Below the pieces are notes generated by a model. It ran no database searches, was not told where the DNA came from, and saw nothing but the letters and a program-made list of their open reading frames with translations. DNA of 64,000 nt from Thermoproteota archaeon. Its GTDB lineage: Archaea > Thermoproteota > Methanomethylicia > Methanomethylicales > Methanomethylicaceae. The stretch is taken from assembly GCA_029887795.1 (NCBI GenBank), contig JARXPE010000001.1, forward strand, positions 65,386 to 129,385, in the 5' to 3' direction. This document shows positions 1 through 64,000 of the stretch, one piece after another; position 1 is the stretch's first letter; every line of letters begins with the position of its first letter. The translations under genes and the position numbers were made by a program.

Positions 1-618
1 ACAATAGGTCTTGCGATGTCGCTCAAGCCAATCCAACAGAAATTTGGCATCCGGAGGGTCTTGGTATCGACCATGCAGGCACTCTCTGGTGCTGGGTTTT
101 TCGGGGTCCCTTCAATGGCAATTCTGGACAACCTCATCCCATACATAAAGAACGAGGAAGAGAAGGTTGCGCAGGAACTCTTGAAGATTCTCGGGGACTA
201 CCAAGGCGGTTTCAAGTTTGCCAATATAAAGGTCGGTGCGAGCTGCCACAGAGTCTGTGTCTTGGATGGACACACTGAGGCAGTATTCCTCGAGACTGTT
301 GAAGAAGCCACACCAGAGGCTGTTAAAGATTGTATGAGGGAGTTCAGAGGGGAGCCGCAGAGACTGTCTTTGCCATCAGCCCCCGTAAGACCCATAATAG
401 TTAGAGAGGAACCAGACAGACCACAGCCAAGACTAGACAGAATGTCCGGGACACCAGAGAGAGCAAGAGGGATGGCAACTGTCGTAGGTCGGGTGAGAAG
501 CGAGCCCGCACTTGACAATGGGATAAAGTACGTGCTTCTGAGCCATAACACTATCAGAGGGGCTGCTGGGAACGCCATATTGATAGCCGAACTCTTAAAA
601 GCAAAAGGTTTGATATGA
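1..618 (+). CDS. asd: aspartate-semialdehyde dehydrogenase, C-terminal part (5' truncated by window edge)
   Basis: Frame 1 is open from base 1; GASCHRVCVLDGHTEAVFLE and the SHNTIRGAAGNAILIAELL C-terminus are ASADH-like; followed directly by aspartate kinase. Confidence 0.9.
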   Translation, partial: TIGLAMSLKPIQQKFGIRRVLVSTMQALSGAGFFGVPSMAILDNLIPYIKNEEEKVAQELLKILGDYQGGFKFANIKVGASCHRVCVLDGHTEAVFLETVEEATPEAVKDCMREFRGEPQRLSLPSAPVRPIIVREEPDRPQPRLDRMSGTPERARGMATVVGRVRSEPALDNGIKYVLLSHNTIRGAAGNAILIAELLKAKGLI

Positions 619-638
619 AATAAAAGATTGGTGGGAAT

Positions 639-2033
639 ATGAGAGTCGTGATGAAGTTCGGCGGGACTTTAATGGACGGAGCAGAGCAAATAGACAACTC
701 TGCCAATCTTGTTGCCGAGAGAGTGAGAAAGGGCGACGAAGTGATTGTTGTGGTCTCCGCTATGGCGAATGTTACAGACGATCTTGTGGCGATGGGGGAG
801 AGCGCAAGACTCGGGGATATGGAACGCGTGAGGACAAAGATGTCTGAGCTGGAGAAGAGGCACTTAGAGACTGCAGAGAAACTTTGCAAGGATAAGTTGA
901 TGAGGGAGACCGTTGCAAAGATTAAAAGCCTTCTCGATGTACTCAATCAGTGCCTTACCGGGGTATTCCTCTTAAGGGAGCTTACGCCAAGATCGAAAGA
1001 CCTTATTGTTTCATTCGGTGAGAGGCTCTCAGCACCCCTGATGAGGGCTGCATTGGTATCCAAAGGGATAAAGGCAATAGACCTTACCGGAGGAGAGGTC
1101 GGTATAATAACAGACAGCAATTATGGCAACGCCAAACCACTTCTGAATATAACAGAGGTCATGGTAAAAGACAGACTGCTCCCCATCTTGAAGGGAGGGG
1201 TGACGCCGGTAGTCACGGGATTCATTGGACAGGACGAGAATGGCGTAATAACAACCTTGGGCAGGGGTGGTTCTGATTATACAGCCACCATACTTGCATC
1301 CGCCCTAGAGGCTGACGAGGTCTTGATCTGGAAGGACGTGGACGGCATAATGACCGCCGACCCTAAGTTGGTCCCGTCGGCAAAGACAATACCCACCCTG
1401 TCCTATGCCGAAGTTATGGAAATGGCATATTTCGGGGCAAAGGTCCTTCATCCATTGACGGTAACACCTGTTCAAGAAAGAAGGATACCAATCAGAATAG
1501 CGAACGCATACAATCCGAGCAACCCGGGAACTATAATAAAGGAGAAGGGAGAAGGCACAAAGAAGGTCAAGGCAGTAACCGCCATCAAGGATCTGAGCAT
1601 AATAACAACTGGGGGAGCAGGGATGATCGGTGTTCCCAGCGTTGTGGCAAGAGTGTTCTCGACTCTTGCTGAGAACGACATTAATGTTACTATGATCTCC
1701 CAGAGCTCGTCTCAGGCAAACATATCCATGGTGGTGAAGACCGCCGAATTGGAGAAGGCGCTAAAGGCACTTAAGGTTGAATTCAGAAACGGGGATCTCA
1801 TCAGAGACATTCATGCTATTCCGAAAGTGGCGGTAATAGCAATAGTAGGAGAAGGTATGAGGGGCACTAAAGGCATTGCGGCAAAGACCTTCTCAGCCGT
1901 CGCGGAGGCAGGCGTCAACGTCCTTACCATAGCACAGGGCTCTTCTGAATTGAACATATCCTTTGCAGTCCTTGAAGAAGAAATGCAAAAGGCTGTGGAG
2001 GCAGTCCACCGAGCATTCGAGCTGGATAAATGA
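639..2033 (+). CDS. lysC: aspartate kinase
   Basis: VVMKFGGTLMDG N-terminus, GRGGSDYTATILA motif, C-terminal ACT repeats. Confidence 0.95.
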   Translation: MRVVMKFGGTLMDGAEQIDNSANLVAERVRKGDEVIVVVSAMANVTDDLVAMGESARLGDMERVRTKMSELEKRHLETAEKLCKDKLMRETVAKIKSLLDVLNQCLTGVFLLRELTPRSKDLIVSFGERLSAPLMRAALVSKGIKAIDLTGGEVGIITDSNYGNAKPLLNITEVMVKDRLLPILKGGVTPVVTGFIGQDENGVITTLGRGGSDYTATILASALEADEVLIWKDVDGIMTADPKLVPSAKTIPTLSYAEVMEMAYFGAKVLHPLTVTPVQERRIPIRIANAYNPSNPGTIIKEKGEGTKKVKAVTAIKDLSIITTGGAGMIGVPSVVARVFSTLAENDINVTMISQSSSQANISMVVKTAELEKALKALKVEFRNGDLIRDIHAIPKVAVIAIVGEGMRGTKGIAAKTFSAVAEAGVNVLTIAQGSSELNISFAVLEEEMQKAVEAVHRAFELDK

Positions 2034-2111
2034 GGTCTGCTTTCAGTCACCAAATTGGAAGATTATGTAAAGTTTATTAAAAGAGACGAGTAATCGGGTA
2101 GGTTCAAGAGA

Positions 2112-2951
2112 TCACCCATCTTCCGATTTTTTAAGAGTTTCATCAATAATTTTTTCAGCCTCGTCTATCGTCAATGGGATTTTCTGAACTAGACCTTTTG
2201 TTTTTAACTTCGTGAATAGTTTGACTATCAGAGGGGGCTCCATTGATGCCTCGCCTAGGAGTTGCTCTTCGTAAAGCATCTCCCGTGTAGAACCTGAGCC
2301 CAAAATCTTACCTCTGTTCATCAGGATGACTCTATCTATAATGTCAGGCAAAATTTCAACATCATGCGTGGTGAGCACTATGGTGGTGCCTCCTCGGTTT
2401 AAATCCTTTAAGAGATCCAGTAGACCGTTTTTTGACCTCGGATCTAAGTTGGCAGTGGGTTCGTCTAAAAGGAGGATTTTTGGTTTCAATACAAGAGCTG
2501 TGGCTATTGCCACCTTCTTCTTTTCACCATAACTGAGGTGGTGTGGTGGACGATCTGCAAGGTGGGGGATGCCCATGAGTTTAAGAGTCTCGTTTACAAA
2601 TTTTTCGACCTCACACTCATCCATGCCAAGGCTTCTCGGACCATAAGCCACGTCGTCGAAAACGGTGTTGTTGAATAGTTGGTCGTCTGGATCTTGAAAG
2701 ACCACACCTATGCTGCTCCTAACTTCCTCAAATTCCTTGGAGCGAGTTTCCTTTCCGAGAACCTTCACCCATCCATTATTGGGCCTAAGTAAACCTGCCA
2801 TCAATAGGATGAGGGTCGACTTCCCAGCACCATTCGGACCAAGAATACCTAATCGTTCGCCCTCAGATACGCTGAAGGAGACGTTCGATATAGCCTTGAT
2901 GCCGCCAGCGTACGCGTATTCGATTTCGCTTACCTCTATTAGATTTTTCAA
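2112..2951 (-). CDS. cbiO: energy-coupling factor / cobalt-nickel ABC transporter ATP-binding protein
   Basis: Walker A GPNGAGKST, LSYGEKKKVAIA signature, next to CbiQ/CbiM-like genes. Confidence 0.9.
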   Translation of the reverse strand: MKNLIEVSEIEYAYAGGIKAISNVSFSVSEGERLGILGPNGAGKSTLILLMAGLLRPNNGWVKVLGKETRSKEFEEVRSSIGVVFQDPDDQLFNNTVFDDVAYGPRSLGMDECEVEKFVNETLKLMGIPHLADRPPHHLSYGEKKKVAIATALVLKPKILLLDEPTANLDPRSKNGLLDLLKDLNRGGTTIVLTTHDVEILPDIIDRVILMNRGKILGSGSTREMLYEEQLLGEASMEPPLIVKLFTKLKTKGLVQKIPLTIDEAEKIIDETLKKSEDG

Positions 2952-2963
2952 GGGAGACCCCCA

Positions 2964-3767
2964 TTATGCAACATTCGTGAGGGCTAAAAAGATGACGACT
3001 AAAACAGCCAAAATAAATGGAAGGTCAATCAATTTTAGGGAATGTTTTTTGAAAGGTCTGGTCCTCTCGATTGTGAACCCTCTTGCTTTCATGGCGAGAT
3101 ATACGCGTTCAGATCGCTCATACGTTCTTATAAAGAGCGCTGCCAATATTCTTCCAAGATCTCTTAGGTCCTGTGCGTTGATTAGCCTTTTATTTCTGTA
3201 CCGCCTTGCCTCCCTCGCCAAGAGCATTTTTTGGGCTTCGCGAATAGAAACAAAGAGGTACCTGTAGCTCAAAGAGAAGGTCTGAAGGAGTATGTTAGGA
3301 GCCTTGGCTTGAGATAAAACGTTTAAGATCCCATCAATTCCAAATATCGAGGTCAGAATGGTGAGCGCCCCAATGCAGACCCATGCTCTCAGAACGAATT
3401 GCGCAACCCTGTATGTTCCTTCTAATGAGGCGGATGCTGTAAAAACCCACATATTGATTGTGAATAAAGGAGTACCTTCAGTAAAAAAAACTGCAGGAAC
3501 GGAGATCAGAAGGACAAAAAGGGCAAATATCGCTGGTTTTAATAAATATCTCTTGAGGCGGATTTTGAAGGAAATGCCTAGCAGTATGTTTAAACCTCCT
3601 AAAATTAGGAGTTGTAAAATGGAATTTGCAACAAGTGCAGATACTATTATCGACGAGGCGATTATAATCAGGGCTAATGGGCTAATGTTCTTTTTAATGC
3701 TGCTTTGCGTCTCAACCTCAAGGATCTCTTCAAGGGCTCGAACCAAGTCGTTTATTGTTTGAGACAT
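2964..3767 (-). CDS. cbiQ: CbiQ-type transmembrane component of Co/Ni ECF transporter
   Basis: Polytopic; EARRYRNKR and AMKARGF segments typical of CbiQ/EcfT. Confidence 0.85.
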   Translation of the reverse strand: MSQTINDLVRALEEILEVETQSSIKKNISPLALIIIASSIIVSALVANSILQLLILGGLNILLGISFKIRLKRYLLKPAIFALFVLLISVPAVFFTEGTPLFTINMWVFTASASLEGTYRVAQFVLRAWVCIGALTILTSIFGIDGILNVLSQAKAPNILLQTFSLSYRYLFVSIREAQKMLLAREARRYRNKRLINAQDLRDLGRILAALFIRTYERSERVYLAMKARGFTIERTRPFKKHSLKLIDLPFILAVLVVIFLALTNVA

Positions 3768-4078
3768 TACTTAGTATCACTCTTTGCTCGAATTTTTAAT
3801 AATAGTTTTCCAACAGCATATGTCAAAGCGAAGATGGCGATTGTGGAGATCATCCCTAATACCAGCGAGGTCCAGACGGTGTCGAACCATGGAACAGAAT
3901 ACTCGGGGAATGGTGCTGTGAGTATGTTATTACCAATAACACCTAATTGTTCTGCTACCATGTCAAGAGTTTCATTGGACTCGTAGAGGACGAAAGTCCC
4001 TAATATGACGAAAGTGAGTGCGATTATCAGCCCATAGAGTATTCCTTTCTCAGTTTTTTTCAAGCGGCAACCCTCCAA
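3767..4078 (-). CDS. PDGLE/CbiN-like small membrane component
   Basis: About 100 aa with two TM segments between cbiM- and cbiQ-like genes; overlaps the cbiM-like ORF. Confidence 0.65.
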   Translation of the reverse strand: MEGCRLKKTEKGILYGLIIALTFVILGTFVLYESNETLDMVAEQLGVIGNNILTAPFPEYSVPWFDTVWTSLVLGMISTIAIFALTYAVGKLLLKIRAKSDTK

Positions 4079-4751
4079 CTTGATGAATTTTAAAACTCGA
4101 AAGGTGTCTGAACGTGGGGCTTAAATTAAGTACTTCGGGCTTCGAAGTAATTAAAAGTTTCAGAAGAGCTGCGGTCACCAGACCTTCTGCCAAACCTATA
4201 ATGGAATGGTGAATGGCCATAGCAGGGACTGCTATTGATACGCCGTAGAGAAATGTAGGAACCGAAAGCCCAAGCTCAAGTCCTGCCGAGGTAGCCGCTA
4301 GAACATCTCCTACGAAACCTGATATGAATGCGCCCACAAAGAGCTGTTTGCCTTTCGTAGCTCTTATTATAAATACAAACAGGATGTATGGGACGAGAAC
4401 TCCCACCACGCCCATGTTGAGGACGTTCGCCCCTAGGGCTGTTATGCCGCCGTCTCCAAAGAGCAGACATTGGAGAACCAATATGATAGTCATTGAAATG
4501 AGGCCTGTTGATGGACCCAGCAGTATACCGAGTGAGGCGCCACCGAGGAGATGTGCTGTCGTGCCTCCGATCACCGGGTAGTTCATCATCTGGGCTGCAA
4601 AGAACAGCGCCGTGAGAAGCGCCATGAGCGGAACCATCCTCTCGTCCAGTTCGCTCTTCACTCTCCTGAAAGAAATAGCCCAAAAGATTACAACGACCAC
4701 GTAGGTCGTCACGATTACTGCGGGGCTCAGAAAGCCGTCAGGAATGTGCAT
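4050..4751 (-). CDS. cbiM: CbiM-type substrate-binding component of Co/Ni transporter
   Basis: MHIPDGFLSPAV N-terminus, metal-binding N-terminal His. Confidence 0.95.
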   Translation of the reverse strand: MHIPDGFLSPAVIVTTYVVVVIFWAISFRRVKSELDERMVPLMALLTALFFAAQMMNYPVIGGTTAHLLGGASLGILLGPSTGLISMTIILVLQCLLFGDGGITALGANVLNMGVVGVLVPYILFVFIIRATKGKQLFVGAFISGFVGDVLAATSAGLELGLSVPTFLYGVSIAVPAMAIHHSIIGLAEGLVTAALLKLLITSKPEVLNLSPTFRHLSSFKIHQVGGLPLEKN

Positions 4752-4875
4752 ACAAGCTTCACTTTTTTCCTTGGTGTTACTAATTTAATTAAAAATATTA
4801 CTATAAAAACTTTCGCTTAGGAGGGGGCGCCAAGGCAATTTTTGTTCTATCGGCTGATTAAAAAGTCGAAGATTA

Positions 4876-5547
4876 TTACTTTTTTTGTAGCAATCTTCCT
4901 CGGTCCATCCTATGTATTTGATCTGCGATCTTGATCAATTCTGGATCGTGTGTCGATACGATTATGGTCTTCCCTTTGTCTCTCAGATCTTGCAATAGTC
5001 GATAAATTATTCTTGAGGTGTCCTCATCGACGAATACTGTTGGCTCATCAGCGAACAGGTACTGGGGGTCCTTTATTAGAGCCCTGACAAAGGCCACCCT
5101 TTGTTGTTCCCCTCCAGAGAGTTGCTCCACGAGATGATTTGCCCTCTCCATGACGCCCAGCTTCGAGAGTAGCTCGACTGCTCTTTCCATAAAGTCTGCG
5201 GGATCTGAGTCCTTAGCGTAGAGCGGGAGGAGGACATTTTCTAAGGCAGTGTATTGAGGCAGGAGGTTTATGTGTTGAAATACGAACCCGAAGTTCTCTC
5301 TCCTGAAGCTCGTCTTCCAGTAGTCAGAATACCCCAAGACAGACTCACCATCGTAAAAGATCTCGCCAGAGGTCGGCGTCAATATCAAGCCTATTATGCT
5401 CAACAGGGTCGTCTTGCCACAGCCGCTCGGACCTGTCAGAACCACAATGCTGCCATCTTCGATCTTCATACTTATGTCTTGAACTGCCACGACTTCGTTA
5501 AATTTTCCTTTATTGTAAATCTTTGTGATTCCGCGGAGCTCTATCAT
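4876..5547 (-). CDS. ABC transporter ATP-binding protein (LolD/MacB type)
   Basis: GPSGCGKTT, LSGGEQQRVAFVRAL; overlaps the FtsX-like permease gene. Confidence 0.9.
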   Translation of the reverse strand: MIELRGITKIYNKGKFNEVVAVQDISMKIEDGSIVVLTGPSGCGKTTLLSIIGLILTPTSGEIFYDGESVLGYSDYWKTSFRRENFGFVFQHINLLPQYTALENVLLPLYAKDSDPADFMERAVELLSKLGVMERANHLVEQLSGGEQQRVAFVRALIKDPQYLFADEPTVFVDEDTSRIIYRLLQDLRDKGKTIIVSTHDPELIKIADQIHRMDRGRLLQKK

Positions 5548-6728
5548 GCAGCAGCCCTCCTCATGGCAAGTTCAGGATCTGTGATGGCATTCAACCATGC
5601 GGGGACGACAGTGGTTATTATGAGGGGAATAACAGTGACCGCGTAGATTGAGAATACCGAGGTCCAACTGATAAATACAGGAAGCCTGAATTCCCTTGGG
5701 AGAAATGCCCATCCAAGCAGAATGTCAACAAGACCAGGCGCGTTGAAGTAAGCAGCGTATACATATCCAAGAATCATCCCTAGAGATGTTGCAAAGAAGC
5801 CAAGTACAAGGCTTTCCACAAGTCGGACCTCTATAATGTCGAGTGTGGTGAAGCCAAAAGTCTTCAGGAGCCCGACCTCAAACTTAGACTCGTGACCGAC
5901 TACGACCGCCTGACTGAACGCGACGAGTGCGGCCCCCACAAGTAGAATTGTCCATAGTGTCACAAAGATCCCACCCCTCGCGCCGTATGCAGCCTTGTAA
6001 CCCCGCAGTAAAAGATCCTGATCAAGTATCCTTGCGTTCGGCAGGAACGACATCTTTGCGGCAACGTTTGCGGGTTGTTCGTAATCCTCCACATAAACCG
6101 CAAAATCAGTGACATACCCGTCAGGCATCCTGAAAAACTGCCTTGCGTCTTGTATGGACATCACAATCATGTCTGCAGTGTATATGGAGGAGGCATCAGA
6201 GAATAAACCTACAACATGAAATTTGTTGGCTTCCACAGATTCACTCAGTAAAATTATGTCGTCTCCAACCTTTACATTCAAAAGACCTGCTATGAGTTTG
6301 CCAATGACAATATTTCCCTTGCCGGCGTCATCAGGCGTAAGAAAACGACCACTTTCTATGCTTCCAAAACTTGTATATTGGATGGATGAGGTATCGAGTC
6401 CGATAACCGTGAAGGTGTATGTGGATATTCCAGCATATCCCCATATTCTAGGAATTACCGCTTTAACTCCCTCTACTCCAGCAATGGTTTTAGCATATTC
6501 CAATGGAATGAGCTCGACCCTTCCAGCCTTGAGGTACTGAACTGTAAGATCCGGGGCCGTTTTGACGCTGATCTCGGCCTCTCTCTCAAGCCCTTCTTTT
6601 GTAAAGAGTACTGCAGATACCATTGTAGTAGCTATAAGGAAAGTCACTATTATGACTGCGCTTCTCATCCTATACCTACTGAGGCAATCGAAAGAATAAC
6701 GCAGTAAATTTTTGTGCTTCTTTAACAA
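5544..6728 (-). CDS. FtsX/MacB-type ABC transporter permease
   Basis: N-terminal TM, extracytoplasmic domain, three C-terminal TMs; paired with the ATPase. Confidence 0.85.
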   Translation of the reverse strand: MLKKHKNLLRYSFDCLSRYRMRSAVIIVTFLIATTMVSAVLFTKEGLEREAEISVKTAPDLTVQYLKAGRVELIPLEYAKTIAGVEGVKAVIPRIWGYAGISTYTFTVIGLDTSSIQYTSFGSIESGRFLTPDDAGKGNIVIGKLIAGLLNVKVGDDIILLSESVEANKFHVVGLFSDASSIYTADMIVMSIQDARQFFRMPDGYVTDFAVYVEDYEQPANVAAKMSFLPNARILDQDLLLRGYKAAYGARGGIFVTLWTILLVGAALVAFSQAVVVGHESKFEVGLLKTFGFTTLDIIEVRLVESLVLGFFATSLGMILGYVYAAYFNAPGLVDILLGWAFLPREFRLPVFISWTSVFSIYAVTVIPLIITTVVPAWLNAITDPELAMRRAAA

Positions 6729-6729
6729 G

Positions 6730-7053
6730 TTAACCCCTCCTTGTAGTCAAATTAAAACCAGGCACGCTTTCGTGATAATCTTTCAACTTCAGCGGGGTGT
6801 CAATGAAACTCGAAGGCACTACATAATCATACCCCCCAGGTATGTCGTAAAGTGAGCGGACAAAGACCTCTAATAAGGGGTTTCTGGTACCCTCATAGTT
6901 AGTCCCGATAGCTATGCTGGGGAGACCTATAGTGTATCTAAGTTCCTTGAAATATTCCCGGCTTTGCCAAGAGACCTGATTTGTGATGCAAGTGAGCATA
7001 AGTGCGGAGGTGAGTATGATCGCCATAATTGGCATAAAGTAGATTTTTTTCAT
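6730..7053 (-). CDS. hypothetical exported or membrane-anchored protein
   Basis: Hydrophobic N-terminus, 1-nt gap to the permease gene. Confidence 0.6.
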   Translation of the reverse strand: MKKIYFMPIMAIILTSALMLTCITNQVSWQSREYFKELRYTIGLPSIAIGTNYEGTRNPLLEVFVRSLYDIPGGYDYVVPSSFIDTPLKLKDYHESVPGFNLTTRRG

Positions 7054-7065
7054 TAAAGTCCCCCA

Positions 7066-7554
7066 CTATTTTTTGGTCGGGATTATTACAAGGTACCTAA
7101 ATTTGCCCTCATATCCATAAGAGGTAAGCTCCACTACATTATCCACCCCAGCTTGAATCAGTGTGACAAAACAGCACGATGCAATCGAAGTGTTTACCAC
7201 TTGGGTGGTTTCAATCCATGTTTCACCCAAAGGAATTCCGTTGAATTTTATGAAAATATTGCCCTTTCTCTCCACACTCAAAGGCTGAATCCCTAAGATC
7301 ATTATAGACTGCCCGCCGGCACCCGAGTATTGAAAAATATCTTTAAAAGTCTCTCCGTTTCTGATGGTGAAGTTGTTTGAAACATAGGTGTTCTCGTCGA
7401 TCCATCCACGCGGGAGAGGTGTTTTTTGAAAAGGATTGAAGTACGGATGTGCATAGAGAAAGACACCTACAACTGCAGAGATGCCAAATACGGATATTAC
7501 AGCCACAATCAATAGTAATCTGAAGGGATGTGTGATACCTCTCAATTTTATCAA
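7066..7554 (-). CDS. hypothetical membrane-anchored extracytoplasmic protein
   Basis: N-terminal TM followed by beta-rich-looking domain, same apparent operon. Confidence 0.6.
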   Translation of the reverse strand: MIKLRGITHPFRLLLIVAVISVFGISAVVGVFLYAHPYFNPFQKTPLPRGWIDENTYVSNNFTIRNGETFKDIFQYSGAGGQSIMILGIQPLSVERKGNIFIKFNGIPLGETWIETTQVVNTSIASCCFVTLIQAGVDNVVELTSYGYEGKFRYLVIIPTKK

Positions 7555-7658
7555 CCATTATTTTTAAAGGGGGCTCTAATAAATATGCACCCTCTAACTC
7601 ATATTATAAGAATTCAATTCCATAATGTTTATGTCTATTAGTCGAGAGTTTTACACGG

Positions 7659-8321
7659 GTGAATTTAATGAAAGGCAATTACATAATAGCGGGAGTGTTC
7701 GTAGTAGTCGCATTGGTATTAATAGGGACGGGCGGATATTACTACTACACATATTATGGAACACCAAGGTGCGAGGCTTGCGGCATGATAATAACCCCAG
7801 AGATGGATGCCAACATCAAAATGATCGATCTTAACACCAACCAGAGGGTATGGACCTGCTGCCCCGGGTGCATGTTGAGATCTGTCGCTGCACATCCGAA
7901 TGTGCACATAGAGGCTCTAGATAGTTGGTACGGTACGGCCGCACAAAAGATAGTAATAGAAATTAGGAACGGTGAAGTCGTGAGCGTTAGCCCAGAAACC
8001 GCCAGGATACTCTTGGGCTCAAAGATAGTAAAGAGCTGCGCCAACAACAGGATTGCCATTAATGAGACCTCTGCGGCACTTCTCCTACAGAACGGTTGGA
8101 ATCCCAACAATCCGCTAGCGGTATTTAAGAACCCATTGCCTGAAGGGACGCCTGTATTAACTGTGGCTCAGGCTTTGCCAGGGCTCAAGCAGATGGGCAT
8201 CCAATATGTGCCACCATCGGCAGCGTTCTTGGGAAGCATTGTGGTCATAGGAATAGTAGTTCTCCTAATCGGGATCTTCGCCTGGAAGAAGTTGGTAGCA
8301 CCAAAAGCCAAGCCTGTGTAA
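7659..8321 (+). CDS. NosL-like copper-binding/chaperone-type membrane protein
   Basis: N-terminal TM, CEACGMIITPEMDANIKMID (CxxCGM motif), second CCPGCM motif, C-terminal TM. Confidence 0.7.
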   Translation: MNLMKGNYIIAGVFVVVALVLIGTGGYYYYTYYGTPRCEACGMIITPEMDANIKMIDLNTNQRVWTCCPGCMLRSVAAHPNVHIEALDSWYGTAAQKIVIEIRNGEVVSVSPETARILLGSKIVKSCANNRIAINETSAALLLQNGWNPNNPLAVFKNPLPEGTPVLTVAQALPGLKQMGIQYVPPSAAFLGSIVVIGIVVLLIGIFAWKKLVAPKAKPV

Positions 8322-8363
8322 TAACCATCAGTTCATATAGAACCAAAAAAAGAGGCATGAAGA

Positions 8364-9155
8364 ATGATATGGACGCCCCTTACGGCTGTGATGGTAATAT
8401 TGGGCGTTTTTGGGCTAGCGCTTATGCTCTACACGGTTCCGAAGGCATACAAAATCAGTAAGAGGGTATCAAAGGCATCACTCGAAGAGAGGTACGGCTT
8501 GGAGAAGGAGTACTATCTCCTCTCTACAGTGGTTTGGGTCGTGCTGATCACTAGGATCGTTGCCAGCGTACTATTCTGGGTCACTAATGAGAGCCTCATC
8601 CCTCTCGTACCGGGGGCGATGTGCCAGTTCGGTGTAAACCAGGCGGGGGCGCCATACTCTTGGATTGATAACGGAGTCAAGCTTATCGTTCTGCTGGTAT
8701 ATGGAATATGGCTAAGTCTTGACTTTCTCAACAGGAGAGTGAAGGGTGCTCCGCTGATGCGGGCGCTTTCTAGGCTCTTTCTTTTATTGGCACCTATCCT
8801 TGTACTTGACCTCGCTTTGGATCTTGGGTTTTACTTTACCGTCAGTGCTGTGACTGTCCCATGCTGCAGGGTTGTATTTACAGCTGAAAGCCCGATTCCA
8901 TGCCCATACTGCTTCGTTTTCCATGATGCACCAATGTTCATCGTAGTTATTGCATGCTATGGACTTGCTATATCGCTGGTAATATGGAGCTTTGTAATCA
9001 GATATTTTATGCAGAAGATACCTGAGATGGAGAATATAGGAATGGAGGCAGTTCGAAGGCTTGTCACTTTGGCGCTGGGTTTTGCTGTTATGGGAACGGT
9101 TGCGCTCATTCCTGCGGTAATGCAAGTCATGGGACCCGCCGTACCGCTCCACTAG
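8364..9155 (+). CDS. polytopic membrane protein with extracytoplasmic-looking Cys motifs
   Basis: Several TM segments; VPCCRVVF and PCPYCFVFHDAP motifs. Confidence 0.6.
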   Translation: MIWTPLTAVMVILGVFGLALMLYTVPKAYKISKRVSKASLEERYGLEKEYYLLSTVVWVVLITRIVASVLFWVTNESLIPLVPGAMCQFGVNQAGAPYSWIDNGVKLIVLLVYGIWLSLDFLNRRVKGAPLMRALSRLFLLLAPILVLDLALDLGFYFTVSAVTVPCCRVVFTAESPIPCPYCFVFHDAPMFIVVIACYGLAISLVIWSFVIRYFMQKIPEMENIGMEAVRRLVTLALGFAVMGTVALIPAVMQVMGPAVPLH

Positions 9156-9566
9156 GTGATCACAGTGAAAATCTCTCCTCCTAAGCTGGTAATAATCCTA
9201 ACAGCTTTGGCGGTTGTAATCACTGGTGTCACATATGCATACATCAGAACTCAGCAGTCTTCTATTATGATTGAGCAGAATGTTGATGTGGTTGAAATCG
9301 AGGTGAACAGGAGAACCGCAGTTCTGGTGAGCGTTACACTCAGGAACAATGGTCCACCCTTGATATTGGAGGGGGCGAACCTTGTCAAGATTCAATCAGG
9401 CATAACTTTGGCATCGTCCAAATTCTCCCCACCCATAATACTTTACACGGGTAATGTCACAAAGATCCCCATCTCATACCAGCTTGATAAGGAAGGGGCA
9501 GACTATTTCCTGCAAATATTCACAAACAAAGGCACAGCTATAAGATGCACAGTCTCATATCCTTAG
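9156..9566 (+). CDS. hypothetical membrane-anchored protein
   Basis: N-terminal TM; GTG start immediately after the previous stop. Confidence 0.55.
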   Translation: MITVKISPPKLVIILTALAVVITGVTYAYIRTQQSSIMIEQNVDVVEIEVNRRTAVLVSVTLRNNGPPLILEGANLVKIQSGITLASSKFSPPIILYTGNVTKIPISYQLDKEGADYFLQIFTNKGTAIRCTVSYP

Positions 9567-9650
9567 CCAGTATAATTTTTTTAAAAATAAAATTCAATAT
9601 GTAAAAATTTTTAAGTATTTTGAATTATAATTAAAGTCTAGGGAGTCCTT

Positions 9651-10853
9651 ATGGACTGGAAGAAGTATGCACTAATCGTGGCCATCACTATCGGCTTCAT
9701 CCTAGGTCTTGGGGTCGGATTTGCCGCCGGGAAGTCAGCAGCAGTTCTCAAGCCTCTGGGAGATCTCTTCATAAGACTGATGCGCATGATAGTAACACCA
9801 CTTGTAATAATAACAATAGCGGCAGCCGTTGCTCAGATTGCAGACCTCCGCCGACTAGGTAAACTTGTTATTGGAATGTTCGTGGTATTCATACTCCTGT
9901 CGGGGTTGGGTGCGTCCATAATGCTACCAGCCGCACTCGCATTTGGTCCCGGTATCGGAGTGGGACTTTCTCCGCAGGATATACGCCGCCCTCACCGCCA
10001 TCTATTGTAGATCTAATACTGGGAGTAATACCTTATGACTTTGTAGATATCTTTTCTGTGGGAGGGTTACTCAAAGCGATATTCTTCTCAATCGTGCTGG
10101 GTCTTGCCGTAAGCCTGGCTGGGGAGAAGGGGGAGCCCGTCGCAAGAGGGCTTCGTTACCTGTCGGATGTCATACTCAAGGTCGTTGTGTTAGTGATGTG
10201 GGTCGCACCGATTGGCGTCTTTGGTTATGCAGCATGGCTTATGGGGACTTATGGTACTTCAATATTGGTAGCTTATGGCAAACTTATAACCCTTGACTAT
10301 TCTGTGAGTCTAGCCTTCTTCTTTGTGGTATATACCATCGTGGTTGCCCTAAGCAGACTTAATCCATTAGTATATTGGAAAAACATAATCGAGCCCGCTC
10401 TGGTGGCATTTACCACCAGAAGCAGTGCTGTGACTCTCCCAGTAAATATAAGGGCTGCTCAGAGGAGCGGTATTCCGGACTATGTGACAAACCTAGTTTT
10501 GCCAGTAGGGGCGACCTGTCATATGGACGGGACTGCAATGTATCAGGTCCTCTGCGCGGTATTCATAGCACAGGCATTTGGTATAACATTAGATCCGAGT
10601 TTATTTGGTACTATTATTATTGTGGGAACGCTAGCGGCCGTGGGAACAGCCGCAATTCCAGGAGGAGCTGCTAATGCTTGCAATGACCGTGGCCGCTGCC
10701 GGTCTTCCATTAGAGGGAATTGCACTAATAGTAGCAATAGATCCAATACTGGATATGCTCAGAACGATGATAAATGCAAGCGGGGATGTCGCTGTCGCCA
10801 CGCTAATGGCGAGAATATTAGAGGGGCCCAAATGGTTCCAGAGGGGCCCCTAA
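9651..10853 (+). pseudogene. dicarboxylate/amino acid:cation symporter (DAACS family), two frameshifts
   Basis: Frame 3 to about 9980, then frame 2 (GYTPPSPPSIVDLILGVIP..GTAAIPGGA), then frame 3 again from about 10674 (MLAMTVAAAGLPLEGIALIVAIDPILDMLRTMINASGDVAVATLMAR). Confidence 0.8.
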
Positions 10854-10979
10854 TTTTTTGAGTTTTATTTTTGACAAAAAGCCCGATAATTTTTATTGAT
10901 CTCTTTAGAGGAAGTATTAGTAAAGAAAATAAGCAAAATATCGATCAAAAATCAAGAGGTAGCTTGTAGGGATCGACAT

Positions 10980-12080
10980 ATGACTTTCAGACTTTTGTGT
11001 AAGGAGTGCAATAAGAATTACCCTATCAACACAAGTCAGTGGAAATGTGATTCCTGCAGAAGACCGCTTAACTTGGTGACTGAACTTCCAAGAGCTGATA
11101 GATTCGACCAACTTACTGATAAGAGCGAAAGGGGGCTCTGGAGATATAAGAGGCTGATTCCCTTCTCTGAAGATCCCGTAACATTGGGAGAAGGCAACAC
11201 ACCCATTGTCGAGATGAAAAGTGAAGGGGTTTTCTTAAAGTTAGAGTATTTTTCGCCAACAGGATCATTTAAGGACAGAGGAGCGGCCGTAAGTTTAAGC
11301 AGAGCAAAATGGATTGGTGTGAAGGGTATTGTTGAGGACTCCTCGGGAAACGCAGGCATCGCGGCTGCGGCTTATGCAGCTAAGGCAAATATTAGAGCTA
11401 GAATTTATGTCCCGAAAGATGCGCCTTTGCCAAAGCGTTTGATCATTCATGCATGTGGTGCAGATGTTGTCGAATGTGATAGTAGAAAAGAAGCATCAAC
11501 CCGGGCTGTGAACGAATTAAAAGAAAACGAATTGTATGTCGGGCATACGTGGGATCCTTTTTATATTGAGGGGATGAAGACGGCGGCATATGAATGTTTT
11601 GAAAGCGGCTTCGTGCCCGATGTAGTTGTGACCCCTGTTGCTAGCGGGACTCTATTTTTGGGGCTCTATAAAGGGTTCCTAGAGTTGAACGAAATGGGGT
11701 TCCTTGACAAGATCCCGGCTTTTTATGCAGTTCAAGGAGAAGGCTGTGCACCAGTATATGAGGCGGCGCATGGTCCGATACAAAGAATCAAAGGTAGCTC
11801 CTTGGCTGATGGTATCAGAATAGATGATCCGCCGAGAAAAGATGAAATTTTGAAAGTATTAAGGAAAACCTCTGGAGACGTTTTTACAGTAAATGATGAC
11901 GAGATTATAGATGCTTTGAAAGATCTGTATAAAAAAGGGATTATAGTGGAGCCTACTTCTGCAACTGTTTATGCAGCATTCAAAAAGGCAAACGATCTTA
12001 AAAATAAGCGAGTTTTGATCCCTATGACAGGGACGGGCATAAAGACTGTCGACAAAATAAGCAAGCTATTTATATTGTGA
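10980..12080 (+). CDS. thrC: threonine synthase-like PLP-dependent enzyme
   Basis: Zn-ribbon-like N-terminus CKECNKNYP..CDSC, GSFKDRGA PLP lysine motif, DSSGNAGIAAA. Confidence 0.85.
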   Translation: MTFRLLCKECNKNYPINTSQWKCDSCRRPLNLVTELPRADRFDQLTDKSERGLWRYKRLIPFSEDPVTLGEGNTPIVEMKSEGVFLKLEYFSPTGSFKDRGAAVSLSRAKWIGVKGIVEDSSGNAGIAAAAYAAKANIRARIYVPKDAPLPKRLIIHACGADVVECDSRKEASTRAVNELKENELYVGHTWDPFYIEGMKTAAYECFESGFVPDVVVTPVASGTLFLGLYKGFLELNEMGFLDKIPAFYAVQGEGCAPVYEAAHGPIQRIKGSSLADGIRIDDPPRKDEILKVLRKTSGDVFTVNDDEIIDALKDLYKKGIIVEPTSATVYAAFKKANDLKNKRVLIPMTGTGIKTVDKISKLFIL

Positions 12081-12133
12081 GACTTATCACAAAATTTAAA
12101 TCTTTTTAGTTATTTTATTTTAAGGCGGCGAGG

Positions 12134-12328
12134 ATGGTGAATGGGGTTTATTGGCGTCCATGGTGCGGACCTTGCAGGTGCGGTTTCGGACCACATGCAT
12201 ATGGCTACTGGTACAGGGCACCTCCTTTGGAAGAGCTGGAGGCTATGAGAAATTTCTTGGAGAAAGAGTTCGAGGACATAAGGCGTGAGATCGATAGAAT
12301 AAAGAGTGGAAAGAGACAGGAAGGTTAG
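12134..12328 (+). CDS. DUF5320-like small protein
   Basis: Gly/aromatic-rich N-terminus followed by charged coiled-coil helix; next to a DUF134-like gene. Confidence 0.5.
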   Translation: MVNGVYWRPWCGPCRCGFGPHAYGYWYRAPPLEELEAMRNFLEKEFEDIRREIDRIKSGKRQEG

Positions 12329-12433
12329 GGACAAAAGATATAGGGAATTATAAAAACACCTCTTTTTTTGCTCGTTGAATATAGATAAAAAAATCCGCAA
12401 GAATATTAAGTCGCTCAAACATAGGAATACATC

Positions 12434-12745
12434 ATGCCGAGAGGTTTTTGTTGCAGATGTCGGAGAGGAGCGGTGGGTAGAACTCCGAAACCGGTACAAG
12501 TACAAAACCTTCCTCCAGTAGAAGCTTTAGTACCATACCCAAAGGAGTTGAACTCGCCAGTGCATTTGGATCTAGCCGAGCTGGAGGCACTACGTCTTGT
12601 GGAGTTGGAGAAACTCTCTTATGACGAGGCGGGGATGTTGATGGGAGTCTCAAGGAACACTATATGGCGTTTGGTCGAAAGTGGAAAAGAGAAGGTAATA
12701 TCGGCGTTCTTTGAGGGCAGAAAGATCGAGGTCCATAAGCCGTAA
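12434..12745 (+). CDS. DUF134-family HTH DNA-binding protein
   Basis: LDLAELEALRLVELEKLSYDEAGMLMGVSRNTIWRLVESGKEKV. Confidence 0.85.
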   Translation: MPRGFCCRCRRGAVGRTPKPVQVQNLPPVEALVPYPKELNSPVHLDLAELEALRLVELEKLSYDEAGMLMGVSRNTIWRLVESGKEKVISAFFEGRKIEVHKP

Positions 12746-12754
12746 CTTATTGGG

Positions 12755-13681
12755 TTAAAATTTCGATGGCACGGTCTTCACTATAGCATTAGCGAGGGAT
12801 TCTAAAAGGATATTTCTTGCCCTTTTATACATCTTGCCCCCTATGATATCCACAAGTCTTCCATTTTCCGCAATGAGATAGACATTGTTTGAGAGACATA
12901 CCCCTATGTGCTGACCATTTAGTATTATTTTGTCACCCACTTCTGCATACTGTATTTGTCTGATCTCTCTGTTGCCCTCTTTGCTGATCTTCTTAACCTC
13001 TAGACTTGGACGTACTACGTCAAGACCTGCCGTGGTTCTTTTAATCACATCTAAAAGTTCTATAAAAGGCTCGTTCCAGAGTATTATTGCACCATCGTGC
13101 TTTCCAGGCCTCTCGACTTGAATCAGCGGAAGGGAAGGGATATTCTTAAGCAACTTTGTGTTGGAGATCATTTGAGCCACATATAGAATTCCGCTCTGAG
13201 TGCTCCTGCCAAAATTCAATAATATTAGACCATCTATGTCCATCAGAGAGATCTCGTCTAGAATGCGGCTGGGGCTTTTTTCATTTTCAAGTTTTCTATC
13301 TCTAGAAAGAGCTTTTGCTGCACTCTCGCCAACAGGTACTATAGTGACTTTGAAACCCATACTCTCCAAGGCAGACTTTATCTTATCATGCCATCCCTCA
13401 TACACCGGTTCAGCTGAAAGTGGTGCCAAAACGATCTTCTTGTGCATGTTGTGCCCCAAGACATCATCAACAGTCCTCGGCAACCACTCCATGAGCTTGA
13501 CCGAACCGCCTGCACGTCTTAGCTCGTCCAAAACATTGATCAGACGATCATCAAAGTGTTCCACAATCCATGAAGATCTTTGCAGTTGGAAAGCTTTAGC
13601 GCCTCTTAGGGCGCGCACCAGCCTTATCCTGATGCCGTGCGGGTCTTTCTTGCCCTCTATGTCGTAAAGCAGGAGAAACAT
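12755..13681 (-). CDS. protein with Cas2-like N-terminal domain and uncharacterised C-terminal domain
   Basis: MFLLLYDIEGKKDPHGIRIRLVRALRGAKAFQLQRSSWIVE resembles Cas2 beta1-alpha1-beta2; start set at the Met 10 residues into the listed ORF. Confidence 0.6.
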   Translation of the reverse strand: MFLLLYDIEGKKDPHGIRIRLVRALRGAKAFQLQRSSWIVEHFDDRLINVLDELRRAGGSVKLMEWLPRTVDDVLGHNMHKKIVLAPLSAEPVYEGWHDKIKSALESMGFKVTIVPVGESAAKALSRDRKLENEKSPSRILDEISLMDIDGLILLNFGRSTQSGILYVAQMISNTKLLKNIPSLPLIQVERPGKHDGAIILWNEPFIELLDVIKRTTAGLDVVRPSLEVKKISKEGNREIRQIQYAEVGDKIILNGQHIGVCLSNNVYLIAENGRLVDIIGGKMYKRARNILLESLANAIVKTVPSKF

Positions 13682-13753
13682 GTTTATCAACTTAGTATTA
13701 ATCACCGTCAACTTTAACTTTAACTGAATTAAAAGAGATAAGCAGTGATTTGA

Positions 13754-14659
13754 ATGGCTTCATTTTCGGTAACATCAATAGCCCGGCACCCACCGGCTGT
13801 TGTTTTCTCACCTAGCACAAAGGTGATAGATGCAGTAAAGATGATGCATGAGAAGAGCGTAAGACATGCAATAGTGTCCGAGGACGGACAGAGGTTGGAC
13901 GGTCTCGTTTCGGCTAAAGATATACTTAACTATCTTGGCGGGGGAGAGAAATTTAAAATCCTCAAGGAGTTGCACCGAGGAGACGTCTATAAAGCCCTCC
14001 ACTCGCCCATAGAGCCGATAGTCAATAAAAGTCCAATCGTAGCTCGGACAACAGACACGCTCCCTGAGGTTATGTCCATTATGGCAAAGAAAGACATAGG
14101 CATGCTTCCTCTGCTAGATGAGGAGTCCAAGATTTGGGGGTCTCTGTCTGAAAGGCATCTCTTCAAGTTGTTTGAGAGCAGCCAGATGTTTGTAAAGGTC
14201 TTTGAGGTAATGTCCAAGCCTCTCATAACGCTTGATACAAAAGCCACGCTACTTGACCTCTCACGAGTTATGATAAGCAAAGATATTAGAAGAATCCCAA
14301 TAATGAGCGAGGGTAGGCTCTGGGGCATAGTGACTGTTAAGGATATAATGAGGTTTTTGGCGAGCGGTTACGTGGAGGAGGCGATAAACAAAGGACTATC
14401 CGATTATATTCTGAACACAAACGTCTCCAAGATCGCAACTTTAAACCCGAAAACGGTAAGCCCCGATGTGGACCTAAGCGACGCTGTAAAGATCATGAAC
14501 GCGAACAATGTAGGGTCACTGATCGTGATCTCGGCTGGAAATCCTATAGGAATTTTGACGGAGAGAGATCTCTTGCTGAAACTCCCCAAGCTTAGAGGTG
14601 TGGAGTTTATGACAGATGTCACCAAAAACAGAGTCATCGTCGGCAGAATACACTTTTAA
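13754..14659 (+). CDS. CBS-domain protein (four CBS motifs)
   Basis: Repeated CBS-like units such as VSEDGQRLDGLVSAKDIL and IMSEGRLWGIVTVKDIM. Confidence 0.9.
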   Translation: MASFSVTSIARHPPAVVFSPSTKVIDAVKMMHEKSVRHAIVSEDGQRLDGLVSAKDILNYLGGGEKFKILKELHRGDVYKALHSPIEPIVNKSPIVARTTDTLPEVMSIMAKKDIGMLPLLDEESKIWGSLSERHLFKLFESSQMFVKVFEVMSKPLITLDTKATLLDLSRVMISKDIRRIPIMSEGRLWGIVTVKDIMRFLASGYVEEAINKGLSDYILNTNVSKIATLNPKTVSPDVDLSDAVKIMNANNVGSLIVISAGNPIGILTERDLLLKLPKLRGVEFMTDVTKNRVIVGRIHF

Positions 14660-14664
14660 GGTGA

Positions 14665-15717
14665 ATGAGTTTAGCAATGGCGCATCCAGAAAATGCGGCG
14701 GCAAATTCTGATAGTAACTGGATAAATTACAAAAGGCTAATTGCTTCGTTCTACGGCATATTGGCTCTCTTGATCATTGGCACTTATATCTTGGCATTTA
14801 TTTTGGCACTTTCCATGTTCTTCTCATCCGAAGGCGCACCATTCGCAGATCAAAGCTACAAGGCGATTAAGATCAATGTACTGTACTTCTGGATCGTCAG
14901 TATTCAAATAGAGGCGAGGGCGTGGCAAATATTCCTAGTGTTGAATTTCGTTTTTGCTTTGTCTTTTTTGTCGGCATTCTTTTCAAATAAGCGGTTCTGC
15001 GCAGTCACAAAAGATCTATTTGTTAAGGGAAATCTAAACGAGTTCCAAAGGAACTTTTTGATCCTCATGCCCGGGATCTCTTCCGCTATGTTGTTGATCA
15101 CCACTGCACTTAATGTTTTGGGAGAGAGGGCAGGGGTGGGCGTGGGAGGACCATCCTTTGCCAATCCTTTTTCAGAGATCTTCACGCTCTCCTTTGCGGT
15201 GATATCTGAGGAGATTGGATTTAGGCTGGTGCCAATACTCGTTCCCACGGCAGTCTACTTGCTTTTAAAATCAAGAAACTCAATTAGAGGGATGCCCAAG
15301 AGAACCAAGATCTTCATGATCGCAACTGCTGTGCTAAAGCCCGAGTCTTATAGATGCAGATTAGGGGTCGAGTCAGACCAGCGGTTTACAGTTCTAAAGA
15401 CTTTACTGATCTTGGTATCCTCACTTATGTTTTCTTATGCACACATTTTGTTTGGATCGTGGGGCTGGGGGAAGCTCCCATCGACATTTATTGCAGGGCT
15501 GGTAATAGGGTACTTTTCAGTCAAATACGGTTTTGATAGTGCAATTCTATTGCATTGGTTCTTCAATTATTATTGGAGTGCGCTTTCTTTAGCGACGGGT
15601 ATAGGAGCCCCATTTAGTCTGATAAACGAACTCGCGTACGTAGTTACGGTGTATCTAGGATTGTTTACTCTGATCTATCTGCTCTTTGGCTTCCTAGGAA
15701 AGAAATATAACATTTAA
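14665..15717 (+). CDS. CPBP-type intramembrane metalloprotease-like protein
   Basis: Polytopic; SEEIGFR, FSYAHILFG and ILLHWFFNYY match the CPBP motif series. Confidence 0.75.
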   Translation: MSLAMAHPENAAANSDSNWINYKRLIASFYGILALLIIGTYILAFILALSMFFSSEGAPFADQSYKAIKINVLYFWIVSIQIEARAWQIFLVLNFVFALSFLSAFFSNKRFCAVTKDLFVKGNLNEFQRNFLILMPGISSAMLLITTALNVLGERAGVGVGGPSFANPFSEIFTLSFAVISEEIGFRLVPILVPTAVYLLLKSRNSIRGMPKRTKIFMIATAVLKPESYRCRLGVESDQRFTVLKTLLILVSSLMFSYAHILFGSWGWGKLPSTFIAGLVIGYFSVKYGFDSAILLHWFFNYYWSALSLATGIGAPFSLINELAYVVTVYLGLFTLIYLLFGFLGKKYNI

Positions 15718-15769
15718 TTAATCCACAAAGTAAAATCTAGAAACAGTGATATAATAAGACGTGGTTATT

Positions 15770-15928
15770 TTGTCAGATTATCCCAAAACGATAAGAGAAG
15801 TTGGAGAGCCTTTTGTAAAAGAGGCCTTTGAGGACCTACTATCAAATAAAATAGAGTCCAAGACTGCCTTGAAGATCTTGAAAGAGTACTCGATGAAGTG
15901 GAAAGATTATTTCAGACTGCCCTTATGA
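15770..15928 (+). CDS. small hypothetical protein (52 aa)
   Basis: Unlisted short ORF, TTG start: SDYPKTIREVGEPFVKEAFEDLLSNKIESKTALKILKEYSMKWKDYFRLPL; protein-like composition. Confidence 0.35.
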   Translation: MSDYPKTIREVGEPFVKEAFEDLLSNKIESKTALKILKEYSMKWKDYFRLPL

Positions 15929-15998
15929 TATTCGCTTGTAAGGCGGTTGGCGGAGATCCTTCCAAGTTCCGCCCTTAAAAGAGTGTATAGTGATGAAT

Positions 15999-16369
15999 TT
16001 ACCCACTCTTGTAGCCCTCCTCTACTGAAAAATATATCTGATGACCCCTTCTGACCTTCTTAACATATCCCATCCTTACAAGCTGGTTTAGATAACTGCT
16101 CTCTATAGCCCTTACCCTTCCAGTCATCTTTGCGACTTCATCTGCTCTTGCTTCAACGAGTTTTGCAAGGGCGTCATAGTCTTTCTCAAATGATCAGGCA
16201 ATCTCAGCAGAAACCATGCGCCGAGTTCGGACTCCTGCGAGGCGTCTATGGTTTTTTGCCCTCGAGTTTTTGCAGGATCCTCCTTTGGAGTGAGAGTATT
16301 TCCTCTAAATAATCTTTAATCGAGCGAAAATCGGTACAATTCGCCGATTTTTTCGGGAGATGGGTTCAT
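15999..16369 (-). pseudogene. winged-helix transcriptional regulator-like gene with three frameshifts
   Basis: Minus-strand segments in successive frames: MNPSPEKIGELYRF / RSIKDYLEEILSLQRRILQKLEGKK / TIDASQESELGAWFLLRLPDHL / EKDYDALAKLVEARADEVAKMTGRVRAIESSYLNQLVRMGYVKKVRRGHQIYFSVEEGYKSG-stop. Confidence 0.7.
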
Positions 16370-16396
16370 TTTTTTAACAGCTCTGTATTTCTGTAG

Positions 16397-16446
16397 AACG
16401 GTTTATTATGCTCTATGTAGATAAATGTTTTTCTATAACAACCGTT
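16397..16446. promoter_or_regulatory. spaced inverted repeat AACGGTT-N36-AACCGTT in the wHTH-pseudogene/ino1 divergent region
   Basis: 7-nt arms at 16397-16403 and 16440-16446. Confidence 0.3.
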
Positions 16447-16477
16447 TTATATTGAGGGCGCATAACGAAGGTTCAAG

Positions 16478-17542
16478 GTGTGCGGTATGGATAAAATTAG
16501 GGTTGTTGTGGCAGGTGTTGGAAACTGTTGTTCTTCATTGGTGCAAGCAATAAACTTCTATAAACAAAACAGCATAGGTCTAATGCATGAAGATGTTGGT
16601 GGTTTCAGACCTTCAGACATAGAGATTGTTGGGGCTATTGACATTGATTCAAGAAAGGTCGGAAAAGACCTATCAGAGGCGATATTTTCAGAGCCGAATG
16701 TTGCTTCGAAGGTTTGCGAGGTGCCCTCAATGGGAGTAAAGGTTGTGAAGGGGGAGGTTTTTGACGGTGCTGATGGTGTACTTAAGGAGTTGATATCCGT
16801 TGATGGAACGGCCCCAGTTGATGTGAAAAAATACATAAAAGATACGGGCGCCGAGATTTTGCTCAACTTGTTACCGACAGGTGCTCGCATGGCATCAGAG
16901 TTCTATGCAAGAGCGGCTCTTGACTGCGGATGTGCTTTCATAAATTGTACCCCAACAAAAATAGCAGCCGATGGAGAATGGGCAAAAATGTTTGAGAATG
17001 GAGACGCTCCAGTAGTGGGGGACGATCTTATGAGCCAGATAGGCGGAACAGCCCTACATATGGAGTTGCTAGAATTTTTAAAGTCCAGAGGAGTTAAGGT
17101 CGAGAAAACCTACCAGTTAGATATAGGGGGCTCCATGGAAGCCTACGGGATCTTAGAGGATTATAGGAGAGAGGAGAAGAGGAGGATAAAGACAGAGACC
17201 ATAAAGCAGGTCCTCCCCGAGGATTCTAAGATTGCTACTGGAACTTCGGATTTCGTAGGTTTCATGAAAGACAGAAGAACTAGCTACTTCTACATTGAGG
17301 GGAAGAACTGCCTAGGAACGGATGTCGTGATAGACATATATTTCAGGACTTATGACAGCACAAACGGGGCTGGAATGCTTCTCGATGTTATTAGGGGGAC
17401 TAAGATAGCCATAAAAAGAGGAGTGTCAGGAGCACTCATAAGCGTCTCCGCTTACGGGTTTAAGAGGTCACCTATCCCATGCCCGATAAGTGAGGCACGA
17501 AGATGGTTCGAAGAGTTCATCGAAGGTAAGAGGGAAAAGTAG
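16478..17542 (+). CDS. ino1: myo-inositol-1-phosphate synthase
   Basis: VVVAGVGNCCSSLVQAINFYK N-terminus, NCTPTKIA, GDDLMSQIGGT. Confidence 0.9.
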   Translation: MCGMDKIRVVVAGVGNCCSSLVQAINFYKQNSIGLMHEDVGGFRPSDIEIVGAIDIDSRKVGKDLSEAIFSEPNVASKVCEVPSMGVKVVKGEVFDGADGVLKELISVDGTAPVDVKKYIKDTGAEILLNLLPTGARMASEFYARAALDCGCAFINCTPTKIAADGEWAKMFENGDAPVVGDDLMSQIGGTALHMELLEFLKSRGVKVEKTYQLDIGGSMEAYGILEDYRREEKRRIKTETIKQVLPEDSKIATGTSDFVGFMKDRRTSYFYIEGKNCLGTDVVIDIYFRTYDSTNGAGMLLDVIRGTKIAIKRGVSGALISVSAYGFKRSPIPCPISEARRWFEEFIEGKREK

Positions 17543-17639
17543 GACCTCGATGTTGTATCAGAAGATTTATTTACTACCGCCTTTTATCTCATGATTAGAC
17601 TCTTTTGAGTCAAACAAAACAAAAAAAGTTGGAGAAATA

Positions 17640-18062
17640 ATGTCGGAAGTCAAAAAAATTGAGGAACTCAATCCCGCCTCAAGAGGCGTGGATGTTCTGG
17701 TAAAGGTTTTGGAAATAAATCCTAGTAGGGAAGTTTCGACTAAGGATGGTGCGTCCCACAGTGTCGCTGAGGCGCTTGTGGGGGACGATACGGGATGTGT
17801 GCTCCTGAGTCTGTGGGATGACGACATTGAAAGGGTGAAGGTTGGTCAGACAGTCTCGATAAAGAACGGATACGTCACACTATTTAGAGGATCCATCCGC
17901 CTCAATATTGGCAGGTATGGAACCTTGGAACTTGCAACCGAAGAGATTCCACAAGTAAACAGGGAGAACAATATTTCAAACAGGTCTTACGATCAGCAGG
18001 TCCCAAAGTTCCGTCCGCTCTACAGGGACGACTATAGAGGCAAATTCAGGAGAAGGCGCTAA
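17640..18062 (+). CDS. single-stranded DNA-binding protein (OB fold, crenarchaeal SSB/SOSS-B-like)
   Basis: Single OB domain DVLVKVLEINPSREV..GCVLLSLWDDDIERVKVGQTVSIKNGYV plus basic disordered tail ending KFRRRR. Confidence 0.85.
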   Translation: MSEVKKIEELNPASRGVDVLVKVLEINPSREVSTKDGASHSVAEALVGDDTGCVLLSLWDDDIERVKVGQTVSIKNGYVTLFRGSIRLNIGRYGTLELATEEIPQVNRENNISNRSYDQQVPKFRPLYRDDYRGKFRRRR

Positions 18063-18259
18063 GCGGGGATAGCCCGTCTGTAGGGCTTACCTGAAATAAT
18101 ACCCTCTCATTTTTATTTGTTATTTACAAAACTTTATTTGAAAGACTTTCTGCAGCCTTCTTCGTAGCGGTGGCAATAGCTTGTGGATTCGTTATGGAGG
18201 GTTGGAGACTAGTTCACTTTTTTATAGATGGAACATGAACTAGAGTACGAGGTAGTCCG

Positions 18260-18664
18260 ATGCCCATAACATATCTACCTGCAGAGGATGTTAAGGAGCT
18301 TGTCAGGGAAGTCGTAAAAACGCTATCCCTTGAATACATAGACACGGAATATGTAATGTGCTTCAGGAGCAGGGGCTCCAGATCAAGGAGGGGGATAGCA
18401 AGGTGCTATGCGCTATCGAAAATCTGGCAGAGGGCCTTGAACTTGCCGCCATATTATATAATCGAAGTTATTTCTGAGAGGTTTGATTCACTATCTGAGG
18501 AGAACAAAATAAAGGTCATAATACACGAGCTTTTACACATCCCTAAAGCCTTTGGAGGGGGTTTACGCCCGCATCAGGGCTATGTCACAAAGAAACTGGT
18601 GGAGGAGCACTACTGCCGTTTCGTAGCATTCTCAAATAGAGGGCGCAAAAAAGACATGAGGTAG
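18260..18664 (+). CDS. putative zinc metallopeptidase (phage-metallopeptidase-like)
   Basis: IIHELLHIPKAFGGGLRPH gives HExxH plus downstream His. Confidence 0.7.
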   Translation: MPITYLPAEDVKELVREVVKTLSLEYIDTEYVMCFRSRGSRSRRGIARCYALSKIWQRALNLPPYYIIEVISERFDSLSEENKIKVIIHELLHIPKAFGGGLRPHQGYVTKKLVEEHYCRFVAFSNRGRKKDMR

Positions 18665-18711
18665 CATCAAACCTTCTGGATGAGATATGGGCGTAGTGAT
18701 TGTTGAAAGAT

Positions 18712-20343
18712 TTATGGGTTGGGATAGATGACTTTTGTTACAATGCCCATTCCCCTAGCCCTTCCCTCTCTGAATAGAAACCGATCACCCTCTCTGACGT
18801 AGATTGGGTGGAATACGGTTTCTACTCTGATTGTAGCCCTGTCTCCAGTCCTAAGGGTCTCTTTTGAGCTCCATACAAGCCTGCAGGCCTCTTTGATTGA
18901 GTGAATGTGAAATATTGCCTCATACCCTGGGCGGATTGTTGTGGGATGGTGGAGTATGAACACATCACCTTCAAACCCTCTTGCTGATTTAAGCGGCAAC
19001 CCATCCCCTAAGAGAGCCATCCCTTTTTCAATTTCCTCGTATGAAACGTTGGTGATGGCGAATGTGACGCTCCTCCCAGCTTGGGCTTTTTCTATGTAGA
19101 CACCTCTTTTGGCGTGAATGCTCCTTATCCTTGTCTCTCTAAAACTTCCATCTTTAAATGGTCCGATCCAGACCCTATCATTTACCCTCGCCCATCCCTG
19201 CAGCACTAGTCCTGCTACGACAACGCCGACCCCAGGTACGTTAAATTTGTCGTCTATATAGACAAGGAAGGGCTTGGAGAGCTCTTCTTCCCACCTCAGC
19301 CTTGGAGGGAGCAGGTTCAAAAACTTTCGTAGTAGATGGAGACCGGACCCAAATTTGTTCGATACTACAAACACTGGTGCAACTCTGCCACTTCGCATGT
19401 TCCTGGCGGATATAGAGACGTCGTCGAGATCCTTTACCAGAAGCGGTATTTTGTTAATTCCGGGAGCCTTGAGAAGAGTCATGAGATCTTCGATGACTCT
19501 GGAGAGTATGTCGGGTGGTGCCAGATCACCCTTTGTTACCACAACGAAGATTGGGATTTTAAAGCTCAGTGCGATCCCGAGATGCTCTTTAGTCATGGTG
19601 GAGACGCCAGCATTGCCAGCAACCACCAGCATTACGTAATCGGGGTTGTAAGACAAGAGACCCCTAACGGCAGTTCTAAGGTACCTCTCATGACCGCCAA
19701 CATCTACGAAGGATACGAGCTTACAGCTGTTCAGGTAGACCTGCGCCTCATCTAGTGCCGACGGCAGCATGTAGTTCACTAAGTTTCCTTCCTCATCGAA
19801 GCCCATGACCCTTTCCGCCACAGATGAGGTCCTCCGCATTACGACCTCATGCTTATACCTCGCCACCTTACCCATTATCAATCCATCCCCATCGTCTAAA
19901 TCGCCTGTGACTAGCACTCCAACAGTCGTGGTCTTTCCGTGATCGGCTTGCCCGGCTGTGATAACCGAGATCTGAATTGGTAACTGATCTCTGCATCGCC
20001 TCAATAATAGTTCTAGGATTCTGCCATTCTTACCCCGAGCCTCCCTGATAATGCTGATCTTTGCTCCAGCCAAATCAGCAGCTTTTCGAAGGTTCTGTAA
20101 GGAGATCTCGAGCTCTTCGTCGCTTAGACCTACAGGTTCTCCAGAATCGCTTACTCCCAATATGTAAAAGGCTTCACCGCCTCTCTCCGCCAGCCTGTAT
20201 CTGATCTGGGAAGCTAGCTCTTCTAGTCGATCCTTTGTGGGCTGAACTATCTTAAGTTTGTACTCTACGTTGCCCTCTTCGCTCTCCTTTGGTAGGCGCG
20301 TAAGCTGTTCTTCACCCATAAATGTATCTATTAAATAATACAA
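18712..20343 (-). CDS. GTPBP1-like EF-Tu-superfamily GTPase
   Basis: AGQADHGKTTTVGVL P-loop, DVGGHERYLRT, VVTKGD; EF-Tu-type C-terminal domains. Confidence 0.85.
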   Translation of the reverse strand: MYYLIDTFMGEEQLTRLPKESEEGNVEYKLKIVQPTKDRLEELASQIRYRLAERGGEAFYILGVSDSGEPVGLSDEELEISLQNLRKAADLAGAKISIIREARGKNGRILELLLRRCRDQLPIQISVITAGQADHGKTTTVGVLVTGDLDDGDGLIMGKVARYKHEVVMRRTSSVAERVMGFDEEGNLVNYMLPSALDEAQVYLNSCKLVSFVDVGGHERYLRTAVRGLLSYNPDYVMLVVAGNAGVSTMTKEHLGIALSFKIPIFVVVTKGDLAPPDILSRVIEDLMTLLKAPGINKIPLLVKDLDDVSISARNMRSGRVAPVFVVSNKFGSGLHLLRKFLNLLPPRLRWEEELSKPFLVYIDDKFNVPGVGVVVAGLVLQGWARVNDRVWIGPFKDGSFRETRIRSIHAKRGVYIEKAQAGRSVTFAITNVSYEEIEKGMALLGDGLPLKSARGFEGDVFILHHPTTIRPGYEAIFHIHSIKEACRLVWSSKETLRTGDRATIRVETVFHPIYVREGDRFLFREGRARGMGIVTKVIYPNP

Positions 20344-20407
20344 ACATTAAATCATAACCCTTTCGTAGTGTTTTATGAGACAGAAATCATTATTAATCAA
20401 GTTACAC

Positions 20408-20497
20408 ATGATAAACATAGAGATGAGAACTATGGCTGCAGAAAAGAAGAAGGAGTATTATAAGAAGAAAGAAGAAAAGGCAAAAAAGAAGAAGTAA
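20408..20497 (+). CDS. lysine-rich micropeptide (29 aa)
   Basis: MINIEMRTMAAEKKKEYYKKKEEKAKKKK-stop; ends 1 nt before the stop end of the convergent gene. Confidence 0.35.
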   Translation: MINIEMRTMAAEKKKEYYKKKEEKAKKKK

Positions 20498-21313
20498 TCA
20501 CAAAAATTTTGGTACGAAAGGTCGAGAGCGCCAGAAATCAAGTACTTTTATTTCTGACAGGTCTACTGGGTGGCAAACCCTGCTTACAAGCCCGTTGAGG
20601 GAGTAAGGGACCCTCGCCAGCCTTGAGCCACCCTCCGTCACCCATGGATCTATTGCTATCCCTTGATCTTTAACTTCCATTGCAAGGTTCCTCCGTTCAT
20701 CACGGGTCATCTCGTAGGTTTGAAGATCCTCGATATAGATGTGAAACCCCCTTCCCGAGTATACCGCGGAAAGTTTTTGAAAGCCTCTTTCAGATAACAG
20801 ATCTTTGAGGAGCAGGGTCTGTTCTATTACCTTGCTAAAACATATGTAGCAGAACTTGTACATGGAGGCGCCCTTGATTCTATCTTCAAGGGAGCCACAG
20901 TTGGGGCAGTCTATATTTTCCGGGTCCACATCGAACATCAACTCCTGCCCCAATAAATCTTCGCAACTTTGGCAATTCCTATCTTCACAGTCAACACATT
21001 TTGAGGTATCCCTGTAAAGGTTTCGATCGTAGTATAGGTCCTCGGGGAGGTATTCGAGAACCATTTCTTTGAGCTCGTTGTAGTCTTCAATGTCAAAGTA
21101 GAGGAGCTTTCCAAGTTTATCTCGGTACTTCTTTCGGCAGTAACCTGTTTCGTGGCCCGGGTCTAAATGAAAGATCGGTTTCTTTAGGCTGCCAGGCTTG
21201 CTGCTGAACCATTCTCTTATCTTGTTGAAGTCGAGCGAGGCGTAGTAAATTCTCCTTTCAAAAACCTTCGCAGGTCTGTGGTTAACAGGGTAGCAGTGTC
21301 GAAGTCTAGGCAT
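20498..21313 (-). CDS. archaeo-eukaryotic primase superfamily protein (PriS-like)
   Basis: LMFDVDPENIDCPNCG (DxD motif) and AVYSGRGFHIYIED (SxH-type motif); Cys clusters CVDCEDRNCQSC. Confidence 0.75.
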   Translation of the reverse strand: MPRLRHCYPVNHRPAKVFERRIYYASLDFNKIREWFSSKPGSLKKPIFHLDPGHETGYCRKKYRDKLGKLLYFDIEDYNELKEMVLEYLPEDLYYDRNLYRDTSKCVDCEDRNCQSCEDLLGQELMFDVDPENIDCPNCGSLEDRIKGASMYKFCYICFSKVIEQTLLLKDLLSERGFQKLSAVYSGRGFHIYIEDLQTYEMTRDERRNLAMEVKDQGIAIDPWVTEGGSRLARVPYSLNGLVSRVCHPVDLSEIKVLDFWRSRPFVPKFL

Positions 21314-21322
21314 TAAATCACC

Positions 21323-22294
21323 TCAAAGTAGGGCGGGGACGATCAATGGCAGGGTTATCGTCACATCGCCTATCACTGCAACGTGCTTTGCTGTCGGTTT
21401 TATTTTTCCCCAAGAAATAGCCTCCTTTGGCAGAGCCCCAGACAGGCTACCGTCGTATTCTTGTGCAGTTGTGAGATAAACGCAATAATCCAAACCATCC
21501 TTGAATTGGTTCCACCATATTACATGGTGTTTGCTTATCCCGCCTCCTATTATGAGAGCACCAGTTTTTTTGGAGTCGAAGACCATGTTCAATAGCAAAT
21601 TCATATCCTTGAAGAGGTCCAGCTTGAGTTTATTTGCCTGGTCGTAGAAGAAGAGGTTCGTTCCAAACGAACCGTCAACAATCCCTGGCACAAAGACTGG
21701 GACCCCCTTTTCGAAGGCGGCCCTCAGTATTGAGGAGTCGTCATTTATGCGCCTACCAAACTCTCTTGCAAGGTCGCTAGGGGAGATCTCAGATCTATCC
21801 TTCATAATCTGAGGGAGGTGCTCCCTCATTACTCGTTCTATTAAGGGCCCGTAGTCCTCGAGGGGTATGAAAACGTTTCCAAGCCTGTGGATCTCCAGCT
21901 CGTTCAGCATGGAGTCGTCTACGTCAAACTCGCCACATGCATATCTTGCGCCAAAAGACCTTGCTATATCGTGATCCAAAGCCCCACACGTTGTGACGAT
22001 GGCACTGAAGTTTCCACTCCTAATCAATTGTGCTAGAGTGCCTCGGAGACCGGTGGATACAACATTGCCTGTAAATGAGAGGAAGTTTGTTGCTCCACTT
22101 GAGAACATTTCTTTTAGGATCTCCGCGGCCTTGGCGACCCTAGGAGCCATAAATCCACCCATCCTCTTTAATTTTATGATAAGCCCGGAAACTGTATCAT
22201 CCTTATTTATGATCAGGTCTTCGACTTTTTCAGAAATCATCGCCTCTCTCATAGATCGCTGTTTAGGATCCATTCTAAGAACCCTCTCATTCAC
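21323..22294 (-). CDS. dys: deoxyhypusine synthase family protein
   Basis: FLSFTGNVVSTGLRGTLAQLI, TTCGALDHDIAR, GGGISKHH. Confidence 0.9.
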   Translation of the reverse strand: MNERVLRMDPKQRSMREAMISEKVEDLIINKDDTVSGLIIKLKRMGGFMAPRVAKAAEILKEMFSSGATNFLSFTGNVVSTGLRGTLAQLIRSGNFSAIVTTCGALDHDIARSFGARYACGEFDVDDSMLNELEIHRLGNVFIPLEDYGPLIERVMREHLPQIMKDRSEISPSDLAREFGRRINDDSSILRAAFEKGVPVFVPGIVDGSFGTNLFFYDQANKLKLDLFKDMNLLLNMVFDSKKTGALIIGGGISKHHVIWWNQFKDGLDYCVYLTTAQEYDGSLSGALPKEAISWGKIKPTAKHVAVIGDVTITLPLIVPALL

Positions 22295-22425
22295 ATTTTG
22301 TAAACCCTATTAATAAGAAGGACGCTTCTGCCGGGTTTTAGGATTTATGATTAGTGTCTAGCGTCAATGATTGGCAATTTGTATATTTTTATAAGTTGGA
22401 GAATGTATTTGATTGTTGAAAGCTT

Positions 22426-22689
22426 ATGAGCGTGAGGATTGAAGACAAGAAAATAGCGATAGATCTTGGCGAAAGTGAGGCATTCTTAAAATTTCATGTT
22501 AGTAAGGGCAAGATGTATATCGACTCAACATTCACGCCAGAGGAGCACAGAGGAAAAGGCTTAGGTAGAAAAATGATGGAGGCAGCAATAAAATACGCGA
22601 AAGAAAACAAACTGAAAATAGTACCAGTCTGCCCTTTTTCAGTAGATTTTTTTAAAAAGCACCCAGAATACAAAGAGCTGCTGGGATGA
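22426..22689 (+). CDS. short GNAT-like N-acetyltransferase (COG2388-like)
   Basis: DSTFTPEEHRGKGLGRKMMEAAIKYAKENKLKIVPVCPF. Confidence 0.85.
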   Translation: MSVRIEDKKIAIDLGESEAFLKFHVSKGKMYIDSTFTPEEHRGKGLGRKMMEAAIKYAKENKLKIVPVCPFSVDFFKKHPEYKELLG

Positions 22690-22692
22690 TTC

Positions 22693-23268
22693 ATGCAGTC
22701 AGGTAAAGAAGCCAAAGGTATTTATAAATATATAGCAATATCGATAGGACTGCTTGTTGTAGGGATGGTCTTAGGGGTTGTTGTGCCAAAGACCGAGACC
22801 CCACTGTCCGAGTCCCCATTGTTTGAAATCCTTTCCCCCTACGTTGAAATGTACAAGCCCTACGAATTTGCAACTGTCATGTTTTTATTTGCAAAGAATT
22901 CCTTAACAGTAGGGCTGGCTTTCTTCCTCTCCCCTCTACTTTTAATCTTTCCGATCATGATTTTAGTGCTTAACGGGTTTATGACAGGGTTCATAGCCTC
23001 GGCGCTACCAATAGACCTAGCACTGAGGGCATTGGCACCACATGGCATATTTGAGTTGCCAGCGCTTGTGCTTGCTGCAGCAGGCGGGCTCTGTTTTGGC
23101 GCGGGGGTTATTAGAAAAATTGTGAGAAGAATCAGAGGAAAGGAATATGAGGTGTCCAAAGACTTCAAAATCGGGCTCAGACTTTTCGTAATATCTTTAG
23201 TGTTGCTTTTCGTGGCTGCAATCATCGAGACATATGTTACGCCGTTTATAGTGGGGTATGCTCCATAA
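22693..23268 (+). CDS. SpoIIM-like stage II sporulation M family membrane protein
   Basis: FAKNSLTVGLAFFLSPLLLIFPIMILVLNGFMTGF..LAPHGIFELPALVLAAAGGL. Confidence 0.85.
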   Translation: MQSGKEAKGIYKYIAISIGLLVVGMVLGVVVPKTETPLSESPLFEILSPYVEMYKPYEFATVMFLFAKNSLTVGLAFFLSPLLLIFPIMILVLNGFMTGFIASALPIDLALRALAPHGIFELPALVLAAAGGLCFGAGVIRKIVRRIRGKEYEVSKDFKIGLRLFVISLVLLFVAAIIETYVTPFIVGYAP

Positions 23269-23405
23269 AAGCAGATCTCGTGAAACTGAAACAAAATCTA
23301 TAGTAAAGAGCATACGAGCAATAATTAGAAAAAATTATAGCAGTTGTGGAGAGTAATAGGATCTCTGCTTAGCCGCCTACCATTTTTCGGCGCAGGTCAG
23401 AGTTC

Positions 23406-23729
23406 TCACTTTGATGGGGATTTTACGGAAACGCCCATTTCCTTAAGCTTATCTACTTTGTCCTCCATCTTCCTTTTTTTGTCCCTTCTATCGTCGATCT
23501 TTATGGTAGTTATGACTCTCTTCGCCCCCGCCTCAAACACCGCCTCGTGTGTTTTCCTGACCACTTCAAATGCCTTTTCGATTGCATCGGTTTCGATGAT
23601 GGTCCCCATTGGGGTGATCATGTATCTTACGCCTGACGATTCTATTGCTTTGCAGGCCTTTGCGACATATTCGCTCACGCTAGTATCACCTGTGCCTACA
23701 GGAACCACAGAAAACTCCAATATTATCAT
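23406..23729 (-). CDS. MTH1187/YqgV-family thiamine-binding-like protein
   Basis: EFSVVPVGTGDTSVSEYVAKACKAIESSGVRYMITPMGTIIE. Confidence 0.85.
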   Translation of the reverse strand: MIILEFSVVPVGTGDTSVSEYVAKACKAIESSGVRYMITPMGTIIETDAIEKAFEVVRKTHEAVFEAGAKRVITTIKIDDRRDKKRKMEDKVDKLKEMGVSVKSPSK

Positions 23730-23958
23730 AGTACCACCTATAAATAACTAGAGAGGCAATGATATATATGACATACTAATCGAACCCAAAACAGTGCGTG
23801 ATTAAACCTCATCTACGGATACTTTTTAGAAGGTTGTCGCTGTTGCTGATTTAGAGGTCGTCTAGAAGGTAAATAAGTCGCACCAAAATGCAGAATTTTA
23901 CTTAAAAATGAGTAGATACTCTTAAATGTTAGAAGATGCTAGTTTTCGGGGGACCAAT

Positions 23959-24561
23959 ATGTGGAGAGTTTACTCAAAATCCTTTAAGGTATCATTTGTC
24001 TCTTTAATGATCGCATTATCGCTGATCTTTGAATTGATAAATAGAGCATTGCCTCTCAGAGTACCTTGGGGAATGTCCGTGGATTTCGTAGCCCTTCCAA
24101 TTATGATAACATTCTTTATATTAGGAACGAGATACTCGCTCGTTACCGCTTTTGGAATGTTTTTAATGCTCTGTATGGTGGGATATGCGTCTATTATAGG
24201 CGCGATAATGAAAACGGTCACGACTGTTTCGATGGTTGTGACCCTTGGAATTTTATCAACTTGTATATTGAGAGGCCCTCCACAAAGTTCCTACAAGTCT
24301 GTACCAAAGTATTCAATCTCGGCTATTGCATCTTTGTTGATGAGATGTGGGGTCGCGGTAGTTTTAAATTACTACTGGGCATTGCCGCTATTCTTTCAAA
24401 TGCCAGTTGAAAAGATCATAGAAAACTTCTTCTTTGGTTCATACCTTGGGTTTGTCTCGTTCGTCTCCACTATGAACGTCGTGCAAGGTATTGTCGATTT
24501 GGTTGGATCTTGGGTCTTAGTTTTTGGAGTTGCAAGGCGTGCCTTAGAACTCCAGATTTAG
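23959..24561 (+). CDS. ECF transporter S-component-like membrane protein
   Basis: Polytopic, SVDFVALPIMITFFILG..SLVTAFGMFLM typical of ECF-S fold; start set at internal Met. Confidence 0.6.
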   Translation: MWRVYSKSFKVSFVSLMIALSLIFELINRALPLRVPWGMSVDFVALPIMITFFILGTRYSLVTAFGMFLMLCMVGYASIIGAIMKTVTTVSMVVTLGILSTCILRGPPQSSYKSVPKYSISAIASLLMRCGVAVVLNYYWALPLFFQMPVEKIIENFFFGSYLGFVSFVSTMNVVQGIVDLVGSWVLVFGVARRALELQI

Positions 24562-24586
24562 CTTTGTAAATTAGAATGGTTTAGTA

Positions 24587-24937
24587 TCAGGGTTTCGGTC
24601 GCCTTTTCCCGATCATTGTAGCCTCACTGAAAACCCCGTAAGTTTCGTCAACTATGCCTATGGCAGCTACGGTCTCGCCACCAACTTTAACTGGAACAAC
24701 TATGACGGGCACACCTTTGTATGGTCCCTCTTCTGGAATTTTCCTGATTGTAGTGCCCTTTTCCAGAACCTCTTCAAGGACAGGACCTGTATAGTTATAG
24801 TCTATGACTTTGTGATCTTCAACTCGTACCCCCTTCTTGTTCTTAGTCCTCATGGTAAGTGGGAGACCACAAAGTTCGTGAATTGCGAGTGCAAGAGGGG
24901 CGATCTCTTCTGCACTCGAGTCTTTTGATATGGTCAT
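24587..24937 (-). CDS. DUF2111-like protein
   Basis: KKGVRVEDHKVIDYNYTGPVLEEVLEKGTTIRKIPEEGPYKGVPVIVVPV. Confidence 0.55.
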   Translation of the reverse strand: MTISKDSSAEEIAPLALAIHELCGLPLTMRTKNKKGVRVEDHKVIDYNYTGPVLEEVLEKGTTIRKIPEEGPYKGVPVIVVPVKVGGETVAAIGIVDETYGVFSEATMIGKRRPKP

Positions 24938-25099
24938 TTTACACCCATGTATTGTTTAACGTAGAAGTGGATAAGTTTTTTGTCAACAATTCCCATAAAA
25001 TTGAAGTCCTTATACGAGGAATAAATAAAAATACTTATAATCATCCATTTAAAAACTTTAATCGGTAAATTCATCTTGATTTCAAAAAAAGGTGATCCC

Positions 25100-25831
25100 A
25101 TGATAGAAAAAGTACCTTCGGGAATTAAAGGGCTCGATGAACTTCTTGGTGGCGGACTCCCTAAGGGGCGGATCACCCTAGTTTGTGGAGGACCTGGCAC
25201 GGGCAAGACAATATTATGCGCAAACTTTTTGGTCGCAGGTGCATTGCAATACAACGAGCCGGGCGTTTTTGTGACCTTGGATGAAAGTAGGGATCACCTG
25301 ATTAAAGAGATGGCTGTATTTGGTTGGGATCTCAAGCGTCTGGAAGAGGAGAAAAAGCTCCTTATTGTTGATGCATCGCCCATTCGAATACTTCCATCCC
25401 AATTATTATTGGGACCCGTTCCAATGTCCAGAAAAGAGGTTGCACTCACAGCGCTGATAGATCTAATTAGAAGAAATGTAAGAAATGTGGGTGCTAAGAG
25501 AATAGCCATCGACCCAATATCTATGCTTCTGCTTCAATACCCTGATGCGGCGGAAAGGAGGTATGCGATTGCAAGCATGTTCGAGGAACTCTCGAAGTTC
25601 GATGCGGCAGTGCTTGTTTCCTCCGAACTCAGAGTTGAAGCTCTGGAGAGAGAGTACCAGATTGAGGAATACATATCTCATGGAGTCATATTATTACAGA
25701 GTCGCCAGGATGGAAAAGTTAAAGCCATTAAGGTTGAAAAAATGAGGGGTTCCCACTGCGACCCAAATCCTAGACCATACAACATAACAAATGAGGGGTT
25801 CGTGGTCTTCCCGAAGGAACTGGTGATATAG
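25100..25831 (+). CDS. KaiC/RadA-like RecA-superfamily ATPase
   Basis: GIKGLDELLGGGLPKGRITLVCGGPGTGKTILCANFLVAGA. Confidence 0.85.
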   Translation: MIEKVPSGIKGLDELLGGGLPKGRITLVCGGPGTGKTILCANFLVAGALQYNEPGVFVTLDESRDHLIKEMAVFGWDLKRLEEEKKLLIVDASPIRILPSQLLLGPVPMSRKEVALTALIDLIRRNVRNVGAKRIAIDPISMLLLQYPDAAERRYAIASMFEELSKFDAAVLVSSELRVEALEREYQIEEYISHGVILLQSRQDGKVKAIKVEKMRGSHCDPNPRPYNITNEGFVVFPKELVI

Positions 25832-25843
25832 CGAAACTTCGAG

Positions 25844-27274
25844 CTACGGGCTTTTTTCCACCATTTCCAGCAAGAATTTGCAGGAATTATCACCCTTTGC
25901 CTTGCATTCTATTTCTTTTGCAGTAAATTTTTCTTTGAAAGTTACAGCGCAACCACCTATAATCGTTCCAACGAGCAGCTCACATGAGGGTTTCTGGCTC
26001 TTGACATTCTTGCATATGAAACAGTCTTCAATATCGATGATCCATTTCCCTTTTTCTTCTCCATAGACTCTTGGCTTGATTCGATAACCATAGTATAGAG
26101 AAAGGGATAAAACTTTTGGCAAATCCTTAAGGTCAAACCTAATTAGAGGGCTCTCTTTATTCTCCAATAGCGTCCTGAGAGCGGTCTCTCTTGCGGCATA
26201 CTCCTGAAAGTATTGCTCGATCTCTTCCAATTCTTCCGTTTCCTCTTCAGAGGAGCGAGTCGATATATAGAATGCGCTAGCCTTTCTTATCATGTTATAC
26301 ACCTCAAAGGGCACCGTGTTCCCTCTCCTTTTCAAAAAGAATAGTGCTATTGATGTTGGGATCTTCATGGCAAGCTTATTCCTTATGCGCAGGTCCAGCC
26401 TTTTTTCTGGAATTTTTGGCGTTCCAGTTTTTATACTAACCAATCCACGGAGGTTCCATATAGCAATCTTTCTTAAAAAATCATCAATTTTATCCGGATA
26501 GAGGTAGTAGATATAGGATAGTGGCATGTCAGATATCTGGGCGTACAACCATCTATCAAAGATGCCCATGCTTGGTATCGGTTTGTTGACCACCCTATCG
26601 ATTTTTACGCTAAAGATGTTATCTTTGAGAAAATCCATTTTCTTTTTGATCTCCTCCTCAGACTCCTTTGGGAGATATTCTGTGAATTCGTCGCCCCATT
26701 TAACTAGCAGTCTGTTTCCGTCAAAGGTATAGACAAATTCTTCTCCATGGAATTCTGGCTTACATATTCGAAATAATTTAAAGGCATATTGGTTCCTAGC
26801 ACCAGGCTTAAGGTTTATTTCAATGTATCCGCTCAGAAGGTTGTTTAATTTTTTCTCGAAGGACGGAAAAGTGTCTTTGGATAGGACGATGAATTCAACC
26901 ATTCCAGTTTTACTAATCTTGCCAATCCAGAATTCAACCATCTTCAATACTTGGGATTCCTCTTCCTTAAGGAGAAGATAATGTAGATAGTTGTGGATTA
27001 TCACACCTTCGTTATTCATGCTTTCTCTAATCTTTGAAACGAAAAGATTGACCTCTGTCGCTGTCGTAATCCTCTCAAAATCTACAATCTCCTGTGGAAG
27101 GGGGGATTTAAGTTCGTTGGGAGTTATTATGACTGCCTTGGTTTGACATTTCGCGAGGAGAGCGTTCAGGAAGAGAATCGATTCGTATCGATTTTCGTCT
27201 AAAATTGTTAAAATTGTCCCCTTAGCGATCTCTGCAACATGATCTATGATTTCGTGTCCAAATAAAAACTTCAT
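25844..27274 (-). CDS. protein with degenerate RecA-like N-terminus and C-terminal V4R domain
   Basis: C-terminal GTIIGGCAVTFKEKFTAKEIECKAKGDNSCKFLLE matches V4R; no Walker A in N-terminus. Confidence 0.65.
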   Translation of the reverse strand: MKFLFGHEIIDHVAEIAKGTILTILDENRYESILFLNALLAKCQTKAVIITPNELKSPLPQEIVDFERITTATEVNLFVSKIRESMNNEGVIIHNYLHYLLLKEEESQVLKMVEFWIGKISKTGMVEFIVLSKDTFPSFEKKLNNLLSGYIEINLKPGARNQYAFKLFRICKPEFHGEEFVYTFDGNRLLVKWGDEFTEYLPKESEEEIKKKMDFLKDNIFSVKIDRVVNKPIPSMGIFDRWLYAQISDMPLSYIYYLYPDKIDDFLRKIAIWNLRGLVSIKTGTPKIPEKRLDLRIRNKLAMKIPTSIALFFLKRRGNTVPFEVYNMIRKASAFYISTRSSEEETEELEEIEQYFQEYAARETALRTLLENKESPLIRFDLKDLPKVLSLSLYYGYRIKPRVYGEEKGKWIIDIEDCFICKNVKSQKPSCELLVGTIIGGCAVTFKEKFTAKEIECKAKGDNSCKFLLEMVEKSP

Positions 27275-27402
27275 ACACGCTTATGTGTATTAATAACTGA
27301 CATAAAGCTTTTCCTTTTTTTGAATGCGGATGTTGATTCGGCTTCTGAGTTAGTGTGAATATTTAAATAACCACTTGAATCTTACTTGAAGGATGGCAGA
27401 TC

Positions 27403-28098
27403 ATGGTGAATTTAATGGTATCAGCGGTGTTGTTCGATCTTGACGGCACCATACTTAACTGCGTCGAACCTACGAGTAAAGAGTTCATAAAGGTCGTCCA
27501 AAAACTTGGCTTGAATATAACAGATGACGTCCGTAAGAGAGTTGGAGACAATCTAGGGGAGATTTTAATAAAGAAATCCTCACCCATTGCAGAGATCTCA
27601 CTACTCTGGCGCTTGGGCAGGACTATTGGACTGCCGTTCTTCAAGAGAATTTTATTGATCTTTTTATCCTACTCACGACTTAAAGAGATCGCAAATAATT
27701 CATCACTCTTCGATGGAGTAACAGAGATGCTTCAAGCGTTGAAGCAAAGAGGACTCAAACTAGCGGTAGTTACCACAAGAAGCAAGAAGGATGTTTCAGC
27801 GATTGTGAAGAAATTTTCGCTCGAAGGGTTTTTTGACGCGGTTGTGTCAAGGGACGATGTGTGTTTTGGAAAACCATCGCCCGAGCCAGTCATTCTGGCT
27901 TTGAAAAAACTGGATGTAAATGCCATGGATGCAGTAGTGGTAGGCGACATGCCCACAGACATCGAGTCTGGAAAGCAGGCAGGGACCAGAACGATAGCAC
28001 TGATGACTGGGCTTTTTAACGAGAGTTTGCTTGAGGCCTCGCCCGACCTTACAATTAATTCGATATTAGAAGTCCCAAAAATACTTGATGTTATTTGA
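27403..28098 (+). CDS. HAD-superfamily hydrolase (phosphoglycolate phosphatase-like)
   Basis: VLFDLDGTILN, VVGDMPTDIESGKQAGTRTIA. Confidence 0.9.
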   Translation: MVNLMVSAVLFDLDGTILNCVEPTSKEFIKVVQKLGLNITDDVRKRVGDNLGEILIKKSSPIAEISLLWRLGRTIGLPFFKRILLIFLSYSRLKEIANNSSLFDGVTEMLQALKQRGLKLAVVTTRSKKDVSAIVKKFSLEGFFDAVVSRDDVCFGKPSPEPVILALKKLDVNAMDAVVVGDMPTDIESGKQAGTRTIALMTGLFNESLLEASPDLTINSILEVPKILDVI

Positions 28099-28188
28099 AG
28101 GAATGACGGGAATAATTAACCCAAATATTGGATATATTATCGAGTATAATATGAAGCTAATAAAAAGTAAAAAGAAAGTAATGATGTA

Positions 28189-29169
28189 CTATATGTACTC
28201 ACTGTAAACCATTATAGAGGGGGTCACTTTAACCATAAGTGCTGATGCGATCGTTAATGGGTTACTCACTCGAGTCAGCCACTTCCTCATGCTAAAGATC
28301 CTCAAGATTTTAAGTCCGTATGCTATGCCCTCCGTGTCTATGATTCTTGTCAGTTTTTTGGCTTCTTGGAGATAGTTTAGTCCCCTTAAGAAGAGAAGAT
28401 CTCCTAGCCTTATGGCCTCAATCTTTGCCTTGTTCATAACATTTAAACGACCGTTTTCTGTGTAGTGCCAACCTTTATCCATTGCAAGATAAACCACACT
28501 GTTGTATATTCCCGATCTGAGATCCTCTTCAAGATCAGCCACATCGTCATAGACGTTGCAGCCCTTAAAAACAAGGTCTATACACTTTCCAATGAGCTCC
28601 AAACTTTCCAGTTCGTCCTCTGAAAGATCCATAAGACCTTCGAGTACGCAAAAGTCAATATCAATCCATACATTCCCTACTCCCTTTTCATTGACATCTC
28701 TGAGGAATTTCCTAATGTCAAGCGACTCTGCTTTTTTCTGAAGCATCGAGTCGGTCTGTCCTTTAATGTATTTTTCAAAATCTTGGAGGTATTTCTGAAA
28801 CATTCGCCCATTAGAGTTAGCCCTACGCCTCAGTACTTCGTAAGTTATTTCAGCAAGCCTGTAGGTGAAGTTTTCCGCCATGCCTACTTCCGTACCATCT
28901 TCCCTGAAGTTTGATTCTCTTCCCAAGAAGATCTTCAACTGCCTGTTTAGAGAGAGTCTAGCCTCCTCCTCTGTATGCCATAGGTCATTTATGTTATCCA
29001 GAGTCTTTATGCTAGTTATCATTGCGACTTTACCCAAAAGCGTATCCACGAGGACCTCCCTTGGGGCGCTCCTGAGAATCGGGAGAGAGCTCAATACGGC
29101 AAGGTATGTGGCATACACGTAGTGCTTTCTCTTTAGAAGGCGTTTCTCGTTAAGTTCACGGACATGCAT
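28189..29169 (-). CDS. putative class I isoprenoid-synthase-fold protein; 5' end unclear
   Basis: NVYDDVADLEEDLRSGIYNSVVYLA Asp-rich motif; same frame stays open to 29349 without ATG/GTG/TTG. Confidence 0.45.
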   Translation of the reverse strand: MHVRELNEKRLLKRKHYVYATYLAVLSSLPILRSAPREVLVDTLLGKVAMITSIKTLDNINDLWHTEEEARLSLNRQLKIFLGRESNFREDGTEVGMAENFTYRLAEITYEVLRRRANSNGRMFQKYLQDFEKYIKGQTDSMLQKKAESLDIRKFLRDVNEKGVGNVWIDIDFCVLEGLMDLSEDELESLELIGKCIDLVFKGCNVYDDVADLEEDLRSGIYNSVVYLAMDKGWHYTENGRLNVMNKAKIEAIRLGDLLFLRGLNYLQEAKKLTRIIDTEGIAYGLKILRIFSMRKWLTRVSNPLTIASALMVKVTPSIMVYSEYI

Positions 29170-29536
29170 GCACCTCTGGTCTTCAGAGATCTCATAGAGT
29201 ATTTCCTCAAACCTTGAGACGGTCTCCCTGGCTAGCCCATATGCCCCTTCAAAGCCCTTCTTTTTCCAAGAGAGCTTGCCAAGAAGTTTGTAAACCCCCC
29301 CTAAGCCCTCTCTGTCTTCAGATAAATTCCAGAAATTTTTGGCGGAGGTTCACACCACTCAACCTCTAACTGTTTATTTGTTGTTCATATTATACATATG
29401 TTATTTAAGATATAATTTTTAAACTTTTTCAATTTAAATTATCTATAAAGAGGGGATAGCCTTCTCAGTTAGAGTAAAATATAAAATTTTATAAAATTAA
29501 ATTGCTTAATATAAAAATAGATATACCAATTTTTGA

Positions 29537-30826
29537 CTATTTTGGGGCGCCCTTTATAATATCTTGTCCGTTCATGTACGGAATCAGCGGATCGGGCACA
29601 AGTATGCTGCCGTCTTCTTGTTGATAATTTTCAAGTATTGCGACTATTGTCCGCTCCGTTGCAACTAAGGTGGAGTTCAATGTGTGGACGTATTTTGTGG
29701 GCTCGTTTGGCTTTTCTCTGAACCTTATGTTTGACCTGACGGCCTGATAAGATGTACAGTTGCTGCAAGATACCATTTCGCGATACTTACCTTGACCAGG
29801 TAGCCATACCTCAAGGTCATACTTCTTTGCAGCCACTGTTCCTAGATCTCCGCTACACACGTTAACAACTCTATAAGGAAGCTTCAGGCTCTGAAAGAAG
29901 TCCTCAGCATTTTTAATGAGTAGTTCATGTTCCCTCGGAGAGTCTTCTGGTTTGCAGAATACGAACTGCTCTACTTTTTCAAATTGGTGGACTCTGAATA
30001 TGCCTTTAGTGTCCCTTCCATGGGCACCAGCCTCCTTCCTGAAGCAAGGGCTCACACCGCAATATCTTAAAGGCAACCTGTTGCCATCCAGAATCTCGTC
30101 TGAATGGAGACCAAGTAACGCATGTTCAGAGGTCGCGATTAAGAAGAGGTCCTCTCCCTCTACCTTGTATATTGTGTCTTGAAAGTCCGCCAGCGATACG
30201 GCCCCCTCCAAAATCTTCCTCTTCATCATGTAGGGTGGAAGAAACGGAGTAAAGCCCCTTTGGGTCATGAAGTCGAGCCCATATCTTATCAGTGCAAAGT
30301 TCAGTTTTACCAAGTCGCCCTTTAGGTAATAGAACCTTGATCCAGAGACTTTTGCCGCCCTTTCTAGATCGACGAGATCTAGCCCGAGTGCCAGATCGAT
30401 GTGATCCTTAACTTTAAAATTAAAAGATCTTATCTCCCCCCAAGTTCTGACTACGACGTTGTCAGTCTCGTCCTTTCCGAAAGGGACTGAATCATCCATA
30501 AGGTTAGGAAGGCGCATGAGTATGAAATCCATCTTCTCTCTGTACTCTTGCATCTTCGACTCGAGTTCCTTAATACGTGTAGGGATCATTGCTGCCTCTT
30601 TCAGTTTTTCACTCACGTCTAAACCTTGCTTCTTCAACCTTGCAATCTCTTCGGTGATCCTGTTTCTCTGGCTTCTTAGCTCGTTTGTCTCTGAAAAATA
30701 TCTTCTCCACAACTTGTCATATTCTATAAGTTCATCAAACATCTTAATTATCTCAGGATCGTTTCTGCGTGCTAGGTTAGACCTGACCCTTCCTGGATCT
30801 TCCCTTATCAGTTTTATGTCGAGCAT
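29537..30826 (-). CDS. serS: seryl-tRNA synthetase
   Basis: MLDIKLIREDPGRVRSNL, CFRKEAGAHGRDTKGIFRVHQFEKVEQF. Confidence 0.97.
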   Translation of the reverse strand: MLDIKLIREDPGRVRSNLARRNDPEIIKMFDELIEYDKLWRRYFSETNELRSQRNRITEEIARLKKQGLDVSEKLKEAAMIPTRIKELESKMQEYREKMDFILMRLPNLMDDSVPFGKDETDNVVVRTWGEIRSFNFKVKDHIDLALGLDLVDLERAAKVSGSRFYYLKGDLVKLNFALIRYGLDFMTQRGFTPFLPPYMMKRKILEGAVSLADFQDTIYKVEGEDLFLIATSEHALLGLHSDEILDGNRLPLRYCGVSPCFRKEAGAHGRDTKGIFRVHQFEKVEQFVFCKPEDSPREHELLIKNAEDFFQSLKLPYRVVNVCSGDLGTVAAKKYDLEVWLPGQGKYREMVSCSNCTSYQAVRSNIRFREKPNEPTKYVHTLNSTLVATERTIVAILENYQQEDGSILVPDPLIPYMNGQDIIKGAPK

Positions 30827-30850
30827 GGGTTTACCCCTGCAGATTTCGAT

Positions 30851-31462
30851 CTAAATCCTATCCTTTGGTATAAGCTTAACCTCTCCAAAGTGAGAGGCTA
30901 CAAATATCATTATCGAAACTTCCTCAAGTGACTCTATTATGGATAAGGCTTCAAGTGGGGTGGACCCGACTGCAACCACGCCGTGGTTCTGGAGTATTAC
31001 GGCCCTTCTGTTTTTGATGTTCTGCGCGACAAGTTCTCCAAGCTCCTTTGAGCCAGGGGTTCTGAATTCCAAAATCGGAACCTCCTTGAAGATAACAGCA
31101 GCCTCGTAGTTCACTGGTTCAATTTTTTTCCCAGCCAGAGCAAGACCTGTAGTGAAAGGACTGTGAGAATGAATTATTGCGTTGACGTGTGGATTGCTCT
31201 TATATATGGCGGTGTGTAATGGACTCTCTATGGAGGGTCTGATGCATCCTTCCAGTACGCGACCCTCTATATCGATCTTGCAAATATCATCGGGTGTCAG
31301 ATCCCCCTTGAACTTCCCACTTGGTGTTATCAGTATCACGCCTTCTCGTGACAATCTAGCACTTGCATTTCCTCCAAGTCCAGATATGAGGCCCTTGCTG
31401 TGGAGGATCTTCATGCACTTGACGAGCTCTTCTCTCAATGATCTTTCTAAGTCTTGGACCAA
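30851..31462 (-). CDS. class II aldolase/adducin family protein
   Basis: GLGGNASARL, HSHSPFTTGLA, LQNHGVVAVG. Confidence 0.9.
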   Translation of the reverse strand: MVQDLERSLREELVKCMKILHSKGLISGLGGNASARLSREGVILITPSGKFKGDLTPDDICKIDIEGRVLEGCIRPSIESPLHTAIYKSNPHVNAIIHSHSPFTTGLALAGKKIEPVNYEAAVIFKEVPILEFRTPGSKELGELVAQNIKNRRAVILQNHGVVAVGSTPLEALSIIESLEEVSIMIFVASHFGEVKLIPKDRI

Positions 31463-31561
31463 TAATCAGTCCTCCTAGTTTTTAATTTCTACTAGCTGTA
31501 AGTTTATTAAATCTACAATATCTTTTTCTTTTACCCCACTTATAGCCTATTTGGACGAGAT

Positions 31562-32626
31562 ATGAGCGGTGTGGTAATAGTAAGAATGGGCGGGGAGATC
31601 GGCATAAAGAGCAGACCCGTGCGGAGCCTCTATGAGAGGATGCTTGAAAAAATAATCAGAAGTTCGTTGAAAAGGGAAGGCATACCATTCTCAGAGATCT
31701 CGAGATCTCCCGGGAGGGTCTATGTCTATACTGATTCAGCCGAGATAGTTGCCAAGAGGGTGGCCCGCATCTTTGGTGTTTCATCAGCATCTCCTGGAAT
31801 AGTGACGTCTTCTGAACTCCATGAGATAGTAAAGAATGGAACCGAACTTGCAATAATGAACTTTAAACCCGGCACATTTGCTGTGAGGTGTAGGAGGAGT
31901 GGGCATCACGAGTACACAAGCATGGAGGTGGCATCATTACTTGGTAAGGAGATCTTGGCGACCAAACGCGATTTGATAGTTAATCTGGATAACCCCGACC
32001 AGACATTATATGTGGAAATAAGGGACGAAAAAGCATACCTCTATCTTGATTATGTAAAGGGACCGGACGGTTTCCCCGTGGGGACCCAAGACGAATTGCT
32101 GGGGATAATAGATGAAACAAAGGAGTCGCTAATTGCATGTTGGTGCATGTTGAAGAGGGGTAGCACGCTAAAGGCGGTCATATACGAGTTTGATGGAAAA
32201 GTGCCGAAGGGGACTCTTACAAATCTAAAGGTCCTTTTGGAGTGGATCCCAAACGCCTCTCTCGAGACATTTGTGGTTCCCTTGTCAAGATATTGGAAAG
32301 AGCCGTTAATGGTCCATGAATTGTGCGCCGCAATCAGAATTGCCAAAGACGAGGGCATTGCAGGTATAGTATCAGGACTAAGACCCACAAGCATAAGTGC
32401 CATAATTCCACTCTCCAGCCTTGATGTGCAAATCTTCTTCCCATTAATGGTTCTAGACGATATGACCTTGGATGAATGGTCAAGATATATCGGGATGGGC
32501 AAATACTTGCCTGATGATAGAGTCCTTGGAACGGTTTTCCCTTCGGTAGAAATTATAGTTGAAAATATACAAACCCAAAGTCATTATAGAAAGGTCACAG
32601 TTTCTTCAGATAGATTGCATTTTTGA
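31562..32626 (+). CDS. ThiI-like protein: NFLD-THUMP plus degenerate PP-loop domain
   Basis: THUMP-type N-terminus; GPDGFPVGTQDELLGIIDETKESLIACWCMLKRG aligns with ThiI GxxGxPVGTQGxxLxLLSGGIDSPVAAxxxxKRG but lacks the PP-loop. Confidence 0.85.
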   Translation: MSGVVIVRMGGEIGIKSRPVRSLYERMLEKIIRSSLKREGIPFSEISRSPGRVYVYTDSAEIVAKRVARIFGVSSASPGIVTSSELHEIVKNGTELAIMNFKPGTFAVRCRRSGHHEYTSMEVASLLGKEILATKRDLIVNLDNPDQTLYVEIRDEKAYLYLDYVKGPDGFPVGTQDELLGIIDETKESLIACWCMLKRGSTLKAVIYEFDGKVPKGTLTNLKVLLEWIPNASLETFVVPLSRYWKEPLMVHELCAAIRIAKDEGIAGIVSGLRPTSISAIIPLSSLDVQIFFPLMVLDDMTLDEWSRYIGMGKYLPDDRVLGTVFPSVEIIVENIQTQSHYRKVTVSSDRLHF

Positions 32627-33239
32627 GACTATCTTCTAGCAGTGAGTGCATAGGAATCTTATTCTCCTCTTTCGAGACTTCGGTCTCGTTGGCATGGGTC
32701 CTTGCCCTTATGGCGGCAGCAGCGCATGGTCTTGAAGGGCCAATGCTTAGATCATAAGTTCCTATCCTCTTCGCTAGTTGTTCAACTTCAAGTTTGTTCA
32801 TTCCGAGTAAAGGTCTTATAATTGGTGTTTTGACAACCTTGCTATTCAAGATAAGGTTTCTTATCGTCTGGCTTGCCTGCTCCCCAATGATCTCGCCAGT
32901 AACGATACCATCGCACCCGTATTTTTTGGCGATGGCATCTGCCTTTCGATACATCATCCTTTTGCAAAGAATGCAGGACAAGTTCCTCTTGCAGTTTTGG
33001 ACGATAGTTTCCAAATCCTTTCCGTGTGGAACTAAGAGGACTTCTCCGTCGATCCCTGTAACGTTTATGATGTGACTAATTATCTTAAGTGCCTTATCTT
33101 TTGATGCCGCATCTGTGAAGGGAAAATTGTCGAAATGTACGAATACTGGGTGCCATCCCCTCTTGATGCCAAGATATGCAGCAACTGGCGAGTCTATTCC
33201 GCCAGAAATAAGGTAAACAGCTTTTTCCATAGTTCTCAC
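32595..33239 (-). CDS. stand-alone ThiI-type PP-loop (AANH) domain protein
   Basis: YLISGGIDSPVAAYLGIKRG, LSCILCKRMMYRKAD, GIVTGEIIGEQASQT. Confidence 0.9.
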   Translation of the reverse strand: MRTMEKAVYLISGGIDSPVAAYLGIKRGWHPVFVHFDNFPFTDAASKDKALKIISHIINVTGIDGEVLLVPHGKDLETIVQNCKRNLSCILCKRMMYRKADAIAKKYGCDGIVTGEIIGEQASQTIRNLILNSKVVKTPIIRPLLGMNKLEVEQLAKRIGTYDLSIGPSRPCAAAAIRARTHANETEVSKEENKIPMHSLLEDSLKNAIYLKKL

Positions 33240-33304
33240 AACATATCATTTGAAGCAAACTCTAAAATATACTGCCTCTATAAAATACTCCCGAGGGTTT
33301 CGTT

Positions 33305-33784
33305 TTGAGTCAGACGGAAGTCCGTTTTGAGGAGTATTTGCAAAAATGTGCATTGCCACAGTATGGAAAGATAGCAGTGGCTATAGATCATTCGATGCGG
33401 TCAGCCGTAGCCCTTCGCAGAGCCATCTCTTTGGCCAAAGCATTTTGTTCCAAACTCTATGTGATCCATGTAATCCCTACCAAGTTGCCGTTTGCGAAGA
33501 GAGCGCATGTTGCGCCTCCCCCGGAGATCTATGAGATACAGTACGAGCATGCAAAAGATGTGCTGAGTTCCGCAAGCAAAGCTGCAAAGGACGAGGGCAT
33601 CGAGGCTGAGAGCGTACTGTTGGAGGGAGATCCCGCGGAAGAAATTATCAGGTTTGTAAAAGAAAATGGGATAGATCTTATTGTTGTCAGTAGTAAAGAA
33701 AAAGAGGGTAGTTTGAAGCACCTTGGCAGTGTGAGTGGCAAGATTGCAGAAGAAGTGAAATCGTCGGTTTTGATCGAGAGGTAA
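33305..33784 (+). CDS. universal stress protein (UspA family)
   Basis: KIAVAIDHSMRSAVALRRAISLA..DLIVVSSKEKEGSLKHLGSVSGKIAEEVKSSVLI. Confidence 0.85.
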   Translation: MSQTEVRFEEYLQKCALPQYGKIAVAIDHSMRSAVALRRAISLAKAFCSKLYVIHVIPTKLPFAKRAHVAPPPEIYEIQYEHAKDVLSSASKAAKDEGIEAESVLLEGDPAEEIIRFVKENGIDLIVVSSKEKEGSLKHLGSVSGKIAEEVKSSVLIER

Positions 33785-33998
33785 ACCGGATTATTCCCTT
33801 TAAACTTGTCAGAATCTAAAACCCTAATTTTTCAATTTTTGATTGTTAAAATTTATGAGGTCTTAATGAAAATTAGACCATACTCAAAATAAATTTATAA
33901 ACGAAAGATTAACCCTTTGGAAACTCGAAAGTAGTTATAGAAGGTTAATTTTTGTCTCGAAATCTTTTTAACCACTTTCACCCTTGAATTGAACTAAG

Positions 33999-34622
33999 GT
34001 GGAAGGTTTAATGAGTAAGTTTACAAAGAGTTGGGAAGCCCCGGAGAAGAAAACTCCTCCGCCCTCAGGTCCACTTAAACCCCATATTGAAAACGCCATA
34101 AAGTTGATACAGGCGCAAAACCAAAGACTTGATTTTGCCAATGCAAGGCTCGCAGAGAAGGACAAATCTCTGTTCTCAAAGGTTGTCGAAGCCTACACAA
34201 GGCGGGACAGGCAAAGGGCGATAATGTATGCCAATGAGCTGGCAGAGATAAGGAAGTTAGAGAAGAGGGTTTTGCAGATAAAGCTCGCACTGGAGACTAT
34301 AGCCCTCCGATTGACTACTGTTAGGGACTATGGTGACTTTCTCCACACGGTTATGCCTGCACTTTCAATAATAAAGAGTGTGCAGCCAGGAGTTCTCCAA
34401 GTAGTGCCCGAGGCTGAGAAGGGATTCATAAGCTTAAGCGAGTCGCTGTACAATTTGGTTACAGAGGCTGGTGCAACCTCTGGGCTGAATGTATCATTTG
34501 AGACTGCAAACGAGGATGCTGTGAAGATACTGACAGACGCCGCTGCAGTGGCTGAGCAGAGGATAAAGGAGAAGCTGCCAGATTTACCTGCGGACGTCTC
34601 TAAAGAGGGCATTCAGATTTAG
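33999..34622 (+). CDS. ESCRT-III/Snf7-domain protein (CdvB-like)
   Basis: Helical Snf7-like core; C-terminal EKLPDLPADVS resembles a MIM2 motif. Confidence 0.8.
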   Translation: MEGLMSKFTKSWEAPEKKTPPPSGPLKPHIENAIKLIQAQNQRLDFANARLAEKDKSLFSKVVEAYTRRDRQRAIMYANELAEIRKLEKRVLQIKLALETIALRLTTVRDYGDFLHTVMPALSIIKSVQPGVLQVVPEAEKGFISLSESLYNLVTEAGATSGLNVSFETANEDAVKILTDAAAVAEQRIKEKLPDLPADVSKEGIQI

Positions 34623-34735
34623 ATTTAAACTCGCCCTCATCCTCTTCTCCTGTATATTTCATGAGTAGTGGAGATTTTGAAACAAGCCCTTATCTCAGTT
34701 TGGAGAGATTTCTTTTTTGTTTAGTTTTTTGATTT

Positions 34736-35146
34736 TTAATTTGACAACTCTACCATAGTATGTCTAATTTGTTTGACGCCCTTGCATGCCGAAATTTTGT
34801 TTATAAGCTCCTTAACTTTTTCCACTTTGCCCCTTAGAGCCAAGATCTCCAGACAGTTTTTCTCATCAATGTGAACGTGGAGTGTAGAGTTAATGATCTC
34901 TCTAAACTCATGTTGTAGATCGGTGAGACTTTCCTCGGCCTCATGTACGTCATGATCATAAACAAGAACTATGGCGCCTGCACATTCGAACGTATCTTCC
35001 TGCCAAGTATGCTCAGAAATGAAAAGACGCATGGATTGTTGAATCGCTTTAGATCGATCTTGTCCCAACTTTTTGAGTAAGGCGTCAAAATCTTCCAGCA
35101 ACTCAGGAGGGACCGAGACACTAAACCGCCTAACACCCTTTTTCAT
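34736..35146 (-). CDS. nikR: NikR-type nickel-responsive RHH regulator
   Basis: RFSVSVPPELLEDFDALLKKLGQDRSKAIQQSMR; ACT-like domain with HVHIDEKNCLEILALRG. Confidence 0.9.
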   Translation of the reverse strand: MKKGVRRFSVSVPPELLEDFDALLKKLGQDRSKAIQQSMRLFISEHTWQEDTFECAGAIVLVYDHDVHEAEESLTDLQHEFREIINSTLHVHIDEKNCLEILALRGKVEKVKELINKISACKGVKQIRHTMVELSN

Positions 35147-35327
35147 AATGCATCAATTAAGGAAGAGGGGATGTTTATAATATTAATTTCTATAATTTTT
35201 GTAAGTTCTTTATTCACAAACTAGTGTTTTGGCAAAGTGAGAAATCCCTTTCTTTCGGCAGGAATTTTTCACCGATAAAGTTTAAAATAGTCATTTAAGA
35301 TAAAACAGGAGGTCTGGTGGAAAATAT

Positions 35328-36575
35328 ATGGGCATGACTTTGGCTGAGAAGATAATTTCTATGAAGATAGGACGAGAGCCGTCTCCTGGAGAAATCGTGG
35401 TTCTACCTATAGATGCGGCAATGGCACATGACGGGACGGCCCCACTCATGATAAAAAGTTTCAATGAGATGGGGGCCAAGAATGTATGGAATAAGGAGAA
35501 GGCGATTTTTGTAATAGACCACATATCGCCCAGCTCCAACGAAGGGACCTCTGCACTCCATAAGATGATGCGCGAATTCGCAAAGAATCATGGGATTAAA
35601 CTCTACGATGTGGGAGAGGGGATCTGCCACCAGATCCTCCCTGAAAAAGGCTACGTCTTTCCGGGGGGAGTGGTGGTAGGGGCGGACTCTCACACGTGTA
35701 CACATGGAGCCTTTGCCGCATTCTCGACCGGGATAGGCTCAACCGATATGGCAGCAGTCTTTGCGTCAGGCAAACTCTGGTTTAAAGTTCCAGAGAGCCT
35801 CAGGATAAATATAAGCGGAAGTTTCAGAGGGAATGTGACGTCGAAGGATGCTATACTTTACGCGATAGGGGAGATTAAGGCGGATGGTGCCACTTACAAG
35901 TCAGTGGAGTTCACCGGTGATGCTGTGAAGAGTATGAGCATGGATAGCAGGATGGTAATGACTAATATGGCAATAGAAATGGGCGGCAAAACAGGCCTTA
36001 TAGCATCAGACAGTAGGACAAGAGCTTTTTTGGAAGGGAGGATTAGAGTACCCTTTAAGGAGATCGCTGGAGATAAGGATGCACACTATGCCGATGAGCT
36101 AGAGATAGAGGCAGGCACGCTGGAGCCCATGCTTTCATGTCCGCATCAGGTCGATAACGTTAAGGCGGTGACCGAGCTTGAGGGTAAGCCTGTTGACCAA
36201 GTCTTCATAGGATCGTGTACTAATGGGAGACTTGAGGATTTGAGGATGGTAGCCAAGGTTTTGAAGGATAAGAGTGTGAAAGTCAGAACAATAGTGATGC
36301 CAGCCTCAAAGGAAGTTATGCTGGGAGCGCTGAGGGAGGGAATCATAGAGGAGCTCGTGAGGGCAGGGTGTGCCGTCGGGGTGCCAGGTTGCGGACCGTG
36401 CGTAGGCGGACACCATGGCGTACCTTCTCCAGGCGACGTGGTGATCTCGACAACAAACAGGAACTTCAAGGGAAGGATGGGTTGCGCCGAAGCCGAGATC
36501 TACTTGGCATCTCCGCTGACTGCAGCATACTCTGCATTGAATGGGAAGTTCACAGTTCCTGAGGAGGTTAACTGA
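35328..36575 (+). CDS. leuC: aconitase-family large subunit (3-isopropylmalate/homoaconitate dehydratase)
   Basis: VVVGADSHTCTHGAFAAFSTGIGSTDMA, VFIGSCTNGRLEDL. Confidence 0.9.
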   Translation: MGMTLAEKIISMKIGREPSPGEIVVLPIDAAMAHDGTAPLMIKSFNEMGAKNVWNKEKAIFVIDHISPSSNEGTSALHKMMREFAKNHGIKLYDVGEGICHQILPEKGYVFPGGVVVGADSHTCTHGAFAAFSTGIGSTDMAAVFASGKLWFKVPESLRINISGSFRGNVTSKDAILYAIGEIKADGATYKSVEFTGDAVKSMSMDSRMVMTNMAIEMGGKTGLIASDSRTRAFLEGRIRVPFKEIAGDKDAHYADELEIEAGTLEPMLSCPHQVDNVKAVTELEGKPVDQVFIGSCTNGRLEDLRMVAKVLKDKSVKVRTIVMPASKEVMLGALREGIIEELVRAGCAVGVPGCGPCVGGHHGVPSPGDVVISTTNRNFKGRMGCAEAEIYLASPLTAAYSALNGKFTVPEEVN

Positions 36576-37082
36576 ATGAGGATCAGAGGAAGAGTGTGGA
36601 AGTTTGGAGACGATATCTCTACAGATCTCATAATTCCAGGCAAGTACAAGTTCAAGACAATAGACTTTGATGAACTCGCAAGGCATGTGATGGAGGGCGC
36701 AGATCCTAGTTTTGCATCAAAGATCTCAAAGGGGGACATCATAGTTGCCGGAAAGAACTTTGGATGCGGATCCAGTAGGGAACAGGCACCGATCGTAATA
36801 AAGCATTCTGGGATAAGTGTCGTGGTGGCAAAGTCGTTTGCCAGGATATTCTACAGAAATGCCTTCAACATAGGGCTGCCGCTCGTGGAGTCCAAGGACC
36901 TGCCAGACTATGTGAACACAGGGGAAGTCATTGAAGTGGCATTATCCGAGGGCAAGATCTATGCCAAAGACAGAACTTTTGACTTCAAGCCCATACCAGA
37001 TTTCCTAATGAAAATCTTAGAGGATGGCGGGCTCGTAGAGCACTACAAGAAAAGAGGGCGATTCGTCTGGGAGACGCAGTAG
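36576..37082 (+). CDS. leuD: aconitase-family small subunit (3-isopropylmalate/homoaconitate dehydratase)
   Basis: [33 protein letters not shown]. Confidence 0.9.
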
Positions 37083-37136
37083 CACGGTGCAACCTTTTAT
37101 ATTATATCTTATTAGATATATATTTGGGGGATAAAT

Positions 37137-37877
37137 ATTACTAATAATGAGTATGACGCCTGGGCAAAGGTATATGACATCATATACGGTGGCTACAAGG
37201 AAGATATAGAATTTTACAAGAGAGAGGCAAAAAAGGCTTCAGGGAAGGTTTTAGAAGTTGGTTGCGGAACTGGTAGGATATACTTGGAACTTCTAAAAGA
37301 AGGGATAGACGTTTATGGGATTGACATCTCCCAGTGTATGCTTGATGAGCTCAGGACGAAGGCGAAAGCCTTGGGAGTAGAGCCAAAGGTGAGCCTAGGA
37401 GACATGCGCAACTTCAGGCTGAAAGAGAGGTTTGCATTGATTATAGTCCCATTCCGCAGCTTCTTGTACAATTTGACCTCGGAGGACCAGTTAAAGACCT
37501 TGAAGAATTTCAGGAGGCACCTTCAGAAAGGCGGGCGCTTGATATTGAACTTCTTTTACCCAGATATAGAGAGGATGATGAGCTTCGGAAAGGAGTCTGA
37601 GGATCTGATAGTAACCGACAAAGGAGAGTATGGTCTTAGGGAGAAGTCGTATTTCGTTGATGAAATAAATCAGATAATAGAGACCCTTGCAGTTGTCTAC
37701 AAGGAAGGAGAGGTCTTTTGGAAGGGGACATACAGGTATGCCTTAATCTACAAAAGAGAATTCGAGCTCCTCTTAAGGCTGGCAGGCTTCAAGAAGTGGG
37801 AGGTATATGGAGGGTTTGATTACCGACCTCTCACCTCGTATAAACAGGAGATGGTCTGGATCGCCGAGAACTCGTGA
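37137..37877 (+). CDS. class I SAM-dependent methyltransferase
   Basis: NEYDAWAKVYDIIYGGYKEDIEFYKREAKKASGKVLEVGCGTGRIYLELL; homologous-looking coding begins upstream of the listed ATG (37284) with no canonical start. Confidence 0.8.
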   Translation: MTNNEYDAWAKVYDIIYGGYKEDIEFYKREAKKASGKVLEVGCGTGRIYLELLKEGIDVYGIDISQCMLDELRTKAKALGVEPKVSLGDMRNFRLKERFALIIVPFRSFLYNLTSEDQLKTLKNFRRHLQKGGRLILNFFYPDIERMMSFGKESEDLIVTDKGEYGLREKSYFVDEINQIIETLAVVYKEGEVFWKGTYRYALIYKREFELLLRLAGFKKWEVYGGFDYRPLTSYKQEMVWIAENS

Positions 37878-37890
37878 AAAACGCTCATTT

Positions 37891-38244
37891 TTACTCGATT
37901 AAATCATCCATCTCTCTTATGAAAGAGGAGATGAACTTTTTCATTGTTTGAAAAGCTAACATTCCATCCGAGGTCAACGAGTAATCCTTAATATTCCTCC
38001 GTCCCGAAGTTCTCCATTTGCCGACAATCAAGCCGTCACCCTCCAGGCTATAGAGCAGAGGGTATATCACTCCAGAGTGATACTTAATCCCAGTTATCCT
38101 TTGAATCTCTTTCATTATGGAGTACCCCGAACGTTCACTCTTGTTTAAGATCCACATTATCATTAGGCGAAGAAGTCCATTCGCAGTAGCCCTGAGCAGC
38201 CCATCTTTCCCCTTCATGGAACTATATTTTAATTTACAAAACAT
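37891..38244 (-). CDS. PadR-family transcriptional regulator
   Basis: RSGYSIMKEIQRITGIKYHSGVIYPLLYSLEGDGLIVGKW. Confidence 0.9.
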   Translation of the reverse strand: MFCKLKYSSMKGKDGLLRATANGLLRLMIMWILNKSERSGYSIMKEIQRITGIKYHSGVIYPLLYSLEGDGLIVGKWRTSGRRNIKDYSLTSDGMLAFQTMKKFISSFIREMDDLIE

Positions 38245-38286
38245 TTATAGTTTTGCATATTATTTTCTAAACGGGGTGAGATCGCT

Positions 38287-39849
38287 GTGGATCGCCCCAA
38301 ATGTAAGGTAATACTTACTAGCGATCGAACCCTCATGAGCAATTACGGTAATTCCCTGTTTTATGGATTTATATCCACGGCACCAAGGGCTTCATTCATC
38401 TCGGAATTCGTTTTTAAGGCAGTTTTCAACAGAGTTCCAGTTGACGAACACGGGAGAGCACTCCTTGCCCCCCAAGGGCTGAGGAGAATAGAGTCCGCAA
38501 TTATCAAGTCGGGCCTACTTAAAAGGGAAGAGGTCGTTGTCACAACTCCTGAGAATATTAAAAAGTTTCTCTCAGAAGAGACCAAGGTCATAGGGATTTC
38601 AACCTTCGATCCTCTCGGTAAGGGTCCAGCTTCAACCACAATTAGCGGTCCTTTCGGGATCGTTCATGAAGAGCCATTTAACGCCTACTACTTCAGAAAA
38701 CTTGTAGGCTCTGAAGCCGTACAGAAGGCGAAACGTCAGGGAGTTCTAATCATGGTAGGGGGACCCGGAGCATGGCAACTTGGCTACGAAGAGATGGAAC
38801 GGATTGGTGTAGATGTCGTTGTAGAAGGCGAGGGGGAGCTTATATTTCCGAAGCTAATCGCGTCAATACTTGAGGGGACTCTGAGGACGCCCGTAAGGAT
38901 AACAGCAGGCTTTGAGGATGCGCCGAAAGCAGAGGACATACCCCCTCTGCTAGGAGCGACCGTGGGAGGGCTTGTTGAAGTATCGAGAGGATGCGGTAGA
39001 GGGTGCGGATTCTGCACCCCCACACTGAGGAGGCTACGCCACAGACCACTCGATGTGATCATTGAGGATGTGAGGACAAACGCTGAAAACGGTCAGACAA
39101 ACGTTTGCCTGCATGCTGAAGATGTCCTTAGATATGGGACGCTGGCCCTTGTTCCAGACCATGAAAAGGTCGTAGCCTTATTTAGGAGAGTGGCTTCGGT
39201 CCCTGGCATAAAAGGTGTTGGAATAAGCCATGCCGAACTGGCATCCATAGCCTCCAGCCCTTCCACCGTTAAAGCAGTTTCAGAGATCTTGGGTCTTGAG
39301 AGGCATGCGTGGCTGGGTTTTCAGACCGGCATAGAGACGGGCAGCACATCGATGATCGAGAGATACATGTGTAGGAAGCCAGCCCCCTTCAAACCGGTGG
39401 AATGGAGGGGTGTTGTGGAGAGTGCATTCGCTATATGTGATGATTATAACTGGATACCTGCGGCTACGTTAATAGTGAATTTGCCCGGCGAGACAGACAA
39501 AGACATTTTGCAGACCATAGATCTTGTAGAGTCCCTGAGGGACTATCGAAGCTTTATAGTGCCACTCCTGTATGTTCCGGCGACTGGGAACGCGACCAAA
39601 CCGATGCGCTTCCTTGAAGATGCCAGATACTACCACTTGGAGCTATACCGCGTTGTCTGGAGGCACAACCTGCGTTGGATGGAAGAGTTGGCGAACGATT
39701 ATTCTAAGAAGAACAGCCCTGCAGTCAAGTTCACGATCCGGAGTGCAATAAAGTTCGTCAAGGGATACCTCAATAGGAAAGTGGAGGAGGTCTTAGAGGA
39801 GGCTTTGCGTTCAAAAGCAAGTCTATATCAGACACCCGAAACCCGGTAG
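38287..39849 (+). CDS. B12-binding-type radical SAM protein
   Basis: VEVSRGCGRGCGFCTPTLRRLRHRP cluster motif; upstream MVGGPGAWQLGYEEMERIGVDVVVEGEGE. Confidence 0.85.
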   Translation: MDRPKCKVILTSDRTLMSNYGNSLFYGFISTAPRASFISEFVFKAVFNRVPVDEHGRALLAPQGLRRIESAIIKSGLLKREEVVVTTPENIKKFLSEETKVIGISTFDPLGKGPASTTISGPFGIVHEEPFNAYYFRKLVGSEAVQKAKRQGVLIMVGGPGAWQLGYEEMERIGVDVVVEGEGELIFPKLIASILEGTLRTPVRITAGFEDAPKAEDIPPLLGATVGGLVEVSRGCGRGCGFCTPTLRRLRHRPLDVIIEDVRTNAENGQTNVCLHAEDVLRYGTLALVPDHEKVVALFRRVASVPGIKGVGISHAELASIASSPSTVKAVSEILGLERHAWLGFQTGIETGSTSMIERYMCRKPAPFKPVEWRGVVESAFAICDDYNWIPAATLIVNLPGETDKDILQTIDLVESLRDYRSFIVPLLYVPATGNATKPMRFLEDARYYHLELYRVVWRHNLRWMEELANDYSKKNSPAVKFTIRSAIKFVKGYLNRKVEEVLEEALRSKASLYQTPETR

Positions 39850-39953
39850 TTAGGAAAAAGAGCTCAGGCATTGATAATACGCATGTATTGATGATATAAA
39901 ATATGCGCAAAAATCATATACTCCTTGGAATTTTAGAGATTGGGGGTTAAAGT

Positions 39954-40970
39954 TTGGGTAAGAAGTACAGGATAGCAGTAATCACTGGAGATGGCATAGG
40001 ACCTGAGATAACTGAGGCAGCCATCTACGCGCTGAACTATGTCGGTTTAGAGTTTGAGTTCATTAAGGTCGAGGCGGGGCTGGGCGCTTGGCAAAAGTAC
40101 GGGAACCAGCTTCCAGAGGAAACAGTCAACATAATAAAATCATCAGACGCGTGTCTTAAGGGTCCGACGCAGACTCCACCAGGACCAGGAACCTTCAAGA
40201 GCGCCACTGTAACGCTGAGGCAAATGCTCGACCTATACGCGAATGTTAGACCTTTCAGAAACCATCCCGGAGTACAATCCGTCCATAAAGGGGTCGATCT
40301 CATAATAGTTAGAGAGAACACCGAGGGGATGTATCGGGGGCTTGAGTATAATCTTGGAGACTCCGCCATCGGTATAAGGACTATAACGAGGAAAGGATCA
40401 GAGAGGATTGCTAGGTTTGCGTTCACTCTCGCTAGGAGGGAGAAGAGAAGGAAAGTCACGGTAGTCCACAAGGCGAATGTTTTGAAGGAGACCTGTGGGC
40501 TCTTCAGGAACGTCTGCGCAGAGGTCGCGAAAGATTATCCGGACGTAGTTTTTGAGGAGATGCACGTAGACGCCGCTGCGATGAGGATTGCGATGAAACC
40601 ACAGGATTTGGACGTGATTGTAACCACCAACCTATTCGGGGACATCCTGTCCGATGAGGCGGCAGGAGTGGTGGGAGGGCTAGGTATAGCACCAAGTGCG
40701 AATATTGGCGATAAGTATGCATTCTTTGAGGCTATACACGGTACCGCTCCAAAGCACGCCGGCAAGGGGGATGCTAATCCTGCGGCGATAATGCTCTCAG
40801 CTGCCATGATGTTAAGGTATCTAGGAGAGGTGGATGCTGGTAACAGGTTCGAGGCGGCCATAGACGCAGTTTTGGCAGAAGGTAAGAGTGTGACCAAGGA
40901 TCTGGGAGGAAGTGCGGGCACTATGGACTTTGCCAAGGCTGTTGTAGACAAACTTACTAAAGTGCAATAG
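39954..40970 (+). CDS. isocitrate/homoisocitrate/3-isopropylmalate dehydrogenase family
   Basis: VITGDGIGPEITEAA, ATVTLRQMLDLYANVRP, VRENTEGMYRG, NLFGDILSDEAAG. Confidence 0.9.
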   Translation: MGKKYRIAVITGDGIGPEITEAAIYALNYVGLEFEFIKVEAGLGAWQKYGNQLPEETVNIIKSSDACLKGPTQTPPGPGTFKSATVTLRQMLDLYANVRPFRNHPGVQSVHKGVDLIIVRENTEGMYRGLEYNLGDSAIGIRTITRKGSERIARFAFTLARREKRRKVTVVHKANVLKETCGLFRNVCAEVAKDYPDVVFEEMHVDAAAMRIAMKPQDLDVIVTTNLFGDILSDEAAGVVGGLGIAPSANIGDKYAFFEAIHGTAPKHAGKGDANPAAIMLSAAMMLRYLGEVDAGNRFEAAIDAVLAEGKSVTKDLGGSAGTMDFAKAVVDKLTKVQ

Positions 40971-41158
40971 AAGTGTTCCCAATATGGACGGAGCGTGTTC
41001 TGCTCCTTGCCTTGGCTCACTTTTAATCATACATTGAGAATTTCTCATTATTCGTGATTTTTTAATTCTGAATTTTCCATAATTGTTATTTTAATTTTAA
41101 ATGAATTTGTCGCGAATGCCGAGAACCTAAAAATAAATATACTACCTCAAAATTTACT

Positions 41159-41836
41159 TTGAGAAGGGTTCGTTTGAAAAACTTTCCTAACGTCAAAGTT
41201 GTGGACCATCCTCTGGCCCAAGAGATTCTTACAACTTTGAGGGACAAGAACACAGGACAGATAGCCTTCAGAAAAGGTCTGGTGAAGCTTGGACGCCTTA
41301 TCGCACTGGAGATAGCAAGGACAATGGACTACCAAGAAGTCGAGGTCGAGACGCCAACAGGTATGAAGGCTAAAGGGATAAAACTCGCGGACGCGGAGCA
41401 TGTGATGATCGTGAATGTCCTTAGAGCGGCAGTCCCATTTGTGGAGGGTATGTTGAAGATCTTCCCTGCGGCGAGACAGAGTATAATCAGCGCAAAGAGG
41501 ATAGAGGAGGGGATAGCCGCTCCTAACTACAATTTCAGGATAGAACGGAATTACAGCAAAATATCGAAGATATATCCCAACGATACTCTGATAGTGGCGG
41601 ATCCGATGCTGGCTTCAGGTTGCACTCTTCTCGCGGTTTTGGACGAGGTCACCAGAGACAATCATCCAAAGAGATCGGTAGTTGCCACAGTGATATGTGC
41701 GCCCTTGGGGATTCAGCGCATTAGAGACAAATACCCGAATATTGAGATCTTCACTGTGGCCGTCGACGAAGGATTAAATGATCACGGTTACATTCTGCCA
41801 GGACTAGGGGACGCAGGAGACAGGGCTTTTGGGTAA
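41159..41836 (+). CDS. upp: uracil phosphoribosyltransferase
   Basis: VNVLRAAVPFVEGM, VADPMLASGCTLLAVLD, GLGDAGDRAFG end. Confidence 0.9.
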   Translation: MRRVRLKNFPNVKVVDHPLAQEILTTLRDKNTGQIAFRKGLVKLGRLIALEIARTMDYQEVEVETPTGMKAKGIKLADAEHVMIVNVLRAAVPFVEGMLKIFPAARQSIISAKRIEEGIAAPNYNFRIERNYSKISKIYPNDTLIVADPMLASGCTLLAVLDEVTRDNHPKRSVVATVICAPLGIQRIRDKYPNIEIFTVAVDEGLNDHGYILPGLGDAGDRAFG

Positions 41837-41917
41837 AAAGTCCGGCTTTAGCCCCATCCATTTTTATAAGGTATTTTTGACAAGGTTTATTATTAAGATA
41901 GACTGTTTATCCTACCC

Positions 41918-42085
41918 ATGATTGACAAAAAAGTTTTTCTTTTATTTTCAGCCTTGGTTGTACTTCTAATGTACTTCATTCCTTACGGAGTGTTAAGTGG
42001 GGTCGAGGGACCACTAACTTTCATTTTCTGGACTGGAATATCGGTAGCATATCTGATATTTGTTGCGATTTCCATGCGGAGGTAA
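41918..42085 (+). CDS. small membrane protein preceding SSS symporter (DUF3311/DUF485-like arrangement)
   Basis: Unlisted ORF: MIDKKVFLLFSALVVLLMYFIPYGVLSGVEGPLTFIFWTGISVAYLIFVAISMRR-stop; ends just before the SSS ATG at 42090. Confidence 0.7.
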   Translation: MIDKKVFLLFSALVVLLMYFIPYGVLSGVEGPLTFIFWTGISVAYLIFVAISMRR

Positions 42086-42089
42086 AGAG

Positions 42090-43541
42090 ATGGACCAGCT
42101 CTCAGTTTACATATCAATATTAATATACCTTATAGCAGGGAGTGCTATAGCGCTATTCTCAAAAAAATTCCTAAAGAAGGACTTCAAGGATTTTTACACA
42201 GCTAGTGGAAGATTCGGTACGCTACTTGCAACGCTATCTTATGCAGCCACCACATACAGCGCATTTATGTTCATAGGGCTCGTGGGGCTTGCCTACAGCA
42301 CTGGTGTTGGGGCGCTAGGATTCGAGCTTGTCTATTTTGTTGGGACTCTAATTCTGCTCTATTTTATCGCTCCGAGATATTGGAAGATCCATAAGAGATA
42401 CGGGTACGTCTCACCTGCCGAGGTTTTGAGCGCACGCTATGGAAGCAAAACGGTGGGCGCAACGGTGACACTTTTGGCGCTAGTGTCGCTCATACCCTAC
42501 GCTTCCTCTCAAGTTATAGGGGTGGCTATGGCTGCGGAGGGCGCAAGCGGAGGAGCGATACCTTATGTTTCAGCCGTTATAATCGCTATTGCAGTGGCGC
42601 TCCTCTGGTCGCTGATAGCAGGGATATGGAGTGTCGGGTGGACAGACGTCTTTCAGGGCCTGATAATGTTGTTCACAGGATTTTTGATGGTGTTGTGGGT
42701 TTATTCATGGGGTTACGCAGGCAGGGGTTTTGATTTTGCACTATTAGGGTCGTTGTCCTACGTGCCAAATCAATACTGGTCATTTTCTACGTTCCTTAAT
42801 ATGACTATCCCTTGGTTCTTCTTCGCGGTTACCAACCCGCAGGTCGTGCAAAGGCTATTCTCCCCCAAGGACCCTAAGACTCTCAAATCCATGATCATTT
42901 GGTTTGGGGCGTACGGACTACTCTTCACAGTATTGGTGACTCTCTTGGGACTCATGCTCAGGGGGCTCACATTTGACGGCTCGTTTCCTCCGATCTCTTA
43001 CAGGGACTCGGTAACCCCAACCCTACTAGGAATGGCGCCATTGTGGATCGGAGTATTTGGCCTAGTGGCGGTACTGGCAGCCTCTGTATCAACCATAGAC
43101 GGGATTCTGTTAACTTTGAGTTCCATGGCGGCAAGGGATATATATGAAAGTTATAGACCCGGAATGGCCCGGCTCAAGCTCTTTGTCGGGAGAGCTACAC
43201 TAGGGGTTTTGGCACTGGCATGCACTGTATTTGCGTTGGCTAGACCTGGCTTCATCGTCGATCTGGCTGTGCTCTCCTCTTCCCTTCTACTCCCCCAAGC
43301 ACCCGTAGTGATCGGAATGTTCGTATGGAATAGGGGGGGCAAAGCGTCTGCCACATTCACTTTGGTCTCAGGTTTTTTAGTAGCCATTATATTGTACTTC
43401 ACTAAAATGGCGCCTCTTGGACTCCCCATGAATGTATGGACGATCATTGTATCGACGTTAGTTTACATTTTAATAGGTCATTTTGAAAGAGGACCGCAAG
43501 GGATAGAGGTGTTTTTAGGGATAGAGGGCGAAGAGTTTTGA
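42090..43541 (+). CDS. sodium:solute symporter (SSS) family protein
   Basis: FYTASGRFGTLLATLSYAATTYSAFMFIG and full-length polytopic protein. Confidence 0.9.
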   Translation: MDQLSVYISILIYLIAGSAIALFSKKFLKKDFKDFYTASGRFGTLLATLSYAATTYSAFMFIGLVGLAYSTGVGALGFELVYFVGTLILLYFIAPRYWKIHKRYGYVSPAEVLSARYGSKTVGATVTLLALVSLIPYASSQVIGVAMAAEGASGGAIPYVSAVIIAIAVALLWSLIAGIWSVGWTDVFQGLIMLFTGFLMVLWVYSWGYAGRGFDFALLGSLSYVPNQYWSFSTFLNMTIPWFFFAVTNPQVVQRLFSPKDPKTLKSMIIWFGAYGLLFTVLVTLLGLMLRGLTFDGSFPPISYRDSVTPTLLGMAPLWIGVFGLVAVLAASVSTIDGILLTLSSMAARDIYESYRPGMARLKLFVGRATLGVLALACTVFALARPGFIVDLAVLSSSLLLPQAPVVIGMFVWNRGGKASATFTLVSGFLVAIILYFTKMAPLGLPMNVWTIIVSTLVYILIGHFERGPQGIEVFLGIEGEEF

Positions 43542-43915
43542 TAGAGAAGGTATATGTAAACAGAGAGGCACTCTCCCTATTCTTGGAGATCTGCAAGGAC
43601 GTGCATCCCAGAGAGAACATCATGTTGATCAGGGGCAAGATTAGGGGAGGTTCTGCGGATGTGACGGAATTTCTCATACCACCATTCTCAACTTATGGTG
43701 AGGGGTTCTCTGGTTTCCCTACACATATGATCCCGTTTGATCTGAGCATAATCGGAATAGCCCATTCTCATCCGAGTGGGAGTTGCGCCCCGTCTACCGA
43801 AGATCTTAACAACTTTTATGGAAGGATAATGATAATTGCCGCCTATCCGTACGACGAATGGAATTTAGGCATATACAACAGCAAAGCACAAAAGGTACCT
43901 TATGAGATAAAGTAG
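43538..43915 (+). CDS. JAMM/MPN+ metalloprotease-like protein
   Basis: IGIAHSHPSGSCAPSTEDLNNF (HxHPxG..S..D); overlaps the preceding SSS stop. Confidence 0.85.
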   Translation: MIEKVYVNREALSLFLEICKDVHPRENIMLIRGKIRGGSADVTEFLIPPFSTYGEGFSGFPTHMIPFDLSIIGIAHSHPSGSCAPSTEDLNNFYGRIMIIAAYPYDEWNLGIYNSKAQKVPYEIK

Positions 43916-43927
43916 AGGAGATAGCAT

Positions 43928-44920
43928 TTGCGCTCAAAGCAGAATTTTAACGCCATAAGTGCCGCGTTCATAGTAAGTGCTTCTATAAATATTGTATATA
44001 CTTTAATAGTAAGCTACAACGAACCACAAGGATTTTGTGGACCAGAAGGAGTATTGCTCGTTCAGTCGCCATTATTAATGCTTATGCCTTTGAACTACCT
44101 ATTTATGCTGACAGGGGTAACAGGACTTTTAAGTCCGTATGTAAGGGGTTTGATGAAGAGAGGGTTTTCGAGGTTAGACCTCAAGAGGCTCTTCTTGGGG
44201 ATGGTTGCGGCGGGAGGGTCCGTCTATTCAGGAGGCAACAAGTATTGTATAAGGTTCTATGGTAAAGATCTGGTGCTCCATACGATCTTTGCGGACCTTG
44301 CGTATGTGATCTATAACATTAGACCTGGAACGACGTGTGCGCGGGGGAGTTATGTCACCCAACTCTATTGTAAAGAGGCGGTCAGGGAGCTCAGAGAGTT
44401 CTCTCCTGAATTTGAGACTCGCTGTGGAGGGGAGCCCTCCCTTTCTTTCGTTCTAGAGGGAGCATCAGACGTTAAGATCGAGGCGTCAAGGGTTTTAATG
44501 TCCACGGGTGGCTGGATCTCTTGTTCCTTCGTCAATACCACTTGTGGTCTAAGAGCCTATCCAAGGCTCGGTGTCGGAGCTGCCCTGCCAAGCAACATGC
44601 TGTCTGACTATTCGAAACTGATGTCTGATGTCGGTTTAAAATTTAATATTTACCAAGATAAGAGATACGGCTGTAAGGGGTACCTAGCAACGCCAGATTT
44701 GATAACTATTAGGGGATTCTTTGACTTGGGCGGATTTTTGGAAGGTACCAAAGTCAAGAGAGGAGAGTTTGCAGGTATGGAAAAGAACAGCCTACTCGCT
44801 TCTCTGATCCAGGCGACAAGTCTTAGATTCTCCTCAAGAGGGGAGGCCATAAAGAAGATAAGAGAGCTCGGCTACGATGATGAGTTAAAGGTTTACTTGA
44901 ACAGACTAATGCTTGGCTAA
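43928..44920 (+). CDS. LAGLIDADG-like domain protein with N-terminal TM segments
   Basis: Two hydrophobic segments, then LKRLFLGMVAAGGSVYSGG and a second ASRVLMSTGGWISCSF motif; C-terminal IRGFFDLGGFLEG. Confidence 0.6.
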   Translation: MRSKQNFNAISAAFIVSASINIVYTLIVSYNEPQGFCGPEGVLLVQSPLLMLMPLNYLFMLTGVTGLLSPYVRGLMKRGFSRLDLKRLFLGMVAAGGSVYSGGNKYCIRFYGKDLVLHTIFADLAYVIYNIRPGTTCARGSYVTQLYCKEAVRELREFSPEFETRCGGEPSLSFVLEGASDVKIEASRVLMSTGGWISCSFVNTTCGLRAYPRLGVGAALPSNMLSDYSKLMSDVGLKFNIYQDKRYGCKGYLATPDLITIRGFFDLGGFLEGTKVKRGEFAGMEKNSLLASLIQATSLRFSSRGEAIKKIRELGYDDELKVYLNRLMLG

Positions 44921-44930
44921 GGAGGAGCGA

Positions 44931-45419
44931 ATGTTGAAGAACCTCTGGGCACCATGGAGACTGGCTTTTATTGTTGAAGAAAAGAAAGACGTATGTATCT
45001 TTTGTGAAAAACCCAAAGAGAATGACGATGATAAGAATCTAATTTTTGCGAGGGGAGGCAGTGTCTTCGGCATGCTGAACAAATACCCTTACAACGCCGG
45101 TCACCTCATGATAGCACCCTACAGACACATAAAAAATATTGAGGACTTAGAAGAAGGGGAATGGAAGGAGATATTTGAGCTTCTTAGGGACAGCATGAAT
45201 GTTCTGAAGAGGACAATGTCTCCGGAGGGGTTCAACATAGGCTTCAATGTGGGCAGGGCAGCTGGCGCAGGGTACGATCATATCCACTTGCACGTGGTGC
45301 CCAGGTGGAACGGAGACACAAACTTTATGCCAGTCTTGTCTGACACTAAGGTAATACCAGAACATTTAGAAGAAACCTACAGGAAGATCCGAGATGGTAT
45401 CAGAGCCCTAAAGCCATAA
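44931..45419 (+). CDS. HIT family protein
   Basis: CIFCEK..LIFARGGSVFGMLNKYPYNAGHLMIAPYRH..GYDHIHLHVVPRW; AGGAGG upstream of ATG 44931. Confidence 0.95.
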   Translation: MLKNLWAPWRLAFIVEEKKDVCIFCEKPKENDDDKNLIFARGGSVFGMLNKYPYNAGHLMIAPYRHIKNIEDLEEGEWKEIFELLRDSMNVLKRTMSPEGFNIGFNVGRAAGAGYDHIHLHVVPRWNGDTNFMPVLSDTKVIPEHLEETYRKIRDGIRALKP

Positions 45420-47340
45420 GGACCCTGATTCCAACGCTACCAATAAAAATTGCCAAGGTTACATCCATCAGGGTGATTGCTAACGCATTCTTTAAACCAT
45501 ATTCTTTGATCAGTGCAGAGAGGGTTGCTACGCATGGTATGTAAAGGACCATAACGAGGGTGAAGGCAATCATTTGGGCAGGTGTCATGAAGGTGGAGAA
45601 GTCGGTTGTGCCAACATAGGTGGCCAACATTATCAAGGCCAGCTCCTTCCTTAGAAAGCCGAATATGAAGGCTATGCCCGTGGCAACGGGCAATCCCAAT
45701 AATCCAACGGTCACTGGTGAGATTGCATTAACTATCAGACCAACTAAATTAAGAGACGAGGCCAATGAGACGACGAAGGATCCGAGGACTATCAACGGCA
45801 AAGCAATGTAAACAAAGTCCTTGGTCTTTATCCATGTCTTCTTCAAGACTAAAGTGATATTAAGCATCCTGAGTGGCGGCATCTCCATGATGAGACCAAC
45901 GGGTTCCTCGGGAAGCACTTTAAACAGTAGTTTGCCAATCAAAAAGACTATGAGGAGATCAAGGGCGTATATTGATAAGGCTACAAGAGGACCCAAATAT
46001 GACCCCGCAACACCTAGAATTATTACAGTCCTTGCGGAGCAGGGTATTAGCACCACTAATGCTCCTAAGAGGAGGCGCTCTCTCCTAGTTTCCATGATCC
46101 TGCACCCAATACATGCGGGTACGCTACATCCGTACCCCAAGAGCATCGGTATGAATGCCTTGCCATGTAGTCCTATCTTGTGCATCAGTGAGTCTAGGAG
46201 AAATGCGGCTCGTGGCAAATATCCAGTATCCTCCAATATTGATAATAGCAGGTAAAAAAGGGCCACGTAGGGAAGCGCGATGGAGGTCGCCGCACCTAGT
46301 CCAAAGATTACTCCATCAAGTAAGAGTGAGGAAAATATCGGGTCAAATGATTGGAGATGTGGACGAATGCTCTCGATCATCCAAACAAAAAATTCATCTA
46401 TGTAAGCGGAAAGGGAGCTCCCCACGGAGAAGATTAATAGAAATACTCCTGAAAGCGTCAATAAAAGGATTAGGTAGCCAAATACCTTGTGGGACAGTAG
46501 ACCGTCTATACGATCCTCAAGGGTTATAGCAGGCTTTGTGTGGGATATTGTGACTTGCTGTGCGATGCGATGTGAGAGCGCGTATCTCTCAGACGATATT
46601 ATAACTGAAGGAGGCTCTCCATGAAGATCTTCCATAGTTTTCATTATTGAGTTGATCTTTTCCAAGACTTGTGCGTCTTTTAGAAATCGAGATGTTATTA
46701 TCGGATCTCCTTCTAAAACCTTTATTGAGACCCAGTCCAAAGGATAAGGAGACTCAATATTCTGGAAGTGACTCAACACCTGTGATATGTATGCCTCTAC
46801 CTCCCTACCATAAGTCAGGCGGCGACTCTTGGCGGGTCTTGCCAAGACGGCTTCTACAAGTTCAGTTATACCAACGCCAGAAGTGGCGACTATCGGTATT
46901 ACAGGTACGCCCAAGAGCCTTGAGAGTCTATCGTCCCGAACCTCGATTCCTTTTTTGGTTGCTTCGTCGATCATATTTAACGCAACGATAAGGGGCGCAT
47001 TCATCTCCATAAGCTGGATAGTGAGAAAGAGGTTTCTCTCGAGTGCGGTCGCATCAACTACATTGATTATCACATCAGCCTCGCCGGAAAGAATGTAGTC
47101 CCTAGTTACGACCTCCTCTTCTGAGAATGACGTTAGGGAGTAAGTGCCAGGCAGATCAACAACTTTGATCTTTATACCCTTGTAGACCAGTGTGCCCTTC
47201 GCCACTTCCACAGTCTTACCGGGCCAGTTTCCGACCGACTGGTTTAAACCCGTCAGGCTGTTGAATAAAGAACTCTTTCCAACATTGGGGTTCCCCACGA
47301 GCGCTACTGTTATCTCGACTTCCTTGGACGACCTTTCCAT
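45400..47340 (-). CDS. feoB: ferrous iron transport protein B
   Basis: ALVGNPNVGKSSLFNSLTG, VVDLPGTYSLTSFSEEE, C-terminal permease. Confidence 0.95.
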   Translation of the reverse strand: MERSSKEVEITVALVGNPNVGKSSLFNSLTGLNQSVGNWPGKTVEVAKGTLVYKGIKIKVVDLPGTYSLTSFSEEEVVTRDYILSGEADVIINVVDATALERNLFLTIQLMEMNAPLIVALNMIDEATKKGIEVRDDRLSRLLGVPVIPIVATSGVGITELVEAVLARPAKSRRLTYGREVEAYISQVLSHFQNIESPYPLDWVSIKVLEGDPIITSRFLKDAQVLEKINSIMKTMEDLHGEPPSVIISSERYALSHRIAQQVTISHTKPAITLEDRIDGLLSHKVFGYLILLLTLSGVFLLIFSVGSSLSAYIDEFFVWMIESIRPHLQSFDPIFSSLLLDGVIFGLGAATSIALPYVALFYLLLSILEDTGYLPRAAFLLDSLMHKIGLHGKAFIPMLLGYGCSVPACIGCRIMETRRERLLLGALVVLIPCSARTVIILGVAGSYLGPLVALSIYALDLLIVFLIGKLLFKVLPEEPVGLIMEMPPLRMLNITLVLKKTWIKTKDFVYIALPLIVLGSFVVSLASSLNLVGLIVNAISPVTVGLLGLPVATGIAFIFGFLRKELALIMLATYVGTTDFSTFMTPAQMIAFTLVMVLYIPCVATLSALIKEYGLKNALAITLMDVTLAIFIGSVGIRVLMALGL

Positions 47341-47352
47341 TCTTTACCCTCC

Positions 47353-47961
47353 TCATATGGGCTTGACAAGAACCTTTGAGGCAACCCCTCTACCGATGGC
47401 AACTTTCGTGGATCGAACCGAAAGCTCCAAAGGACCTCCCATGGGGGCTCTCCTCAACAATTTCACTACAGTGCCAGGAGTGATTCCAAGGCTGCATAAC
47501 CGCGAGATCAGACCTCTTCCGCCTACCAAGAAGACGACCTCTGCTTCCCTGCCCTCAGGCAACTCGAGGAGGGGCACTAGCTCCTCTATGTGGTAAGGTA
47601 CGGCCTTCAGGCGGCTGTAGAAGTCGTCAATGCAGGATCTATCGATCTTGTGGCATGAGATCCAGTGGTCTACTGAATTGAGGCGTGCGCTCGCATCGCC
47701 ACGGTGTATGATGGAGTCGTGAATGAAACGTTCTCTGTGATTCAGAAGTAGAGACTCGCCCCTATCAGTGATCTTTAATTGACCGCCTTCCTCTTGGAGA
47801 AGTCCATTAGCGATTGCAGAATCAAGCTCCTTTTCATGAAAGCCAGATTTTGTTACATCCTCCCTAGTGACAGTCCCTAGTTTTGACTTCAGTTTGCAGA
47901 AAGCCTCAAGTAACTCCTCCAGCAACTGATCATCCCTCCGATATAGGGATCGGCTTTCCAT
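47353..47961 (-). CDS. DtxR-type/wHTH protein with C-terminal FeoA-like domain
   Basis: C-terminal GGRGLISRLCSLGITPGTVVKLLRRAPMGGPLELSVRSTKVAIGRGVASKVLV; start set at internal Met. Confidence 0.75.
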   Translation of the reverse strand: MESRSLYRRDDQLLEELLEAFCKLKSKLGTVTREDVTKSGFHEKELDSAIANGLLQEEGGQLKITDRGESLLLNHRERFIHDSIIHRGDASARLNSVDHWISCHKIDRSCIDDFYSRLKAVPYHIEELVPLLELPEGREAEVVFLVGGRGLISRLCSLGITPGTVVKLLRRAPMGGPLELSVRSTKVAIGRGVASKVLVKPI

Positions 47962-48364
47962 GGGGGCATGATTTTGGTTTTCCCAGCTTCTCGTACAGCC
48001 GCTCGAGGATCTCGCCACTCAGATGGTGCTCTATACCGCAGACCTCGCTCTGAACTTTGGAGGGATCCAGCCCCAAGTATTGGAAGAAGAAGCACTCCAA
48101 GATTCGGTGCCTCTTGAGTATTGCTCTGGCATATTTTTTCCCCTCCTCTGTGAGCCTCACACCCCCGTAGCTGATCCATACGACCAGCCCCCTCTCAGCC
48201 AGCTTCTGGATCATTTCGGTTACCGTGGAGGGATAAACTCCAAGGCGTTCTGAGAGCTCCTTTGTGCGAACCGTTCTCTTCGGACCCTCCTCAGAGATCA
48301 CGTAAATGAGTTCGAGGTAGTCGTCGGGGTTCTTACGATCTTCCTTGGACAAGACCACACCCAA
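47930..48364 (-). CDS. DtxR/MntR-family metalloregulator
   Basis: LGVYPSTVTEMIQKLAERGLVVWISYGGVRLTEEGKKYA; ECFFFQYLGLDPSKVQSEVCGIEHHLS. Confidence 0.9.
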   Translation of the reverse strand: MGVVLSKEDRKNPDDYLELIYVISEEGPKRTVRTKELSERLGVYPSTVTEMIQKLAERGLVVWISYGGVRLTEEGKKYARAILKRHRILECFFFQYLGLDPSKVQSEVCGIEHHLSGEILERLYEKLGKPKSCPHGKPIPISEG

Positions 48365-48430
48365 TTTTTTCGGGTCACCGAAAAATATAAGGATTTCGGC
48401 GGATAGAAAAATATCGCCAATAGAACATAA

Positions 48431-48778
48431 TTATTTTAGCTCTGATAACAGACTCCTTGCAAGGGCGCTTTCTTTTCCCCGAAAGACCTCATAGGGACCA
48501 TATTTCGAGTAGATTTCTTTGATTGATGCTTTAACGCTCGCTTCATCATTGCCTTCTACGGTTATTTTGAGAATGTCTATCTGGAGACCTTTCAGTAGAA
48601 AATAGGATATGGGGCCTATGGCGCCCAATTTCTCTGCTTGAGTAGTTATCTTTGTTCCGTACTTTTTGGCAATTAGCTCTAAATCCTTGATGGTAATCCG
48701 AATACCTCTTTGTTTAAAGAGATCATTCGGGAAATAGTAGAAGGTAGTGGTAACCACCATAACAAATTCACCCCGCAT
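48431..48778 (-). CDS. hypothetical protein
   Basis: ORF overlaps the upstream SBP gene by 11 nt. Confidence 0.55.
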   Translation of the reverse strand: MRGEFVMVVTTTFYYFPNDLFKQRGIRITIKDLELIAKKYGTKITTQAEKLGAIGPISYFLLKGLQIDILKITVEGNDEASVKASIKEIYSKYGPYEVFRGKESALARSLLSELK

Positions 48779-49793
48779 ACTTACTTGGGAGAGGGAAGTT
48801 CTCGCGCTTCAGTGACGTTAAGGCGTTCTGGTAATAGGTTAGGTCTATTTTGGACAGCAGGAGAATGTAATCATTTTGAGATATTAAGGAAGGGACCAAC
48901 AAAGAGTAAAAGTCTCGAAGATCGCCATAATTAATATATGCACTGAGGGGGTTCCTAGCCCTGCCCAATTCAGGGTCAGTATAGAATATGCTATAATAAA
49001 CTATTTCAATCGGAATCCCAGGCAGATACTTCTTCACCATAGGAAGAGACTCGTTTGTGTTAGAATATGCAAAAACCTCTGCTTTAATGAGTGCCCTTAT
49101 GAACTTTGTTACAGCATCTGGATTAGACTTAATAAAAGACTCCGAGAATGCTTGAAGGCAACAGGGGTAGTCTCTGTTATAGACCTTTGCGTCCCATATG
49201 GAGATGCTCAAGTTTCTGTAATTCGCCAAAGAAGCATATGGTTCCCACAATAACGAGGCATCCACAGCTCCAGATTCCAAAGCTGAGAGGGCATCTGGTG
49301 GAGACAAATACTCCTTGATGGTGATGTTCACGCTTGATTTTGAGATTACATCTTTGAATACATAATCACCTGGGACATATTGAACCGTGCCGAGACGCAT
49401 GCCTGAAAGCTCCTTGATGCTTGATATCGAAAAGGTCCTGTTTGTGACCAAGGCTGTACCATCCAAGGAATTTCCTGCAACAATCCTGATGTCAAGGTTC
49501 TTTATGAAGGCTGCCAAGGCTACTGAGGTTATCGGGGCACCGTCTATTTCTTTGGAATAAAGTGCGCCCACAAGCTGCGCCACTGTAGGGTATTCCTTGA
49601 GCGTTACTTCAAGACCTTCTTGGGCGAAATACCCTTTTTCATAAGCGACCCATACGAGACCATAGCTAGCTGCAGGCATGTAGCCGATCCTGATCTTTAT
49701 TGGTGGGGGTTTGTAGAGTACAAAACCTGCAAAGGCAGCCACAACAATTACCGTAATAGCGACTAAAATGTATGCTCTCCTCATAATCCTCAA
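48768..49793 (-). CDS. NMT1/SsuA-type ABC substrate-binding protein
   Basis: IRIGYMPAASYGLVWVAYEKGYFAQEGLEVTLKEYPT; N-terminal TM/signal. Confidence 0.85.
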   Translation of the reverse strand: MRIMRRAYILVAITVIVVAAFAGFVLYKPPPIKIRIGYMPAASYGLVWVAYEKGYFAQEGLEVTLKEYPTVAQLVGALYSKEIDGAPITSVALAAFIKNLDIRIVAGNSLDGTALVTNRTFSISSIKELSGMRLGTVQYVPGDYVFKDVISKSSVNITIKEYLSPPDALSALESGAVDASLLWEPYASLANYRNLSISIWDAKVYNRDYPCCLQAFSESFIKSNPDAVTKFIRALIKAEVFAYSNTNESLPMVKKYLPGIPIEIVYYSIFYTDPELGRARNPLSAYINYGDLRDFYSLLVPSLISQNDYILLLSKIDLTYYQNALTSLKRENFPLPSKYAG

Positions 49794-49826
49794 TTCCTAA
49801 ATATGGGGCAATTTAATAACCGTTTC

Positions 49827-50126
49827 TCAACTCTTAACTTTAGAGAGTTTTATCTGAGCGATTACGTGTTGTACGTCCCTTGATTCTATTCCCTTCATAA
49901 CGGAAACGGCTTTTTCAGTGTTATTTCGCGTCCCGCAGAAGCAGCAAGTGAATGAAGACGCCCCCTCCCTTCCAGCACAGACCGCCCCGCATTTTCTACA
50001 AAGGTAAATATTGTACCTCAATCCCCAACCCCTGCAGTATTTAATTCTTAAAATCAGCAGTTGATAAAAGCTATGCATTCTCTGCAAAAAACCATAAATA
50101 GCCCATTCTTGATATACATTCAACAC
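49827..50126 (-). CDS. DUF1922-like zinc ribbon protein (true start probably internal)
   Basis: YNIYLCRKCGAVCAGREGASSFTCCFCG. Confidence 0.6.
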   Translation of the reverse strand: MLNVYQEWAIYGFLQRMHSFYQLLILRIKYCRGWGLRYNIYLCRKCGAVCAGREGASSFTCCFCGTRNNTEKAVSVMKGIESRDVQHVIAQIKLSKVKS

Positions 50127-50138
50127 GCAATTAGGTGA

Positions 50139-50456
50139 TTGGCAAACTTGAGTGAGATCTGTTCAAAATGTGGACTCCCTAAAGATCTATGTGTTTGTGA
50201 GGCAATTGTTAAGGAGCAACAGAGAATAAGAGTGTTTTTGGAAAAAAGAAAGTGGGGAAGAGACGTTACTATCGTAGAGGGCATAGACGAGAAGAGCATA
50301 AATCTTAAGGAGCTATCAGGTAAGCTTAAGAGTAGGCTGGCATGTGGAGGCACCGAGAAAAACGGCAGAATAGAGCTTCAGGGAGACCATCGCGAGAAGG
50401 CTGCGGAGATTTTGATAGAGAGCGGGTTCCCTGCGGATAATATTGATGTGGAGTAA
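50139..50456 (+). CDS. SUI1/eIF1-family translation factor
   Basis: CSKCGLPKDLCVCE Zn motif, RKWGRDVTIVEGID, LKSRLACGGTEKNGRIELQGDH; TTG start. Confidence 0.9.
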   Translation: MANLSEICSKCGLPKDLCVCEAIVKEQQRIRVFLEKRKWGRDVTIVEGIDEKSINLKELSGKLKSRLACGGTEKNGRIELQGDHREKAAEILIESGFPADNIDVE

Positions 50457-50462
50457 CGAAGC

Positions 50463-50681
50463 TTGGAAAACCTCAAGGATACTCTCACTTCCCTAAAAAG
50501 GGGGAAGGTAAGACCTAAAGCCTGCCCAAGATGCGGGAGCGTAAATGTTTCGGTACTCACAATGACCGGATATATTTCTCAACCAACATACCTTTGTAAC
50601 AACTGTGGATTTCAGGGAAATATTTTCTTGGAGATTGAGAAAGAAGAGGAAAGGGAGAGAAGAAAAGGTAAAGAAGAATAA
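50463..50681 (+). CDS. zinc ribbon protein
   Basis: KACPRCGSVNVSVLTMTGYISQPTYLCNNCGFQGNIFLEIE. Confidence 0.7.
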   Translation: MENLKDTLTSLKRGKVRPKACPRCGSVNVSVLTMTGYISQPTYLCNNCGFQGNIFLEIEKEEERERRKGKEE

Positions 50682-50730
50682 GGAATGAAGAGAAATAGAG
50701 GGATAAAGAAAAGAAAATGGACTTCTAGAT

Positions 50731-51720
50731 TCATTGAAGCGGTACTTCAATGCCAAGTTCTTTCATTAACTCCTTGTACCTGTTTCGGACGGTCACCTCA
50801 GTGACCTGCGCTGCCTGTGCAATTTCCTTTTGGGTTCTCCGCTCATTTTCTAGCAAGGATGCTACATAAATGGCAGCGGCAGCAAGTCCCGCAGGATCTT
50901 TTCCTGCAGTTATTCCTCGTTTTTTAGCCTCTCGAACTATTTCTGCCGCTTTGTGTTGCGTTATCCCACTTAGATCCAAGGCGCCTCCAATTCTGGTGAT
51001 AAAGTCCACTGGGTCTGCGATGGGAATGTTTACATCTACCTCTCTCAGCAGTAACCGATAGCAACGGGCAACATCCTTCCGACCTGCCTTCGTATATTTA
51101 GCGATCTCGTCCAAAGTCCTAGGTACTTTCTGCGTCCTGCAGGCGGCGTATATGGCTGCAGCCATAACTGATTCGATGGATCTCCCCCTAACCAAGCCCT
51201 TTTCAACAGCCTTGCGGTAAATTACGGCAGCCTCCTCCTTTACACTCTTTGGTAAACCTATTTGCGAGCTAATTCGATCAAGTTCGCTCATCGCCTGTGC
51301 CAGATTTCTGTCCAACGAGCTGTGAACACGAGTTCTTATCTGCCACTTCCTCCAACGAAGGATCTCTATTCGCTTTCTTGGCTCTAATCTCCGACCCATG
51401 GCATCCTTGTCCCTCCAGTCGATGACTGTGGAGAGACCTCTGTCGTGGACTGTTGGCGATAGAGGAGAGCCAACTCTGCTCCTTTTGTCTCTTTCTTCAG
51501 ATGTAAAGGCCCTCCACTCAGGACCTCTGTCAATGATCTTCTCTGATATGACCAAACCACAATTTGTGCATGTGACCTCTCCCCTCTCAAAGCTCCTTGC
51601 AAAGCTTGTGCCGCCGCAGTTGGGGCACTTCACACTCTCCTGATCGCTTGCAGAAGCTCTGTTTTCCTTCTTCTCTTTTTTTGGAGAGGTCTTAACTTCT
51701 GCTTGATACATACCACTCAA
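50731..51720 (-). CDS. tfb: transcription initiation factor TFB
   Basis: [41 protein letters not shown] plus two cyclin repeats. Confidence 0.97.
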
Positions 51721-51922
51721 CCCAAAAATTTTATATGGGAGTAAAAACGCGTTATATCTTATATTTAAACTTTTCGATTTGTTTATATTTACGAAGACAG
51801 GACATAATTAAAGCTTTCGAAAAACTTCGTCCAGATATCATAAACTATCATAAAAATTCAAAATGCAATCTTGAAGTGGTAATTAAGAAAAATTAATAAA
51901 TCATCGGGCTTTTTTGTTTAAT

Positions 51923-51998
51923 AGCCCGGTGGTGTAGCGGCCAAGCATAGCGGGCTCTGGCCCCGCTGACGAGAGTTCGAATCTCTCCCGGGCTACCA
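51923..51998 (+). tRNA. tRNA-Gln (CTG anticodon), CCA encoded, no intron
   Basis: AGCCCGG/CCGGGCT acceptor, GCGGG-CTCTGGC-CCCGC anticodon arm, GAGAG-TTCGAAT-CTCTC T arm. Confidence 0.95.
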
Positions 51999-52072
51999 CA
52001 CTTTATGGCTTCTTGTCAAACCACCATTTCTGATAGAGGGGAAAAGTTAGTCAAAAAGAGACAATTTTGTAT

Positions 52073-52699
52073 TTAAATTACACCCCAAGATCTCAACCAT
52101 TCCGTAACCCCTGCGTATATCAATTGTGCAGCGAATGCGGCGATGATTATGGTCATAAAACGACCCAATGCTCTGATGCCGTTTCTTCCAAAGACGCTGA
52201 CCAAGATTTCGGAGTACCTCAGCAGCAAATATGTTACAAAGGTAACGATAAATATACTTGCGATTAACAAAAACAAAGGAACGAGCCCAGACAACACAAT
52301 AATAGTCGTCATTGTGCCAGGACCAACCAAAAGAGGCGTAGCAATTGGAACAATAGCTACCTCGGCGTGGGACTCGAGAGACTTGGTTCTCGGCAACCCA
52401 CCGAGCATTTCTATTGCAATAGCCATAAGAAGTATTCCGCCACCTACTTGCAGGCTTGATATGCTAACATGAAAGAAACTGAGGAGATAGCTTCCTCCGA
52501 GTGCCAAGGCAACCGCTATTATCAGCACTGCAAATGAGGAATTCCTAACTATTCTGTGGCGCTCAGTAACCTCCAGATCATCGGTAAGGCTTAAAAAGGT
52601 TGGTATAACGCTTATCGGGTTTAATATTGCGAATATCTGCCCGGTTATAAATACGATCTGAGCAAAAATGGCTGAAGGATCTCCGATGAGGTCGATCAT
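52073..52699 (-). CDS. MarC-family membrane protein
   Basis: ILNPISVIPTFLSLTDD..PRTKSLESHAEVAIVPIATPLLVGPGTMTTII. Confidence 0.9.
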   Translation of the reverse strand: MIDLIGDPSAIFAQIVFITGQIFAILNPISVIPTFLSLTDDLEVTERHRIVRNSSFAVLIIAVALALGGSYLLSFFHVSISSLQVGGGILLMAIAIEMLGGLPRTKSLESHAEVAIVPIATPLLVGPGTMTTIIVLSGLVPLFLLIASIFIVTFVTYLLLRYSEILVSVFGRNGIRALGRFMTIIIAAFAAQLIYAGVTEWLRSWGVI

Positions 52700-52769
52700 T
52701 TTTATTGCCTACTGAGACCATATATTAATGAGATTTAAAATTTTTGGAGGGTTTGCGGATATGGAAAAA

Positions 52770-53156
52770 TTACTGTATTTTGAAAGCAATTCTAACGTCC
52801 TTACTGAGAAGCATCAATATCAGTATGAAATCAATGATAATCATCGGCGCCCTTCCAAAGATGGATGATTCCGAGATGCCTGTAAAAGCTAATACAAGTA
52901 TTCCAGTCACCACACCAAAAATCGAGAGGATCAGTGACAGAAACCACGCCCACTTTTTGATTCTCCAAATCCCGTAAGCTATAGTGAAGCTAAGAAAACT
53001 TAAAAGCATCAACGTGGGTGAAAACGTAACGCTCAAAAGAGCCAAAAAATTCACCAGATAAACCAATCCTGAAAAACCCTCTATTCCAGCTATTATCTTT
53101 ATCTCGGATGGCACACTTGACCTCTTGGATTTGGGATCATTGTTAGGCACTGTCAT
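52770..53156 (-). CDS. hypothetical polytopic membrane protein
   Basis: Four hydrophobic segments, IAYGIWRIKKWAWFLSLILSIFGVVTGI. Confidence 0.6.
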   Translation of the reverse strand: MTVPNNDPKSKRSSVPSEIKIIAGIEGFSGLVYLVNFLALLSVTFSPTLMLLSFLSFTIAYGIWRIKKWAWFLSLILSIFGVVTGILVLAFTGISESSIFGRAPMIIIDFILILMLLSKDVRIAFKIQ

Positions 53157-53317
53157 AAAGAGTCACTAAAGTAACCATACATTAGGAATATTTATTCTTG
53201 CTTTTACCTTTACCCAGGTTTTATGTCCACTAATTCATAATGGGAACTTTCGCCAATAATCACGAGACTTTTCAAAAACATGAAAATTAAAATTAGTCGT
53301 AAAAATAAAAAAAAGGT

Positions 53318-54895
53318 TTATTGGGCTGTAGGTTGTGCTGTAGCCGCCTGAGGTGCGGCGACTTTGTGAATGTCGTAGTACAGCGGACCGCGTTCCTTCT
53401 TGGTTACCAATGACACCACTATTATAGTAATGAAGCCCAGTACAAATCCCCATGCTCCTGCGTCAAGATAGAAGGTCTTTAAGAATTTCACCGTTCCCCA
53501 AGGAATTCTGTAAAGGAAAGTCAGACCAGCAGAGACCACTAGTCCCACAAAGACACCAGCAGTCCCGCCCCACTTTGTTATTCCCTTCCAAGTTGTAGCC
53601 AATAACAGGGCAGGGGCCAGCGTTGCGGCGAACTGAGCCCATCCGATGGCAGCAAGCCACGTAATGAGCTCTGCAGGAAACATTGTTTCAATGACCATCA
53701 GTATTCCCACAAAAAGCATTGCTATCCTGAGATTCCTAAGAAGCTGCTTGTCGGTCCAGTTGGGTCTGAAGCACTTGTTAATGATGTCTCTGGCAATGGC
53801 AGCACCACCCATCATAACGAATCCGTCAATGGTGCTCCAAGCGGCAGCAATGACACCTGCGATGAGAAGGCCTCCCACAACTGGCGCTTCTGCTCCTAGT
53901 TTGTAAACGGTGAGCCAAGCTATCACATAGTCTGCAGATTTATAGACTGCAATAATGTTCGGAGCTTGGCCGGTAACGGTCAGATACTTTGTGACCTCGC
54001 CTAAGTAGCAGTAAGCAGGGCATGTTATACCAAAGACTATACCGCCCATAAGACCCCAGAGCCAAAGAGTGCTTGGTTTCTTTATGCCGTATAGCTTCTG
54101 GACTATAGCAGGTTGCCCAGCAAGTCCAAAGGATGAGAGGAAGAGTGCCCAGCTAATCCATAGGTACCATGCAGCACCAGCCGCTGCCAAGTCCTGGTTC
54201 AGCCAATTCGCTCCGCCAGTTGATTGAGCGATCGTCGCAAGCATGTTAGTATAACCACCAGTCCAAGAATAGCCAATTCCAACTGCGATCAGGGATGCAA
54301 TTATCATCATCGAAACGTTTAGTGCGTTAATTATGGCGCCAGCTATGAAGCCACCAAGAATGATGTATACCACCGAAATTGCAATACCCAGAGCCGCCCC
54401 AGTGACGTAATCTACGCCCAAAATTGTGCTGAGCAAAATTCCTATGGCCTTGAACTGAGCCGTTGCGTAGAAGACGCATGCGATAACTATTCCGATTGCG
54501 GCAAAAATTCTGATAAGTTTTCCGCCATAAACTTCTCCCAAAAAATCAGGCATTGTCATAAGGTTGTATTTTTTGGCGGCAATTCGCATCCAACGACCCA
54601 AGAACAAGACCGTTATCGGGAATCCTGCCATCATAGGCAGGCAGAGAGCCCAGTGCTGGAAAGGTCCAGAAGCGTAAATTGCACCGGGTAATCCAAAGAA
54701 CGCCCATGCTGAAACTGCGGCACCTGCGCTCCACATTCCGAGCATCCATACCGGTATGGCTCTGCCTCCGACCATGAAGTCGCCGGAGCTCTTGATGCGC
54801 TTCCTTGCCCACACGCCGACGCCCAAAATCAGGAGAATCCATATTACTACAATTGCAGCCTCAATTAAAATTCCAGTTTCTGCCATTTTAACCAC
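53318..54895 (-). CDS. sodium:solute symporter (SSS) family protein
   Basis: SGDFMVGGRAIPVWMLGMWSAGAAVSAWAFFGLPGAIYA; full-length polytopic. Confidence 0.9.
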   Translation of the reverse strand: MVKMAETGILIEAAIVVIWILLILGVGVWARKRIKSSGDFMVGGRAIPVWMLGMWSAGAAVSAWAFFGLPGAIYASGPFQHWALCLPMMAGFPITVLFLGRWMRIAAKKYNLMTMPDFLGEVYGGKLIRIFAAIGIVIACVFYATAQFKAIGILLSTILGVDYVTGAALGIAISVVYIILGGFIAGAIINALNVSMMIIASLIAVGIGYSWTGGYTNMLATIAQSTGGANWLNQDLAAAGAAWYLWISWALFLSSFGLAGQPAIVQKLYGIKKPSTLWLWGLMGGIVFGITCPAYCYLGEVTKYLTVTGQAPNIIAVYKSADYVIAWLTVYKLGAEAPVVGGLLIAGVIAAAWSTIDGFVMMGGAAIARDIINKCFRPNWTDKQLLRNLRIAMLFVGILMVIETMFPAELITWLAAIGWAQFAATLAPALLLATTWKGITKWGGTAGVFVGLVVSAGLTFLYRIPWGTVKFLKTFYLDAGAWGFVLGFITIIVVSLVTKKERGPLYYDIHKVAAPQAATAQPTAQ

Positions 54896-54896
54896 C

Positions 54897-55130
54897 TCAC
54901 AGTTCCTGTACTAGCTCTGGATGTTTGTGCGCCCAAGAACGCCACCACAGCATTGTAACGATGGGTATAACGAACCAACATAGCCATTCCATGACATATA
55001 TTAAGAGCAATGTGCTAGTCCAAGGATCTCCAGGAAGACCGTACCCAGGTAAGCCCCAGCCAGAAATGCCGCGAAGCCAGTCAATCAAGATCAATATCGC
55101 ATATTCGCCCACGAATAATAGATCTAACAA
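54897..55130 (-). CDS. small membrane protein upstream of SSS symporter
   Basis: 77 aa with one or two TM segments, 1 nt from the SSS gene start. Confidence 0.65.
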   Translation of the reverse strand: MLDLLFVGEYAILILIDWLRGISGWGLPGYGLPGDPWTSTLLLIYVMEWLCWFVIPIVTMLWWRSWAHKHPELVQEL

Positions 55131-55391
55131 GGTTTTCTCACCATTCTGAGTTTGATATGTGTTAACATTTTTGGTGTTTATATAAGTTACTGGGTGGCTA
55201 CAAAAAACTTTATTAATTTAATGCTATAGAATAAGACTATGCCAATACCTCAAACAATTTTATTTATGAATACTTAATTTATTATAAAAAACAATAAATA
55301 TATATTAAAATAATTTTCACTTAAAATATTAGGTCTGACCAACACCTAAAAATGTATATACTTCAGCTTGGAAGTAATACACGGGTTTAAA

Positions 55392-56093
55392 ATGGCAGAA
55401 TCTGATAAAAGCGTCTTACCCCCAACCAAGTACCTTATAGCACTATTTGTAATCCAGCTCGCTTTAATTGGGGGAGGGGGGGCAGTTGCTTTCTCGGGCA
55501 TTGGTAAAACATTCATGGAAAACCTATATCAGTATAGCAAAATTGAAATGGGGAGGGAAGGGTCACTTCAGTACATTTACTCAACAAGTGAGGCAGGATA
55601 CATATCCGTAGATTTGGGTGTTGACATGAAAACGAAGTACAACGAGACGCATATGGTTGTTTATTGGTACATAAATATTAAGCTTAAACCAAGAGCGACA
55701 ATTATAGACCTTGTGAAGAACTACGATAAGGCAGAGAAGGTTGAATTAAGAGTATACCCTGCAGACAACCCTTCTAAATGGATAGTGATTGAAGATTATA
55801 ATGTAAGTAATTATCCGCTTGATGTGGAATATGGGGAAGTCGGTGGATTAAGGTATATAGTAGGAATTAATGGAATTAAGGCAGATCCTGGAAGTCTTGA
55901 GCAATGGATGATCTATATTTGGGACCAGAACCTTCAGTATTTCCAGTATGTAGCAGCACCACCCGACAAGTTTGAAGTCTACAACCTTGACAGTTATGTC
56001 TTTTTATTTGACAAATTCGGTGCATTCCCACCAGACTGCTGTAGCGGAGCTTTAAAGTGGGAATATTCAGAATATCCAGGTCCAGGAAAGTGA
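55392..56093 (+). CDS. hypothetical membrane-anchored extracytoplasmic protein
   Basis: N-terminal TM then soluble domain; ATG at 55392 preferred over the TTG of the listed ORF. Confidence 0.6.
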   Translation: MAESDKSVLPPTKYLIALFVIQLALIGGGGAVAFSGIGKTFMENLYQYSKIEMGREGSLQYIYSTSEAGYISVDLGVDMKTKYNETHMVVYWYINIKLKPRATIIDLVKNYDKAEKVELRVYPADNPSKWIVIEDYNVSNYPLDVEYGEVGGLRYIVGINGIKADPGSLEQWMIYIWDQNLQYFQYVAAPPDKFEVYNLDSYVFLFDKFGAFPPDCCSGALKWEYSEYPGPGK

Positions 56094-56125
56094 AAAAACT
56101 GGGGGCGCATATAATCATACAAATG

Positions 56126-56653
56126 TTACTCTTCGCACCGACACTTGAATGATTTTATTATTACTAGAGCCTTCTCGCCAAGGTCTGGACTCTTTTCTGG
56201 CGGTCGGTATTGTAAAAGTATGAAACGATTGGAGTTCTTGCAGAATACACCTAGGCCTATGATATAATCAGAGATTTCTTTCCTTGGAAATTTTCTAACG
56301 GCCCTATATGACAGCTTATGAAAATAATAATCATGATCTGCATCACCATTCCATGAATAAGTCTCAAGTTTTGGATCTACAATATCAGGATCCTCCTTTA
56401 TGCGCTCGATGTTTTCTCGAAAGAACTCTTCAGGAGAACGGTATTTTTGTAATACCTTAGTTAGATCGTTCCAGTCCATTTTTATCATGTTGCCAAAATT
56501 ATCATGTATCTCCACAGTCCCTTCATAAAAAACAGAGTCTTTCCATAGAATAATTTTATATTCCCTTGGAACATCTACTTGTAGCCCATAAATCTGGAAT
56601 ATCATAAAAATTACCAAAAAAAGAGGGGTTAGCGTACAACGTGTACGCTGCAA
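56126..56653 (-). CDS. hypothetical protein, paralogue of 57105-57611 (start uncertain)
   Basis: Shares VP..YK, D.W..L.K, NRFI..., VIKSFxCxC pattern. Confidence 0.6.
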   Translation of the reverse strand: MQRTRCTLTPLFLVIFMIFQIYGLQVDVPREYKIILWKDSVFYEGTVEIHDNFGNMIKMDWNDLTKVLQKYRSPEEFFRENIERIKEDPDIVDPKLETYSWNGDADHDYYFHKLSYRAVRKFPRKEISDYIIGLGVFCKNSNRFILLQYRPPEKSPDLGEKALVIIKSFKCRCEE

Positions 56654-57066
56654 TGTGCATTTTTGACTACATACTCAGCAACGCTACCAAGAAGAGCGCG
56701 TTTTACGCCTGTCAGTCCTCGAGAACCTATAACTGTCAGAGCACAACCCTGCTTCTCTGCCTCCGCAACAAATCCAGCGCCAGGATTGTCCCAAGTCGGA
56801 ACAATTTTCGATTCCACCAACTTAACGCCCGCTTTCTTGGCTTCTTCCTCGTATTTCTTTAAGAGAGGTTCCATTTTTTCAACTACTTCTTTTGGTACAG
56901 TCGGCGGGTAGGGCGGAATGTCTCCCAATAGTGCAATTGCTGGAGGGGAATATATAGTCACGATAAGTAGGCGGGCATCGTACCTCTTTGCCATGTCCAC
57001 TGCGACTTCGAAGGCCTTCTCAGCAGGTTTAGAGCCGTCTACACCAACCATTATTGTTCTATACAT
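56629..57066 (-). CDS. universal stress protein (UspA family)
   Basis: TIMVGVDGSKPAEKAFEVAVDMA..VIGSRGLTGVKRALLGSVAEYVVKNAHCSVHVVR. Confidence 0.95.
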   Translation of the reverse strand: MYRTIMVGVDGSKPAEKAFEVAVDMAKRYDARLLIVTIYSPPAIALLGDIPPYPPTVPKEVVEKMEPLLKKYEEEAKKAGVKLVESKIVPTWDNPGAGFVAEAEKQGCALTVIGSRGLTGVKRALLGSVAEYVVKNAHCSVHVVR

Positions 57067-57104
57067 AATTCATCCCTTACCATTAATTTGACATATCTAA
57101 CTTT

Positions 57105-57611
57105 TTAAGGTTTGGTGTTTTTTGTACAGTAACAATCGAAACTCTTAATAACATCTCTTATAATCGGCTCATCTGGATTTTCTTTCTTTGGGTCAAATCG
57201 GGAATAAACGATTATGAACCTATTTGAGTGAAGGCAGTAAAGGCATTTGCTAACGATCCTCATCGAAACGGTCTTGCTGAAAGGTTGCTTGTAGACATAA
57301 GTAAATTCGTGAGGAATTGATTCGTGCTCCTCAGTTTTTATGGGAGCCTCTTTAGTGAAGTCAATTGATTTTACGTTCTTGTTCTTCTTCATCTCTTCAA
57401 TATAGTTGTTTAGAAAGTCCTCTACTGTGGGGCTCTTCGTCCTGTGCTTCTCAAGATTTTCCCATATTATATCTAGTGTAGATCCTTTAGGAGTGGAGAA
57501 ACTTATTATCCCAGCGCCATACTGTGACTTTCGGTCAATGGAGAGCTTCCAGTCATTCGGGACTTGCATCTCAAAGTCGTATAGGGCAAATCTCAAAAAA
57601 TTCACCAACAT
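57105..57611 (-). CDS. hypothetical protein, paralogue of 56126-56653
   Basis: QVPNDWKLSI..LDIIWENLEK..CLHSNRFIIVYSRFDPKKENPDEPIIRDVIKSFDCYC. Confidence 0.6.
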   Translation of the reverse strand: MLVNFLRFALYDFEMQVPNDWKLSIDRKSQYGAGIISFSTPKGSTLDIIWENLEKHRTKSPTVEDFLNNYIEEMKKNKNVKSIDFTKEAPIKTEEHESIPHEFTYVYKQPFSKTVSMRIVSKCLYCLHSNRFIIVYSRFDPKKENPDEPIIRDVIKSFDCYCTKNTKP

Positions 57612-57668
57612 TCAATAGGTCCAAGAATTTATATTTCTTGCGCAATAATTTTCAGGGAGGTAACATGT

Positions 57669-58151
57669 ATGGAAATCAAAGTAGTTAAACTTAAGATGCC
57701 GAAAGATTCTAATGTGATAGTCGGACAGACTCATTTCATAAAAAGCGTCGAAGACATTTATGAGGCGATAACAACAACAGTACCAAGGGCAAGGTTTGGA
57801 GTCGCCTTCTGTGAGGCGTCAGGTGCCTGTTTAATCAGATATGATGGAAATGATGATGAGCTCAAAGAAGCAGCAGTGACTGCTTGCAAAGAAATAGGTG
57901 CAGGTCATGTATTTGTTGTCTTCCTGAGGGAGGCTTACCCAATTAATGTTCTCAACGCGCTGAAAAATGTACAGGAGGTCTGTAGCATCTTCTGTGCAAC
58001 AGCAAATCCTGTGGAACTCGTAATTGCGGAGACCGAACAGGGAAGGGGAGTACTCGGCGTAATTGACGGTAGTTCGCCCAAAGGAGTTGAAGGCGATTCG
58101 GATAAGGAAGAGCGCCTAAGATTCTTGAGAAAAATAGGATACAAAAGATAA
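57669..58151 (+). CDS. adenosine-specific kinase (DUF355) family protein
   Basis: VIVGQTHFIKSVEDIYEAITTTVPRARFGVAFCEASGACLIRYDGND. Confidence 0.9.
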   Translation: MEIKVVKLKMPKDSNVIVGQTHFIKSVEDIYEAITTTVPRARFGVAFCEASGACLIRYDGNDDELKEAAVTACKEIGAGHVFVVFLREAYPINVLNALKNVQEVCSIFCATANPVELVIAETEQGRGVLGVIDGSSPKGVEGDSDKEERLRFLRKIGYKR

Positions 58152-58669
58152 ATTCTTAACATAAATAATAGAATAAATATTAAATAAACATTTTAATAAC
58201 CAAAAAGATCATTTTATTTTTAATCTCTCGTTTAAAGTGGATAAGTGGTTATTTCTTCTTTTCTAATTCGCATTTTACTTCGTAATTGACAATAACTAAG
58301 CCGATGGCAGTTAAAATCAAGCCTACTATCAACAACAATTCCAAGTTGGATTTTCCTAAATATTCATCGAGCATTGTCCAAACACTTCTGAAGACCAATA
58401 TTGAGGCGCTTAAAAGCAGAATTTCCCAAAAATAATGACAGCGAGGCGCATGAAAACTAATTACTTTTTTCCCTTTTTAAAGGATGTTATGCCTAACTAA
58501 TGCCGAGAATTTGTTGTGTTGTAAAGGATTGATTATAAGGAAAGAAAAGAGGTCTTTGAATCAAGAATGTCGAGATAAGATTTATTTATAGGGATGTTCA
58601 ATACTTAACTGGACTTTTGACTGTGGTGAAAATGCGAGCAAGAACTACCAAAAAATCGAGGTTTTAGAC

Positions 58670-59035
58670 TTGAAAGGTAGGCGAAATTGTGAGGCGACTT
58701 GTCCCCATTTTAGGTGTGGACAAAGAGCATTGCAAATAAGGTCAAGGTATCCACAGCAATACGGCGGCCAGAGAGGAAATCCATGGGATAGGAGGGTGCA
58801 GTCAGATACCCCTCCATACTGTAACTGGGTCGGAGATTATTGCGTGGCAGCAAAATGCAATTATGCATTCTGTGAGAGAAGGGCATTATTGCCAGACGGT
58901 TCTTGCGGTCTTGAGGACAGAGAGTTTCAGAGACAGCCCAGAAGCATAGAGGAAGAGGCAAGGCGCGAAGAGATGGCTTTGAAGACTGCACAGATGAAGC
59001 TGCTTAAAAAAACAGGGAAGTTCTTCGTGGAGTAA
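58670..59035 (+). CDS. Cys-rich protein of unknown function
   Basis: RRNCEATCPHFRCGQRAL..YCNWVGDYCVAAKCNYAFCERRALLPDGSC; TTG start. Confidence 0.6.
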   Translation: MKGRRNCEATCPHFRCGQRALQIRSRYPQQYGGQRGNPWDRRVQSDTPPYCNWVGDYCVAAKCNYAFCERRALLPDGSCGLEDREFQRQPRSIEEEARREEMALKTAQMKLLKKTGKFFVE

Positions 59036-59064
59036 CACCCCTACTTTTCTTTTTTACTTCGCTT

Positions 59065-59817
59065 CTAATTTGTATGACTTGAATTTTGGCTGCAGACCGG
59101 ACAGTTTAGATTTCTTTTTATGGTGATCTCTTGGAAACTCATATCCGCACCATCGTAGACCAGGAGTCGTCCCACCGCAGGGGTTCCTATTCCAGTAATC
59201 AGTTTTATCGCCTCAGTGGCTTCAAGACATCCCATCACGCCCGGAGTTGTCCCTAGGACGGGGAACTGTTCTGGCTTTGGAGGTTCGCCGGGGTACATGC
59301 ATTTTAAACATGGACCTTTATGGGGAATTATCGTCATGAGGTACCCCTCCATCCCGTAGACTGCGGCATAGATGTATGGTACTTTGTTTTTTACAGCAAA
59401 TTCGTTGATGATCATGCGCGTCTGGAGGTTGTCCTGCCCGTCCACGATTATGTCGATTCCCTCCATCAGATCCTCGATGTTTTCTCCTGTAATTTTTTCA
59501 TTTATAGCATCAATACGCACGTTCGGGTTAAGGAGCGAGAGTTTCATTGCGGCGGATTCGACCTTCGGTCGATCTATGTCGTTGCTCCAATGTAAGATCT
59601 GCCTGTTAAGGTTTGAGAGTTCGACAACATCGCAGTCTATGAGACGCAGATACCCTACACCCGCGGCTGCAAGATAAAATGATGCAGGACTCCCAAGACC
59701 GCCTATCCCAGCGACCGCAACCTTGGCAGAAAATAATTTTTTCTGACCCTCCAATCCAAACCCACGAAGCATCATCTGACGGCTGTACCTGACGAGTTCA
59801 CGATCCCCTAGTTCCAT
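59065..59817 (-). CDS. E1-like ThiF/MoeB/UbaA family adenylyltransferase
   Basis: VAGIGGLGSPASFYLAAAGVG, DxxNLQTR, CLKCMYPG and CPVCS Zn-site cysteines. Confidence 0.95.
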   Translation of the reverse strand: MELGDRELVRYSRQMMLRGFGLEGQKKLFSAKVAVAGIGGLGSPASFYLAAAGVGYLRLIDCDVVELSNLNRQILHWSNDIDRPKVESAAMKLSLLNPNVRIDAINEKITGENIEDLMEGIDIIVDGQDNLQTRMIINEFAVKNKVPYIYAAVYGMEGYLMTIIPHKGPCLKCMYPGEPPKPEQFPVLGTTPGVMGCLEATEAIKLITGIGTPAVGRLLVYDGADMSFQEITIKRNLNCPVCSQNSSHTN

Positions 59818-59849
59818 TTAACTCGCCATATCTTCTGAGACGGGTAAAG

Positions 59850-59862
59850 AAATAAATATTTA
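59850..59862 (+). promoter_or_regulatory. putative TATA box of tRNA-Cys transcription unit
   Basis: AAATAAATATTTA about 25-30 nt before the tRNA 5' end. Confidence 0.5.
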
Positions 59863-59884
59863 CACTCCCAGAATTTGAGGGTAA

Positions 59885-59960
59885 GCCAGGGTGGCCGAGC
59901 GGTTTAGGCGGCGGGCTGCAGACCCGCTACACTGGGGTTCGAATCCTCACCCTGGCTCCA
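59885..59960 (+). tRNA. tRNA-Cys (GCA anticodon), U73 discriminator, CCA encoded
   Basis: GCCAGGG/CCCTGGC acceptor, GCGGG-CTGCAGA-CCCGC anticodon arm, TGGGG-TTCGAAT-CCTCA T arm, TCCA 3' end. Confidence 0.95.
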
Positions 59961-59971
59961 TCGGTGATTAT

Positions 59972-60148
59972 ATGGGAATGAGTTCTGAACTGAAGGAGAC
60001 TATTGGAGAACTGATCAAAATTTTGAATGTGCTAAGAAAAACCTCTCCAAACCATCAAATGGGTGATGGTCAAAAAGAAGAGGTCATCAGGGCGTTGGAC
60101 AGTGCAAGGAGACGACTGGAAAAATTGAGAGAAGGGATAACCACATGA
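59972..60148 (+). CDS. 58-aa helical protein of unknown function, coupled to SepCysS
   Basis: MGMSSELKETIGELIKILNVLRKTSPNHQMGDGQKEEVIRALDSARRRLEKLREGITT; ATGA overlap with the next gene; the listed longer ORF runs into the tRNA. Confidence 0.65.
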   Translation: MGMSSELKETIGELIKILNVLRKTSPNHQMGDGQKEEVIRALDSARRRLEKLREGITT

Positions 60149-61350
60149 AAATACCGAAGGAAAGACTCGAAAAATACAAAGGGCTAAAGAGAGACTTTGC
60201 GGAGGAAGACTACATAAACCTCCAACCCATACAGCGCGGAGGGATTCTCACAGAAGAGGCTATGAGAGCCATTTTGGAATTCGGGGACGGTTATTCAACG
60301 TGCGATTGGTGCCCCCCAAAGACCGCAAGGCTCGATATGATAACAAATCCACCCATCCAAGATTTTTACAAGGATCTTGCAGAGTTCTTGGGTATGGATG
60401 TCGCAAGGGTGGTGACCAGATGCAGAGAGGCGAAGTTCATAGCATTTAGGATGCTTGGTAGACCAGGAGATTATATAGTGCTGGACAGCACGGCTCATTA
60501 TTCGAGTTATATCGCAGCCGAACTGGCCGATATGAAGATCAAAGAAGTGCCGAACAGTGGTCCTCCGGAATTCAGGGTTGATTTAAACGAGTATGCCACA
60601 AAGATCGAAGAAGTTAAAAAAGAGAGTGGGAAACTCCCAGCAGCCGTGCTTTTGACTCATGTGGACTACCTGTATGGCAATTTAAACGATGCAAAAATTG
60701 TCAGTAAGATATCAAAGGAATACGGCGTACCTTTTATATTGAATTGTGCCTACACCGCGGGCATAATGCCAGTCGACGGTAGGGAGCTTGGGGCTGATAT
60801 AATAACTAGCAGTGGACACAAGAGTTGGGCAGCTAGCGCCCCAACAGGGATACTTGCCTTCAACAAATCGTTGGAAGAGAAACTTACGGTCCGTTCAAAG
60901 ATAGAGGGAGACCTAACAAAGAGAAGGTTTGGTGCTAAGGAACTTGCCATGCTTGGCTGCACGGTAATGGGGGCTCCCCTTATCACACTGATGGCATCGT
61001 TCCCCGAAGTTGTGAGCAGAGTAGAGAGGTGGGGGGAGGAGCTCGAGAAGGTCAGGTACCTTGTATCCGAGCTGGAGAGGATTGAAGGCGTGAAGCAGCT
61101 AGGGATCAGACCTAAGATGCACACATTAACGCATATGGAGACGGAGGGTTTCTACAAAGTCTCTCAGACGCACAAAAGAAAGGGATACTTCTTATACGAT
61201 GAACTGAGAGAGAGAAAGATTGTAGGGATACAGCCAGGGTTGACGAAGCACTTTAAGTTCAATACCTATGGGTTGACATGGGACCAAATAAGGTATGTCA
61301 GGGATGCCTTCTTTGATATAGCCAAAAAGTATGGATTGAATGTATGTTGA
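60145..61350 (+). CDS. pscS: O-phosphoseryl-tRNA:Cys-tRNA synthase (SepCysS)
   Basis: LQPIQRGGILTEEAMRAILEFGDGYSTCDWC, SSGHKSWAASAPTGILAF PLP-Lys region. Confidence 0.93.
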   Translation: MKIPKERLEKYKGLKRDFAEEDYINLQPIQRGGILTEEAMRAILEFGDGYSTCDWCPPKTARLDMITNPPIQDFYKDLAEFLGMDVARVVTRCREAKFIAFRMLGRPGDYIVLDSTAHYSSYIAAELADMKIKEVPNSGPPEFRVDLNEYATKIEEVKKESGKLPAAVLLTHVDYLYGNLNDAKIVSKISKEYGVPFILNCAYTAGIMPVDGRELGADIITSSGHKSWAASAPTGILAFNKSLEEKLTVRSKIEGDLTKRRFGAKELAMLGCTVMGAPLITLMASFPEVVSRVERWGEELEKVRYLVSELERIEGVKQLGIRPKMHTLTHMETEGFYKVSQTHKRKGYFLYDELRERKIVGIQPGLTKHFKFNTYGLTWDQIRYVRDAFFDIAKKYGLNVC

Positions 61351-61356
61351 GAAGCT

Positions 61357-62031
61357 TCAGAGACCGATCTTCTTCAACAATATCTCAGGATTTTTGAATA
61401 GCACATTTTCAGCTTCAGATTCGCTGAGGCCTGCCCCTCTAGCCACAGCAAATGCTGTTTCCGGCGATAGGTGGTCACCTATTTCATGTGCATCTGAGTT
61501 TACCAAGAGTTTTGCGCCAATGGTTGAGGCGAGTTTTGCGACCCGACCGTTTCCAAGGCAATGCCCACACCTGAATGAAAGTTCTAGAAAGATCCCGTTT
61601 TCCTTGGCGCTGGATACAGCGTCCTCTGAGATCATACCGGGATGTGCCAATATGTCAACATCGGGGCACATACAGGCAGCCACGTTAGTTCCCGGCTGTA
61701 CAGGCTCAACCGGCGTTTCCCCATGAACGACCACTATCTTTGCGCCGTATCTTTTTGCCTCCTTTGCGAGTATTGGAATGCTCTTTGGCGGGACGTGTGT
61801 TAATTCAATGCCAGGTATGAGTGTGAAATCGGAACGAGAATAATATTTAGATATAAATTCTGATGCTAGAACTAATTTTTTAATTATCGATTCCATGTTG
61901 GACATGTCGGCATGATCTGTGATGGCTATAGCCCGGTTGTTCAATATATATGTCCGCCTAGCTATCTCTGATGGAATTAGTTCTCCATCACTAAAAAGCG
62001 AGTGCATGTGAAAATCACAAATTTTCTGCAT
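61357..62031 (-). CDS. PHP-domain phosphoesterase
   Basis: CDFHMHSLFSDGELIPSEIARRTYILNNRAIAITDHADM, DILAHPGMI, LLVNSDAHEIGD. Confidence 0.9.
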   Translation of the reverse strand: MQKICDFHMHSLFSDGELIPSEIARRTYILNNRAIAITDHADMSNMESIIKKLVLASEFISKYYSRSDFTLIPGIELTHVPPKSIPILAKEAKRYGAKIVVVHGETPVEPVQPGTNVAACMCPDVDILAHPGMISEDAVSSAKENGIFLELSFRCGHCLGNGRVAKLASTIGAKLLVNSDAHEIGDHLSPETAFAVARGAGLSESEAENVLFKNPEILLKKIGL

Positions 62032-62162
62032 GAGGGGATTTAATCTCCTAACTGTTATATATCATTTCATCTTCCGCGAATTTTGGAGGGGTTTATGGCT
62101 CTCGACCGCAATCATTATAAGTTCTTTTCCTTATCCATCAAGGGCGTGGACACAGCGCCACG

Positions 62163-63293
62163 GTGAGCCTCATGCAGAATAGTGGACCAAAAGTTACGCC
62201 CTGGGAGGTCAGGGGCGAGGTAGATTACGAGGAGCTAATCAGGGAATTTGGGGTAGAACCGCTTAATGAGGAGCTCATTAATAGGATCGAGAGGCACGCT
62301 GGATATCTACACGTGTTGCTCCGCAGGAATGTCTTTTTTGCCCATAGGGAGTTTGGAGAATGGATGGATTCCTACGAGAGGGGCGTGGAGACCGTACTGT
62401 ATACTGGGAGGGGACCCTCAGGTTACACGCATCTTGGTCATCTGGTTCCGTGGATATTCACAAAGTATCTTCAAGACGCCTTCAAGGCTGACCTTTATTT
62501 TCAGGTAACGGATGACGAGAAATTTTTGATTAACCCGGGAATGAGTGTTGAGGAGGTCAAGAGGTACACCGATGATAACTTGCTGGACATAATAGCTGTC
62601 GGATTTGATCCCAAAAGGACAAAGATCTTCACCAATTTGAGCTACACTAAGGAGCTCTACAACATAGCAGTAAGAGTCGCCAAACATGTTACATTCTCCA
62701 CCGCAAGGGCTACTTTCGGGTTCACGGAGAGCTCTAATATTGGAATAATATTCTTCCCAGCGATGCAGGCGGCACCTTGCTTTTTGCCACAGACCCTCAA
62801 AGGGACAGATGCGCATGTTCTGATCCCTTGTGCTATAGATCAGGAACCCTACTGGAGGATAACTAGGGATGTCGCACCTAAATTGGGATACAGAAAGCCC
62901 GCAGGAATCTATAGCAAGTTTATACCAGGACTTGGGGCAGGAGGTAAGATGAGCGCTAGCATGCCTGAGACCTGCATTTTCTTATCAGACTCACCCGAAG
63001 AGGCGAAGAAGAAGATAAGAAATGCATTCACGGGCGGTCAGCCCACCGTGAGGGAACAAAGGGAGAAGGGAGGGGACCCAGACGTCTGCGTGGTTTATTG
63101 GTATCTGTATTATCTTTTTGACGAGGATGACAAGAGTGTTGCCGAGACCTATGAGGCTTGCAGGCGCGGGAATAGGATCTGCGGCGAGTGTAAAGAGCAA
63201 TTGGCTGAAAAGGTCGCAGCATTCCTTGTGGAACACCAAAGGAGAAGGGAGGGTGCAAGATCAATTTTGGACGAATTCCTTTTAAGGGACTGA
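62163..63293 (+). CDS. trpS: tryptophanyl-tRNA synthetase
   Basis: YTGRGPSGYTHLGHLVPW (HIGH-like), GAGGKMSASMPE (KMSAS). Confidence 0.95.
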   Translation: MSLMQNSGPKVTPWEVRGEVDYEELIREFGVEPLNEELINRIERHAGYLHVLLRRNVFFAHREFGEWMDSYERGVETVLYTGRGPSGYTHLGHLVPWIFTKYLQDAFKADLYFQVTDDEKFLINPGMSVEEVKRYTDDNLLDIIAVGFDPKRTKIFTNLSYTKELYNIAVRVAKHVTFSTARATFGFTESSNIGIIFFPAMQAAPCFLPQTLKGTDAHVLIPCAIDQEPYWRITRDVAPKLGYRKPAGIYSKFIPGLGAGGKMSASMPETCIFLSDSPEEAKKKIRNAFTGGQPTVREQREKGGDPDVCVVYWYLYYLFDEDDKSVAETYEACRRGNRICGECKEQLAEKVAAFLVEHQRRREGARSILDEFLLRD

Positions 63294-63305
63294 GATGCCA
63301 AAAGC

Positions 63306-63785
63306 TTGGCGATAGAACTGATGGGCATGTCGGAAAGCATCCATAGCGCAGGACTCGGTAGGCTTGGACTAAGGCAAGCAGTAATTTTAGTAACAATATT
63401 GGTCTTAGTTTTGACTGTTGGTACATTTTATTATGCCCTTCCCAAGAGCGGGTTTCCAGGTACCAAAGCCATAGGCGATCACCCGGAGATCATAGAAGCT
63501 CTGGAGAAGAAAAGGCCTTTAATGATATATTTCTCATCAATTGGTTGCCCAAACTGCCTTATGCAGGACAGGGTCATAAGCGCAATCTATCCAAAATATG
63601 AGGAGGATGTTGAATTCGTTTACATTCTGCTCAGCAACTCCACCGAGAAGATCTTTGAAGATTGGTCGGTAATTAAGGTCCCAACTTTGATATTTGTAGA
63701 CAAGGAGGGGAATGTGGTTTCAAGGTTTGACGGGCGATATTTGGATGAGGGGGCTTTGAGGACAGAATTGGAGGGGGTGAAGTGA
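63306..63785 (+). CDS. thioredoxin-fold membrane-anchored protein
   Basis: N-terminal TM, IYFSSIGCPNCLMQDRVI, VPTLIFVDKEGNVVSRFDGRY. Confidence 0.85.
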   Translation: MAIELMGMSESIHSAGLGRLGLRQAVILVTILVLVLTVGTFYYALPKSGFPGTKAIGDHPEIIEALEKKRPLMIYFSSIGCPNCLMQDRVISAIYPKYEEDVEFVYILLSNSTEKIFEDWSVIKVPTLIFVDKEGNVVSRFDGRYLDEGALRTELEGVK

Positions 63786-64000
63786 TGGATCTGTTCCTTT
63801 TAGGATTTGCGTTCGTTATGGGGTTGATGTCTATAGCTAGTCCATGTGTACTACCAATAATTCCAAGCTATGTTGTATTTTTATTTGGTAGAGGTAAAGT
63901 CGGGATTGTGTCAGGTACACTCGCAATTTACAGTGGGATAATGGTCGGTGCGGGAGGGGTGGGTTTAGCCCTGTCGTTAGTAGGATCCGTTCAAAGTCTC
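63785..64000 (+). CDS. CcdA/DsbD-type transmembrane electron transfer protein (3' truncated by window edge)
   Basis: MDLFLLGFAFVMGLMSIASPCVLPIIPSYVVFLFGRGK; TGATG overlap with the thioredoxin-like gene. Confidence 0.85.
   Translation, partial: MDLFLLGFAFVMGLMSIASPCVLPIIPSYVVFLFGRGKVGIVSGTLAIYSGIMVGAGGVGLALSLVGSVQSL

Follow-up and report, generated by a model that had tools for sequence, protein, structure and literature searches.

Does a tRNA gene that stands directly ahead of the enzyme acting on that same tRNA share its transcript with that enzyme, and could trimming of the tRNA also create the start of the enzyme's mRNA? The question is raised by a locus in the window (the whole stretch of DNA analysed, 64,000 nucleotides; G000:C1:65386-129385) of a 1.25-Mb archaeal genome, in which tRNA-Cys(GCA) is followed by a short open reading frame (ORF) and then by the gene for SepCysS. 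The window genome belongs to the Methanomethylicaceae (Methanomethylicota/Verstraetearchaeota), a family of uncultured archaea that metabolize methane, and among named archaea it stands closest to Candidatus Methanomethyliaceae/Methanomethylicales (formerly Verstraetearchaeota). The features of the locus are as follows.

59065-59817, minus strand: E1/MoeB-like gene, upstream neighbour on the strand opposite to the tRNA-Cys unit
59850-59859, plus strand: TATA-like box AAATAAATAT, with TAAATA at -32 from tRNA-Cys; the only conserved promoter position
59885-59960, plus strand: tRNA-Cys(GCA), called by ARAGORN; discriminator U73, encoded CCA at 59958-59960
59961-59971, plus strand: 11-nt junction TCGGTGATTAT, with an SD-like GGTGAT at 59963-59968; RNase Z cut predicted after 59960
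59972-60148, plus strand: SepCysSn, 58 codons, TGA at 60146-60148; profile match to the SepCysE N-terminal domain
60145-61350, plus strand: SepCysS (Sep-tRNA:Cys-tRNA synthase), 401 aa; ATGA overlap with SepCysSn; TIGR02539
61357-62031, minus strand: PHP-domain gene, downstream neighbour on the strand opposite to the tRNA-Cys unit

An earlier note, drawn up from the letters of this DNA, had ended tRNA-Cys(GCA) at 59960, begun a 58-aa ORF at 59972, 11 nt past the tRNA, begun SepCysS inside the stop codon of that ORF and seen a TATA-like box ahead of the tRNA only. These readings all stand: ARAGORN and the CCA read in the sequence agree on the tRNA end, the first in-frame ATG is that at 59972, the ATG at 60145 and the TGA at 60146-60148 form the ATGA overlap, and AAATAAATAT is present while no TATA-like hexamer lies between tRNA-Cys and SepCysS in the window genome. 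The name given to the enzyme gene is likewise borne out. Its product matches TIGR02539 over its full length (residues 20-396) at 507.9 bits, above the cut-off of 365.25 (E=1.5e-152), and aligns to the Methanocaldococcus jannaschii enzyme structure 3wkr_A at E=2.5e-122, with the PLP lysine (MJ Lys234, SGHKS) conserved. In the loop that reads U73, R345-G346-F347 of PMC5688128 are replaced by K-G-Y, and G364 is kept.

The 58-aa ORF by itself gave only weak Pfam matches, among them DUF2100/PF09873, the family of MJ1481 (SepCysE), below the gathering score. A profile built from 19 relatives (15 Methanomethylicaceae and 4 others) matched residues 49-97 of MJ1481 (3wks_C, E=4.2e-7; 3wkr_C, E=1.8e-6), and DUF2100/PF09873 was matched in 9/19 members; phiKZ_IP, TBCA_PH and HrpB1 were rejected as identities, their matches being below cut-off and absent from relatives. 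In the SepCysE structures, the SepCysS dimer is bound by an N-terminal domain spanning residues 35-101, SepRS by residues 1-24 and tRNA-Cys by residues 111-213 (PMC5688128). Since the profile match falls inside the SepCysS-binding domain, and the ORF stands directly before SepCysS, we identify it by homology as SepCysSn, a homologue of that domain, using the name given by Mukai et al. 2017 (PMC5424206). At 58 aa it is no full-length SepCysE, lacking both the SepRS-binding N-helix and the C-terminal tRNA-binding domain. With a dN/dS of 0.09-0.45 between related species, SepCysSn is a real protein gene under purifying selection.

Synteny in relatives had been proposed as a check on the linkage, and the arrangement proved to be conserved throughout the family. 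Among 22 family genomes searched, 19 from seven genera have a complete SepCysS gene (the remaining three genomes are 59-77% complete), and in 19/19 tRNA-Cys lies directly upstream on the same strand, 178-207 nt ahead of SepCysS, as in a tRNACys-SepCysSn-SepCysS cluster. The junction is also the same in every case: the tRNA, then T, TC or TT, GGTGAT, a few nucleotides and ATG, with a gap of 10-12 nt from tRNA to ATG. CCA is encoded in 18 of these 19 tRNA-Cys copies, and the one in G006 has TCA in its place, so that RNase Z would be expected to cut 3 nt further upstream. SepCysSn varies from 56 to 61 aa, and in 15/19 genomes its overlap with SepCysS is 4 nt. The block E1/MoeB-like (minus), tRNA-SepCysSn-SepCysS (plus), PHP (minus), TrpRS (plus) is identical in the eight long loci, so that genes of opposite orientation flank the unit on both sides. 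SepRS is unlinked (G000:C36:14691-16238) and stands beside Translin/TRAX, endonuclease V and a Taw1-like gene, an arrangement already published for the group (PMC8762117).

Within the window genome the junction has no counterpart. Among 30 tRNA loci, only the operon tRNA-Cys directly abuts an ATG-initiated ORF with a Shine-Dalgarno (SD)-like motif; many others enter T-rich sequence, and the starts near tRNA-Gly and near an intron tRNA with wrongly set boundaries are TTG codons without SD support. Because the layout is conserved in 19/19 genomes and no other examined tRNA locus of the genome resembles it, chance origin can be excluded. Pairing of GGTGAT with the anti-SD of 16S rRNA is assumed from archaea in general; in our search for the 16S 3' end, the two matches to GGATCACCTCAT lie in other sequence and GGCTGGATCACCTCC has no match in 31 genomes, so the rRNA end may be absent from these genome sequences. 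A crude comparison of SD motifs gave an uninformative 9/19 for operon-internal genes vs 11/32 for first genes, and a separate SD-enrichment test on the window had very few GGTGAT sites to draw on. Pairing of the SD with TCACC of the tRNA (acceptor/T region) was considered as a conserved switch and set aside, being possible in the window genus and not in several others.

Among the loci compared, the tight tRNA/SD junction was not seen outside Methanomethylicaceae. In the sister-family genome G022, tRNA-Cys lies 168 nt upstream of SepCysS, without an SD or a recognizable SepCysSn. SepCysSn is present but the tRNA is missing in two f3 genomes, no tRNA lies upstream of SepCysS in the f5 genome, and in five f6 genomes the gene directly ahead of SepCysS reads in translation as CBS-like. 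Three Bathyarchaeia/Methylarchaceae-like loci (L048-L050) carry tRNA-Cys followed by SepCysSn-SepCysS, with a spacer of 66-85 nt that holds a TATA-like sequence, in contrast to the promoterless 10-12 nt of Methanomethylicaceae. The tRNA-Cys contains an intron in two of them: without introns, ARAGORN calls L048:2624-2716 and L050:2620-2712 tRNA-Ser and tRNA-Leu, and with an 18-nt intron allowed both become tRNA-Cys. As a separate observation, SepCysS of L039 (DYFS01000001.1, labelled Candidatus Hadarchaeum) is 72% identical to that of Methanomethylicaceae, and some 2 kb downstream of it a tRNA-Cys lies on the opposite strand; this may reflect horizontal transfer or misbinning.

These distributions bear on the alternative that survives best, to which we give close to even chances, namely that the gene order is that of an inherited or mobile cassette whose shared transcript would serve co-expression and mean nothing more for regulation. 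Synteny extends over the whole locus in the family, so descent alone could hold the order; the cluster is met again, with another spacer, in Bathyarchaeia-like genomes; Mukai et al. (PMC5424206) suggest that it is amenable to horizontal transfer; and the window genome has a second tRNA-Cys. However, descent leaves unexplained why CCA-T-GGTGAT-ATG is kept within 10-12 nt in seven genera when the ORF next to it differs, in the pairs compared, at 13-68% of its synonymous sites.

Whether tRNA and enzyme share a transcript depends on where the promoter lies. A TAAATA box begins 30-34 nt ahead of tRNA-Cys in 19/19 family genomes, whereas between tRNA-Cys and SepCysS a TATA-like hexamer is absent in 13/19 and occurs at scattered positions in the other six. 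We relied on this positional conservation, as a promoter matrix obtained by Gibbs sampling upstream of 25 other tRNAs of the window genome could not tell the operon box apart from AT-rich sites in the ORF: the operon box scores below most tRNA promoters, and AT-rich sites inside SepCysSn sometimes score as high. The matrix thus still allows a weak internal start for SepCysS. That the main SepCysSn/SepCysS promoter lies inside the tRNA or the SepCysSn ORF, with the tRNA transcribed mostly alone, we nevertheless consider unlikely. Some family members do have such high-scoring AT-rich stretches, and the spacer of the Bathyarchaeia-type cluster does contain a TATA-like sequence, but in Methanomethylicaceae no internal site has a conserved position. 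Moreover, 10-12 nt leave no room for an archaeal promoter, and if transcription began in the gap, its TATA box would have to sit within the GC-rich T arm of tRNA-Cys, which makes one promoter and one transcript the simplest explanation. That tRNA-Cys and SepCysS would share a transcript, as the earlier note has it, thus gains strong support at the sequence level, with a single conserved promoter position and a 10-12 nt gap that is nearly all SD in seven genera.

Under the one-promoter explanation, a single promoter about 30 nt upstream of tRNA-Cys would drive a transcript of tRNA-Cys, SepCysSn and SepCysS. RNase P would trim the 5' end of the tRNA, and RNase Z would then cut directly behind the encoded CCA or one nucleotide further on, releasing mature tRNA-Cys and a two-gene mRNA together, the mRNA beginning 0-2 nt before the GGUGAU SD. 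SepCysSn would be translated from this SD and SepCysS by termination-reinitiation at the ATGA overlap. By analogy with the N-terminal domain of SepCysE in M. jannaschii, SepCysSn may bind the SepCysS dimer, and SepCysS would turn Sep-tRNA-Cys, the product of the unlinked SepRS, into Cys-tRNA-Cys. The order of the processing steps follows published enzymology: the two archaeal RNase Zs described require the mature tRNA 5' end first, and on pre-tRNAs that contain CCA they cleave right behind it (90% and 70%) or else 1 nt further (PMC7479834). Given this preference, it is a good inference that tRNA processing sets the 5' end of the mRNA, the start of the enzyme message then probably being a product of tRNA trimming. 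From the observed anatomy, conservation and homologies we infer co-transcription, the cut site, coupled translation and SepCysSn binding, and taken as a whole this explanation appears likely. A literature search turned up no paper reporting transcription of the tRNACys-SepCysSn-SepCysS cluster.

A stronger form can be advanced only tentatively, since we think it possible rather than probable. In Methanomethylicaceae, 3' maturation of tRNA-Cys might be the obligatory 5'-end-forming step for the SepCysSn-SepCysS mRNA, so that each transcript would yield one tRNA and one mRNA and the rate of processing would set enzyme synthesis. The least probable alternative, that ribosomes use the unprocessed fusion and the 30S subunit at the SD competes with RNase Z at the CCA, so that enzyme would be made mainly when tRNA maturation is slow (a negative feedback), draws on an SD that begins 1-2 nt from the CCA, such that both machines would have to share nucleotides, but we think it improbable, as a single fold of the tRNA/SD junction is no more stable than shuffles, supporting no special structure, and the cut mRNA retains a full SD, sufficient for translation.

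A second tRNA-Cys is present in the window genome and one congener (G000 and G002), 97-100% identical to the operon copy over 73 nt, without CCA and with its own upstream sequence. Of these two, the window-genome copy (L120:9895-9967) reads GCA, differs from the operon copy at two T-arm bases and has its own AT-rich box upstream. The search of every other family genome that has the locus yielded the operon copy alone. The linkage of tRNA-Cys and enzyme levels proposed in the earlier note is plausible, with the qualification that the window genome and its congener carry a second, independently promoted tRNA-Cys. In genus g6 (G008, G012), one tRNA-Cys was detected and no CysRS was found over cut-off, and all Cys-tRNA would depend on the operon transcript.

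The second copy has a further feature of its own. A perfect palindrome, TTATGACNNNGTCATAA, is found a single time in each of G000, G002 and G015 (3/26 genomes; the reversed control is unmatched in those three), in the loci L120:9047-9991 (G000:C1:148046-148991), L121 (G002:C77) and L163/L169 (G015:C39). In G000 and G002 it stands just upstream of the second tRNA-Cys, followed by a gene with a tRNA-Thr editing domain (tRNA-Thr_ED) and an HTH gene; in G015, from another genus, it immediately precedes a cysteine synthase gene, behind which comes an HTH gene 48% identical to that of G000/G002. The HTH protein and TTATGACNNNGTCATAA are thus a candidate repressor and operator for cysteine genes.

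The locus would offer a clean and conserved example, found in nature, of a tRNA that has to arise from one RNA together with the enzyme pair modifying its amino acid, with 3' processing of the tRNA defining the 5' end of the mRNA. Its parts have known relatives. In the SepCysE/transsulfursome of M. jannaschii (PMC5688128; PDB 3wkr, 3wks, 5x6b, 5x6c), SepCysE residues 49-97, in the part binding the SepCysS dimer, align with SepCysSn, whereas the helix that binds SepRS and the domain that binds tRNA have no equivalent here. The tRNACys-SepCysSn-SepCysS cluster itself is already published, in Bathyarchaeota; the earlier note had recognized neither this precedent nor the 58-aa ORF as SepCysSn. Mukai et al. 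(2017; PMC5424206) describe a compact tRNACys-SepCysSn-SepCysS-SepRS operon in Bathyarchaeota BA2 and state that clade VII SepCysS genes often adjoin tRNACys; in BA2 and marine sediment archaea the three genes, among them the homologue of the SepCysE N-terminal domain, agree with those described here in order and orientation, whereas in the window genome SepRS is unlinked. Set beside that cluster as described there, without its exact spacings, what is added here is an invariant, tight and promoterless tRNA/SD junction across one family, together with a prediction on how the mRNA 5' end is formed. In pylTSBCD of Methanosarcinales (PMC2933860), a tRNA gene likewise leads a cluster of enzymes serving that same tRNA, although the tRNA, the enzymes and the amino acid are different ones.

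Follow-up and report, generated by a model that had tools for sequence, protein, structure and literature searches.

A 58-residue protein encoded between tRNA-Cys and SepCysS in an archaeal genome is a predicted equivalent of the SepCysS-binding domain of SepCysE

The 58-codon open reading frame directly upstream of SepCysS (pscS) in the window, the 64,000-nucleotide stretch of archaeal DNA analysed here, is a real and constrained gene. On the basis of profile comparison and structure prediction, its product is identified as SepCysSn, the equivalent of the SepCysS-binding domain of SepCysE. The protein was originally predicted to be a possible adaptor of the transsulfursome. From this proposal a conserved, coupled partner of SepCysS that is homologous to SepCysE has survived, while the miniature bridge has not; the best reading, which sequence and model render probable, is a dedicated subunit that would clamp SepCysS without tethering SepRS or tRNA.

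Table 1. Positions of the features discussed. Coordinates are those of the window unless a locus (L) is named.
Feature	Position	Strand	Basis or remark
TATA-like element, probable promoter of the tRNA-Cys-SepCysSn-SepCysS operon	59850..59862	+	AAATAAATATTTA; putative promoter role
tRNA-Cys, anticodon GCA, G37, discriminator U73, encoded CCA	59885..59960	+	ARAGORN; sequence
Shine-Dalgarno GGTGAT of SepCysSn	59963..59968	+	layout conserved in nine loci
SepCysSn, 58 aa, homologue of SepCysE N-terminal (SepCysS-binding) domain	59972..60148	+	profile, hhalign, Foldseek
ATGA stop/start overlap (translational coupling)	60145..60148	+	sequence
SepCysS (pscS), 401 aa	60145..61350	+	TIGR02539 508 bits; PRK09331 567 bits
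Unlinked SepCysSn-like gene	L067:2829-3044		sister family f5
Unlinked SepCysSn-like gene	L068:2561-2770		sister family f5
Unlinked SepCysSn-like gene	L069:2754-2963		sister family f5
Unlinked SepCysSn-like gene	L070:1573-1797	-	sister family f5

The sequence bears out the original description of the ORF, which runs from ATG 59972 to TGA 60146-60148 and shares a 4-nt ATGA overlap with the SepCysS gene, whose start codon is at 60145. The SepCysSn start codon lies 11 nt beyond the end of the tRNA-Cys gene and 3 nt downstream of GGTGAT, a strong archaeal Shine-Dalgarno sequence. The same GGTGAT-N3-ATG layout, 11-12 nt after the tRNA-Cys gene, is present in 8 related loci (L003-L010) and again in L080-L082, one of which has a slightly wider spacing. 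L003 has no ATG corresponding to the alternative start at 59978; the Shine-Dalgarno sequence, its conserved layout and this absence all support 59972 as the start. Since the gap between tRNA and ORF is too short to hold another ordinary promoter, tRNA-Cys, SepCysSn and SepCysS are likely to be co-transcribed in one operon. The TATA-like element (AAATAAATATTTA) has no second copy in the window at up to one mismatch, and the same or nearly the same element occupies the same place 5' of tRNA-Cys in L003-L005, L007, L008 and L010. The SepCysS sequence aligns with 3wkr_A (E 2.5e-122), with the PLP lysine and the catalytic cysteines in register. An 85-aa GTG-start ORF at window 59891-60148 is an artefact and an annotation trap: it begins inside tRNA-Cys and continues in frame into SepCysSn. 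Divergent from the operon is a ThiF/MoeB/UbaA-like E1 gene (59065-59817, minus strand), possibly sulfur-related.

Homology, which the original prediction could not show, becomes apparent at the level of the family. Of 177,635 PDB sequences, the one that the profile of 14 orthologous SepCysSn sequences (alignment A1) matches best is M. jannaschii MJ1481/SepCysE, at residues 49-97 (E 2.9e-5). Aligned by hhalign, the profile matches the full-length SepCysE found next to SepCysS in Jordarchaeia/Freyarchaeota (E 2.3e-5) and the N-terminal parts of SepCysSN-SepCysS fusions (E 6.7e-16), and DUF2100/PF09873 is matched by 8 of its 14 members (best E 1.4e-4). The significance of the homology comes from this family profile, since the 58-aa protein by itself reaches 17 bits in its Pfam match, below the gathering score of 23. 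With the single sequence, phmmer and Pfam returned just weak or chance helical matches, and the NCBIfam scan gave no match. We discarded a Pfam match to a phiKZ head protein (E 0.0022), seen in 3 of the 14 members and below cut-off, and also PDB matches of the full-length SepCysE profile to TAL-effector repeats, which are summed weak repeat matches. Every aligned form, whether separate, fused, unlinked or full-length from Asgard archaea, has Arg22 and Pro26; in the profile alignment, M. jannaschii SepCysE keeps the proline and has a tyrosine in place of the arginine. The two helices originally predicted are recovered in the AlphaFold (AF2) model, a hairpin of H3-24 and H32-57 with a pLDDT of 94. 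When this model was compared by Foldseek with 350,542 PDB chains, the top five matches were all the N-terminal domain (NTD) of SepCysE, with rmsd values of 0.9-1.0 Å.

That the gene is real is indicated by dN/dS ratios of about 0.1-0.3 against close relatives (0.28, 0.22 and 0.11 versus L003, L004 and L005) and by orthologues located just 5' of SepCysS across Methanomethylicota and other archaea. The nearest relatives are metagenome-assembled genomes of Ca. Methanomethylicota (Verstraetearchaeota), and isolate SKW203 has a SepCysS 94% identical to the one in the window. For SepCysS in the same three comparisons, dN/dS is about 0.02-0.03; dN is 0.16-0.22 for SepCysSn and 0.03-0.04 for SepCysS, so that the small protein evolves faster than its partner. 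This is unusual for a tight, obligate subunit and is counted against the clamp.

Gene order was counted in 25 genome loci that carry a relative of SepCysS; the search for orthologues beside pscS genes, proposed at the outset, found many, and none of the refuting outcomes named there that lay within reach of the analysis turned up. A separate ORF of 56-60 aa lies directly 5' of SepCysS in 13 loci, which belong to Methanomethylicota (L003-L010), to Bathyarchaeota, Ca. Methylarchaceae and unclassified archaea (L018, L020-L022) and to Methanoregula (L027), and 10 of these 13 have the 4-nt overlap (L003-L007, L018, L020-L022, L027). The domain is fused to SepCysS in four loci (L019, L023-L025), full-length SepCysE precedes SepCysS in four more (L013-L016), and neither SepCysSn nor SepCysE in any form is seen in the other four. 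In L020:3624-3716 and L022:3513-3605, ARAGORN calls tRNA-Ser and tRNA-Leu, respectively; these sequences, 5' of SepCysSn, read as tRNA-Cys with an anticodon-loop intron of ~18 nt.

Among 300 sampled genomes of the phylum, SepCysS is present in 34 and SepCysSn in 27, with both together in 26 of these 27 (Fisher p about 2e-29, uncorrected for kinship), and in 22 of the 26 the two are adjacent or fused. In the window's family, all 19 genomes with a complete SepCysS have an adjacent SepCysSn; a twentieth SepCysS match (G181) is a 112-residue fragment and was left out of this count. A match in G151 (E 8e-4), a charged coiled coil in a genome that lacks SepCysS, was rejected as SepCysSn. Some SepCysS genes, such as those of G109, G204 and G228, have no detectable SepCysSn, and it is therefore not universally required. 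In G109, tRNA-Cys and SepCysS are neighbours (L050:1222-2649), with no SepCysSn in the 161-nt gap between them or elsewhere in the genome, where loss or strong divergence is likely. Natural fusions and co-occurrence give indirect support to binding between SepCysSn and SepCysS, which for the proteins of the window is a prediction from sequence.

A different arrangement is found in a sister family, f5 (G097, G115, G121, G216), in which SepCysS has no adjacent SepCysSn. Here, a protein of 69-74 aa that shares the R-x-x-x-P-x-[YH] core is encoded away from SepCysS; its gene is flanked by a T2SSE-like ATPase gene and by a sugar gene (glycosyltransferase-4 or another). The profile of the four f5 sequences has MJ1481 as its best PDB match, in the same register (E 0.025), and matches A1 by hhalign with E 7.6e-9; the five best PDB matches of the f5 model are again the SepCysE NTD, a result that is not independent, as SepCysSn rows were present in the alignment. 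Within the phylum sample, unlinked matches of this type are confined to genomes that bear SepCysS. The separation of the two genes in f5 suggests that SepCysSn works in trans and is more than a coupling device; no report of a SepCysSn gene unlinked from SepCysS was found in the literature searched. The f5 SepCysS itself lies between an HTH-CBS gene and thiI in L047-L049, L051 and L052 (checked with Pfam in L048), a neighbourhood that suggests linked sulfur-relay genes.

These observations bear on the possibility that the ORF is mainly a coupling leader, setting the rate of SepCysS translation through a peptide of little role of its own. The ATGA overlap, conserved in many loci, is what such a leader would show, but constraint acts at the level of the amino acids, with two invariant residues, and neither fusion to SepCysS nor retention of unlinked copies is expected of a leader; we regard this explanation as highly improbable.

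Whether the protein could act as a bridge depends on parts of the scaffold other than the hairpin. In M. jannaschii SepCysE, residues 1-24 bind SepRS, residues 35-101 bind SepCysS and residues 111-213 bind tRNA; SepRS binding is abolished when the N-helix is removed, and tRNA-Cys binding is not detectable for SepCysS combined with SepCysE lacking the C-terminal domain (Chen et al. 2017, PMC5688128). The window protein corresponds to the middle part only. It shares with SepCysE (MJ1481, DUF2100/PF09873; PDB 3WKR, 3WKS, 5X6B, 5X6C) the two-helix NTD, its fold and its register, but the SepRS-binding N-helix, the linkers and the C-terminal tRNA-binding domain are all absent, the protein starting at the NTD and the ORF ending after it. 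Full-length SepCysE is also missing at the level of the genome, with no PF09873 match over cut-off in the window's genome or in 40 related genomes.

The receiving side of the contact is altered as well. In the SepRS of the window's genome (L094:2683-4260(-)), two of the three M. jannaschii-type loops that receive the N-helix are missing: loop 1 changes from ILDEF to TTEEG and loop 3, ALVSN, is mostly deleted (a 5-residue gap), with FNGE aligning to LVGG at loop 2. At loops 1 and 3 the SepRS of M. maripaludis carries VMDEI and AFVSN, and neither loop is present in the A. fulgidus enzyme. M. maripaludis has SepCysE and A. fulgidus is not known to have it, a distribution consistent with PMC8762117. 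Judged from these sequences, both halves of the known SepRS-SepCysE contact are largely absent here, which makes the SepCysS clamp a better reading than a SepRS-SepCysS bridge. SepCysSn could in principle still hold SepCysS on one face and SepRS, CysRS or a sulfur donor on the other, forming a minimal transsulfursome that dispenses with the N-helix; it does belong to the scaffold's family and is kept beside tRNA-Cys and SepCysS. Against this stand the missing N-helix, the deletion of which is sufficient to abolish SepRS binding in M. jannaschii (PMC5688128), and the missing docking loops, and a bridge is thus improbable, although a transient contact with SepRS may be made through another surface of SepCysSn.

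As a clamp, the SepCysSn hairpin would most likely dimerise and sit on the two-fold axis of the SepCysS dimer, in the pose of the SepCysE N-terminal domain in PDB 3WKR, 3WKS and 5X6B. It would be a permanent small subunit, made in amounts matched to SepCysS by translational coupling, and would probably stabilise the SepCysS dimer and the shape of the substrate cleft. SepRS, encoded elsewhere, would deliver Sep-tRNA-Cys by diffusion or transient contact, without channelling. A role in substrate handling that goes beyond stabilising the dimer, in which SepCysSn gives form to the opening that admits the tRNA acceptor stem or keeps out wrong Sep-tRNAs, would be compatible with the position of the SepCysE NTD on the dimer axis (PMC5688128) and with the reading of U73 of tRNA-Cys by SepCysS in its cleft. 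However, the tRNA-Cys affinity of SepCysE(del_CTD)-SepCysS was too low to measure (PMC5688128), and with neither PSTK nor tRNA-Sec over cut-off in the window's genome there is no competing Sep-tRNA-Sec to keep out, for which reason Sec/Cys cross-talk was not considered further either; we regard a role in substrate handling as unlikely.

The idea of a separate partner and the operon arrangement are already known. SepCysSn was named by Mukai et al. 2017 (PMC5424206) and appears again in Mukai et al. 2022 (PMC8762117), the only two papers retrieved by name in a full-text literature search. The order tRNA-Cys-SepCysSn-SepCysS, followed by SepRS, is reported there for Ca. Bathyarchaeota BA2. The accessible portions of their text mention the SepRS of Verstraetearchaeota V1-V5, and a SepCysSn of V1-V5 was not found named there. 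The window's gene shares with the known SepCysSn its position as a separate gene directly before SepCysS. Here, unlike in the BA2-type operon, SepRS lies in a separate EndoV/Taw1-like cluster, and a further difference is the spacing of about 10-14 nt that separates the tRNA-Cys gene from the start codon throughout the window's family. SepCysSN fusions (e.g. L019, L023, L024, L072, L073) place the same hairpin before SepCysS in one polypeptide, whereas the window has two coupled genes. PylSn likewise serves a minor coding enzyme as a small, separately encoded adapter peptide and is fused in some lineages (PMC5424206); its partner and tRNA are different, and no homology is claimed.

The gene that has moved away from SepCysS in f5, and the SepRS that lacks two docking loops here, lead us to suggest, with slightly more doubt than belief, that SepCysSn may mark a distinct, non-channelling form of the pathway, in which SepCysS works with a small clamp subunit in trans. 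If so, the scaffold function of SepCysE would be either a later addition or a component that many lineages have lost. Identification of the small gene links the window to a peptide family already described, and no biochemical test of SepCysSn came up in the papers searched. With a 58-aa peptide, the partner enzyme, the tRNA and a SepRS that is devoid of the known docking loops, the genome makes a clean system for asking whether tRNA-dependent cysteine synthesis needs channelling, or a SepCysS clamp alone.

For the indirect cysteine pathway, the genome encodes SepRS (614 bits), SepCysS (508 bits) and tRNA-Cys with G37 and U73. As had been noted from the start, neither SepRS nor full-length SepCysE is in the window; SepRS lies elsewhere, with EndoV (called by Pfam) and, by inspection of the other neighbours, Taw1/TYW1-like, HTH/riboflavin-kinase-like and FAD-synthase-like genes, a cluster that resembles the most complete operon of PMC8762117. 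The genome is 92% complete, and gene absences are therefore provisional. A CysRS of 390 aa is also encoded (G000:C37:38279-39352(-), L095), matching positions 1-373 of a 466-position model, and the organism thus appears to have two routes to Cys-tRNA. A second tRNA-Cys, 97% identical, lacks an encoded CCA and has behind it the gene of a free-standing tRNA-Thr editing-domain protein (PF08915, E 3.9e-39), which is a candidate for editing Ser-tRNA-Cys in trans; the two together span G000:C1:148341-148966(-) (L093:1839-2467), and the same pair is found in G193, of the same genus (L098).
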